Assembly: GCF_002006795.1 (NCBI RefSeq)
Contig: NZ_MVDN01000004.1
Coordinates: 205,458 to 244,849, forward strand
Reading direction: 5' to 3'
DNA length: 39,392 nucleotides
Origin: Wohlfahrtiimonas populi
GTDB lineage: Bacteria; Pseudomonadota; Gammaproteobacteria; Cardiobacteriales; Wohlfahrtiimonadaceae
Below the pieces are notes generated by a model that was given only the letters and a program-made list of their open reading frames with translations, was not told the DNA's origin and ran no database searches. The position numbers and the translations under genes were made by a program. The first letter of the stretch is position 1. The number at the start of each line of letters is the position of its first letter. Shown here in pieces: positions 1 to 39,392 of this stretch.

Positions 1-1218
1 GCCAAATTTTTCTGACAATTGATAAGCCGTCACTAAACGATCTGCTTCAACATCATTGACTGTACCATGCAATAATCTTGCCGCTTCTACTGGATGTGGC
101 GTGATCACATGATTATCTTTATTCTCTTCCAATAACTCTTTAGAGATTTTATCTTGAGCAATCAGATTTAAACCATCAGCATCAATCACGATTGGTTTGC
201 CAGATGCCAATACAGCATCCATCAACTCCACTGACCATTCATTCGTACCCAAGCCACAACCAATTACAATGCACGTTGCCACCTCTAACATCGGGGCTAA
301 ATCTTCCGCACTATTCACGCCACGAACCATCAATTCAGGGTGATAAGGAATCATTGCAATTGCATGCGATGGATGCGTTGCAATAGAAACTCTACCTGCA
401 CCAATACGCAAAGCAGCATGACCTGCCAGTAGTGCAGCACCAGCCATCCCAATGTATCCACCCACAACTAAGATATGACCAAAGTTACCTTTATGATTGA
501 ACTTTTTACGATCAGGGAACCATTCCGCCATGGTTGGTAAATTAAAGCAGCAAGAAGCTGCATGAATTGATTCGAAACACTCTTCAGGAATACCTAAATC
601 TGAACAAATGACTTTACCCACATATTCAGGGCCTTTACCTGTGTATAAACCTGGTTTTTGAGCAATGAACGTAATCGTTTCTGTTGCTTTCACTGCTTCA
701 CTTAGGATCGCACCAGTATTTGCATTCAAACCAGATGGCACATCTAGAGAAATCACAGGTTTGCCGCTACGATTAATCAACATCGCAGCACCCAACCATT
801 CACCTGATAAAGCACGGTTTACACCTGTACCCATCATGGCATCAATGATTAAATCAGCATCATCTAAACAACTTGAAGTGAATGATTCACAAGGTACACC
901 CATTCCTTTTGCAGCCAAATAAGCTTTACGCACATCATCCACTAAGTTATTAGGATCTGCTAAGTAGAAAATTTTAACTTCAAAGCCTGCGCTCAATGCT
1001 TGTTGCGCAAAGAAATAGCCGTCGCCACCATTTCGTCCAGCACCAACAATCACAGCAATCTTTTTCACATCTGGATATGACTTATAGAGATACCCCAGTA
1101 CAAATAATGCAGCACGTTGCATTAATGTAATCGACGCGATATTGAGTACTTCTAGTGCTTTTTTCTCGATATCCTTGATGGCATGAATGTCATACAAAGG
1201 TGTTGAAGCGTTTTTCAT
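1..1218 (-). CDS. nnr: Bifunctional NAD(P)H-hydrate repair enzyme (NAD(P)HX epimerase/dehydratase), 3' end outside window
   Basis: Repairs hydrated NADH and NADPH: the N-terminal domain (YjeF_N/NnrE) epimerises R- and S-NAD(P)HX and the C-terminal domain (NnrD) dehydrates the S form using ADP. Translation from the ATG at 1218 stays open for 406 codons to the window edge; the family is usually about 490-515 residues, so roughly the last 100 are missing. Visible NnrE motifs are GAGRNGGDG and DAMMGTG. Visible NnrD motifs are KGNFGHILVVGG, GCGLG, DADGLNL and TPHPVEAARL. The Shine-Dalgarno sequence is weak (AGGATT, about 13 bases from the ATG). In many gammaproteobacteria tsaE follows nnr, but that region lies outside. 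Identification is firm; only the end is unseen. Confidence 0.93.
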   Translation of the reverse strand, partial: MKNASTPLYDIHAIKDIEKKALEVLNIASITLMQRAALFVLGYLYKSYPDVKKIAVIVGAGRNGGDGYFFAQQALSAGFEVKIFYLADPNNLVDDVRKAYLAAKGMGVPCESFTSSCLDDADLIIDAMMGTGVNRALSGEWLGAAMLINRSGKPVISLDVPSGLNANTGAILSEAVKATETITFIAQKPGLYTGKGPEYVGKVICSDLGIPEECFESIHAASCCFNLPTMAEWFPDRKKFNHKGNFGHILVVGGYIGMAGAALLAGHAALRIGAGRVSIATHPSHAIAMIPYHPELMVRGVNSAEDLAPMLEVATCIVIGCGLGTNEWSVELMDAVLASGKPIVIDADGLNLIAQDKISKELLEENKDNHVITPHPVEAARLLHGTVNDVEADRLVTAYQLSEKFG

Positions 1219-1392
1219 GATACTTAACAATCCTATAAAATATGTGACTGAGCTAATTTAGAAACCGATAAGTTGACTAAAATAGTCCTAAGATTTGGAG
1301 CTGTATAGCATTCGACCATTTTTTATACAGCGAACAGTGCTAATGTAGCGAAATGTTTGAAGCGCAACATAGAAATCAATGTGCTCATTGAC

Positions 1393-2751
1393 TTATGTCA
1401 AACCATACATGCCCTTCATTCGTTTAAACTGCCATTGCAAGCGTAAATTCGACAAGATTGCTGAACAGGTTAGACCAATAATTAAACCAACCCATACACC
1501 TTCTGCCTGCATATTTTTTGTCACCGCTAAATAATAACCAATCGGCAATGCAACTAACCAATAAGATGTAATACCGATCACCATTGGTGCTTTAGTATCT
1601 TTCATACCACGTAAACAACCCGCTGCCGCAATCTGTAAACCATCTGGCAATTGGAAAATGATAGAGAAAATCAATAAATGTGCACTGAGTTTTAAAATCT
1701 CAGGATCATCTGTAAATACCATTGGCAAATATGACTTCAAAGCAAAGAGATAAATACCTGTACCAATCATGATTCCGAAACATGTTAAACGCCCCATCTT
1801 CGCAATACGAATTGCACCTTCATAATCTTTACGCCCCATTCTCTGTCCAATCAATGCGATCAATGCAAATGAAGTGCTGAGTGGCACCATGAATGATAGA
1901 CTTGTAATATTCAGTGCAATTTGATGGCTGTTAATCACAATCTCGCCAAAGCGCCCCAAGATTAATCCTGATACTGAAAATAATGCAACTTCCGCAAAAA
2001 TAGATGCACCATTTGGCACGCCAACTTGTAGCAATCCTTTCACTTGCTTAAAAATACGTGCACGATAACGGAATAGATTCAAGGTTTTCAAACGTGGCTC
2101 TACGCGATAGAACATCAACATACTAATGAGCATGCTCCACATCGCAAATGCTGTCCCTAAACCTGAACCAATCACGCCATAACTTTTCAAACCAATTGGC
2201 TCATAGCCATAAACTAAGAAATAGTTCATGGCACCGTTAATCACAAAACCAATGAATGTCACGATTGTTACAGGTACAGGACGCGCAACACCTTCGCACA
2301 CACAGCGCAATGTATTGAATAAGAAGATTGCAGGCACACCCACAGACAATGCACGCAAATAATTCACTGATAATGGAATCACATCATCTTGTACTTCAAA
2401 GAATTGCAAAATATGTTCTGAATTCCACATGATTACAATCGCAATCACTGAGAAAACAAGAGCAACTGAAACACCACCATGAAATATTGTGGGGATGCGT
2501 TTCACACGATTGGCACCAAACTGATGCGCTGTTAAAATCGTTACTGCCATCAATGTGCCACTTGCGAACAATAAAATTGGGTTCCACACAAATACACCCA
2601 TCGCAACACCCGATTGCACAAGTGCATCAAAATGCCCAGTAATCGCAATATCTGTCGTTCCCATGGCCACTTGTAACAGCTGAGTACATAAAATTGGGAA
2701 AGCCAGCATGATGAGCGCTTTAAATTCCGCGCCCACAAAAAGTTTTTTCAT
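1393..2751 (-). CDS. MATE family efflux transporter (NorM-like)
   Basis: Inner-membrane multidrug/sodium (or proton) antiporter of 452 residues, the normal length of the family, with about twelve hydrophobic segments. The N-terminus (FKALIMLAFPILCTQLLQVAMGTTDIAITGHF) splits into the typical MATE opening: a P-containing first helix followed by a TTDIAITGH stretch. A second-half repeat contains SFMVPLSTSFALIALIGQRMG. It starts 23 bases after the end of the marC-like gene, with AAGGAA before the ATG, so the two are probably co-transcribed. The substrate cannot be told from sequence; NorM-type is inferred from length and motifs only. Confidence 0.9.
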   Translation of the reverse strand: MKKLFVGAEFKALIMLAFPILCTQLLQVAMGTTDIAITGHFDALVQSGVAMGVFVWNPILLFASGTLMAVTILTAHQFGANRVKRIPTIFHGGVSVALVFSVIAIVIMWNSEHILQFFEVQDDVIPLSVNYLRALSVGVPAIFLFNTLRCVCEGVARPVPVTIVTFIGFVINGAMNYFLVYGYEPIGLKSYGVIGSGLGTAFAMWSMLISMLMFYRVEPRLKTLNLFRYRARIFKQVKGLLQVGVPNGASIFAEVALFSVSGLILGRFGEIVINSHQIALNITSLSFMVPLSTSFALIALIGQRMGRKDYEGAIRIAKMGRLTCFGIMIGTGIYLFALKSYLPMVFTDDPEILKLSAHLLIFSIIFQLPDGLQIAAAGCLRGMKDTKAPMVIGITSYWLVALPIGYYLAVTKNMQAEGVWVGLIIGLTCSAILSNLRLQWQFKRMKGMYGLT

Positions 2752-2774
2752 CCAAATTCCTTATAAATATTATG

Positions 2775-3452
2775 TCATTTTGCCAATGGCACTTGATGAA
2801 TCAATTCAATCACGCCATTGATACAGAACTGAACACCCATACAAACTAATAGAAAGCCCATGATTCGGGAAATCGCGTCGATGCCACTTTGACCAATCTT
2901 CGCAACAATTGTCGCTGAACTTTTTAAACAGACCCATAAGAATAAGCATAGTCCAATAAAAGAGATTATGGGTGCTGTTAACATGATCCACATGGGCGCG
3001 CCGAAACTTGGCAATGTTGATGCAATGCTGATGATCATTGCAATGGTTCCAGGGCCAGCAAATCCCGGCATTGTTAACGGAATAAACGCCAAACTTGATG
3101 AGCTTGTTCCTTTACCTTTTAATTCATCTTTTTTACTTTCTAACTCAGGCGAAGTGGATGAGCTTTGAGATGGAAACAACATTTGAAAACCAATCACCAT
3201 GACAATTAAGCCACCTGCGATACGAAGGCCAGGAATGGAAATTCCAAAAACCTTCATCACAATTTGCCCACAGTAAAAGCTAATTAACATCAATGCCAAT
3301 GAGTATTTCGCTGCTTGCTTTGCCTGTTTATTTTTTTCTTCATCAGGTAAACGTGCACCTAAACTCATCATCATGGTGGCAGATACTAAAGGATTCGCCA
3401 AAGGTAACAACATAAAGAAAACAACAAAAATAATTTTTCCAAATTCAAACAT
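2775..3452 (-). CDS. MarC family (UPF0056) inner-membrane protein
   Basis: A 225-residue polytopic membrane protein with about six hydrophobic segments. It has the MarC-family opening (LLPLANPLVSATMMMSL) and the central LTMPGFAGPGTIAMIIS segment characteristic of UPF0056. The biochemical function of the family is not established; the old link of E. coli MarC to multiple antibiotic resistance was not upheld. The start is well set by CTAAAGGAG seven bases before the ATG. It lies just after the gyrA terminator and directly upstream of the MATE pump gene, so the two membrane proteins probably form one transcription unit. A charged insert near residues 94-113 (PSQSSSTSPELESKKDELKG) is longer than in the E. 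coli homologues I recall. Confidence 0.9.
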   Translation of the reverse strand: MFEFGKIIFVVFFMLLPLANPLVSATMMMSLGARLPDEEKNKQAKQAAKYSLALMLISFYCGQIVMKVFGISIPGLRIAGGLIVMVIGFQMLFPSQSSSTSPELESKKDELKGKGTSSSSLAFIPLTMPGFAGPGTIAMIISIASTLPSFGAPMWIMLTAPIISFIGLCLFLWVCLKSSATIVAKIGQSGIDAISRIMGFLLVCMGVQFCINGVIELIHQVPLAK

Positions 3453-3470
3453 GCGATTTCTCCTTTAGAT

Positions 3471-3504
3471 AAAAAAAGATAAGGCAGGTGATGCCTGCCT
3501 TATC
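3471..3504 (-). terminator. Rho-independent terminator after gyrA
   Basis: On the minus strand an 11-bp perfect stem (GATAAGGCAGG / CCTGCCTTATC, loop of 5) is followed by seven T. It starts 18 bases past the gyrA stop codon and separates gyrA from the marC-like gene. Confidence 0.92.
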
Positions 3505-3521
3505 TGAATTTAATGTAGTAA

Positions 3522-6146
3522 TTATTCTACCGCATCGCCGCCAGATGATGTTTCATCGACAGCTTCAACATTTCCTTCAGTTTCTAGGCTTTCATCTATT
3601 TCATCAATCTCTTCTGCTTCAACCGCAGTTAAGCCAACCAACTTGTCCGACTCATCCAAACGAATCAAGCGAACACCTTGTGTATTACGACCTAAAATAG
3701 AAATTTCAGAAACTCGTGTACGAACCAATACGCCGTTACTTGAAATTAGAATAACTTCTTCTTCCTCTTTTACCAAGCAAGCACTGATCACTTGACCGTT
3801 ACGCTCAGAAGTTTGGATACCAATCATTCCTTTACCACCACGACGATGGCGCGTGAACTCTTCTGTACGAGTACGTTTACCATAACCATTTTCAGTCGCA
3901 ATCAATACAACGCTATCATCATTTGGAATGATCATAGATAAGATGGTTTGCTCTTCTGTTAAGTTCATGGATTTAACACCACGCGCACCACGACCAGTAT
4001 CACGAACATCTTCTTCACTGAAGCGATTCACTTTACCATCTGATGTAAAGAGCATGATGTCTTTAGTACCATCAGTAATCGTTGTACCGATCAATTCATC
4101 ACCTTCATCCAATGTGATTGCAATCACACCTGTTGAACGCTGGCTTGCGAATTTATCCAATGTTGTTTTCTTGATGACGCCAAATTTCGTTGCCATCACA
4201 ATATATTTGTCAGCAACGTATTCATCCACTGGCATGATTGAACTAATACGCTCACCTTCGCTCAATGGCAACATGTTCACGATTGGGCGACCTGTTGAAC
4301 CACGACCTGCTTCTGGTAATTCATAAGTGTGCAACCAATAAACGCGACCGATTGAAGAGAAACACATCAATTGTGAATGCGTGCTTGTTGTCATCATATT
4401 CACAACATAGTCTTCATCTTTAACTTTAGCAGCAGATTTACCACGGCCACCACGTTTCTGTGCTTGATATTCACCGAGCTGTTGATACTTGATGTAACCA
4501 CGATGTGATAATGTTACAACCACCTGTTCATCTGCGATTAAATCTAAAATATTGATATCTTCTGCGGCTTGGCAAATCTCAGTACGACGCTCATCGTGAT
4601 AATCAGCACGGACTTTTTCCAACTCTTCTAATACAACTTCGCGTAAACGATCAGGATTCACTAAGATTTCAATGAATGCAGCGATTGCTTCTAATAAGCC
4701 TTCGTATTCACCGTGAATCTTATCTTGCTCTAAACCTGTTAAACGCTGTAAACGCATATCCAAGATTGCTTGTGCTTGCGTTTCTGTTAAGCGATAGCCT
4801 TCAGCCAATAAGCCAAAGCCTTCTAATTCGCTCATTTTTGCATTTTCATTCAAATGTGCAGCGCGCTCTAACATTGGCACAACATCGCCTGCTGCCCAAA
4901 TTTTCGCAAGCATTTTAGTTTTCGCTGTTGCACCATCTGGTGAAGAGCGAATCAATTCGATCATTTCATCGATATTCGCCAATGCAACTGTTAAACCTTC
5001 TAACAAATGTGCACGTTCACGTGCTTTACGCAAATCAAAAATTGTACGGCGAGTGATCACTTCGCGACGATGCGCCACGAATGCTTCCAATACTTGTTTC
5101 AAGTTCAACAATTTTGGCTGGCCTTGATCAATCGCAACCATATTGATGCTGAAACTGCTTTGCAACGCTGTATGCTTATATAGTTGATTCAATATAACCA
5201 TGCCAGATTCGCCACGTTTCAATTCGATTACGATGCGCATACCATCTTTATCGGATTCATCACGCAAACCATCTGGTGCAATACCTTCAACGATTTTATC
5301 ACGGTGCAATTCAACAATTTTCTCAATCAAGCGAGCTTTATTCACTTGATAAGGTAATTCTGAAACTACGATCACTTCACGATTACGCTTTTCATCAATT
5401 TCAATTTCACAACGCGCACGAATCACAACACGGCCACGACCTGTATGATACGCCTCACGAATTCCGCGTGTACCATTGATGATTGCTGCTGTTGGGAAAT
5501 CTGGCGCAGGAATGTGTTCCATCAAACCATCAATTGTGATTTCTGGATCATTGATCAATGCAACACACGCATTGATTGTTTCAGTTAAGTTGTGTGGCGG
5601 AATATTTGTCGCCATACCAACCGCAATACCTGAAGAACCATTCACCAATAAGTTTGGAATTTGCGTTGGTAATACAGAAGGCTCAATTTCAGAACCATCA
5701 TAGTTTGGAATGAAATCTACAGTATCTTTATCGATATCTTGTAATAAAGTATGCGCAATGCGGCTCATTCTAACTTCTGTATAACGCATCGCAGCTGGTG
5801 AGTCACCATCCACCGAACCGAAGTTACCTTGACCATCCACCAACATATAACGCATCGAGAATGGCTGCGCCATACGAACGATTGAATCATAAATCGCGCT
5901 ATCACCATGTGGATGGTATTTACCCATCACGTCACCCACGATACGCGCAGATTTTTTATAAGGCTTATTCCAATCGTTATGAGTTTGATTCATCGAATGC
6001 AAGATTCGACGGTGAACTGGCTTCAATCCATCACGAACATCTGGCAAAGCACGACCAATAATCACGCTCATTGCATAGTCGAGATAAGACTTTTTCATCT
6101 CCTCTTCTAAGTTGACCGGAACTATCTCTTTGGCAAACTCACTCAT
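3522..6146 (-). CDS. gyrA: DNA gyrase subunit A
   Basis: Breakage-reunion subunit of the type II topoisomerase that introduces negative supercoils, working as A2B2 with GyrB. The protein has 874 residues, matching E. coli GyrA (875), and the first 90 residues align without gaps. The active-site tyrosine is in [10 protein letters not shown] (Tyr122). The quinolone-resistance region reads [11 protein letters not shown], so Ser83 and Asp87 are both in the susceptible state. The GyrA box appears as [10 protein letters not shown], followed by a beta-pinwheel C-terminal domain. The tail (about 840-874) is strongly acidic, as in E. coli. SD AAAGGA precedes the ATG. It is a single-gene unit with its own promoter and terminator. 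Confidence 0.99.
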
Positions 6147-6185
6147 TGAATATCCTTTGTCTAATTATTAATCTTTAACCGAAAA

Positions 6186-6194
6186 ATTATATCA
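6186..6194 (-). promoter_or_regulatory. Extended -10 promoter of gyrA
   Basis: The minus strand reads TGATATAAT, a perfect TATAAT with an extended -10 TGn, about 40 bases before the gyrA ATG. No good -35 hexamer is visible 17 bases upstream, which fits an extended -10 promoter. Confidence 0.6.
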
Positions 6195-6309
6195 CAAAAA
6201 GGTATTTTTTGCCCGAAATTCATAGATTGGAATTCCTTGATTTTTAGCAAGTTTTTACACAAATGGAATCACTTGAAATCCTAGTACAATTCTTTCTGCA
6301 CTTTATAGA

Positions 6310-7710
6310 TTAATCCTCATAATCATCTTTCTTTAATTTTTTAACGCTTTTAGATTTACTAGACTTGTCTTTCAAAGGAGTAGAAGCCAATATTCCTTTA
6401 TTAAGGCTTAGATCTGACATAGATTTCAGCATATTTTGATTCTCAATCATGCTCTTCAAAGCTTTAGAATCCAGCATTCCTTTATTAAGGCTTAGATCTG
6501 ACATAGATTTCAACATATTTTGATTCTCAATCATGCTCTTCAAGGCTTTAGAATCCAACATTCCTTTATGGAAGTTTAGATCTGACATAGATTTCAGCAT
6601 ATTTTGACTCTCAATCATGTTCTTCAAGGCTTTAGAATCCAGCATTCCTTTATTAAGGTTTAGATCTGACATAGATTTCAGCATATTTTGATTCTCAATC
6701 ATGCTCTTCAAAGCCTTATTTTTAGGATAAGCTGTAGTAATAATACGAGACATATCACTATCACGAGCAAGATCTTCTAATACTTCATTAAAGCTAGTTG
6801 TTTTTACTGGCGCCTCATTCTCTAAAACTCCCTTTAATAGCTCTGAATTTTCTACATCTACTTTTTCTGAACTCGCTGGGCCTGCATCTACTAAAGCTGG
6901 CTCTACTGGCTCAGAAGCTTCATTAAGAAGAGCTAAGGCTTCACGAGTATTATCCTGAAAATATTCCACATAATTAGTTGCAAGTTCTTCACAACCATTA
7001 ATAGCACCATTCAATATCGTCATTCTTCTTTTAAGATCTTCATCATTCTGATGATCTGGGTACCTAATAAAATGATCTATTTCGCCCCAAGCTTCATCCA
7101 GAATGGATCTAATTTGAATTTCTAATTTGAACTCATTAGGATAGTTGGCCTCAACAATATAATGTGTTGAACGATATTTAGATTCCTTTCTTTGTTGTGA
7201 ATATTCTAGCTCACGCCCATTGATCTCTTTTTTATGCTTATCTTCATAATAAAACCTCAGATCATCTTCTGGAGCATGATAAATCATAACTTTTTCTTCA
7301 TGACTTATCTTAAAATTCTTACAAATAAAATCATCTACTAATTCCCATTGAAATTTGAATAAATAGATAGCTCTTAAGCCTATTAGATCATTAATGATTT
7401 CCTTATAATTGTTTTCATTAATAGATAAATATTTGGATGACAGGTCTTTATTTTCTTTTGCTTCTTTTCTTTTTCTTACAATTTTTGTGAGCAAATGAAT
7501 CGGGTCTTTAACCCTCCATCTGACAGAATTTATATTATTACAAACCTGCAACTTATTACTTAGATAAATCCCTTCGGTTTCTAATTCTCTCAAAGAGTTT
7601 ATATAATTGTAATAAATTTTTATTAATTCTTCTGCCGTGATATCTGCTTGATCTAACTCATCTGCTGATAAATCTTTAGAATTTTTAAAATGGTTTTGAA
7701 TATCAATCAT
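6310..7710 (-). CDS. RelA/SpoT-domain nucleotidyltransferase with C-terminal tandem 28-aa repeats
   Basis: A 466-residue protein. Residues about 55-215 look like a (p)ppGpp-synthetase-type domain (RelA_SpoT): a basic nucleotide-binding stretch RVKDPIHLLTKIVRK (66-80), DLIGLR (108-113), YRSTHYIV (179-186, with the conserved Tyr) and EIQIRSILDEAWGEIDH (197-213). The acidic residues that hold magnesium (Asp108, Glu197 by alignment) are present, so catalysis is plausible. There is no HD hydrolase domain and no TGS or ACT domain, so it is not RelA or SpoT. Residues 216-331 form an acidic linker. Residues 332-443 are four near-identical 28-residue repeats, and the tail (444-466) is lysine/serine rich. 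It stands alone between gyrA and the heme operon, with no antitoxin-like neighbour. It may be a small alarmone synthetase or a ToxSAS/CapRel-like effector modifying another substrate. The role is inference. Confidence 0.75.
   Translation of the reverse strand: MIDIQNHFKNSKDLSADELDQADITAEELIKIYYNYINSLRELETEGIYLSNKLQVCNNINSVRWRVKDPIHLLTKIVRKRKEAKENKDLSSKYLSINENNYKEIINDLIGLRAIYLFKFQWELVDDFICKNFKISHEEKVMIYHAPEDDLRFYYEDKHKKEINGRELEYSQQRKESKYRSTHYIVEANYPNEFKLEIQIRSILDEAWGEIDHFIRYPDHQNDEDLKRRMTILNGAINGCEELATNYVEYFQDNTREALALLNEASEPVEPALVDAGPASSEKVDVENSELLKGVLENEAPVKTTSFNEVLEDLARDSDMSRIITTAYPKNKALKSMIENQNMLKSMSDLNLNKGMLDSKALKNMIESQNMLKSMSDLNFHKGMLDSKALKSMIENQNMLKSMSDLSLNKGMLDSKALKSMIENQNMLKSMSDLSLNKGILASTPLKDKSSKSKSVKKLKKDDYED
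6382..6717 (-). repeat. Four tandem 84-bp coding repeats
   Basis: Four in-frame copies of an 84-base unit encode the 28-residue consensus KALKSMIENQ-NMLKSMSDLN-LNKGMLDS in the RelA/SpoT-like gene. Copies differ at only a few positions (S/N, N/S, L/F, N/H), so the expansion looks recent. Inside each unit an LKSM motif occurs twice, suggesting an older shorter repeat. The units are probably amphipathic and helical. Confidence 0.92.
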
Positions 7711-7787
7711 TAAATATTTAGACCTAATTAAAGTTAATTAAACATATAATTTCTCATTAACAGTCTAAAGTCAAAACTAACTTATCA

Positions 7788-7814
7788 AATAAAATGCCCA
7801 TTAAAGTGGGCATT
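7788..7814 (-). terminator. Rho-independent terminator of the heme-uptake operon
   Basis: On the minus strand AATGCCCA, loop CTTTAA, TGGGCATT, then TTTATTT, five bases beyond the hmuV stop codon. It separates the heme operon from the RelA/SpoT-like gene. Confidence 0.88.
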
Positions 7815-7819
7815 GTCAG

Positions 7820-8629
7820 TTACTCATAACCAAATATCGACAGCGAATGTGCATTTGGATGCTCTTGATTGGTTAACTCTACAAATGGGATATTAAACAC
7901 TTCACCTAGAATTCGACCATCTTTCAATGATTGTGAATCATAAACACCGTGCAATTCGCCTTGTTTTAATACAATGCATTGATCCGCAGCATGGAGCGCC
8001 TGATTCAAGTCATGCATCACACAAACGATCGTAATACCTTTTTCTTGCAATGTCTTAAAGTATTTCAGCAAATGCTTTTGGTGATATAGATCTAAATGAT
8101 TAAAAGGCTCATCTAATAGCAATAAGCGATCTTCGCCACATGTTTCCAATTCAAACAATGCTTGCACTAAAACACGACCAATTTGTGTACGATGCTGCTC
8201 GCCACCTGACAAAACCTGATAAGTTCGATCTAACAAATGTGTTAACTGCAATTGCTCTGCAACTTCCATCATCACATTATGAGCACCTTCATGACGATAA
8301 CTGACACCATGTGGCATTAAACCCATCGAAAGTACTGCCATCACATTAATGGCAAATGGAATGTGTTGCAATTGAGGCAAAACACAGCGCTTTTGTGCCA
8401 GTTCTGCAATTGTATAATCCTGCAACAAATAATCATCGAAGCGAATTTCACCCGTTGTTGGTTGTTCATCGCCTGATAACATATTTAATAGTGTCGTTTT
8501 TCCCGCGCCATTTGGCCCAATCAATGCTGTGAATTGATGTTTCGGGATTCGCAACTCAGGTACATTCACTAATGTACGATCACCTTTGCGAGTTTTGATC
8601 GTATAAGAGACATTTTTTAACGTAAACAT
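7820..8629 (-). CDS. hmuV: Heme ABC transporter ATP-binding protein
   Basis: Cytoplasmic ATPase that powers heme import from periplasm to cytoplasm. The protein has 269 residues, typical of HmuV/FecE. Walker A is GPNGAGKTT (38-46), the signature is LSGGEQHRTQ (from 140), Walker B is LLLLDEP (169-175), and the switch histidine is VMHD (His206). It is the last gene of the operon, nine bases after the permease, and is followed by a terminator. The assignment to heme rather than siderophore or B12 rests on the receptor and binding protein upstream. Confidence 0.92.
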   Translation of the reverse strand: MFTLKNVSYTIKTRKGDRTLVNVPELRIPKHQFTALIGPNGAGKTTLLNMLSGDEQPTTGEIRFDDYLLQDYTIAELAQKRCVLPQLQHIPFAINVMAVLSMGLMPHGVSYRHEGAHNVMMEVAEQLQLTHLLDRTYQVLSGGEQHRTQIGRVLVQALFELETCGEDRLLLLDEPFNHLDLYHQKHLLKYFKTLQEKGITIVCVMHDLNQALHAADQCIVLKQGELHGVYDSQSLKDGRILGEVFNIPFVELTNQEHPNAHSLSIFGYE

Positions 8630-8638
8630 CTTAATCCC

Positions 8639-9664
8639 CTAGCGCATACCTGATTGGCGATAAACCAAATAACCTAAGAATGGCGCGCCAATAAATGCTG
8701 TAAAGATACCTATTGGCACTTCAGCAGGTGCTGCTAAAGTTCTTGATAAACTATCTGCAAATAATAGCAATAGACCGCCCGACATAAACGACAATGGCAA
8801 TACATAACGATTATCTGAACCAAAGAACATGCGCACTAAATGAGGAATCACTAAGCCGACAAAACCAATACCACCAGAGAATGCAACGGCACTGCCTGTT
8901 AAAATCGCAACGCCCCAAATTTGCTGTTTCTTCAATCGCTCTACATTCACGCCTAAGTGTTTCGCTTCACGTTCACCCAATAACATTGCATTCATTGCGC
9001 GAATCTTAAATAAGAACATTGGCACAATCAGTAACTGTAAAACAAAGAGAATCGTGAGTTTTGTATAATCAAAACCACCTAAACTACCCAATGACCAAAA
9101 CGTCAATGAGCGTAACTCTTCATCACTGGCAATAAAAGTCAATAATCCTAAAAGCGCCCCGATGAAAGCGTTAATCGCAATACCAACTAATAGCATTGCG
9201 CTCACGCTCACACCTTGATTGTGCTTTGAGAAATGGTATAAAAAAGCTGTCACAGCCCACCCACCAATGCAGGCTGCGACAGGTAGCGTATAATCGTTTA
9301 AGTATTCTATTAATGCAGGAAATAGTTTACCACCCAAAACAATCGTTAACGCTACAAAAAAGGCCGCGCCACTTGATACACCGATAATTCCCGGCTCCAC
9401 CAAAGGATTGCGAAATAAACCTTGCATCACAGCACCTGAGATAGCAAAAGCGCCACCCACTAATAATGCTGCGAGGATTCTTGGCAAGCGAACCTGCCAA
9501 AATATATAACTATCTAAACTACCAAAATTGAAAACTTCGCCCCAATTGATCGTTAAAGCTCCGAAATAACTGGATACAACCACAGTTAAAACAATTAAGC
9601 CTGTCATAAACATCAGGCTTAATGATAAAGATTTGTTGCCCACTACTTTGCTTCCTCTAAACAC
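8639..9664 (-). CDS. hmuU: Heme ABC transporter permease (FecCD family)
   Basis: Inner-membrane permease of 341 residues with about ten hydrophobic helices. FecCD/BtuC-family motifs are visible: QVRLPRILAALLVGGAFAISG, the conserved GxxFQxxxRNPLVEPGIIGVSSGA-type block (here MQGLFRNPLVEPGIIGVSSG), and GGIGFVGLVIPHLVR, which contacts the ATPase. The start overlaps the end of hmuT by 22 bases, pointing to translational coupling. It forms the channel that accepts heme from HmuT and works with HmuV. Confidence 0.93.
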   Translation of the reverse strand: MFRGSKVVGNKSLSLSLMFMTGLIVLTVVVSSYFGALTINWGEVFNFGSLDSYIFWQVRLPRILAALLVGGAFAISGAVMQGLFRNPLVEPGIIGVSSGAAFFVALTIVLGGKLFPALIEYLNDYTLPVAACIGGWAVTAFLYHFSKHNQGVSVSAMLLVGIAINAFIGALLGLLTFIASDEELRSLTFWSLGSLGGFDYTKLTILFVLQLLIVPMFLFKIRAMNAMLLGEREAKHLGVNVERLKKQQIWGVAILTGSAVAFSGGIGFVGLVIPHLVRMFFGSDNRYVLPLSFMSGGLLLLFADSLSRTLAAPAEVPIGIFTAFIGAPFLGYLVYRQSGMR

Positions 9665-10503
9665 TCATCAATCATACGGCTTAGAATCAATGTATCGTCA
9701 TACAAACGGACGCCATAAACTAATACATGGCTAATATCCACTTCAAATACACATTTTGGTTGCACTTGTTTTGGCCAGCCAATGCTAGAAACATCTTTTC
9801 GCATTACTGGCACATTTTTTTCTGAGAATTCTTTACGAGTGCCAATTAGTACAATCTCTGCATTTTGTTGAATTTGTGTTTCTAAATTCACAGCTTTATA
9901 AGCTCTAAATTGACTAGCAAATGGATTAGTCAAACCCAACAAATCAATCAAAGCTGTCGCACTTGTATCACCACCAGCAAAGCTTTTAGAGTTACCACCG
10001 CCCATTTCTTCCATAATGAACAGCGTATTACGAGCACCACGTTTATTAATGTCATCCTTCAATAAACCATGTTTTTTCTCTAATGATTGGTTCAATGCTT
10101 CACTTTTCATTGGCTCATTAAAAATTTCACCAATCTGTGTCACTAAGCTTTTTAATTCATCTAAATTGCTTGGCTTTGCCAATGTATAAGATTGAATGCC
10201 TGATTTACTCACTTGCTCTACAACATTTTTAGGACCTGAATCTGACGACCATAAAACCAAAGTTGGCTTTAAGGACAACATTCCCTCTGTTGACAGTGCA
10301 ATGCGATAACCGACATCAGGTAATTGTTTCAATGCCTCGTTATAATGGCTTGTTGTATCTGCTCCAACTAACAATTGGTCTTTGCCCAATGCTTCGACAA
10401 CTTGTGTGATGTAAGCAGAAGTCGTGATCACTCTTTCTTCTGCCATCACACCATTCACCAATCCTGCCATTAAGAGTGCAGATAAAATTACTTTTTTCAT
10501 CAT
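9643..10503 (-). CDS. hmuT: Periplasmic heme-binding protein
   Basis: Substrate-binding protein of 286 residues with a signal peptide (MMKKVILSALLMAGLVNGVMA, cleavage after AMA-like VMA). The region VGYRIALSTEGMLSLKP matches the HmuT/PhuT/ShuT heme-site block, where a tyrosine ligates the heme iron. The mature start VITTSAYITQVVEALG is typical of the family. It starts 12 bases after the receptor gene and overlaps hmuU. Either of two adjacent ATG codons (10503 or 10500) could be used. Confidence 0.9.
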   Translation of the reverse strand: MMKKVILSALLMAGLVNGVMAEERVITTSAYITQVVEALGKDQLLVGADTTSHYNEALKQLPDVGYRIALSTEGMLSLKPTLVLWSSDSGPKNVVEQVSKSGIQSYTLAKPSNLDELKSLVTQIGEIFNEPMKSEALNQSLEKKHGLLKDDINKRGARNTLFIMEEMGGGNSKSFAGGDTSATALIDLLGLTNPFASQFRAYKAVNLETQIQQNAEIVLIGTRKEFSEKNVPVMRKDVSSIGWPKQVQPKCVFEVDISHVLVYGVRLYDDTLILSRMIDECLEEAK

Positions 10504-10515
10504 TTGCCTCTTAGC

Positions 10516-12816
10516 TTAGAAATTCACTGTCACAGAGATACCTGCATTGATGCCTGGCTGAGTTGCACGATCCAACGCTGCATTGCTCATTTTGCCCATA
10601 CGACCGCCCCAGTTCCAATGTTTCTTATCTAATAGATTGTAGATGCCTGCATTCACACGAATGTTTTCAGTTGGCTTATATTCAGCAATCAAATCCAAAG
10701 TTCCGTAGCCCGGCATTTTCACGCCATCTTTACGTAAACCTTCTGAAATTTGACTGTCTTTTTTACCTTTTGATAATTTCCAGTTCAAACCAACATAAGC
10801 TGTATCACTGTATGCATAACTTAAACCTAAAACTGCTGTTAATGGCTCTACGCTATCAATTGGCTCTTTAGTTTTGTCGTCCTTGCCTTTGGCATACGCA
10901 ACCGCACCATTAAAACGCAATTCTCCATCACCATTTTGTAATTCCAAAATACGTAAGCTTGTTTTCGCTTCTAAGCCATAAATATGAGTTTTATCCAAGT
11001 TTGTAGATTGATATGTCATCAAGCCAGTTTCTTTATCAATGCCTTGATAAACCATCTCTTCGATAAAATCATTGTAACGAGTATAGAACGCAGCAACAGA
11101 TGCAGTATTAATGTCATCGTTGTAGTTCCAACCTAATTCAAATGTCTTACTTTTTTCAGGTTTCAAGTTAGGATTTGAGCGTGTTGCATAACCTTGTGCC
11201 AAGTTTGCAAAACCCATATTCACAGCTGTGAAGCTTGGTGCTTTGAAACCTTCAGCATAGTTAGCATATAAAGTATGGTTATCTGTTGGGTAATATAAAA
11301 CGGCTAAGCGCTTAGATAGGTTATCTTTGTTCATACCCGTTGGTGCCAATGTACCTAAGTTACCATCAATGTATGCACCACCTTGTTTAACCTTCAATGA
11401 ATAATGGTCATAACGCAAACCTACAATCACTTCAATTGTGTTATCTAAGAAACCAATACGATCTTGTACAAACAAACCATATTCTTGCACTTTAGAATCA
11501 GGGAAACTTTTTGTTGGGAAAGCACCAGCAGGCTCTTTAGATAAACCTGTTTCTGAATTGATTGTATCGCCCAATCTCAAAGTTTTAACTTTCTGATGCT
11601 TATAGTTTGCACCATACGTTAATTCGTGAGCAATAGAACCCAACATTAAATCTTTATTGAATTCAGCATTAAAACCAAACTGATCATTATCAAAATGTGA
11701 TGTTCTCCAGCGATCTTCTAAATGTGGTGCAACTGCTGGTCTTGGTGGACGCGCTGGGCTACCAAAGTTTTGTCTCAATTCATCAACATTCTGCTTGGCT
11801 TTAGTTGTCTGGTAATAAGTCATCCAATGACCTTTATCAAACATTGGTGTTGCTGATTCAAACTCATGGCGTAAGTTAATTTGTTGTCTTTCTGTTTTTA
11901 AATCACTGCTTCTTTCAAGATATTTTGGCTGACTTGGCATACCCATCACATGCGAAGTAATCACAGATAGACCCTTATCCCAAGTTTTATCTTGATATGC
12001 TTCGTAGCTTAGTGAGAATTCATGTTCTGCATTTGGCTCGTAAACAACCTTCGTTAAGATATTTTTAATATTAGATTCTGAAGGATTTGGATTTTTACGA
12101 TTCGCACCTAATTCTGATTCACTGTATGCTTTGCCATAGTAGTTTTCACGCTCATAATGTTTACGGAAAGATGCGCGCACAAATGCAGATAGTTCGTCAG
12201 TAAATTTTGCAGCAGCCGTGCCTGTGATTAACTGATCACGATCCACGGAGTTATAACCTGTTTTGATTTCAAAACCTGTTCTTCTACCTTCTTGGATAAA
12301 ATCTATTGGGTCTTTCGTTTGCATAAAGATACCACCAGCCAATGCGCTGCTACCATACAACATTGAAACTGGACCTTTGATGATATCGATTGATTTCATA
12401 GCATCAATATCAAAGTACCCTTGCCCTAATTCTGTATAACCACCTGGAAAACTGAACGCTTTTGGTAATGGTGCACCATCAACTGCCACCATCACACGAT
12501 CGCCACCAACACCACGAATTTTAATATCATCAATTCGACCAGAAGCACTTGAATCGATAGTGATGCCTGGCTCATATCGCAATGCATTAGATAAGTTTGT
12601 GGCACCAATACGTTCCATCGTTTCACTTGTCACTTGCACCAAACTTGTTGCAGCTTCTTCTGCAACACGATCATCCTTTAGCGCAGCCACAACAACTCTT
12701 GTTGTACCAACTTCTTTAGGTGCTTTTTCTTCAGCAGAAACAACTGTGCTAGATAATGCAACAGTCAACATAGTGAACAGCAAAGTGTGACGGTGGTTAC
12801 GCATAAATATTCCCAA
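10516..12816 (-). CDS. TonB-dependent heme/hemoglobin receptor
   Basis: Outer-membrane receptor of 766 residues, in the size range of HmuR/HutA/PhuR-type receptors. After a signal peptide ending near VSAEE, a TonB-box-like segment (TTRVVVAAL) precedes the plug: ALRYEPGITID, DIKIRGVGGDRVMVAVDG and KGPVSMLYGSSALAGG. Hallmarks of the heme-receptor barrel are YANYAEGFKAPSF (FRAP-type) followed by SNPNLKPEKS (NPNL motif), with invariant barrel spacing. The C-terminus ends in aromatic NF as expected for BAM insertion. It is the first gene of the heme-uptake operon. No heme-degrading enzyme or HmuS-type chaperone accompanies it. Ligand choice between free heme and hemoglobin is not decidable here. 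Confidence 0.93.
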   Translation of the reverse strand: MGIFMRNHRHTLLFTMLTVALSSTVVSAEEKAPKEVGTTRVVVAALKDDRVAEEAATSLVQVTSETMERIGATNLSNALRYEPGITIDSSASGRIDDIKIRGVGGDRVMVAVDGAPLPKAFSFPGGYTELGQGYFDIDAMKSIDIIKGPVSMLYGSSALAGGIFMQTKDPIDFIQEGRRTGFEIKTGYNSVDRDQLITGTAAAKFTDELSAFVRASFRKHYERENYYGKAYSESELGANRKNPNPSESNIKNILTKVVYEPNAEHEFSLSYEAYQDKTWDKGLSVITSHVMGMPSQPKYLERSSDLKTERQQINLRHEFESATPMFDKGHWMTYYQTTKAKQNVDELRQNFGSPARPPRPAVAPHLEDRWRTSHFDNDQFGFNAEFNKDLMLGSIAHELTYGANYKHQKVKTLRLGDTINSETGLSKEPAGAFPTKSFPDSKVQEYGLFVQDRIGFLDNTIEVIVGLRYDHYSLKVKQGGAYIDGNLGTLAPTGMNKDNLSKRLAVLYYPTDNHTLYANYAEGFKAPSFTAVNMGFANLAQGYATRSNPNLKPEKSKTFELGWNYNDDINTASVAAFYTRYNDFIEEMVYQGIDKETGLMTYQSTNLDKTHIYGLEAKTSLRILELQNGDGELRFNGAVAYAKGKDDKTKEPIDSVEPLTAVLGLSYAYSDTAYVGLNWKLSKGKKDSQISEGLRKDGVKMPGYGTLDLIAEYKPTENIRVNAGIYNLLDKKHWNWGGRMGKMSNAALDRATQPGINAGISVTVNF

Positions 12817-12831
12817 ATGTGATTAACTCTT

Positions 12832-12847
12832 AATATCAAACGATATT
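12832..12847. promoter_or_regulatory. Inverted repeat at the heme-receptor transcription start (possible operator)
   Basis: AATATC-AAAC-GATATT is a perfect inverted repeat just downstream of the -10 box. Adjacent GATATT GATTCT resembles degenerate Fur hexamers, so a Fur or other repressor site is possible. The match to a canonical Fur box is poor. Confidence 0.35.
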
Positions 12848-12860
12848 GATTCTTGTTTGT

Positions 12861-12890
12861 GTATTATTGACATTTATCAAGCATTGTCAA
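12861..12890 (-). promoter_or_regulatory. Sigma-70 promoter of the heme-uptake operon
   Basis: On the minus strand TTGACA (12885-12890) and TAATAC (12861-12866) are separated by 18 bases, about 45 bases upstream of the receptor ATG. A perfect -35 and a 4/6 -10 box. Confidence 0.65.
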
Positions 12891-13098
12891 TCAAAACTTA
12901 TCAGAATCTTTTAAGAAACTTATCACTGAGAAACATAATCCATTGAAATTATATTCATCTATATAAAAAATTATATTAATCATTTAATTAATATTAATTA
13001 AATAAGTGATGACTAGAAAAATGATAAAATCGCCCAGATGAAGCATGTTTGCTTGATTAACATCAATTTTATAAAGATAAATTTACAATTGTGTCCGC

Positions 13099-13113
13099 TA
13101 AAAATCATTATCA
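13099..13113. promoter_or_regulatory. Fur-box-like site upstream of the cytochrome operon
   Basis: TAAAAATCATTATCA matches the 7-1-7 Fur consensus TGATAATNATTATCA at 12 of 14 defined positions. It lies 22 bases upstream of a TATAAT (13136-13141) and about 67 bases before the triheme cytochrome ATG, so iron control of that operon is more likely than of the heme receptor 280 bases away. Confidence 0.55.
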
Positions 13114-13179
13114 TGAGACACTCGCTATATGTATATATAATTTCGAATTACCACCAACCCAATCAGATAAGGGAGCCAT

Positions 13180-14529
13180 ATGAAAAAACTTTTGACCAGA
13201 TTGGTAATTTTAGGCGTTGTTGCCTTTATTGCCGTATTTGTAGGTTCTTTCATGATTATAAAAAATCGAACCAAAACATTTACAGAGCCACCTAAAGTTA
13301 CGCAAGAAACATTACAACGTGGTGAGTATGTTGCACGATTATCAGACTGTGCAGCATGCCATACAGCACCTGGCGACCAAGAATACGCTGGTGGCTTAGC
13401 TATGCAAACACCATTTGGTGCAATCTATTCCACAAATATTACACCTGATAAAACAACAGGGATTGGTAATTACACATTAGAAGAATTTGGTAATGCTGTT
13501 AAACATGGTGTTCGTAAAGATGGCGCACCACTTTATCCTGCAATGCCTTATGCTTCTTATACATTAATGCCAGATGAAGACATCGCAGCAATGTATGCAT
13601 ATTTCATGCAATCAGTGCCTGCAATTCAAAAAGAAAATGGCGCATCCACATTCCCTTGGATCATCAGCATGCGTTGGCCAGTTGCTTATTGGCAAATGCT
13701 ATTTGCACCAATTCGTGATTTTGAACAAAACACTCAATTAACAGAATTGCAAAATCATGGTGCTTATATTGTTGAAGGTCCAGGACATTGCGGTGCATGC
13801 CATACACCACGCGGTATCGCTTACCAAGAGAAAGCATTATCCAATGATTCTAGTGATCTATTTTTATCTGGTGCATTAATCGATGGCTGGAGAGCAAAAA
13901 GTTTACGTGGCGAAGGCCAAGGTTTAAAAACTTGGAGCGAAGATGAAATTGTTGAATTCTTGAAAACTGGTCGTACAGATAAAGTTGCAGCGTTTGGTGC
14001 AATGGCTGATGTTGTAGAACACAGCTCACAATACTGGACAGAGAAAGATCTGAAAGCAACAGCAAGTTACTTGAAAACATTGTCGCCTGCACCTAATAAA
14101 TCATTGGAATTAGCAACGAAGAAAGATACAACAACAGATCTATTATTATCTGGCAAATTCATGAATGATCCAGGTGCAGTGTTATATGTGGAAAACTGTA
14201 ATATCTGCCATAGAATGGATGGTGAAGGCGTACCTCGCATCTTCCCTGCTTTGAATCAGAATACAGCGATCACAGCTCAAAATGCACAATCAGTGATTCA
14301 AGTAACGCTAGAAGGCGGAAAAATGCCTAATACACCAGCAGATAGAATGGCATTCGCAATGCCTGGTTTCAATCACCTAAGTGATGATGAAACAGCATTG
14401 GTGATCAACTTCATTCGTAACTCTTGGAACAACGTAGCACCTGAAATTTCAGCACAAGATGTTGCAGAGATTCGCCATTTCTTAGCGAACAAAGCACCGA
14501 ATATTACCTCAGTGAAGGAGGATAAATAA
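13180..14529 (+). CDS. Membrane-anchored triheme cytochrome c
   Basis: A 449-residue protein with one N-terminal membrane helix (about 6-27) and three CXXCH heme sites: CAACH (57-61), CGACH (204-208) and CNICH (340-344). The three-domain layout and motifs such as YPAMPYASYT (Met ligand near 122) match the cytochrome c subunits of membrane alcohol, gluconate and sorbitol dehydrogenases (AdhB/GadC type). No dehydrogenase of that kind is encoded nearby; its partner is instead the TsdA-like protein translated from the next gene, with a TAATG stop/start overlap. It probably carries electrons from that periplasmic enzyme to the quinone pool or an oxidase. SD GGGAG precedes the ATG. The family call is firm; the role is inference. 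Confidence 0.88.
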   Translation: MKKLLTRLVILGVVAFIAVFVGSFMIIKNRTKTFTEPPKVTQETLQRGEYVARLSDCAACHTAPGDQEYAGGLAMQTPFGAIYSTNITPDKTTGIGNYTLEEFGNAVKHGVRKDGAPLYPAMPYASYTLMPDEDIAAMYAYFMQSVPAIQKENGASTFPWIISMRWPVAYWQMLFAPIRDFEQNTQLTELQNHGAYIVEGPGHCGACHTPRGIAYQEKALSNDSSDLFLSGALIDGWRAKSLRGEGQGLKTWSEDEIVEFLKTGRTDKVAAFGAMADVVEHSSQYWTEKDLKATASYLKTLSPAPNKSLELATKKDTTTDLLLSGKFMNDPGAVLYVENCNICHRMDGEGVPRIFPALNQNTAITAQNAQSVIQVTLEGGKMPNTPADRMAFAMPGFNHLSDDETALVINFIRNSWNNVAPEISAQDVAEIRHFLANKAPNITSVKEDK

Positions 14530-15425
14530 TGAAAAAGCGTGTAATTTTATCTTTAAGTGTTGCAGCATTGATGGCAACATCAGCCTTCGCTTACACATTA
14601 ACGGATGCTCAGCCAAAAGAATATGCAATGACAAGCAAAGATGGTCAACCATTGCCTGATTACGTTGTGCCATCTGATTTAGAAATTGCAAAAGAGCCAA
14701 ATGCAGAGCAAATTTTTTATGGTAAAGAGCTTTTAAACTCAACCAAAAGATTATTGCCTGACAATGTTGGTGCAATGATGAACTGTAACAGCTGTCATAT
14801 TGCTGAAGGTAAAGCGGAATTTGGTGCACCTTACTTAACATCGTTGCCACAATATCCAAAAGTGATGCCACGTGCTGGTAAATTAGTGAACATGGAAATG
14901 CGTGTCAACGGCTGTTTCCAACGCTCTATGAACGGTAAGCCTCTCAATCCTGAGTCCAAAGAGATGAAGGCAATCATTGCTTATATGGACTGGCTCAGCA
15001 AAACTCAACCAGAAGGTGCAAAAGTTAAATTAGTTAACTCAGGCCCTGTGGATGAATCATTAGTGCCAAATATTGACAATGGACAAGTTGTTTACGCTGA
15101 ACGCTGTGCATCTTGCCATGGCAACGATGGTGAAGGCTTGAAAGATAAGCGTGGCAACATTGTATTCCCACCATTATGGGGCGATGAATCATTCAACATT
15201 GGTGCAGGTTTAGCACGTACTTATAAAGCGGCTCAATTTGTGAAATACAATATGCCAATGGGTGTTGAAACTACAGGCATTTGGGGCCAAGGCAATCAAG
15301 GCACATTGACAGATCAAGAAGCTGTGGATGTTTCTGAGTACTTCACGCACATGCCAAGACCTGATTTCCCAGGTAAAGTGAATGACTGGCCAAATGGCAA
15401 TAAGCCAAAAGATGCAAGATATTAA
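14529..15425 (+). CDS. TsdA-like diheme cytochrome c (putative thiosulfate dehydrogenase)
   Basis: A 298-residue periplasmic protein with a Sec signal peptide (ends near SAFA) and two heme sites: CNSCH (86-90) and CASCH (193-197). Between them is MRVNGCFQRSMNG; TsdA enzymes have a cysteine in this block as axial ligand of heme 1, here Cys129. After heme 2 come FPPLWG, FNIGAG, YNMPMG (candidate Met ligand) and the C-terminal RPDFPG/DWP block shared by TsdA-type cytochromes. TsdA oxidises two thiosulfate to tetrathionate, or the reverse. The start overlaps the triheme cytochrome stop by one base, with SD AAGGAGG. That SD (14515-14524) is perfectly complementary to part of the small RNA candidate at 16654. 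Another c-type cytochrome role cannot be excluded. Confidence 0.75.
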   Translation: MKKRVILSLSVAALMATSAFAYTLTDAQPKEYAMTSKDGQPLPDYVVPSDLEIAKEPNAEQIFYGKELLNSTKRLLPDNVGAMMNCNSCHIAEGKAEFGAPYLTSLPQYPKVMPRAGKLVNMEMRVNGCFQRSMNGKPLNPESKEMKAIIAYMDWLSKTQPEGAKVKLVNSGPVDESLVPNIDNGQVVYAERCASCHGNDGEGLKDKRGNIVFPPLWGDESFNIGAGLARTYKAAQFVKYNMPMGVETTGIWGQGNQGTLTDQEAVDVSEYFTHMPRPDFPGKVNDWPNGNKPKDARY

Positions 15426-15444
15426 TGCATTAACATAACTGATC

Positions 15445-15473
15445 AGCCATTCTTATGAATGGCTTTTCTTTTT
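15445..15473 (+). terminator. Rho-independent terminator of the cytochrome operon
   Basis: AGCCATTC, loop TTAT, GAATGGCT, followed by TTTCTTTTT, 20 bases after the TsdA-like stop codon. Confidence 0.93.
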
Positions 15474-15529
15474 ATATATCCGAACTCATCCTTTATAATC
15501 TAATATCATGTATCAACTTAGGAAGGATA

Positions 15530-16390
15530 ATGACATACAAAATTTTCTCGACTGTTTTCTGCGCCCTAATTTTAACTGCCTGTAATTCTCTGCCTTCACA
15601 TGAAAAGAAAATCCTAGATGGCGAAGCTTTATATTATAAAGGCGTACAACATCTCTCTGGCCAAGGTGCCCAAAAAGATGAGAAGAAAGCGCTACAATAT
15701 TTCCAAGCGGCAAGTGATAAAGGCTATGTATCTGCTGATAATGCCATTGCTGTAATGTACGATGAAGGCATTGCCGTTAAACAAGATAAAACATTAGCAC
15801 TTAAGTATTATGAAAAAGCTGCTGAATCTAACGAAGAATCTGCACAATACAACCTTGCAGCTTATTATTATGAAAACGATCCCACCAACCCAAAGCTTCA
15901 GCAATATTTAGCTCAACCTGTACCAAACAAAGATGGTGAAGCTTTAAACCTCAAAGCACGCATCCAAATGAATAATGGCAACTTTAAAGAAGCCTATCAA
16001 TTATTCACAAAATCAGCGTGGCAACAAAACCCTGAAGCATTCTTTTATTTATATTTAATGAATAAAGAAGGCAAAGGCACACCACAAAATAATCAGAAAG
16101 CACTCACTTATTTACGCAAATCAGCTGAATTGAATCAACCCAATGCTCTATTTACATTAGGTACAATGTACTTAAAAGGTGAAGGTGTTCAACAAGATAC
16201 AGATAAAGCATTACCATTATTAGAGAAAGCCGCACAAATGGGTCATACAAAAGCTCTTGTGAACGTAGCAATCATGTATCAAAAAGGTGATGGCGTGGAG
16301 CAAAATATACCTAAATCTATACAATTATTAAAAGTTGCGGCAGTACAAGGTGATCAACAAGCCATTCAAGCATTACAGACAATAAAATAA
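15530..16390 (+). CDS. Sel1-repeat (TPR-like) lipoprotein
   Basis: A 286-residue secreted lipoprotein. The signal peptide MTYKIFSTVFCALILTAC carries a lipobox (LTAC, Cys18). The rest is made of about five Sel1-like helical repeats, for example GVQHLSGQGAQKDEKKALQY, GTMYLKGEGVQQDTDKALPL and AIMYQKGDGVEQNIPKSIQL; these fold as a solenoid for protein binding. The reading frame is open from an ATG at 15455, but that codon lies inside the upstream terminator. The ATG at 15530 has AGGAAGG before it and opens directly into the signal peptide, so it was chosen. The partner is unknown; Sel1 proteins often act in envelope or stress signalling. Confidence 0.85.
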   Translation: MTYKIFSTVFCALILTACNSLPSHEKKILDGEALYYKGVQHLSGQGAQKDEKKALQYFQAASDKGYVSADNAIAVMYDEGIAVKQDKTLALKYYEKAAESNEESAQYNLAAYYYENDPTNPKLQQYLAQPVPNKDGEALNLKARIQMNNGNFKEAYQLFTKSAWQQNPEAFFYLYLMNKEGKGTPQNNQKALTYLRKSAELNQPNALFTLGTMYLKGEGVQQDTDKALPLLEKAAQMGHTKALVNVAIMYQKGDGVEQNIPKSIQLLKVAAVQGDQQAIQALQTIK

Positions 16391-16423
16391 CTCATTGATT
16401 TCAATGAAATATATTTATATATA

Positions 16424-16438
16424 AGATAATCATTCTCA
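16424..16438. promoter_or_regulatory. Fur-box-like site
   Basis: AGATAATCATTCTCA matches TGATAATNATTATCA at 12 of 14 defined positions. It overlaps a possible -10 element (TATAAG, 16420-16425) 35 bases after the Sel1 lipoprotein stop codon. What it controls is unclear: a very short transcript ending at the hairpin 16456-16494, or read-through towards the small RNA and bacterioferritin genes. Confidence 0.5.
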
Positions 16439-16455
16439 AATAGTAAGACAAAAAC

Positions 16456-16494
16456 TTGACTACATTATAAATACAAAAATGAAGTCAATTTTTT
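16456..16494 (+). terminator. Weak hairpin with T tract (terminator of the Sel1 gene, or end of a short RNA)
   Basis: TTGACTACAT pairs with ATGAAGTCAA (one A-A mismatch, 13-base loop) and is followed by six T. The stem is AT-rich, so efficiency would be modest. Confidence 0.5.
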
Positions 16495-16619
16495 ATAAAA
16501 ACTTAATCAATATATTTATATTCAATAAGTTATATTGTTTTTAGCATAATTTACCCTATAAATTATCGTTGAACACAAAAAACAAAATGACATTTATCAT
16601 GAATAATATGATTTAAAAA

Positions 16620-16651
16620 TTGACATAAATATGAATTCTGATATTATGTCA
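16620..16651 (+). promoter_or_regulatory. Promoter of the small RNA candidate, with superposed inverted repeat
   Basis: TTGACA (16620-16625), 16 bases, TATTAT (16642-16647) preceded by the extended -10 dinucleotide TG. The arms TGACATAA (16621-16628) and TTATGTCA (16644-16651) form an exact inverted repeat spanning the -35 to just past the -10, a placement typical of a repressor operator. Confidence 0.7.
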
Positions 16652-16653
16652 TT

Positions 16654-16737
16654 CGACATCTAGTTAATTCTAGATGTTCTCCTCCATATCCTCCTTTGGT
16701 GGTTATTTTGCCGAAATTCAGTTTTCGGCTTTTTTTT
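16654..16737 (+). ncRNA. Candidate trans-acting small RNA with two anti-Shine-Dalgarno motifs
   Basis: Predicted transcript of about 84 nt. Its 5' hairpin is ACATCTAG (16656-16663), loop TTAATT, CTAGATGT (16670-16677). Next comes a pyrimidine-rich stretch (16678-16697) holding TTCTCCTCC and ATCCTCCTT. The terminator is GCCGAAA (16710-16716), loop TTCAGT, TTTCGGC (16723-16729), then eight T. Segment 16673-16683 (GATGTTCTCCT) is perfectly complementary to the SD of the first bacterioferritin gene (17140-17150). Segment 16687-16696 (TATCCTCCTT) is perfectly complementary to the SD of the TsdA-like gene (14515-14524). The architecture resembles iron-sparing sRNAs such as Bacillus FsrA (CCUCCU motifs) and, in logic, RyhB. 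I recognise no named RNA family. A 48-codon frame from 16674 lacks an SD and runs through the terminator. Confidence 0.6.
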
Positions 16738-17080
16738 GCCTAAAATTTGGCAAACACAGCTATTCAGCCCTATTTATCGCAACAAGCTTATCTAATTTAA
16801 TCTGTTTTGAGATACTTTGACTTGAAGATGGCATATCATATTTGATCTTCTATCCATCAATTGTTGAATCATTCTTTCCTTTTTTATTGTTGTCATGGTT
16901 ATTTAGTTATTCTTATGATGTTAATGATAAGCTTTTTTATAATAAAAATAAATAGTTATCACTCAAACTGTTCTAGTGTTATTGATTCGCATTTTATGTT
17001 TTGTGTCATATACCTTTCATTGGCAAATGATATTAAGCAACATTTAATCAATATTATCAATAGCTTATTTAAATTAAAAG

Positions 17081-17109
17081 TTAATATTTATCACGTTTTA
17101 ATGTATAAT
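17081..17109 (+). promoter_or_regulatory. Promoter of the bacterioferritin operon
   Basis: TTAATA (17081-17086), 17 bases, perfect TATAAT (17104-17109), about 42 bases before the ATG. The -10 runs into ATGTCAT, the same heptamer found at the -10 of the small RNA promoter. Confidence 0.65.
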
Positions 17110-17150
17110 GTCATCTATGTATTGCCAATATTTAAAATAAGGAGAACATC

Positions 17151-17621
17151 ATGAAAGGAAGTCAAAAAGTTATCGATTACTTAAACGTATTATTAGCAGG
17201 CGAATTAGCAGCACGTGATCAGTACTTCATTCACTCAGCGATGTATCAAGAATGGGGCTATAAAAAATTATTCGATAGAATTCGCCACGAAATGGATGAT
17301 GAAACTGAACATGCACAATTGATCATCTCTCGTTTACTATTATTAGAAGCAACACCAAACATGATTCCTGATAAATTGGACATCGGTGCAGATGTTGTTG
17401 CAATGCTTGAAAGTGACTTACGTTTAGAATTAAGTGTACGTGAAGCATTGAAGAAAGGCATCAAATTGTGTGAAGAAGAACAAGATTACGTAACGCGTGA
17501 TATGTTAGTTGTTCAGTTGAAAGATACTGAAGAAGATCATGCGCATTGGTTAGAAAAACAATTACGTTTAATCAAAACTATTTCTTTACCAAACTATCTT
17601 CAAGACCAATTGAACGGCTAG
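17151..17621 (+). CDS. Bacterioferritin subunit with intact ferroxidase centre
   Basis: A 156-residue four-helix ferritin subunit that aligns nearly gap-free with E. coli Bfr (158 residues). It oxidises Fe(II) and stores iron in a 24-subunit shell. The di-iron ligands are kept: Glu18, Glu51, His54, Glu93 (E. coli 94), and the Glu and His of DTEEDH (E. coli 127 and 130). The heme-ligating Met52 is replaced by threonine in DDETEHA, so this subunit should not bind heme between two copies of itself. SD AAGGAG is seven bases before the ATG. It is followed after ten bases by a second, complementary subunit gene. Its leader can pair with the upstream small RNA candidate. Confidence 0.93.
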   Translation: MKGSQKVIDYLNVLLAGELAARDQYFIHSAMYQEWGYKKLFDRIRHEMDDETEHAQLIISRLLLLEATPNMIPDKLDIGADVVAMLESDLRLELSVREALKKGIKLCEEEQDYVTRDMLVVQLKDTEEDHAHWLEKQLRLIKTISLPNYLQDQLNG

Positions 17622-17631
17622 GAGGAAGTTT

Positions 17632-18096
17632 ATGAAAGTTGATCGCGCTGTTATTCAACAGTTGAACAAAGTATTGGGTCAATATCTTATTTCTATTAAC
17701 CAATATTTTTTACATGGTCGTATTTTAAAAAACTGGGGCTTTGAAGCTTTGGGCAAAACGATCTATAAAAAATCTATTGAAGATATGAAAGAATCAGATG
17801 ATTTGATCGAACGTATTTTATTATTGGAAGGTTTACCAAATCTACAAGATTTGGGCAAAATCTTAATCGGTGAAGAAGTACCAGAAGTAATTAGCAGCGA
17901 CTTAACTTGCGAATATAACAAACGCACAGTTTTAGTTGAAGCAATTCGTGTTTGTGAAGAAAAAGAAGATTATGTTTCTCGCGATTTGTTATCTCATTTA
18001 TTAGATGAAAGCGAAGAACACATTGATTACTTAGAAACACAGCAAGAATTGTTGGCTGAGTTAGGTTCTGAGAAATACCATCAATCTATTATCTAA
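17632..18096 (+). CDS. Bacterioferritin subunit with heme-ligand Met but degenerate ferroxidase centre
   Basis: A 154-residue Bfr paralogue. Met52 (in IEDMKES), which ligates the heme at the subunit interface, is present. The ferroxidase ligands are lost: Glu18 is Tyr, Glu51 is Asp, His54 is Glu, and Glu127 is Ser in LDESEEH; Glu94 and His130 remain. The heme in bacterioferritin passes electrons for iron release, so this subunit likely supplies heme sites to a mixed shell with the preceding subunit. Paired subunits with split functions are known in Neisseria (BfrA/BfrB) and similar bacteria. SD AGGAGGA precedes the ATG. Confidence 0.92.
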   Translation: MKVDRAVIQQLNKVLGQYLISINQYFLHGRILKNWGFEALGKTIYKKSIEDMKESDDLIERILLLEGLPNLQDLGKILIGEEVPEVISSDLTCEYNKRTVLVEAIRVCEEKEDYVSRDLLSHLLDESEEHIDYLETQQELLAELGSEKYHQSII

Positions 18097-18119
18097 TAGT
18101 AGAATATTTATGAGTTACA

Positions 18120-18146
18120 AAAAAACCGCCTATACTGCGGTTTTTT
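18120..18146. terminator. Bidirectional terminator between bacterioferritin and fabF-like genes
   Basis: AAAAAACCGC, loop CTATACT, GCGGTTTTTT. T tracts follow the stem on both strands, serving the convergent bacterioferritin (plus) and fabF-like (minus) units. Confidence 0.9.
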
Positions 18147-18165
18147 ATTGCATATTTTAGATCTA

Positions 18166-19443
18166 TCACTCAGCCCAAGCTTTTAATACTAAAGATGCAT
18201 TGACTCCACCAAAGCCAAAGCCATTACACAATGCATATTGGATTTGCATAGGCTTAGCTTTTTCCATCACAATATTTAAATGTTCTGCTATAGGATCTGG
18301 CTGATGACAATTCAATGAAATTGGAACAATCTGATTTTTAAGCGCCATAGTTGTGAAAATTGCAGCCAAGCCACCAGCAGCACCTAATAAATGCCCAGTG
18401 GAAGATTTAGTCGAAGAAATCGCAACTTTTGCATGATCTCCAAATAAAGCTTTGATCGCTGTTAACTCACCAACATCACCAATTGGCGTTGATGTTGCAT
18501 GTGCATTAATGTAATCAACCTGATTAGGTGAAATACCTGCCATCTTAATGGCATTTTCCATTGATCTTCTTGCACCATTACCATCTTCTGGCGCTGCTGT
18601 AATATGATAAGCATCGGCCGTTGTACCGTAACCTACGATTTCTGCAATCGGTTTTGCACCTCTTTGTTGTGCGTGCTCTAATGATTCAATGACAAGCAGC
18701 CCCGCGCCTTCTGCAATCACAAAACCATCACGATCTTGATCAAATGGACGAGATGCTGTTGTTGGATCGTCATTATGTGTCGTTGTTAATGCCTTTGCAG
18801 CATGGAAACCTGCAATTGCAACCGAATCAATACATGATTCTGCACCACCACACAATGCGATATCAGCTTCATCATTTTGAATTAGACGAACAGCATCACC
18901 AATTGCCTGTATGCCTGCGGCGCATGCCGTAACAGGCGTGCCCATTGGTCCTTTAAAGCCATACTTAATAGAAACTTGCCCAGCAGCTAAGTTTGCTAAA
19001 AATGATGGTACTGTGAAAGGTGATAGTCTTTTATTTGGATTTTCATGTAACGCAATCGCACTATCTTGTATCGTTTTTAAACCACCGATACCAGAAGCAA
19101 TAATCGTTGCTGTCTGCATCTTTTCTTCTTCCGTTTCAGGATGCCAGTTAGCTTCTAATAACGCTTCATTGGCTGCAACAAGCGCAAACAAAATAAAACG
19201 TTCCATGCGCTTTTGATCCCTTTCTGTCATTAAAGCATCAGGATTAAAACCCGCACTTGGATCATTGGCAATTGAATCAACAATGCCTGCAATTTTTACA
19301 GGAAAATCCTTCGACAGATCATCAGGAATCTTTTTTATCCCAGATACGCCAGCAATTAAGCGTTCCCAAGCAACATCTGTTTGACAACCTAATGGAGAAA
19401 CAGTGCCCATTCCTGTTATCACAATTCGTTTACGCTGAGTCAT
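18166..19443 (-). CDS. Beta-ketoacyl-ACP synthase II-like (FabF family)
   Basis: Condensing enzyme that elongates acyl-ACP with malonyl-ACP in fatty-acid synthesis. It has 425 residues and a full-length thiolase fold. The nucleophile is Cys174 in VTACAAGIQ, and the catalytic histidines are His315 in NAHATSTPIGD and His351 in STKSSTGHLLGAAG, with Lys346. The C-terminal FGFGGVN loop is present. The frame can be extended to a TTG at 19458, but that codon forms part of the SD (TTGGAGAAG) of the ATG at 19443, so the ATG was chosen. It starts two bases after the TetR regulator gene and is not in a fab cluster with acpP or fabG. That setting suggests an auxiliary, regulated paralogue rather than the housekeeping FabF; the latter is inference. 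Confidence 0.88.
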   Translation of the reverse strand: MTQRKRIVITGMGTVSPLGCQTDVAWERLIAGVSGIKKIPDDLSKDFPVKIAGIVDSIANDPSAGFNPDALMTERDQKRMERFILFALVAANEALLEANWHPETEEEKMQTATIIASGIGGLKTIQDSAIALHENPNKRLSPFTVPSFLANLAAGQVSIKYGFKGPMGTPVTACAAGIQAIGDAVRLIQNDEADIALCGGAESCIDSVAIAGFHAAKALTTTHNDDPTTASRPFDQDRDGFVIAEGAGLLVIESLEHAQQRGAKPIAEIVGYGTTADAYHITAAPEDGNGARRSMENAIKMAGISPNQVDYINAHATSTPIGDVGELTAIKALFGDHAKVAISSTKSSTGHLLGAAGGLAAIFTTMALKNQIVPISLNCHQPDPIAEHLNIVMEKAKPMQIQYALCNGFGFGGVNASLVLKAWAE

Positions 19444-19445
19444 AA

Positions 19446-20012
19446 TTATCTTCTCCAATAATGAAATAAATTATGTAAAAGTGGCAACATCTGATCAAAA
19501 TGCTGATCTGCCCTTCTGTAAATCATAGAACCTTTGATGATTGAAATAAGTTCCACTGTGCATTGGTTAACATCAATATTATTTGGCAGCTCTTTTTCAG
19601 TCACTGCCTTTTGTATTAATTCCAAATACAAACTATATTCAAACTCAACCAAGGCAGTAATTCGTTTTTGCAATGTTTCAGGAAAAGCTTCATAACTATT
19701 TAAGAATGAAACCAAACCACAAATTTCATCTTTCTGTAAAGTTTTTATATTTTTATTCACCAAACGCTCCAATTTAGCAAGCGCTGTTGGGACGTTTATA
19801 TTATCCAAAACTTTATTAAAAGCTGTTCTCCAAAAATTTTCTGTCAAATCGCAAATTGCAATCGCTAGGTCTTCTTTGGAAGCAAAATAGTAATGCAAGC
19901 TAGGCTTTGTAATGCCAATTTCTTTCGCTATATCAGCATAACTAAAATTGGAATACCCAACTGTTCGAATCTTTTGGCTCGCTATTTTTAATATCTGTTC
20001 ACGTTTTGGCAT
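19446..20012 (-). CDS. TetR family transcriptional regulator
   Basis: A 188-residue repressor-type protein. The N-terminal helix-turn-helix (about 8-50) contains YSNFSYADIAKEIGITKPSL and HYYFASKEDL, the classic TetR signature. The C-terminal ligand/dimer domain is family specific and I cannot name the ligand. It is the first gene of a two-gene unit with the fabF-like gene. A palindrome in its own promoter suggests autoregulation, so the synthase would be induced when a ligand, possibly an acyl compound, relieves repression. The latter is inference. Confidence 0.9.
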   Translation of the reverse strand: MPKREQILKIASQKIRTVGYSNFSYADIAKEIGITKPSLHYYFASKEDLAIAICDLTENFWRTAFNKVLDNINVPTALAKLERLVNKNIKTLQKDEICGLVSFLNSYEAFPETLQKRITALVEFEYSLYLELIQKAVTEKELPNNIDVNQCTVELISIIKGSMIYRRADQHFDQMLPLLHNLFHYWRR

Positions 20013-20050
20013 AAGAAATTGTGCTCACTTAAAAATATATACTGTAATAA

Positions 20051-20079
20051 TTTTATCTACTAGTAGGTAGATAAGTCAA
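20051..20079 (-). promoter_or_regulatory. Promoter of tetR-fabF with palindromic operator
   Basis: On the minus strand TTGACT (20074-20079), 17 bases, ATAAAA (20051-20056). The spacer holds the inverted repeat ATCTAC-N6-GTAGAT (20055-20072), with the nested perfect palindrome CTACTAGTAG. A site between -35 and -10 is a textbook TetR-type repressor position. Confidence 0.7.
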
Positions 20080-20084
20080 ATAAT

Positions 20085-20111
20085 AAAAAAGCTATCCTTT
20101 TTTGATAGCTT
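20085..20111 (-). terminator. Rho-independent terminator of metQ
   Basis: On the minus strand AAGCTATC, seven-base loop, GATAGCTT, then TTTTATT. It lies 17 bases after the metQ stop codon. Confidence 0.87.
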
Positions 20112-20127
20112 CTTTTAGAACCTTATC

Positions 20128-20946
20128 TTAACCTTCTGGCCAAATGAAACGTCCTTTAATTTCAGGATCAGTTTCAATGAATGTTTTCATTTCATCTGAT
20201 TGGAAAGATTTTTTCACATCTTTTGCCCAGGTTGTTTCTAAGTCAGATTTTTTCACTGTCACTAACAACTCTAAATCAGGCAAAAATGTCTCATGCGCCA
20301 AGGCATGTTCTGAACCAATGCCCGCCAACAATGCAACACCGCCTGGCATAATGCCATAATCAATTTCTTGTAATAAACGTGGAATCAAAGCTGAATCGAC
20401 TTCTTTAAATTCCAAGTTATAAGGATTATTGGTGATATCTCTTTGCGTTAAAGTTGCAATATCCGCTTCTGGATTCACTTCGATCCAACCCACTTTTGCC
20501 AGCAAAGCATAAGCACGCGCTGTATTGGATGGATCATTTGGAATCAAAACCTTATCTTTATCCTTCACATTATCCAAATTCGTCTGTTTCACTGAATAGA
20601 TAAACGCAGGAATGGATGGCGTATGCACCAATGAAACTAAATCACTTTTTGTTTCGCGATTATAAACGTTCAAATATGCTTGATGTTGTGCTGTATGGAA
20701 ATCAATTCCGCCACTGATCAATGCTTCATTAGCATCACGTAAGCCATTAAAGTTCATCAATTCAATTGTATAACCTTGCTTCTCTAATTGAGGCACAACA
20801 ACTTTTTCCACCAATACATTATGTGCACTTGGCGGCAAACCAACTTTCAATGTTTTCTTATCTGCTGATTGATCAGCACCCTGCCCGCAAGCCACTAATA
20901 AAAAGCTCAGTGTTGCAGCCATGATCGGATATATATATTTCTTCAT
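20128..20946 (-). CDS. metQ: Methionine ABC transporter substrate-binding lipoprotein (NlpA/MetQ family)
   Basis: Inner-membrane-anchored lipoprotein that binds methionine for the MetNI transporter. It has 272 residues, with a lipoprotein signal ending LLVAC (Cys20). The mature part has LKVGLPPSAHNVLVEKVVVP, IDFHTAQHQAYL, VLIPNDPSNTARAYALL and the C-terminal family block. The frame opens at a GTG (20952), but GGAG overlaps that codon and fits the ATG at 20946. The metN and metI genes are not adjacent, so this is an orphan binding protein; binding of another small amino acid or peptide is possible. It has its own terminator. Confidence 0.85.
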   Translation of the reverse strand: MKKYIYPIMAATLSFLLVACGQGADQSADKKTLKVGLPPSAHNVLVEKVVVPQLEKQGYTIELMNFNGLRDANEALISGGIDFHTAQHQAYLNVYNRETKSDLVSLVHTPSIPAFIYSVKQTNLDNVKDKDKVLIPNDPSNTARAYALLAKVGWIEVNPEADIATLTQRDITNNPYNLEFKEVDSALIPRLLQEIDYGIMPGGVALLAGIGSEHALAHETFLPDLELLVTVKKSDLETTWAKDVKKSFQSDEMKTFIETDPEIKGRFIWPEG

Positions 20947-21065
20947 GCTCACTCCATTTTAAATTTTAATTTCATATATAACATATATGTATTATATAGA
21001 ATAATTTTTAACTGTATATCAAATTATTTTTAATTTAAAGTATCCTTTTTAATCGAGAAAATACT

Positions 21066-21629
21066 ATGAATCAACGTTGTGGTTGGTGCGGTAACGAAAA
21101 GATCTATCAAGATTACCATGATCAAGAATGGGGCGAACCACTCTATGATGATCAAGCACTCTTTGAATTATTCATATTAGAAACATTACAAGCCGGTTTA
21201 TCTTGGATCACTGTACTCAGAAAACGTGATGCTTATCGTGCTGCATTGGATAATTTTGATGCTGAAAAAATTGCCCAATATGATGAAGCCAAATATGAAG
21301 CATTGATGCAACATCCCGAGCTTATTAAAAACAAACTCAAAATGCACGCCATTATTCATAATGCACAATGTTATTTAGAATTGAAAGCAAAACACGGCAG
21401 TTTTTCTGATTGGCTGTGGCAATATGTTGACCATCAACCTATTATCAATGGCTTTGGGCGATTATCTGATGTGCCAGTTAAAACTGAAATTTCAGATAAA
21501 TTAAGTAAAGATCTTAAAAAACTCGGCTTCAAATTTGTAGGTAGCGTAACAATTTATGCATTCATGCAGGCAATGGGCATGGTGAATGATCATGTGAGTA
21601 ATTGTTTTAAGTATCAACCTAACCATTAA
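21066..21629 (+). CDS. tag: DNA-3-methyladenine glycosylase I
   Basis: Base-excision repair enzyme that removes 3-methyladenine from alkylated DNA. It has 187 residues, equal to E. coli Tag. The zinc site is formed by Cys5 in QRCGWCG, the His of YHDQEWG, and the His and Cys of NDHVSNC. The substrate pocket LETLQAGLSWITVLRKR includes the catalytic-pocket Glu. GFKFVGSVTIYAFMQA matches the family C-terminal block. It is divergent from metQ with 119 bases between. Confidence 0.96.
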   Translation: MNQRCGWCGNEKIYQDYHDQEWGEPLYDDQALFELFILETLQAGLSWITVLRKRDAYRAALDNFDAEKIAQYDEAKYEALMQHPELIKNKLKMHAIIHNAQCYLELKAKHGSFSDWLWQYVDHQPIINGFGRLSDVPVKTEISDKLSKDLKKLGFKFVGSVTIYAFMQAMGMVNDHVSNCFKYQPNH

Positions 21630-21719
21630 CAATCCTAATAAACATGTAAATCTAACGTAAATAGCCAGCGATTCCGTTACAATACCGCGTATTAATGTTA
21701 TTTAGATAAGAAAATTCCA

Positions 21720-22466
21720 ATGAAAAAAGCATTCCTTACATCACTTCTGTTGATGTTACCTCTAGGCATTCACGCTAACGCACAAGATTCTATGAGCCTT
21801 GGTATTGGTCTTGGTTACCAACAAAAACCTTATGCAGGCGATAATGCTGATTGGGTTCCGTTACCACATTTTGAATATAAAAATGGTAATTTGTTCATTA
21901 AAGGCTTAAAAGCGGGTCTGTATCTATTCAATACACCAACAACTAAATTTGATGCTCACTTAAGATATGACTCATTAAACTTCAAACCAAGTGATGCAAA
22001 TGGCGCATTGACTGGCTTAGACCGCCGTAAATCAACAATTGAATTAGGTGTAGGCTTTCAACATTACTTTGAAAACCAAGTATTCATAAGCACAGAAATC
22101 AATGGCGATATCTTAGGCAGAAGCGATGGTTTTAACATTGATGCTGGTGTTGGTATGGTTCATCAAATCAATGATCACTTTAAAGTGATTCCAAAAATTG
22201 GTGGTGTTTGGTCAAGTAAAGATCACAATGATTATTACTATGGTGTTTCAGGTTCTGAATCCAATAGAACAGGCGTATCTGCTTATAATCCTGGCAGTAG
22301 CTTCACACCATATGTTGGTGTTGGCACAGTGATTGATGCAACAGATAATCTGCATGTTTTTGGTGGCGCGCAAATCAAATTCTTACCAAGCGAAGTTAAA
22401 GATAGTCCAATGACAGATCGTTCAACACTATCTAACTTTGCAATTGGCGTTAGCTACAGCTTCTAA
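21720..22466 (+). CDS. MipA/OmpV family outer-membrane protein
   Basis: A 248-residue beta-barrel protein. The signal peptide is MKKAFLTSLLLMLPLGIHANA. The mature start SLGIGLGYQQKPYAGDNADW and PLPHFEYKNGNLFIKGLKAG match the MipA/OmpV family, which includes an E. coli protein that scaffolds MltA and PBP1b. It ends in an aromatic (YSF), as BAM substrates do. It is a single-gene unit followed by a terminator. No clear SD is visible. Function beyond family membership is not inferable. Confidence 0.88.
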   Translation: MKKAFLTSLLLMLPLGIHANAQDSMSLGIGLGYQQKPYAGDNADWVPLPHFEYKNGNLFIKGLKAGLYLFNTPTTKFDAHLRYDSLNFKPSDANGALTGLDRRKSTIELGVGFQHYFENQVFISTEINGDILGRSDGFNIDAGVGMVHQINDHFKVIPKIGGVWSSKDHNDYYYGVSGSESNRTGVSAYNPGSSFTPYVGVGTVIDATDNLHVFGGAQIKFLPSEVKDSPMTDRSTLSNFAIGVSYSF

Positions 22467-22499
22467 ATCATTTTATAATGATGATAGATTCACAGGAAT

Positions 22500-22523
22500 G
22501 GGCACGAACATGTGCCCTTTTTT
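22500..22523 (+). terminator. Rho-independent terminator after the mipA-like gene
   Basis: GGGCAC, loop GAACAT, GTGCCC, followed by six T, 33 bases past the stop codon. Confidence 0.9.
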
Positions 22524-22551
22524 ATACTTTTAATATTTTAATCTGATCTCT

Positions 22552-23307
22552 ATGAACAATCCTAACTCATCCACACCACAAAATGGCTTTTATTACTTTT
22601 CGCAAGGCTGGAAATTAATGTTGGAGCCTGGCTTAAAGCGTTACATTTTTATGCCAATCCTCATCAATATTTTGATCATTGGCAGTGCATTCTTTTATAT
22701 CTATACACAAGTGAGTGATATTGTGAATTGGGCATTAAGTTACTTGCCAACATGGTTACATTGGTTGAGTTATGTGCTTTGGCCATTCATTCTTATCAGT
22801 GTGCTGATCTTCTTTGGTTACTTTTTCACCACGTTAGCCAACATTATCGCTGCGCCTTTCAATGGCATGTTATCCGCTAAATTGGAAAGTATGCTCACCA
22901 ATACAACTGCTGAAGATGATTCATGGGCAAACTTTGCCAAAGATTTTGCGCGCAGCATTCAACGGGAATTTCAAAACCTCGCGTATTACATTCCAAGATT
23001 GATTGGAATTTTACTGTTATTTTTAGTGCCAGTGATTGGCACAATTGTCGCGCCAATCCTGCTCTTTTTATTCAATGCTTGGATGATGTCCATTCAATAC
23101 AATGATTACGCTTTTGACAATAATCGCGTCAGTTTTCCAATAATGAGACAACGATTGAAGCAAGATCGTACAAATAACTTAATGTTCGGCACGATGATCA
23201 ACCTTTTTACAATGATTCCTTTCGTTAACTTAGTGATAATGCCCGCAGCTGTTTGTGGTGGCACATTACAATGGGTCAAAAAATATCGTAGCGATTTTGT
23301 CAAATAA
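22552..23307 (+). CDS. cysZ: Sulfate transporter CysZ
   Basis: Inner-membrane sulfate permease feeding cysteine synthesis. It has 251 residues, matching E. coli CysZ (253). It opens with [28 protein letters not shown], whose key parts are YFxxGWxL and RxFVxxPxxIN-like. [11 protein letters not shown] and [18 protein letters not shown] follow. About four membrane helices are visible. It is followed after 62 bases by rppH, with which it may be co-transcribed. The coincidence with a thiosulfate-type cytochrome elsewhere in the window is noted, but no sulfur operon is formed. Confidence 0.93.
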
Positions 23308-23369
23308 ACTTGGTTTTAACTAGGCTTTGTGGAACAATAGAGCCATTAATTTTATTCAAGGTTTACATT

Positions 23370-23945
23370 ATGATCGACAATGACGGCTATCGCTCGAATG
23401 TTGGAATCATCTTGTGTAATCGGGACAAAAAACTATTTTGGGGTCATAGAATAGGGCATTTAGATTCATGGCAATTTCCTCAAGGCGGCATCGATGATGG
23501 TGAAACGCCTGAAGAGGCAATGTTTCGAGAATTGAAGGAAGAAGTTGGATTATCTTCTGATGATGTAAAAATTTTAGGAAAAACTAAAAGCTGGTTAAGG
23601 TACCGTTTACCACAACGATTGATTCGTAGAAATAATACGCCTCGTTGTATTGGGCAGAAGCAGATTTGGTTCCTATTAGAACTCACTTCTGATGACAATG
23701 CGATCAATTTAGAGTGTTTTGATACACCTGAATTTGACCATTGGAAATGGGTTGAATATTGGAAACCAATCGACGAAGTCATATACTTCAAGCGTAAAGT
23801 TTACAACAGAGCACTGGTTGAGTTGGCACCATTATTATTTAAAGGCACAGCAGTTCCAGATAAACCTTTATATGAGAAACGTGCTGATTTTAGACCAAAA
23901 CCAAAAGTAAGACGTTCTTTATATCGAATGAAGAGCAGAGGTTAA
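23370..23945 (+). CDS. rppH: RNA pyrophosphohydrolase (Nudix)
   Basis: Removes pyrophosphate from the 5' end of mRNA and so triggers RNase E decay. The protein has 191 residues (E. coli 176, with a slightly longer basic tail here). It starts [18 protein letters not shown], the canonical RppH N-terminus. The Nudix box is [20 protein letters not shown] followed by VGL, with all catalytic acids. [11 protein letters not shown] and the basic C-terminus also fit. The frame extends to 23310, but only the ATG at 23370 gives the family N-terminus. The tail, [15 protein letters not shown], is strongly basic. Confidence 0.96.
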
Positions 23946-23951
23946 AAACTC

Positions 23952-23983
23952 AAATAGCCCATGAAATCATGGGCTATTTTTTT
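23952..23983. terminator. Terminator of rppH (possibly bidirectional)
   Basis: AAATAGCCCATGA, loop AA, TCATGGGCTATTT, then more T. A 13-bp perfect stem, seven bases beyond rppH. It also lies just beyond the convergent DUF2884-like gene, so it may serve both. Confidence 0.92.
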
Positions 23984-23985
23984 AT

Positions 23986-24672
23986 CTAATACTTTTGAAG
24001 AAGCTGTTCTTTTTCCGTAGTGATCCAAGCCAAATCTGCACATAAAGCTTTATGAAACGCTTTGGCTTCTGGCTTAAATTTCTTCCATTCTTGATCACCT
24101 AAATATTTTATATCTTTGTAGTTCCGACCAATATTGAATGTGAATACACTTTTTGACACAATTTTTGCCATTTCTAATTTAAAATCGCCCGATGCGCGAT
24201 CAATGATTTTATGAAAATCATTGGCAGAAAACTCTGTCACATTACCTTGAGTTTTAATCGCTTTACCCAAGGTTCTTGTTGCATCAGTATGTGTATTATC
24301 CAACATTGTAATGAGCTGAGAATTGCCATCTAATTGCACTTTCACAACATTCACAAATTGAGAATGTAATGAATCCATCAATGTCATTGCTTCTTTCTCT
24401 CGTTGTGGTAATTTCTGCACAATGAAAGCCACCAAAGCTTTAACTTTGCCCTGCTCTTCTTGCGATAAATCTAACTTTGCACCATTCAAAGATACTTCGC
24501 CTGTTTGATGCAAAATATAACGCTTTCGCCCTTCTGTGATTTCCACAAAGTTCGCAAATGCTGTCATATCGTATGTGGGGTCTTTCTCACAAACAGATTT
24601 TGCCAAACTCAATTGTGGCAATGCTAATGTACTTAGAATCAATAATAATCCGAGGGATTTCTTGGCTAACAT
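23986..24672 (-). CDS. Exported protein of the YggN/DUF2884 type
   Basis: A 228-residue protein with a Sec signal peptide (MLAKKSLGLLLILSTLALPQLSLA). The mature part has one early and one late cysteine (SVCEKDP and ALCADLAW), possibly a disulfide. EITEGRKRYILHQTGEVSLNGAKLDLSQ, split around a strand pair, resembles the DUF2884/YggN family, whose function is unknown. The frame can start at a GTG (24696), but that lies in the terminator stem of the neighbouring gene, so the ATG at 24672 with GGAAAA before it was chosen. The family assignment is from memory of the motif and is moderate. Confidence 0.65.
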   Translation of the reverse strand: MLAKKSLGLLLILSTLALPQLSLAKSVCEKDPTYDMTAFANFVEITEGRKRYILHQTGEVSLNGAKLDLSQEEQGKVKALVAFIVQKLPQREKEAMTLMDSLHSQFVNVVKVQLDGNSQLITMLDNTHTDATRTLGKAIKTQGNVTEFSANDFHKIIDRASGDFKLEMAKIVSKSVFTFNIGRNYKDIKYLGDQEWKKFKPEAKAFHKALCADLAWITTEKEQLLQKY

Positions 24673-24686
24673 AATAATTTTCCAAT

Positions 24687-24720
24687 AAAAAAGCACAATA
24701 TTTATGATTAAATATTGTGC
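24687..24720 (-). terminator. Rho-independent terminator of the OPT transporter gene
   Basis: On the minus strand GCACAATATTTA, loop ATCA, TAAATATTGTGC, then six T. A perfect 12-bp stem, 20 bases after the stop codon. Confidence 0.92.
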
Positions 24721-24740
24721 TACAGATTACAACAAAATGA

Positions 24741-26780
24741 TTATTTTTTCATAGCGGATAACGAACGTCTCACAAACACTGTACAGATCATAATGAATAC
24801 AAATAAACCTGCCAATTGTGTGACTGTGCCTGTTGAACCGCCCAACATGTTTGTTAAATTATCCAACAATGATAATGGCGCTGCGCTGTGCCCACTAGAA
24901 ACACTGATCACAATAATTACAGCCATTAACACGCCCACTAAGCTTTCACCCACAATTAAACCTGAAGCGATCAATGTTGCCTTACGATCCACCAATGTAT
25001 AAGTTTCCTCAAAGTCTTTCACATCACCTTTATACATACGATTCTTCACAGAATGACGAATGAACCATGCTAATAAACCGCCCAAGAAGATTGGTGTTGT
25101 GATGGTTGGTGGCAAGTAAATTCCCATGCCCACAGCTAATGCTGGTAATCTTAATACTGAACCTGATTTACCTAAAATAAAATCAACAACAATAAAGAAT
25201 ACACCTAAGCCAACACCAATTAAGATCATCGTCCATTGTAAATTATGAGAGAAGATACCTGTCGCAATTGTACTCATCAACGTTGCTTGTGGCGCTGCCA
25301 ATACTTGTGTTGGATCCATATCTGCGCGCGGTAATGCACCTGTGAAACCATAAGCTTGATATAACACATCCAAAATTGGTGCAATGACCAATGCGCCAAT
25401 AATACAGCCGATCAATAACGCTGCTTGCTGTTTCCATGGCGTTGCATGAACCAAATAACCTGTTTTCAAATCTTGTAAGTTATCATTTGAAATACATGCA
25501 ATTGCTAATACTGCTGTTGTTGTGAATAGCGCTAAAGCCGTTGCAAAATGCTGTCCATTTTCAGTGCCTAAGAAACCATTGCTTTCACCGATGACTAATA
25601 AAATCAATGAAACGACAATGATGGAAACAATCCCTATGCCTGAAATTGGGCTTGCGGATGATCCCACCAAACCTGCCATATAACCACTCGCCGCAGCAAT
25701 CAAAAAGCCCATGACGAATGCAAAAATAACTGCACAAACAACTAATGTCCAAGCAATGCCTGCTGATAAACCACTATCTTGCACGAATACATAAAAAGTA
25801 CCCACAAGAATTAACAACATTGCAAACATGATTGCGAAAATTGTTTTTGGTGATAAATCTTGCTCTGTACGATCAACGCCTTTGCCTTCTTCATCTTTCA
25901 AAGCGCCCAATGACATTTTTACGCCTTCAATCACTGGTTTAAGCAATGTGATCAATGTCCAAAGTGCAGCAATTGCCAACATACCTGCACCAATAAAGCG
26001 AACATCCTTCGCCCAGATTGTCATTGCTTCATCCGCTAAACTTGTGAATGTACCGTAATCACCCGTGCTACTTAAAATTGGCACAACCACAAACCATGCG
26101 ATGATTGAGCCTAGAATAATCGCAATACCAGAAATGATGCCAACCAAATAACCCGCACTCAATAAAGCTAATGAGAAACCTAATGGCAATTGGAAAATTG
26201 CTTTGCCTTGCGTGAACCATAAAGATGCACTACCTGCCAATACACGAAAACCATTAGAAAAGAGCGTCACAATAGAAGCGACTAAACCGCCAAATAAAAT
26301 GTCTCTTAAACCTTCTTTTGAAGATTCAGCACCTTCATTCGTATCAGTATTACAGCCTGCTTTAAGGATTTCCGCTGCTGCCACACCTTCAGGATATGGT
26401 AAGTTACTTTTCACAACCATCGCATGGCGCAATGGAATGGAGAATAAAACCCCGAGCATGCCACCTGCTGAACAGACAACGAACGTTAGCCAAAATGGAA
26501 AATCTTGCCAATAACCAATCATGAGTAAACCAGGAATCACAAAGATGACAGAAGATAATGTACCTGCTGCGGATGCTTGTGTTTGCACCATATTATTTTC
26601 AAGAATGGTCGAGCCTTTGAAAAATCTTAAGACCGCCATTGAGATCACTGCTGCAGGAATTGCAGAAGAGAATGTTAAACCTACTTTTAAGCCTAAATAA
26701 ACGTTAGATGCGGTAAAAACAACCGTAATCAACGCACCTAAGATGATACCTCGTACTGTTAATTCTTTTAAGTCCTTCAT
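24741..26780 (-). CDS. OPT family oligopeptide transporter
   Basis: Inner-membrane proton-coupled transporter of 679 residues, with about 14-16 hydrophobic helices. The N-terminus KELTVRGIILGALITVVFTASN then YLGLKVGLTFSSAIPAA, and NMVQTQASAAGTLSSVIFV, are diagnostic of bacterial OPT proteins, as are NLPYPEGVAAAEILKAG and SNDNLQDLKTGYLVHATPW. Substrates of bacterial members are small peptides or metal chelates and cannot be resolved here; given the iron theme, a metal complex is possible but unsupported. It is a single-gene unit, divergent from the glycerate operon. Confidence 0.93.
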   Translation of the reverse strand: MKDLKELTVRGIILGALITVVFTASNVYLGLKVGLTFSSAIPAAVISMAVLRFFKGSTILENNMVQTQASAAGTLSSVIFVIPGLLMIGYWQDFPFWLTFVVCSAGGMLGVLFSIPLRHAMVVKSNLPYPEGVAAAEILKAGCNTDTNEGAESSKEGLRDILFGGLVASIVTLFSNGFRVLAGSASLWFTQGKAIFQLPLGFSLALLSAGYLVGIISGIAIILGSIIAWFVVVPILSSTGDYGTFTSLADEAMTIWAKDVRFIGAGMLAIAALWTLITLLKPVIEGVKMSLGALKDEEGKGVDRTEQDLSPKTIFAIMFAMLLILVGTFYVFVQDSGLSAGIAWTLVVCAVIFAFVMGFLIAAASGYMAGLVGSSASPISGIGIVSIIVVSLILLVIGESNGFLGTENGQHFATALALFTTTAVLAIACISNDNLQDLKTGYLVHATPWKQQAALLIGCIIGALVIAPILDVLYQAYGFTGALPRADMDPTQVLAAPQATLMSTIATGIFSHNLQWTMILIGVGLGVFFIVVDFILGKSGSVLRLPALAVGMGIYLPPTITTPIFLGGLLAWFIRHSVKNRMYKGDVKDFEETYTLVDRKATLIASGLIVGESLVGVLMAVIIVISVSSGHSAAPLSLLDNLTNMLGGSTGTVTQLAGLFVFIMICTVFVRRSLSAMKK

Positions 26781-26813
26781 AAATTTCCGATCATACTTTT
26801 TTACAAGCTATTG

Positions 26814-26841
26814 AATATACGCCGATGGATAAAAATGTAAA
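26814..26841 (-). promoter_or_regulatory. Promoter of the OPT transporter gene
   Basis: On the minus strand TTTACA (26836-26841), 16 bases, TATATT (26814-26819), about 34 bases before the ATG. Confidence 0.5.
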
Positions 26842-26949
26842 CCTCTTCTACAAATGCCTAGGGATTGCGCATAAACTTTTCAATAAACCAACCTTGTAAA
26901 TAGGCTACACTTGAGCTACAGAAAATTTTATTAACTTTGGAGTAAAATA

Positions 26950-28230
26950 ATGACGATTACCTTAACAGGAGCATTGGTTGCCCTCATACTTGCCATTGTC
27001 TTAATTCTCAGAAAAGTTCCACCCGTTTATGGCATGCTGATTGGTGCTTTTGTGGGTGGTTTTGTAGGATTAATCTTCCAAACAACAATGGATACAGCAC
27101 TGACAACAACTGTCAGCACAATGATGCAAGGTGCTCAAGGCATCATGCCCGCAGTTTTACGAATCATTGCCGCGGGTGTTTTAGCAGGTGTTTTAATCGA
27201 ATCAGGTGCAGCATTAATCATTGCTGAAACCATCATCCGTAAAGTTGGCGAAGCTAAAGCATTATTAGCATTGATTCTAGCTAGCTGTATTTTGACAATG
27301 TCTGGTGTTTTCATTGACGTTGCGATCATCACTGTTGCACCGATTGCACTCGCAATTGGACATAAAGCCAATTTATCTAAAATGGCAATTTTGTTAGCAA
27401 TGGTTGGTGGTGGTAAAGCAGGTAATATCATGTCACCCAACCCAAATACAATCGCCGCTTCGGATTTCTTCCATATCGAAATGACGAGCTTAATGGCTGC
27501 AGGTATTATCCCAGCAATTTTTGGCCTAATCGCTACGTACTTCTTGGCAAAATGGTTAACCAAAAAGGGTAGCAATATTCACACAACAGATTTAACAACG
27601 ATTGATAATACGGATTTACCAAAATTCTTATGTGCGATTTCAGGCCCAATCGCAGCAATCTTACTATTAGCACTTCGTCCATTGGCTAAGATTACCATTG
27701 ATCCTATGATCGCCTTACCTGTTGGTGGCTTAGTGGGTGCAATCATGATGGGCAAAGTTAAACACATTAACCATTATGCTATCTCTGGATTACATAGAAT
27801 GTCTGGCGTTGCGATCATGTTATTGGGAACAGGCACCTTGGCTGGCATCATTGGCTCTTCTGAACTGAAAACTACGATGGTAAATTTAATCAATGCAACG
27901 AATTTACCCGACTATATGTTGGCACCAATCTCTGGTTCATTAATGTCATTGGCAACTGCCTCTACAACTGCAGGTACAGCTGTTGCATCAGGTTCATTTG
28001 GCGAAATTTTATTAAGCTTGGGGATTCCTGCTTTAGCATCCGCAGCTATGATTCACGCAGGTGCGACAACATTGGATCACATGCCACATGGTAGCTTCTT
28101 CCACGCAACAGGTGGTGCTGTGAATATGGATATGAAAGAGCGCTTGAAATTGATCCCATATGAAACATTGATTGGTTTAGTGCTAGCAATCGTTTCTACT
28201 TTAATCTTTGGTGTATTTGCAATTTTCTAA
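26950..28230 (+). CDS. GntP family permease (probable D-glycerate or sugar-acid transporter)
   Basis: A 426-residue inner-membrane proton symporter with about twelve helices. GntP-family features include LILRKVPPVYGMLIGAFVGG, ESGAALIIAETIIRKVG and ASCILTMSGVFIDVAIITVAPIAL. GGGKAGNIMSPNPNTIAA is the conserved re-entrant block. The ATG is preceded by TTTGGAG. It lies nine bases upstream of a glycerate kinase gene, so D-glycerate is the likely cargo by context; gluconate-type substrates are known for the family. First gene of a three-gene operon. Confidence 0.9.
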   Translation: MTITLTGALVALILAIVLILRKVPPVYGMLIGAFVGGFVGLIFQTTMDTALTTTVSTMMQGAQGIMPAVLRIIAAGVLAGVLIESGAALIIAETIIRKVGEAKALLALILASCILTMSGVFIDVAIITVAPIALAIGHKANLSKMAILLAMVGGGKAGNIMSPNPNTIAASDFFHIEMTSLMAAGIIPAIFGLIATYFLAKWLTKKGSNIHTTDLTTIDNTDLPKFLCAISGPIAAILLLALRPLAKITIDPMIALPVGGLVGAIMMGKVKHINHYAISGLHRMSGVAIMLLGTGTLAGIIGSSELKTTMVNLINATNLPDYMLAPISGSLMSLATASTTAGTAVASGSFGEILLSLGIPALASAAMIHAGATTLDHMPHGSFFHATGGAVNMDMKERLKLIPYETLIGLVLAIVSTLIFGVFAIF

Positions 28231-28239
28231 GGAGCCATT

Positions 28240-29385
28240 ATGCACATTGTTATTGCCCCAGATTCATTCAAAGAGAGCTTAACTGCTCTAGAAATTGCCA
28301 ATATTGTTGAACAAGGTTTTCAATCTGTTTTCCCTGATGCGACATTTTCAAAAATCCCTGTTGCGGATGGTGGTGAAGGCACATTACAAGCCATTGTTGA
28401 TGCTAAAAATGGTCGATTAGTGGCTGTGGAAGTGAATGATCCGTTACAACGTAAAGTTACAGCGCATTATGGTTTAGTGGATAATAATTCTGTTGCCATT
28501 ATCGAAATGGCAACAGCAAGCGGATTAACATTATTATCAGTCGATGAACGTAATCCATTAATCACGACAACTTATGGTACAGGCGAATTGATTCGCCATG
28601 CTTTAGATCATGGCGCTAAAAAAATCATTCTAGCGATTGGTGGTAGTGCAACCAATGATGGTGGCACAGGCATGTTGCAAGCATTAGGCGTGCAGTTTTT
28701 GGATCAAAATCAGAAACCTTTAGCAGTAGGTGGCGCTGCATTACAGCAACTGTATGCGATTGATCTCAGTAATTTTGATACTCGTATTCAAGAATGCGAA
28801 TTTGAAATTGCATGTGATGTGGATAATCCATTGGTGGGTGAACGAGGGGCTTCTGCAATTTTTGGTCCACAAAAAGGTGCCACAGAAGATAATGTGGCAA
28901 CTTTAGATTCAGCCCTAGATCATTATGCTGATATCACAACTGCCCTATTCAATGAAGATCATCGTTTTGATCATGGAGCAGGTGCCGCTGGCGGCATGGG
29001 CTTTGCAGCATTAACCTTTCTTAAAGGGCAATTGAAACCAGGGATTCGCATTGTGATGGATATTGTGAATCTTGCAGATGCTGTGAAAAATGCAGACCTT
29101 GTCATCACCGGCGAAGGTAAGATTGACCGCCAAACAATCTTTGGCAAAACACCAATTGGCGTTGCAAAAACAGCCAAGAAATTTGGTAAGCCTGTGATTG
29201 GCATTGCAGGATCACTCGGGCACGATGCTTATCATGTTCATGATCACGGCATTGATGCAGTATTCACCGTAACACAGCGCCCCGAAACTTTAGAAAAAGC
29301 ATTAAAAGATACTGCAGATAACCTGTTATCATTATCCAGAAACATTGCAATCCTTTATCAACTTGGAATGAAAACAAGAGGTTAA
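28240..29385 (+). CDS. Glycerate kinase (GarK/GlxK family)
   Basis: Phosphorylates D-glycerate to 2-phosphoglycerate, feeding glycolysis. It has 381 residues, the usual length. It starts MHIVIAPDSFKESLTALEIA, the family signature, then VADGGEGTLQAIVDA, AIGGSATNDGGTGMLQALG and GAAGGMGFA near residue 250. VITGEGKIDRQTIFGKTPIGVA is the C-terminal block. SD AAGGAG precedes the ATG. It is placed between the GntP permease and the AcuI-like reductase and is surely co-transcribed with both. Confidence 0.95.
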   Translation: MHIVIAPDSFKESLTALEIANIVEQGFQSVFPDATFSKIPVADGGEGTLQAIVDAKNGRLVAVEVNDPLQRKVTAHYGLVDNNSVAIIEMATASGLTLLSVDERNPLITTTYGTGELIRHALDHGAKKIILAIGGSATNDGGTGMLQALGVQFLDQNQKPLAVGGAALQQLYAIDLSNFDTRIQECEFEIACDVDNPLVGERGASAIFGPQKGATEDNVATLDSALDHYADITTALFNEDHRFDHGAGAAGGMGFAALTFLKGQLKPGIRIVMDIVNLADAVKNADLVITGEGKIDRQTIFGKTPIGVAKTAKKFGKPVIGIAGSLGHDAYHVHDHGIDAVFTVTQRPETLEKALKDTADNLLSLSRNIAILYQLGMKTRG

Positions 29386-29386
29386 T

Positions 29387-30364
29387 ATGACTTACAAAGC
29401 AATCGTGATTGATAAGAATCCTGATTACACAGCAACGTTAACAAATCTAACTGAAGATCAGCTCCCTGAAGGTGATGTTAAAATTGATGTCATTGCATCC
29501 ACTATGAACTACAAAGATGCTTTAGCAATCACCAATAAAAATCCTGTGGTTCGCACATTTCCATTAACGCCTGGGATTGATTTAGTGGGTAAAGTTACAG
29601 AAAGCCAATCTACTCGTTTTAAAGTTGGCGATACCGTTGTTTTAAATGGCTTTGGTGTAGGTGAAGTTCATTCTGGTGGATTAGCAGAGAAAGCATCATT
29701 AAAGTCTGATTGGCTCATTCATTTACCAAAATCTATTTCTCCTGTCGATGCCATGACAATTGGCACCGCGGGCTATACAGCGATGTTATCCATCATTGCA
29801 TTGGAAAAACACGGATTAACGCCAGAATCAGGCAAGATTTTAGTGACTGGTGCAACGGGTGGCGTTGGGAGCTTTGCAGTTTCTCTATTAACAAAATTAG
29901 GTTATGAAGTCATTGCAGCAACAGGTAAAGCAAGCGAACATGAATACCTTTATCAACTAGGTGCAAAAGAGGTCATTGATCGCCATGAGTTATCAGAGAA
30001 AGGTAAACCTTTGCAAAAAATGCGTTGGGTTGGTGCAATCGATTCTGTTGGTAGCAATACACTTGTGAACGTATTAGCTTCCACTGAATATGGTGGCTGT
30101 GTTGCTGCTTGCGGTTTAGCACAAGGCTTTGATTTAGATGGTACAGTGATGCCATTTATTCTACGTAATGTAACTTTACGTGGTGTAGATAGCGTAATGC
30201 GCCCATTGCCTGATCGTATTGAAGCATGGAGCAGATTAGCTGAATTAATTGACCCTGCAACACTAGCAAATATCCGCACAGAAATTACATTGGATGAAGT
30301 GATTGAAAGCGCCAATAAGATTATCAATGGCGAAATCAAAGGCCGATTGGTTGTGAAAATTTAA
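29387..30364 (+). CDS. AcuI/YhdH-type acrylyl-CoA reductase (zinc-free MDR oxidoreductase)
   Basis: NADPH-dependent medium-chain reductase of 325 residues, equal in length to E. coli YhdH (324). The catalytic-zinc ligands of alcohol dehydrogenases are absent. ASTMNYKDALAITNKNPVVRTFPLTPGID is the AcuI substrate-side block (key: NYKDAL, PGID). GFGVGEVHSGGLAEKA and the Rossmann motif VTGATGGVGSFAVSLL follow. AcuI reduces acryloyl-CoA to propionyl-CoA, detoxifying it in DMSP and 3-hydroxypropionate metabolism. Only one base separates it from the glycerate kinase stop. Its link to glycerate use is unexplained. Confidence 0.9.
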   Translation: MTYKAIVIDKNPDYTATLTNLTEDQLPEGDVKIDVIASTMNYKDALAITNKNPVVRTFPLTPGIDLVGKVTESQSTRFKVGDTVVLNGFGVGEVHSGGLAEKASLKSDWLIHLPKSISPVDAMTIGTAGYTAMLSIIALEKHGLTPESGKILVTGATGGVGSFAVSLLTKLGYEVIAATGKASEHEYLYQLGAKEVIDRHELSEKGKPLQKMRWVGAIDSVGSNTLVNVLASTEYGGCVAACGLAQGFDLDGTVMPFILRNVTLRGVDSVMRPLPDRIEAWSRLAELIDPATLANIRTEITLDEVIESANKIINGEIKGRLVVKI

Positions 30365-30392
30365 TTCACAAACTTATCCACAAGATCTTAGG

Positions 30393-30420
30393 ATAACCCA
30401 CTTTTTAGTGGGTTATTTTT
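30393..30420 (+). terminator. Rho-independent terminator of the glycerate operon
   Basis: ATAACCCACT, loop TTTT, AGTGGGTTAT, then T tract. Its right arm overlaps the stop codon of the convergent exported-protein gene. Confidence 0.9.
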
Positions 30421-31936
30421 TAAAAGAATTTTGCTCGCGACACAGCGACTGATATTTAAATGCACCCTCATAAGGAACGCCTTGTGGTGCGAGTTGATTG
30501 AGACAATTTCTATCCAAAGGAATGGTTACTTCTAAATTTTGTATGCTTGGATCATCCTGTTGAGCTTGTCTCACAGAGTGAGGGATATATTTTCCTTCTT
30601 TTGGTAGAGGCGTTGATAAGACTCTAGTTTCAGCATTAAAATGATATCTCTCTTTTGTGATTGTATTTTTCGCCAAATCTCCCATTGAATTTAAAAACTC
30701 AGGAATATCTCTGATTGAAATATCATCCCTCAAAATCAAGTATTTTAAATATACTAATTGATGATAATTTTGCTGTTCATACAATCTAACAATATAGTCA
30801 TCCATACTAGGAGAAAGATATTCCAAGGTAATAGATGCATTATCTTTTTGAATCATACTGTTAATCAAATCTACATCAAAGATATTCCCTTGCTCATTGA
30901 TGCTATTTAATTCAGATATAATTTTAGCATGATTATTCAACATCAATAACCAAGAGCCTTTTTGCATCGTTTGCTGTGATATGGGCAACGAGATAAATGC
31001 CTTAATATATGGATAAAAATTTACTTTAAATATTGCATTAAGCTCAACCAATATACTTTGCTGCAACATAGAGCCTATAGTTTTAGGATAAGGTCGAAAG
31101 ATTTTCTCTATCTGAGGATTATGCATTTCATGCGTTAATAATCCAGAATCTAGCAATGCATTCATAGTTTGATCAAGAAACTGAGCTTGTTGGTTAGTAA
31201 TCATCACATCGATCAACAAGGGCATTGAATTCTCATTATATTGTAGGTCTATTCGTTTTCTTGCAATAGACAATAATTCAATACCGGCTTGATTATTTGA
31301 ATAAGCAATGTTTAAAATTGCGTCAGACAATATCAGACCATATAACTTACTCATACCTTGATAGGAAGGTAGTTCAATAGATCCAATATCCATTCCATTT
31401 GGAAAAATAGTATCGTTATACATAGAATTTGAAATTAGACTAATAAATCTCTTCAACAAGTCTTGATTTTCTTGTAGAGCTTGATTAATTTCAGTGCTAA
31501 TACTAAGAGTTTGTCGAATACAATTAGCATTTAAATACTGTAAACATGGCGTGTACTCTTTTAGATCTAATATAACCACACCATTCAGTGGCTTAAGAAC
31601 CACAGATTTTTTCTTCATATCTTTCGGAATCAATTCTTCAATACGAGCAAATTTTGGAGATATGTCACCTTGTTTAAAGATATTAATCTTATATTCATTC
31701 AGAAATTGTAAACCAATAATATCTTGCTTTTGGATATGTTTTTTGACTAAATCTAAATAATTTTCTTGTGGTAGATATAATCCCATTTGTCCAACATAAA
31801 AATTGTTTTCCAATCTTTTAGGATCTAATGGCTCTACCTTCATCATTTCAGCAAGTGCTGGTGATATTTGTATTTGTTCTTCTGCAAATCCAACTGATGG
31901 TAGCAATACGATTAAATATAATAATTTTTTCATCAT
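30413..31936 (-). CDS. Exported protein of unknown function, paralogue of the gene at 32396
   Basis: I do not recognise the family. The protein has 507 residues with a signal peptide (MMKKLLYLIVLLPSVGFA-EEQ). The frame opens 23 codons earlier, but that extension is not signal-like, so the ATG at 31936 was chosen (the next codon is also ATG). The mature protein begins with an N-terminal block (PLDPKRLENNFYVGQMGL, about 40-60) that is shared with the neighbour, has a long helical middle, and ends with a strongly conserved C-terminal block (VRLYEQQNYHQLVYLKYL, IPEFLNSMGDLAKNT, TPLPKEGKYIP). No enzyme motif is visible. It probably lies in the periplasm. Codon use is AT-richer than gyrA or pnp. 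Confidence 0.72.
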   Translation of the reverse strand: MMKKLLYLIVLLPSVGFAEEQIQISPALAEMMKVEPLDPKRLENNFYVGQMGLYLPQENYLDLVKKHIQKQDIIGLQFLNEYKINIFKQGDISPKFARIEELIPKDMKKKSVVLKPLNGVVILDLKEYTPCLQYLNANCIRQTLSISTEINQALQENQDLLKRFISLISNSMYNDTIFPNGMDIGSIELPSYQGMSKLYGLILSDAILNIAYSNNQAGIELLSIARKRIDLQYNENSMPLLIDVMITNQQAQFLDQTMNALLDSGLLTHEMHNPQIEKIFRPYPKTIGSMLQQSILVELNAIFKVNFYPYIKAFISLPISQQTMQKGSWLLMLNNHAKIISELNSINEQGNIFDVDLINSMIQKDNASITLEYLSPSMDDYIVRLYEQQNYHQLVYLKYLILRDDISIRDIPEFLNSMGDLAKNTITKERYHFNAETRVLSTPLPKEGKYIPHSVRQAQQDDPSIQNLEVTIPLDRNCLNQLAPQGVPYEGAFKYQSLCREQNSFKK

Positions 31937-32020
31937 AGATATTATCTCTATTCTTATAATATGTTTATACAAATCATAGACTAATTTATTAATATTGCCA
32001 CTCATTGGATCATGTCATAC

Positions 32021-32047
32021 AAAAACCGAGCAATGCTCGGTTTTTTT
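32021..32047. terminator. Bidirectional terminator after the small CxxC protein gene
   Basis: AAAAACCGAGC, loop AAT, GCTCGGTTTTTTT. On the minus strand it ends the 57-codon gene that stops at 32073. Confidence 0.88.
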
Positions 32048-32072
32048 CATTCAATTCACTACGATTGTTTTC

Positions 32073-32246
32073 TTATAATGTACATGCGCCGCCTGCACAG
32101 CTCGTATCTTCTACTTCTTCAAAATCATGTTTCTGAGATCTCGCTAGCGTGATTCTATCATCAGCACAAAACACACAGTCATCACCAGATTGTTCATTGA
32201 AGAATGCAACCATTAGCTCTTTCCCACATGTATGACATTTTTTCAT
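32073..32246 (-). CDS. Small cysteine-rich (zinc-ribbon-like) protein
   Basis: A 57-residue protein. It begins MKKCHTCGKELMVAFF, continues with DDCVFCADD and ends SCAGGACTL. Two CxxC pairs spaced 20 residues apart look like a small zinc ribbon; two further cysteines sit in the C-terminal CAGGAC, similar to the CxGGxC tails used to bind metals or form disulfides. No signal peptide, so it is cytoplasmic. It has its own -10 box (TATAAT, 32283-32288 on the minus strand), a plausible SD (AGGGCA) and a terminator 26 bases downstream, which together argue that it is a real gene. I do not know the family or partner. Confidence 0.75.
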   Translation of the reverse strand: MKKCHTCGKELMVAFFNEQSGDDCVFCADDRITLARSQKHDFEEVEDTSCAGGACTL

Positions 32247-32282
32247 TTTATTTGCCCTGTTTATAGTGTTTGAAAGTGAACT

Positions 32283-32288
32283 ATTATA
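32283..32288 (-). promoter_or_regulatory. -10 box of the small CxxC protein gene
   Basis: A perfect TATAAT on the minus strand, 36 bases before the ATG. No clear -35 element is visible at 17 bases. Confidence 0.45.
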
Positions 32289-32395
32289 TCCCTCAATTGT
32301 TACGACTTGGTGAAATTAAATCAATCATAGATAAATGTCATCTTGTGAGTGATTACAAATAAAAGTAGTTGATTGATATTACATTGATAAAGAAT

Positions 32396-34234
32396 TTAGT
32401 ACTTGGGTAAAATTACTTCAAAATTCTGAATACTGCCATCATACAATCTTGCAATTTTAATATGTGCTGGTAGATGTTTATTTTGCCTTGGCAATGGTGT
32501 AAATAATCGGCCTGTTTCATCATCATAAACGTATTGTTTTTTCGTCATAGTATTGCGTGCCAAATTCCCCATACCATCTAAAAACTCAGGGATATTATCT
32601 GAACTAATTTGCCCACTTATAACCAGATATTTTAAATATACTAATTGATGGTAATTTTGCTGCTCATACAATCGCACCCAATAATTATCAAAATTACTAT
32701 AAACTGTTAAAGCTTGTGCAAAGCTTAGAGTTTCTTCATCAATACTATCTTTTAATAGTTCATTTAATTTATGAACCGATAGATGCTGTTTTAAATTTTC
32801 TTCTAATGAAATAATCTCAATTATTTTGAAATATTGATTATAAAAATATGTAGAAGGATAACGGTCATTTAAGTAAAACAGTGCATCTTTCGGTGTCATG
32901 CCAATGCTTTGAAAATAAGCGCTGTACCAATCATTCAAGACCTGTAGAAAATATTCATGACTATGATGCAGTAATTCTAATTCACTTTCTTCATCAGCAG
33001 TGTAAGTTCGTAAATCCTGTGCTTGGTGCACAACATTGAACCAAATTTTGTCAATCGATTGCGTAGATTTCTGTAAGTGATGTACTTTTTTCCAATCAGC
33101 ATGCTTTGCTGTTGCAAAATGCATGTCATATAAACGCTCTAAAACGGGCGATAAAATTACACCAAAATTTTTAAGATAAGATAAAACAATGTATTCATCT
33201 TCCTCAGTCAAAACTACATCAGCTTTTGTTGAATGATATATTTTGATGTATCCATAAGCAAAATCTTTAAAATTTTGCTTCATTTCAAATAACACAACTT
33301 CATTTAATTTATGCCCAATATTCTCTCGATAAGGGCGAACTATAAAAATTAATCTCGGATCATATAAAACGTCATTCAATAACTTCTCATCTAGCAAAAC
33401 ATTGATTGTTTGATCTAAAAATTGTGTCACAGAAATATTCACAAAAAAATGCAATAACGATGCTTTAGATTTTTCATGAAACATCAAATCAATCCATTGC
33501 CTGACAATGACTAATTGATCTAGCCCTTCATTAACTTCGCCATCCGCAATTTTCATCATTGCATCTGTTAGATACAACTGAATCAATTTCATCATACCTG
33601 AGCTTGGTACTGTTTCTAACGAGGCATTCAAGTCATTATAAAAAAGAGCATAGTTATATTGAGAGCTTTCCACCAACTCTTTAAACCTGTTGAGCAATAA
33701 CTGATTATCCTGAATTGTTGTCAGAATATATTCTCGGCGCTCTTTCATTTCGGCCAAACAATTATTACCAACATAATCTGCACATACAAAAAAATCTCGT
33801 GTATATCGATAACGCTTATTATCCAATGCACCTTGCTTAAAGTGTAGAAAACTTTCTGGATCTATGCTGCCATACAGATCCATCAATCCATTATCCTGCC
33901 CAAATAAATCTTTTAATATCTCTTTATTGTTATCTATTTGGAAAATAGCTTGCCGTGGATTAGCAAAATAATTAGTTAATAATCTGCCATCATTAATTCG
34001 TTGATTAAGTGCATCATCATTAATCTGAAAAATATCTCGATAAATGCTCAACCAATCATCTTTTGGATATGTTAATCCCATCCAGCCAATATAAGCATTA
34101 TGTTCAAAATACTGCTCTGGAATGGGTTGTAATGTCATGAATTCATCTAATTCAGGTGTAAGCTTATATGATGCTTCGGTTTGAGCATAAACAATATTTG
34201 CCAGCAATAATATAATACTTGCGATTTTTTTCAT
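32396..34234 (-). CDS. Exported protein of unknown function, longer paralogue of the gene at 30413
   Basis: Family not recognised. The protein has 612 residues with a signal peptide (MKKIASIILLLANIVYA-QTE); the ATG at 34234 opens it directly, whereas the frame-opening ATG at 34252 adds MLNGLI. The N-terminal block TLQPIPEQYFEHNAYIGWMG and the C-terminal blocks VRLYEQQNYHQLVYLKYL, IPEFLDGMGNLARNT and TPLPRQNKHLPAHI align with the shorter neighbour, which lacks about 100 residues of its middle. The DNA for VRLYEQQNYHQLVYLKYL is nearly identical in the two genes, suggesting gene conversion or strong constraint. The two are separate transcription units with the small CxxC gene between. Confidence 0.72.
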   Translation of the reverse strand: MKKIASIILLLANIVYAQTEASYKLTPELDEFMTLQPIPEQYFEHNAYIGWMGLTYPKDDWLSIYRDIFQINDDALNQRINDGRLLTNYFANPRQAIFQIDNNKEILKDLFGQDNGLMDLYGSIDPESFLHFKQGALDNKRYRYTRDFFVCADYVGNNCLAEMKERREYILTTIQDNQLLLNRFKELVESSQYNYALFYNDLNASLETVPSSGMMKLIQLYLTDAMMKIADGEVNEGLDQLVIVRQWIDLMFHEKSKASLLHFFVNISVTQFLDQTINVLLDEKLLNDVLYDPRLIFIVRPYRENIGHKLNEVVLFEMKQNFKDFAYGYIKIYHSTKADVVLTEEDEYIVLSYLKNFGVILSPVLERLYDMHFATAKHADWKKVHHLQKSTQSIDKIWFNVVHQAQDLRTYTADEESELELLHHSHEYFLQVLNDWYSAYFQSIGMTPKDALFYLNDRYPSTYFYNQYFKIIEIISLEENLKQHLSVHKLNELLKDSIDEETLSFAQALTVYSNFDNYWVRLYEQQNYHQLVYLKYLVISGQISSDNIPEFLDGMGNLARNTMTKKQYVYDDETGRLFTPLPRQNKHLPAHIKIARLYDGSIQNFEVILPKY

Positions 34235-34364
34235 GATTAACCCATTAAGCATTCAGTTTTCAATAACATGATAATTCGCGATTATTATATTGTAATTATT
34301 TACATTAAAATACATATATTAATAATATTTAGATTTGTATCAATAACAAATATTCTCTCAATAA

Positions 34365-34388
34365 TAAAAAACCGAGATTTCTCTCGGT
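34365..34388 (-). terminator. Rho-independent terminator of pnp
   Basis: On the minus strand ACCGAGA, loop GAAA, TCTCGGT, then six T; 26 bases after the stop codon. The GAAA tetraloop should make it very stable. Confidence 0.92.
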
Positions 34389-34413
34389 CTTTCTTCATAC
34401 TATCTAAAGTAGA

Positions 34414-36522
34414 TTATTCTGCTGCTGGCGCAGGCGCATCAACATCTTTCATTGTTAAGCGGATACGGCCTTGCTTATCAATTTCCAATACTTTAACGCG
34501 AACAACTTGACCAACTTTCAAGTGATCAGATACATTTTGGATACGCTCTTCAGAAGGAATCTGAGAAACGTGAACCATACCATCACGGCCAGGCATCAAG
34601 TTAACGAATGCACCGAAGTCCATGATACGAACAACTGCTGATTCATAAATACGACCAACTTCGATATCAGCTGTGATTTCTTCAATACGCTTCTTAGCTT
34701 CTGCTGCTTGATCTGCATTAGATGCTGCGATTTTGATTGTACCGTCATCTTCGATTTCGATTACAGCACCAGTTTCTTCTGTAATACCACGGATTGTTAC
34801 GCCACCTTTGCCGATAACATCACGGATCTTATCAGGATTGATGCGGAAAATTGTGAAACGTGGTGCAAATTCAGAAATTTCTTCACGAGAAGTATTCAAC
34901 GTACTGCTCATTTCATTGATGATATGTAAACGCGCAACCTTAGCTTGTGCTAACGCTTGTTCCATAATTTCTTTAGTGATACCTGTGATTTTGATATCCA
35001 TTTGAAGTGCAGAAATACCATCAGTTGTACCTGCTACTTTAAAGTCCATATCACCTAAGTGATCTTCATCACCCAAGATATCTGTCAATACAGCAAAACG
35101 GTCGCCTTCTTTGATCAAGCCCATTGCAATACCAGCAACTGGAGCTTTCAAAGGAACACCTGCATCCATCAATGACAATGATGCACCACAAACTGATGCC
35201 ATTGAACTTGAACCGTTAGATTCAGTGATTTCAGATACAACGCGAACAGTGTATGGATATTCTTCCATGCTTGGCAATACAGCTTGAACACCACGTTTTG
35301 CTAAACGACCGTGACCGATTTCACGACGCTTAGGTGAACCAACCATACCAGTTTCACCTACAGAATATGGAGGGAAGTTGTAATGGAACAAGAATTTGTC
35401 TTTGTATTCGCCATCTAATGCATCAATGATTTGTGCATCGCGATCTGTACCCAAAGTTGTTACAACCAATGCTTGAGTTTCGCCACGTGTGAACAATGCA
35501 GAACCGTGTGTACGAGGTAAAACGCCAACACGAGAAATGATTGGACGAACTGTTGTTGTATCACGACCATCAATACGTGGTTTACCATCTAAGATATGAT
35601 CACGCACTAAACGGTAGCTCATGTCATCGATTACAGCGTTGATTACATCTTTTGTGAAATCATTATCTTCAGTGATCAAAGTTTCGATTGCTTCAGCACG
35701 CAATGCATCGATTGCAGCATAACGATCTGCTTTCACAGAAATTGTGTAAGCTGCTTCTAGTTTAGCTGTACCGAATGCTTTAACAGCTGCTTCTAATTCA
35801 GTATTTTTCTGTACTGTTTCATATTCAAATTTAGTTACGCCAACTTCTGCGCACAATGCATTGATGTTATCAACCACAACTTGCATTGATTGGTGACCGA
35901 ACATTACAGCGCCTAACATTACGTCTTCGCTCAATAATTCAGCTTCTGATTCAACCATCAACACTGCATCTTTAGTACCAGCTACAACCAAATCCAATTT
36001 AGATGTTGCCAATTGTTCTTTAGATGGGTTCAACAAGTATTCGCCGTTATCGTAACCAACACGCGCAACACCCAAAGGGCCTGCAAATGGTAAACCTGCT
36101 AATGATACAGCTGCTGACGCACCTATCATTGCTGGGATATCAGCACTTACTTCTGGATTAATTGATACAACTGTTGCAATTACTTGTGTTTCGTTTGTGA
36201 AGCCTTCAGCAAACAATGGGCGCAATGGACGATCGATCAAACGAGCAATCAATGTTTCCCCTTCGGAAGGACGTCCTTCACGACGGAAGAAACCACCAGG
36301 GATTTTACCTGCTGCATATGTGCGCTCTTGATAGTTCACAGTCAATGGGAAGAAATCACGAGTCGGATCAAACTTAGTAGATGCAACACATGTTACAAAT
36401 ACTACAGTACCTTCAACGTCAACTTTAACCGCTGCATTTGCTTGGCGAGCCATTTCACCAACTTCTAAAACAACCTTTTGGTTGCCATACATAAACTCTT
36501 TTTTAGTAGCTTTTAATTCCAT
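34414..36522 (-). CDS. pnp: Polynucleotide phosphorylase
   Basis: 3'-5' phosphorolytic exoribonuclease and degradosome component. It has 702 residues (E. coli 711). Two RNase PH domains are visible: [19 protein letters not shown] marks the first, and the second contains [17 protein letters not shown] with the catalytic aspartates. The KH domain has [15 protein letters not shown]; the S1 domain has [21 protein letters not shown]. The C-terminus ends DAPAPAAE, short and without a long degradosome tail. It follows rpsO, as in E. coli, with a structured leader between. Confidence 0.98.
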
Positions 36523-36625
36523 AATTTTTACCTTTCATATAGTTTTAAAAAATTTCGGTAAAAGTTCTTGATACCAAGGGAGCTGACAAAACATTCTCTG
36601 AATCGCTTCATCACATAAACTTTTT

Positions 36626-36654
36626 CATATTCCTTGCCGTAGGCGAGGAATATA
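36626..36654 (-). promoter_or_regulatory. Long hairpin in the pnp leader (probable RNase III processing site)
   Basis: ATATTCCT pairs with AGGAATAT, continued by T-G and GCC/GGC around a GTA loop. It is a 12-bp stem about 105-130 bases before the pnp ATG. In E. coli a leader stem-loop at this place is cut by RNase III and lets PNPase autoregulate; equivalence here is by position and shape only. Confidence 0.6.
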
Positions 36655-36725
36655 TATGAAGCATCATTTAATATAAAAATGCTCTGTCAGAACCCTTCAA
36701 AACCCTTTTACCACAAAATAATGAA

Positions 36726-36752
36726 AGCCCTTACAGAAAAACTGCAAGGGCT
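36726..36752 (-). terminator. Leaky terminator between rpsO and pnp
   Basis: On the minus strand AGCCCTTGCAG, loop TTTTT, CTGTAAGGGCT (11 pairs with one G-U), then TTTCATTATTTT. The interrupted T tract fits partial read-through into pnp, as at the E. coli rpsO attenuator. Confidence 0.8.
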
Positions 36753-36786
36753 GTTCACTACATATTCATACGCATAATATTCAATA

Positions 36787-37053
36787 TTAGCGACGTAATT
36801 GTAAACGCTCAATCAAAGTCTGATAACGCGCTAAATCTTTACGCTTCAAGTAATCCAACAATTTACGACGTTGGTTAACCATTTGCAACAAACCACGGCG
36901 TGAGTGATGATCTTTCTTGTGAGCATCAAAGTGAGCACGCAATGCGTTGATGTTGTTAGTTAAAAGTGCAACTTGAACTTCAGGAGAACCTGTGTCGTTT
37001 TCGCCGCGTGCGAATTCAGCAACGATTGCTGCTTTTTTTTCTGTTGTTAACAT
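36787..37053 (-). CDS. rpsO: 30S ribosomal protein S15
   Basis: Primary 16S rRNA-binding protein of the small subunit platform. It has 88 residues (E. coli 89). It contains [34 protein letters not shown] and [19 protein letters not shown], the invariant S15 blocks that contact the 16S three-way junction. SD TTTGGAG precedes the ATG. Transcribed before pnp, as in most gammaproteobacteria. Confidence 0.99.
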
Positions 37054-37147
37054 AAAGTTTAAAACTCCAAATAAAATAATGTTATGTCAATGGCGATGAC
37101 AGCATAATTGCCGAAGATTATACCGATATTTTTGTTAAAACAAAAGC

Positions 37148-37624
37148 CTAATCTATCTTTTTCAGTTGATCGCCAATTTCAATTCCTAAACGCTTGCGTT
37201 CACCTTTGCCTATTTCAAGCACGTATTTTCCTTGTGCTTTCGATGGATAAGATGGGCAAGGATCATTCAAGCAAGGCACAGCTTCAGCAAAATCTACTAA
37301 CACACCTTCTGCATTGAAATACAAAATATCCAATGGAATTTTTGTATTTTTCATCCAAAAGCTTAATGGCTGAGTTTTTTCAAACACAAATAACATGCCT
37401 TGACTTTCTGGCAAGATAAAACGATTCATCAAACCATAAGCTTGAGTTCTTGGTGTTGTTGCCAATTCCACTTGAATCGTTTTGTCATTAATCACAACAT
37501 CCGCTAAAGGCAAATGTGATTGACCATGTTGTTCATTGCGCTCTTGCCAAAATTCACCTGCTGTTGCGAATGATAACGATAGCGCCAATAGCGCTACAGA
37601 TGTTTGTTTCCAATTAGTGATCAT
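37148..37624 (-). CDS. DUF192 family exported protein
   Basis: A 158-residue periplasmic protein of unknown function. The signal peptide is MITNWKQTSVALLALSLSFATAG. DUF192 motifs are visible: ELATTPRTQAYGLMNR, GMLFVFEKTQPLSFWMKNT, and IPLDILYFNAEG. PCLNDPCPSYPS carries two cysteines and is followed by YVLEIGKGERKRLGIEIGD. A longer frame starts at 37669, but it only reads the His/Asp repeat DNA of roxA in another frame. The ATG at 37624 overlaps the roxA stop by 11 bases, with no SD, which implies translational coupling. Confidence 0.87.
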   Translation of the reverse strand: MITNWKQTSVALLALSLSFATAGEFWQERNEQHGQSHLPLADVVINDKTIQVELATTPRTQAYGLMNRFILPESQGMLFVFEKTQPLSFWMKNTKIPLDILYFNAEGVLVDFAEAVPCLNDPCPSYPSKAQGKYVLEIGKGERKRLGIEIGDQLKKID

Positions 37625-38831
37625 GATCGCAATCACCATCACATTCGTGGTCATGATCATCGCCATCAAAGAATGCTAAGATGCCTTGATTCACTAAGTC
37701 CACAACAAATTCTGCGGCAACTTCATCTTTCATGAATTGCAACATTTTGCCTGGGCTATATTGACGATTTTCACATAAGAACTGAACCAATTTCGTATGC
37801 TTTTTGTCTAATGCAAAACATTCGCCATTTGCATACATCACAACTTCATCCACTGTTTCACGGAAGTATAATGAAACTGTTGGTACACGTTCGATATCCG
37901 CACCATCTTCTAATAAGACTTGAACTTCATCTGTACTGAATTCTTCATCCAAAGTTTCAGGTTCCTGCCCTTCTTTGCATTCGCTCATGAAGCGACCAAA
38001 CCAATCAGCCACTAAATCACGATTATTAGACAAGCCTTCTTGGATCACTTTCATCACGCGATCAATATCATCATCATTCAATTCTGTTGAGAACTCACGT
38101 GGCAATAAATCTGCATCAGAATAACGTTCATCTGCGCCTGTGAATTGAATAATATCTTCCACAAAATCATGAATCATTTCACGATGCTTTGGCGCTCTAA
38201 AACCTACAGACCAAGTCATACTTTCACCAATCGCAACGCCGAAATGCCCAATTCTTGGTGGCAGATACAATAAATCGCCTGGCTCTACAATCCACTCTTC
38301 ATGAACATTGAATTTCTCAATTAAACGAATTGGTAAACCTGTCACGAAGTCATTTTCAGAAACTTCGTCATAGCTAATTTGCCATTTCTTTTTACCCATG
38401 CCTTGAATTAAGAACACATCGTAATCATCCCAATGTGCGCCCACTGTACCTTGATCCACAGCATAACTCACTTGCAGATCATCCATTCTCCATTCAGGAA
38501 TAAAATTGAAAGGATCTGAGAGAACACGCATTTGAGGCATAAATTTTTCAACATCGTTCACTAATAAAACCCATTTTTTCTCTGGTAAATTAGCAAAATC
38601 TTTATCTGCAAATGGTCCGCACTTTAATTCCCAATTGCGTTCTTCGAACACAAAACGAGAAGGCACACCTTCCTCACAGCTTAAACCAGCAATTTCATCT
38701 GGTGACATTGGGTCAACAAAGTCTTGAAACGCGTTCTTAACAAATAGAGGTTTTTTCTGCCAATAATCTCTGAAAAACTCTTCAATCGTCAATCCACCCA
38801 AAACTTTCATAGGTTTATTCGATTTGGTCAT
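37614..38831 (-). CDS. roxA: 50S ribosomal protein L16 arginine hydroxylase (JmjC cupin, YcfD)
   Basis: Fe(II)/2-oxoglutarate oxygenase that hydroxylates an arginine of ribosomal protein L16. It has 405 residues against 373 in E. coli. The iron ligands are His133 and Asp135 in VGAHWDDYDVF and His196 in PRIGHFGVA. FFRDYWQKKPLFVKNAF is the family N-terminus, and a winged-helix-like C-terminal domain follows. The extra length includes a C-terminal tail of His, Asp and Cys (residues about 388-405, DGDDHDHECDGDCDHDH) that looks metal-binding and is absent from E. coli. The start overlaps the upstream kinase stop by four bases (ATGA). Confidence 0.92.
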   Translation of the reverse strand: MTKSNKPMKVLGGLTIEEFFRDYWQKKPLFVKNAFQDFVDPMSPDEIAGLSCEEGVPSRFVFEERNWELKCGPFADKDFANLPEKKWVLLVNDVEKFMPQMRVLSDPFNFIPEWRMDDLQVSYAVDQGTVGAHWDDYDVFLIQGMGKKKWQISYDEVSENDFVTGLPIRLIEKFNVHEEWIVEPGDLLYLPPRIGHFGVAIGESMTWSVGFRAPKHREMIHDFVEDIIQFTGADERYSDADLLPREFSTELNDDDIDRVMKVIQEGLSNNRDLVADWFGRFMSECKEGQEPETLDEEFSTDEVQVLLEDGADIERVPTVSLYFRETVDEVVMYANGECFALDKKHTKLVQFLCENRQYSPGKMLQFMKDEVAAEFVVDLVNQGILAFFDGDDHDHECDGDCDHDH

Positions 38832-39392
38832 AAAAACATATCCTTTTTCGCTTTTTGATCTGAAATATAATTCGTCACTTCTTCCATAGAAGCGAGCGGT
38901 AAATAGAAATAGAATGTTGTGCCCACATTTTCCACTGAATCATAGTGTATTGTGCCACCCATTCTTTCAATGAATGCTTTAGAAATACTTAACCCCAAAC
39001 CAGTTCCTTTCGAACGATGCTTCGCATCATCAGCTTGAGCAAACTTCATAAAGACTTTATTTTTGAAACTCTCAGGAATACCGACACCATAATCTTGAAT
39101 ATCCACACGCACTTTTTTACCTTCCAAAATCACGCGCACATCCACTTTACTGTCTGGTTTTGAGAACTTTGCAGCATTGGATAATAAGTTACTCATCACT
39201 TGCGTTAAACGATCAGAATCACCCATCACATAAATTGGATAAGAAGGTAATTCGCTATAAATTTTAACACCTAAATTCTGAGCATATAACTCATTCACTT
39301 CGATAGATTGTCGGACAACTACAACAATATCAATTGTCTTCAAATGGAAATCCAATGTACCTAATTGTATCTTTTGGATATCCAAAATATCA
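38828..39392 (-). CDS. Sensor histidine kinase, C-terminal part (5' end outside window)
   Basis: The last 187 residues of a two-component histidine kinase. The frame is open to the window edge. The first visible codons read DILDIQKIQLGTL, the end of the dimerisation helix after the phospho-acceptor histidine. The ATPase domain follows: N box QVMSNLLSNAAKFSKP, G1 DYGVGIP, F box FMKFAQAD and G2 GTGLGLSISKAFIERMGG. No receiver domain follows. An internal TTG at 39385 is not the start. In E. coli the ycfD gene also follows a sensor kinase gene (phoQ), but this kinase domain looks more like PAS/hybrid-type kinases than PhoQ. Confidence 0.92.
   Translation of the reverse strand, partial: DILDIQKIQLGTLDFHLKTIDIVVVVRQSIEVNELYAQNLGVKIYSELPSYPIYVMGDSDRLTQVMSNLLSNAAKFSKPDSKVDVRVILEGKKVRVDIQDYGVGIPESFKNKVFMKFAQADDAKHRSKGTGLGLSISKAFIERMGGTIHYDSVENVGTTFYFYLPLASMEEVTNYISDQKAKKDMFL

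Follow-up and report, generated by a model that had tools for sequence, protein, structure and literature searches.

A 760-nt gap in the genome of Wohlfahrtiimonas populi, which extends from a reading frame at 15455-16390 to the first bacterioferritin gene (17151; TIGR00754), contains the anatomy of a small RNA (sRNA) gene on the + strand. The question raised by this locus is what kind of regulator such a gene would encode and which mRNAs it would control. The original prediction, made for the window (the whole stretch of 39,392 nt that was analyzed), described a trans-acting sRNA that represses translation through anti-Shine-Dalgarno (anti-SD) segments, hinted at a role in iron sparing and tied the RNA to no known family.

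Anatomy and conservation of the gene

The anatomy of a complete sRNA gene was confirmed at 16620-16737 (+), with each of the elements named in the original prediction found in its place (Table 1). The proposed promoter, including its extended -10 TG, agreed with the consensus in 11 of 12 positions and ranked first among the 12 promoter-like sites in 15600-18600, and the proposed terminator, a GC hairpin followed by eight T, was located with both its stem and its T-run. The numbers of promoter-like sites (12 compared with 15.3 in shuffled sequences) and terminator-like sites (2 compared with 1.4) in 15600-18600 were not above chance, and it is therefore their conservation that makes the promoter and the terminator convincing. 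The RNA at 16654-16737 was predicted to fold into three hairpins at -25.4 kcal/mol with a z score of -6.9, and none of the 200 shuffled sequences was equally stable. As for the layout, the 5' hairpin, the C/U-rich segment and the twin motifs were as proposed, whereas the segment, which had been described as unpaired, was not wholly so, because in the predicted fold CCUCCA of motif 1 (16681-16686) forms a stem with UGGUGG (16697-16702), leaving UAUCCUCCUU as a loop in which motif 2 is exposed. The linker UUAUUUU is a possible contact site for Hfq.

Table 1. Elements of the sRNA gene in window coordinates
Element	Position	Strand	Description
sigma-70 promoter	16620-16647	+	TTGACA 16620-16625, 16-nt spacer, TATTAT 16642-16647, TG 16639-16640
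small RNA, about 84 nt	16654-16737	+	putative start, placed from -10 box and hairpin; end at U-run
SL1, 9-bp hairpin	16655-16678	+	sequence varies among species, pairing retained
anti-SD motif 1, UUCUCCUCC	16677-16685	+	partly inside SL2 stem; identical in 17/17 family copies
SL2	16681-16702	+	predicted CCUCCA/UGGUGG stem, 5 pairs and one U-U mismatch; loop UAUCCUCCUU
anti-SD motif 2, AUCCUCCUU	16688-16696	+	SL2 loop; identical in 17/17 family copies
U-rich linker, UUAUUUU	16703-16709	+	predicted single-stranded; identical in 17/17 family copies
intrinsic terminator	16710-16737	+	7-bp stem 16710-16716/16723-16729, eight T 16730-16737

The promoter, the motifs and the terminator were expected to recur in related genomes, and this was borne out. 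Counting the window's own genome, homologues were present in all six genomes of the genus (E ≤ 0.01) and in 17 of the 18 genomes of the family (presumably Wohlfahrtiimonadaceae, with Wohlfahrtiimonas and Ignatzschineria; E ≤ 0.1), the sole family miss being a genome that is 80% complete (G006). Across the order, our own model R1 matched 30 of 32 genomes (E ≤ 0.5; misses in G006 and G018), including 12 genomes of a further family, f3 (conceivably Cardiobacteriaceae), with E values of 1.5e-10 to 5.4e-6, and, weakly, the single genome of f4 (E 0.0025). Each of the 17 family genomes had one strong match, to which three of them added a weak second one, and weak second R1 matches (E ≥ 0.005) also occurred in several genomes of the order, the window's own among them. 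The exact 24-nt core was found at 12 loci in 84,980 species genomes, 11 of them titled Wohlfahrtiimonas or Ignatzschineria and one a MAG titled Lysobacteraceae; the exact core was absent from the viral contig collection, and blastn of the plasmid collection gave no match to the gene.

In the copies compared, conservation is confined to the promoter and the RNA, the core being nearly invariant while the outer hairpins change. The best -35/-10 pair started with TTGAC in all 29 copies (17 of the family and 12 of f3), with 9-12 of 12 consensus matches. Identity in 20-nt windows was 0.95-1.0 across 60 nt from the core onward in five of six Wohlfahrtiimonas and six of nine Ignatzschineria copies compared; beyond the gene, it dropped to about 0.2-0.5 in the same five and six copies. 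In 9 of the 12 f3 copies, the core was retained, with the terminator part down to 0.69; the position of motif 1 reads UAUCUCCUCU in f3 copies, and motif 2 was found in all 12. A TTGACGCA.TGCA.CA-like motif was also noticed by eye over the -35 box in nine of the f3 copies (L064-L075) and in some copies from the wider class (L078, L085, L088); it is absent from the window and possibly represents a shared transcription factor site.

Covariation was evaluated in two alignments. In the first (A1; MAFFT, 17 sequences, 11 distinct), the test favors its own structure because this was derived by RNAalifold from the same alignment; 98.3% of the cells paired, compared with 33-52% for slid structures, and two-sided changes were observed at 7 pairs (reached by 1 of 500 shuffles) and in 22 cells, compared with 8.5 in shuffles (reached by none of 500). 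The count of further pair types in A1, 14 compared with 15.3 in shuffles, showed no excess, being reached by 491 of 500 shuffles. In the second (A2; 30 sequences), which leans toward the structure because the alignment was fitted to the model and in which SL1 is aligned wrongly in some of the f3 rows, two-sided changes were observed at 14 pairs and in 69 cells, compared with 8.0 and 18.0 in shuffles. They fell at five (A1) and eight (A2) of the nine pairs of SL1 and at two (A1) and six (A2) of the seven pairs of the terminator stem. The SL2 pairs were nearly unvarying, with a C-G to U-G change at one pair (A2), and covariation is thus neither for nor against SL2.

Comparison with named RNA families

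At the curated cut-offs, no Rfam family was reached by the gene. The best match was RF02278 (Betaproteobacteria toxic sRNA), with a score of 31.3 bits, short of the cut-off of 50 (E 9e-5), and its alignment spanned model positions 1-64 of 64, the anti-SD hairpin being followed by the terminator hairpin; NmsRb (RF02877) gave 21.1 bits against a cut-off of 52 (E 0.27). The view that the RNA is not tied to any family was not supported, in view of this full-length match, sub-cut-off as it is, and of a layout like that of the NmsR RNAs of Neisseria. The window's only Rfam match at cut-off is a ribosomal S15 leader (RF00114; 37000-37110, -; 52.3 bits) before an rpsO-like gene. Elsewhere in the window, a 466-aa frame at 6310-7710 (-) resembles, by eye, a RelA/SpoT-type synthetase that carries a C-terminal array of near-identical repeats.

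The cut-off of RF02278 was passed in none of the 32 genomes of the order, and at a loose E ≤ 1, this model also matched 10 of 14 unrelated control genomes. In an evenly drawn sample of 369 genomes of the class, our own model R2 matched 98 genomes (E ≤ 0.01), and RF02278 matched 103 (E ≤ 0.001), 2 of them above cut-off, and none of the 14 controls; both of the genomes above cut-off were also found by R2 (E 0.002). The two models had 77 genomes in common and indicated the same place in 73 of them (75 places) and a different place in 4, an agreement that is partly expected because both describe a C/U-rich hairpin with a terminator, and the hypergeometric value for the overlap is no test of homology. 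Scanning of 20 of 26 class loci with Rfam at cut-offs returned tRNAs only, and the core reads CTCCTCCATCCTCCTTTGGTGG in 17 of the 28 matches at the 26 loci. Two class loci (L078, L087) hold two copies of a related sRNA side by side, like the NmsR siblings, and one genome (G332) has six R2 matches. In a phylum sample, which was assembled in another way, 14 of 398 genomes matched R2; 12 belong to the class, the window's own among them, and the other 2 to a single genus outside it (E 0.006-0.007).

According to the available text of PMC5688073, the RF02278 RNAs are the double-hairpin RNAs of Burkholderia (ncS03/05/27/62 and bdhR1), which its authors liken to the NmsRs and whose naming for the inhibition of E. 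coli growth goes back to Kimelman 2012. The window RNA resembles them in having a CUCCUCCA...CCUCCU...UGG hairpin with an anti-SD loop and a terminator hairpin directly after it. It differs from them in the additional 5' hairpin SL1, in its single strong match per family genome, compared with three to five copies in Burkholderia (PMC5688073, same text), and in belonging to a gammaproteobacterial order, whereas RF02278 is known from Betaproteobacteria. Burkholderia ncS35, which was at first thought to be related, was rejected, since it is not an RF02278 RNA in the passages available from PMC5760752 and PMC5688073. Bordetella S17, as described in excerpts of PMC11722255, differs from one Burkholderia double-hairpin RNA by 2 nt in the 5' part; Site 1 of S17S pairs with a leader, repressing an mRNA, and most of the S17S candidate targets match its single-stranded sites.

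The NmsRA/NmsRB pair of Neisseria (RF02877; NgncR_162/163, RcoF) has three stem-loops in the identical order in the part of PMC5362039 available, and the folds predicted here follow the NmsR layout of SL1, anti-SD1, SL2 with an anti-SD2 loop and terminator. The same text gives prpB, prpC and gltA as validated targets of NmsRA, and for gonococci, PMC9973317 (in excerpt) describes prpB and prpC as well established among the targets; for the window RNA, prpB and prpC are predicted as targets, and gltA is a lead. In contrast, the NmsR genes are tandem siblings, whereas the gene here is single, and NmsRA has a GC-rich discriminator (PMC5362039, in excerpt), whereas GTCATTC of the window is not GC-rich; a GC-rich discriminator (at least 5 of 7 G+C) is present in 10 of the 12 f3 copies. 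Xanthomonas sX13, compared by partial descriptions only, is likewise a gammaproteobacterial sRNA and has C-rich loops, through which mRNAs carrying G-rich motifs close to the start are repressed, and it differs in its CCCC/CCCCC loops, its length of 115 nt and its Hfq independence. Among the matches listed in the open-access literature, there was no report of a gammaproteobacterial member of the family. In the text accessible there, the co-mention of Wohlfahrtiimonas with "small RNA" concerns mouth communities during decomposition, and the core strings CCTCCTTTGGTGG and CCUCCUUUGGUGG gave no relevant report (one unrelated mouse study for CCTCCTTTGGTGG). On the basis of these sequence comparisons, the gene is a stand-alone sRNA gene that belongs to a known kind and represents a branch outside the Rfam cut-offs.

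Predicted targets and rival explanations

Complementarity was evaluated as the longest perfect match to the 35-nt core, and the prp operon was identified by its neighbors and by NCBIfam (methylisocitrate lyase and 2-methylcitrate synthase of the window's own genome, G000). Perfect complementarity of 9-12 nt was found in the prpB or prpC leader in 10 of the 11 genomes examined, with seeds that vary by species. In the prpC leader, it was 9 nt in G000, G001, G003 and G005 and 11 nt in G012, G013 and G016; in the prpB leader, it was 10 nt in G009, G010 and G014 and 12 nt in G012 and G013. G015 had merely 7 nt in both, and prpD of the same operon had at most 6 nt in the 10 leaders found. The prp count leaves aside G002, in which the leader is truncated; G004, G011 and G017, for which a second citrate synthase was not among the genes listed; and G006-G008. 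Because several of the genomes are close relatives, the independent prp events are fewer, about six groups by eye, and the seeds differ among most of these groups. Among 312 background leaders, which were taken from reading frames of at least 130 aa in 400 kb of G001 and G013 only, with the best of up to three starts, complementarity was at least 7 nt in 63, at least 8 nt in 10, 9 nt in 2 and 10 nt in none. When the anti-SD blocks were fixed and the other core letters were permuted, 6 of 1000 such cores did as well as the real one in prp complementarity (7 genomes); this test followed an 8-mer scan that had pointed to prpC. Thus, the prpB/prpC complementarity exceeds what the anti-SD blocks explain.

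The duplex energies were uneven. The duplex with prpC of G000 had -26.8 kcal/mol, with 1 of 161 background leaders of G001 as good; the corresponding ranks were 1 of 161 for prpC of G005, 0 of 151 for prpC of G016 and 0 of 151 for prpB of both G012 and G013. As many as 13 of 161 background leaders were as good as prpC of G003, 34 of 151 as good as prpC of G009 and 12-14 of 161 as good as prpB of the four Wohlfahrtiimonas scored.

The gltA leader had 8-10 nt in all six Wohlfahrtiimonas genomes, 6-7 nt in 11 Ignatzschineria/g3 genomes and 8 nt in G006, the genome in which no sRNA was found. Its pairing did not go beyond generic SD pairing, since 461 of 1000 permuted cores did equally well, and its duplex had -22.0 kcal/mol in G000 (2 of 161 background leaders as good), the rank in G012 being 35 of 151. 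In G000, citrate synthase is also split into two pieces that overlap, the leader being repeated and an N present (L258, G000:C45:49510-51035), probably an assembly fault. The cytochrome c-like gene at 14529 had 10 nt and -20.7 kcal/mol, with 4 of 161 background leaders as good. It is preceded by AAGGAGGATAAATAATG at 14515-14531, which has 10 nt complementary to the SL2 loop and is also present in G001 and G003; coding constraint may explain its presence, because the preceding frame runs into it. A start codon preceded by the complete complement of the SL2 loop (AAAGGAGGATA..ATG) was found at no site in the window's genome and at one in the six genus genomes together. In the 8-mer scan of these six genomes, AAGGAGGA..ATG had 79 sites and GGAGGAGA..ATG had 37, with 23 and 6 for the backward controls, an excess that SD enrichment alone would produce. 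Clustering of the 116 sites, with L103 omitted and frames of <30 aa and duplicates dropped, left 82 frames, among which argC recurred in six of six genomes, a malate/lactate-type dehydrogenase in five, gltA in four, the cytochrome c-like gene (14529 in the window) and a TsuA/YedE-like transporter in three each and prpC in two. Gene names are from NCBIfam, with the dehydrogenase and the transporter below every cut-off and two cytochrome-like proteins unmatched. From complementarity, permutations and energies, prpB and prpC are therefore a supported prediction, and gltA, the cytochrome gene and the bacterioferritin (bfr) genes are leads.

An RNA with such motifs might instead be a global translation brake or "toxic" RNA, which would imitate the tail of 16S rRNA and sequester SD sequences generally, without a narrow target set, and we consider this explanation unlikely. 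CCUCCU of motif 2, in the SL2 loop, is also present in the 16S rRNA tail, and the gltA pairing is at the SD level only. The growth inhibition for which the RF02278 RNAs are named is in line with a toxic RNA, as is the statement in the available part of PMC5362039 that nmsRB plasmids could not be introduced into E. coli. However, the prpB/prpC pairing is above the level of the anti-SD blocks, complementarity of at least 8 nt is limited to the above 10 of 312 background leaders, and S17S, a relative of the RF02278 RNAs, is described in excerpts of PMC11722255 as hardly toxic, with entry into stationary phase only modestly affected.

The iron-sparing role hinted at in the original prediction, in which an FsrA/RyhB-like sRNA would repress the adjoining bfr genes under Fur control, is improbable. 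FsrA of Bacillus and RyhB of E. coli are trans-acting, and FsrA has C-rich anti-SD segments. The bfr genes start 413 nt 3' of the RNA in the window and adjoin it in all six Wohlfahrtiimonas genomes, whereas none lies within 1.5 kb at 11 Ignatzschineria/g3 loci or at 13 further loci of the order. Core complementarity with bfrA was 8 nt in G000 and G002 (11 nt if the SL1 arm opens), and in the window, the duplexes of bfrA (8 nt, -18.2 kcal/mol) and bfrB (7 nt, -19.5 kcal/mol) were equaled by 11 and 5 of 161 background leaders, respectively; however, bfrA pairing was ordinary in G001 and G005 (55 and 98 of 161 as good) and thus good in two of four genomes. G004 and G005 have a 15/19 Fur-box site some 145 nt downstream from the beginning of the core, a raw count, the shuffle comparison covering the window only, whereas the window's best site (14/19, at 16920) lies downstream of the gene, not at the promoter, and is reached by 52 of 300 shuffles. 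Unlike FsrA and RyhB, the window RNA thus has neither a Fur site above chance nor a conserved link to iron genes outside Wohlfahrtiimonas, and an iron regulator was rejected because neighborhood, Fur box and bfr pairing are inconsistent across species.

It is highly improbable that the locus acts without mRNA pairing, whether by encoding a small protein, as the leader of a transcript or as an RNA that binds protein, since the antisense mini-frame ATG GAG GAG AAC after GGAGGAT (16654-16737, -), although present in all 17 family copies, ends after 5 codons in 13 of them and is absent from 13 other copies of the order, a sense frame of at least 8 codons is missing in 19 of 30 copies, and the gene has its own promoter and terminator, unconserved flanks and compensatory changes.

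Proposed role of the RNA

Taken together, the gene probably encodes a trans-acting anti-SD C/U-rich hairpin sRNA of the NmsR/S17/double-hairpin kind, with prpB and prpC as its likeliest targets, that would tune carbon entry. An independent sRNA gene that very probably acts in trans, as originally proposed, is supported, as is anti-SD repression, a mechanism that we infer from the anatomy and the kin. An RNA of about 84 nt would be transcribed from its own promoter to the terminator, and its core, made up of the UAUCCUCCUU loop flanked by UUCUCCUCC and UUUGGUGG, would base-pair at the ribosome-binding sites of a restricted group of mRNAs and keep the 30S subunit from binding, probably together with Hfq. 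The most probable targets would be the methylcitrate (propionate) genes prpB and prpC, a regulon that is a computed prediction, and citrate synthase and others may be reached via strong SD sequences. With such targets, the RNA would tune carbon entry into the methylcitrate and TCA cycles, not iron storage.

Somewhat more tentatively, with the case for and against it nearly balanced, we suggest that an old superfamily of anti-SD hairpin RNAs spans Beta- and Gammaproteobacteria, with RF02278 and NmsR as no more than its named betaproteobacterial branches, and that methylcitrate control has been kept by re-invented seeds that move between prpB and prpC along an invariant core. If this is true, a regulator described from a few Betaproteobacteria would be one branch of a wider set, which in the class sample would amount to the 98 of 369 genomes matched by R2, compared with the 2 of 369 above the present cut-off of RF02278. 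It would also provide a comparative system for the study of target choice, in which a fixed RNA core meets prpB and prpC leaders with species-specific seeds.
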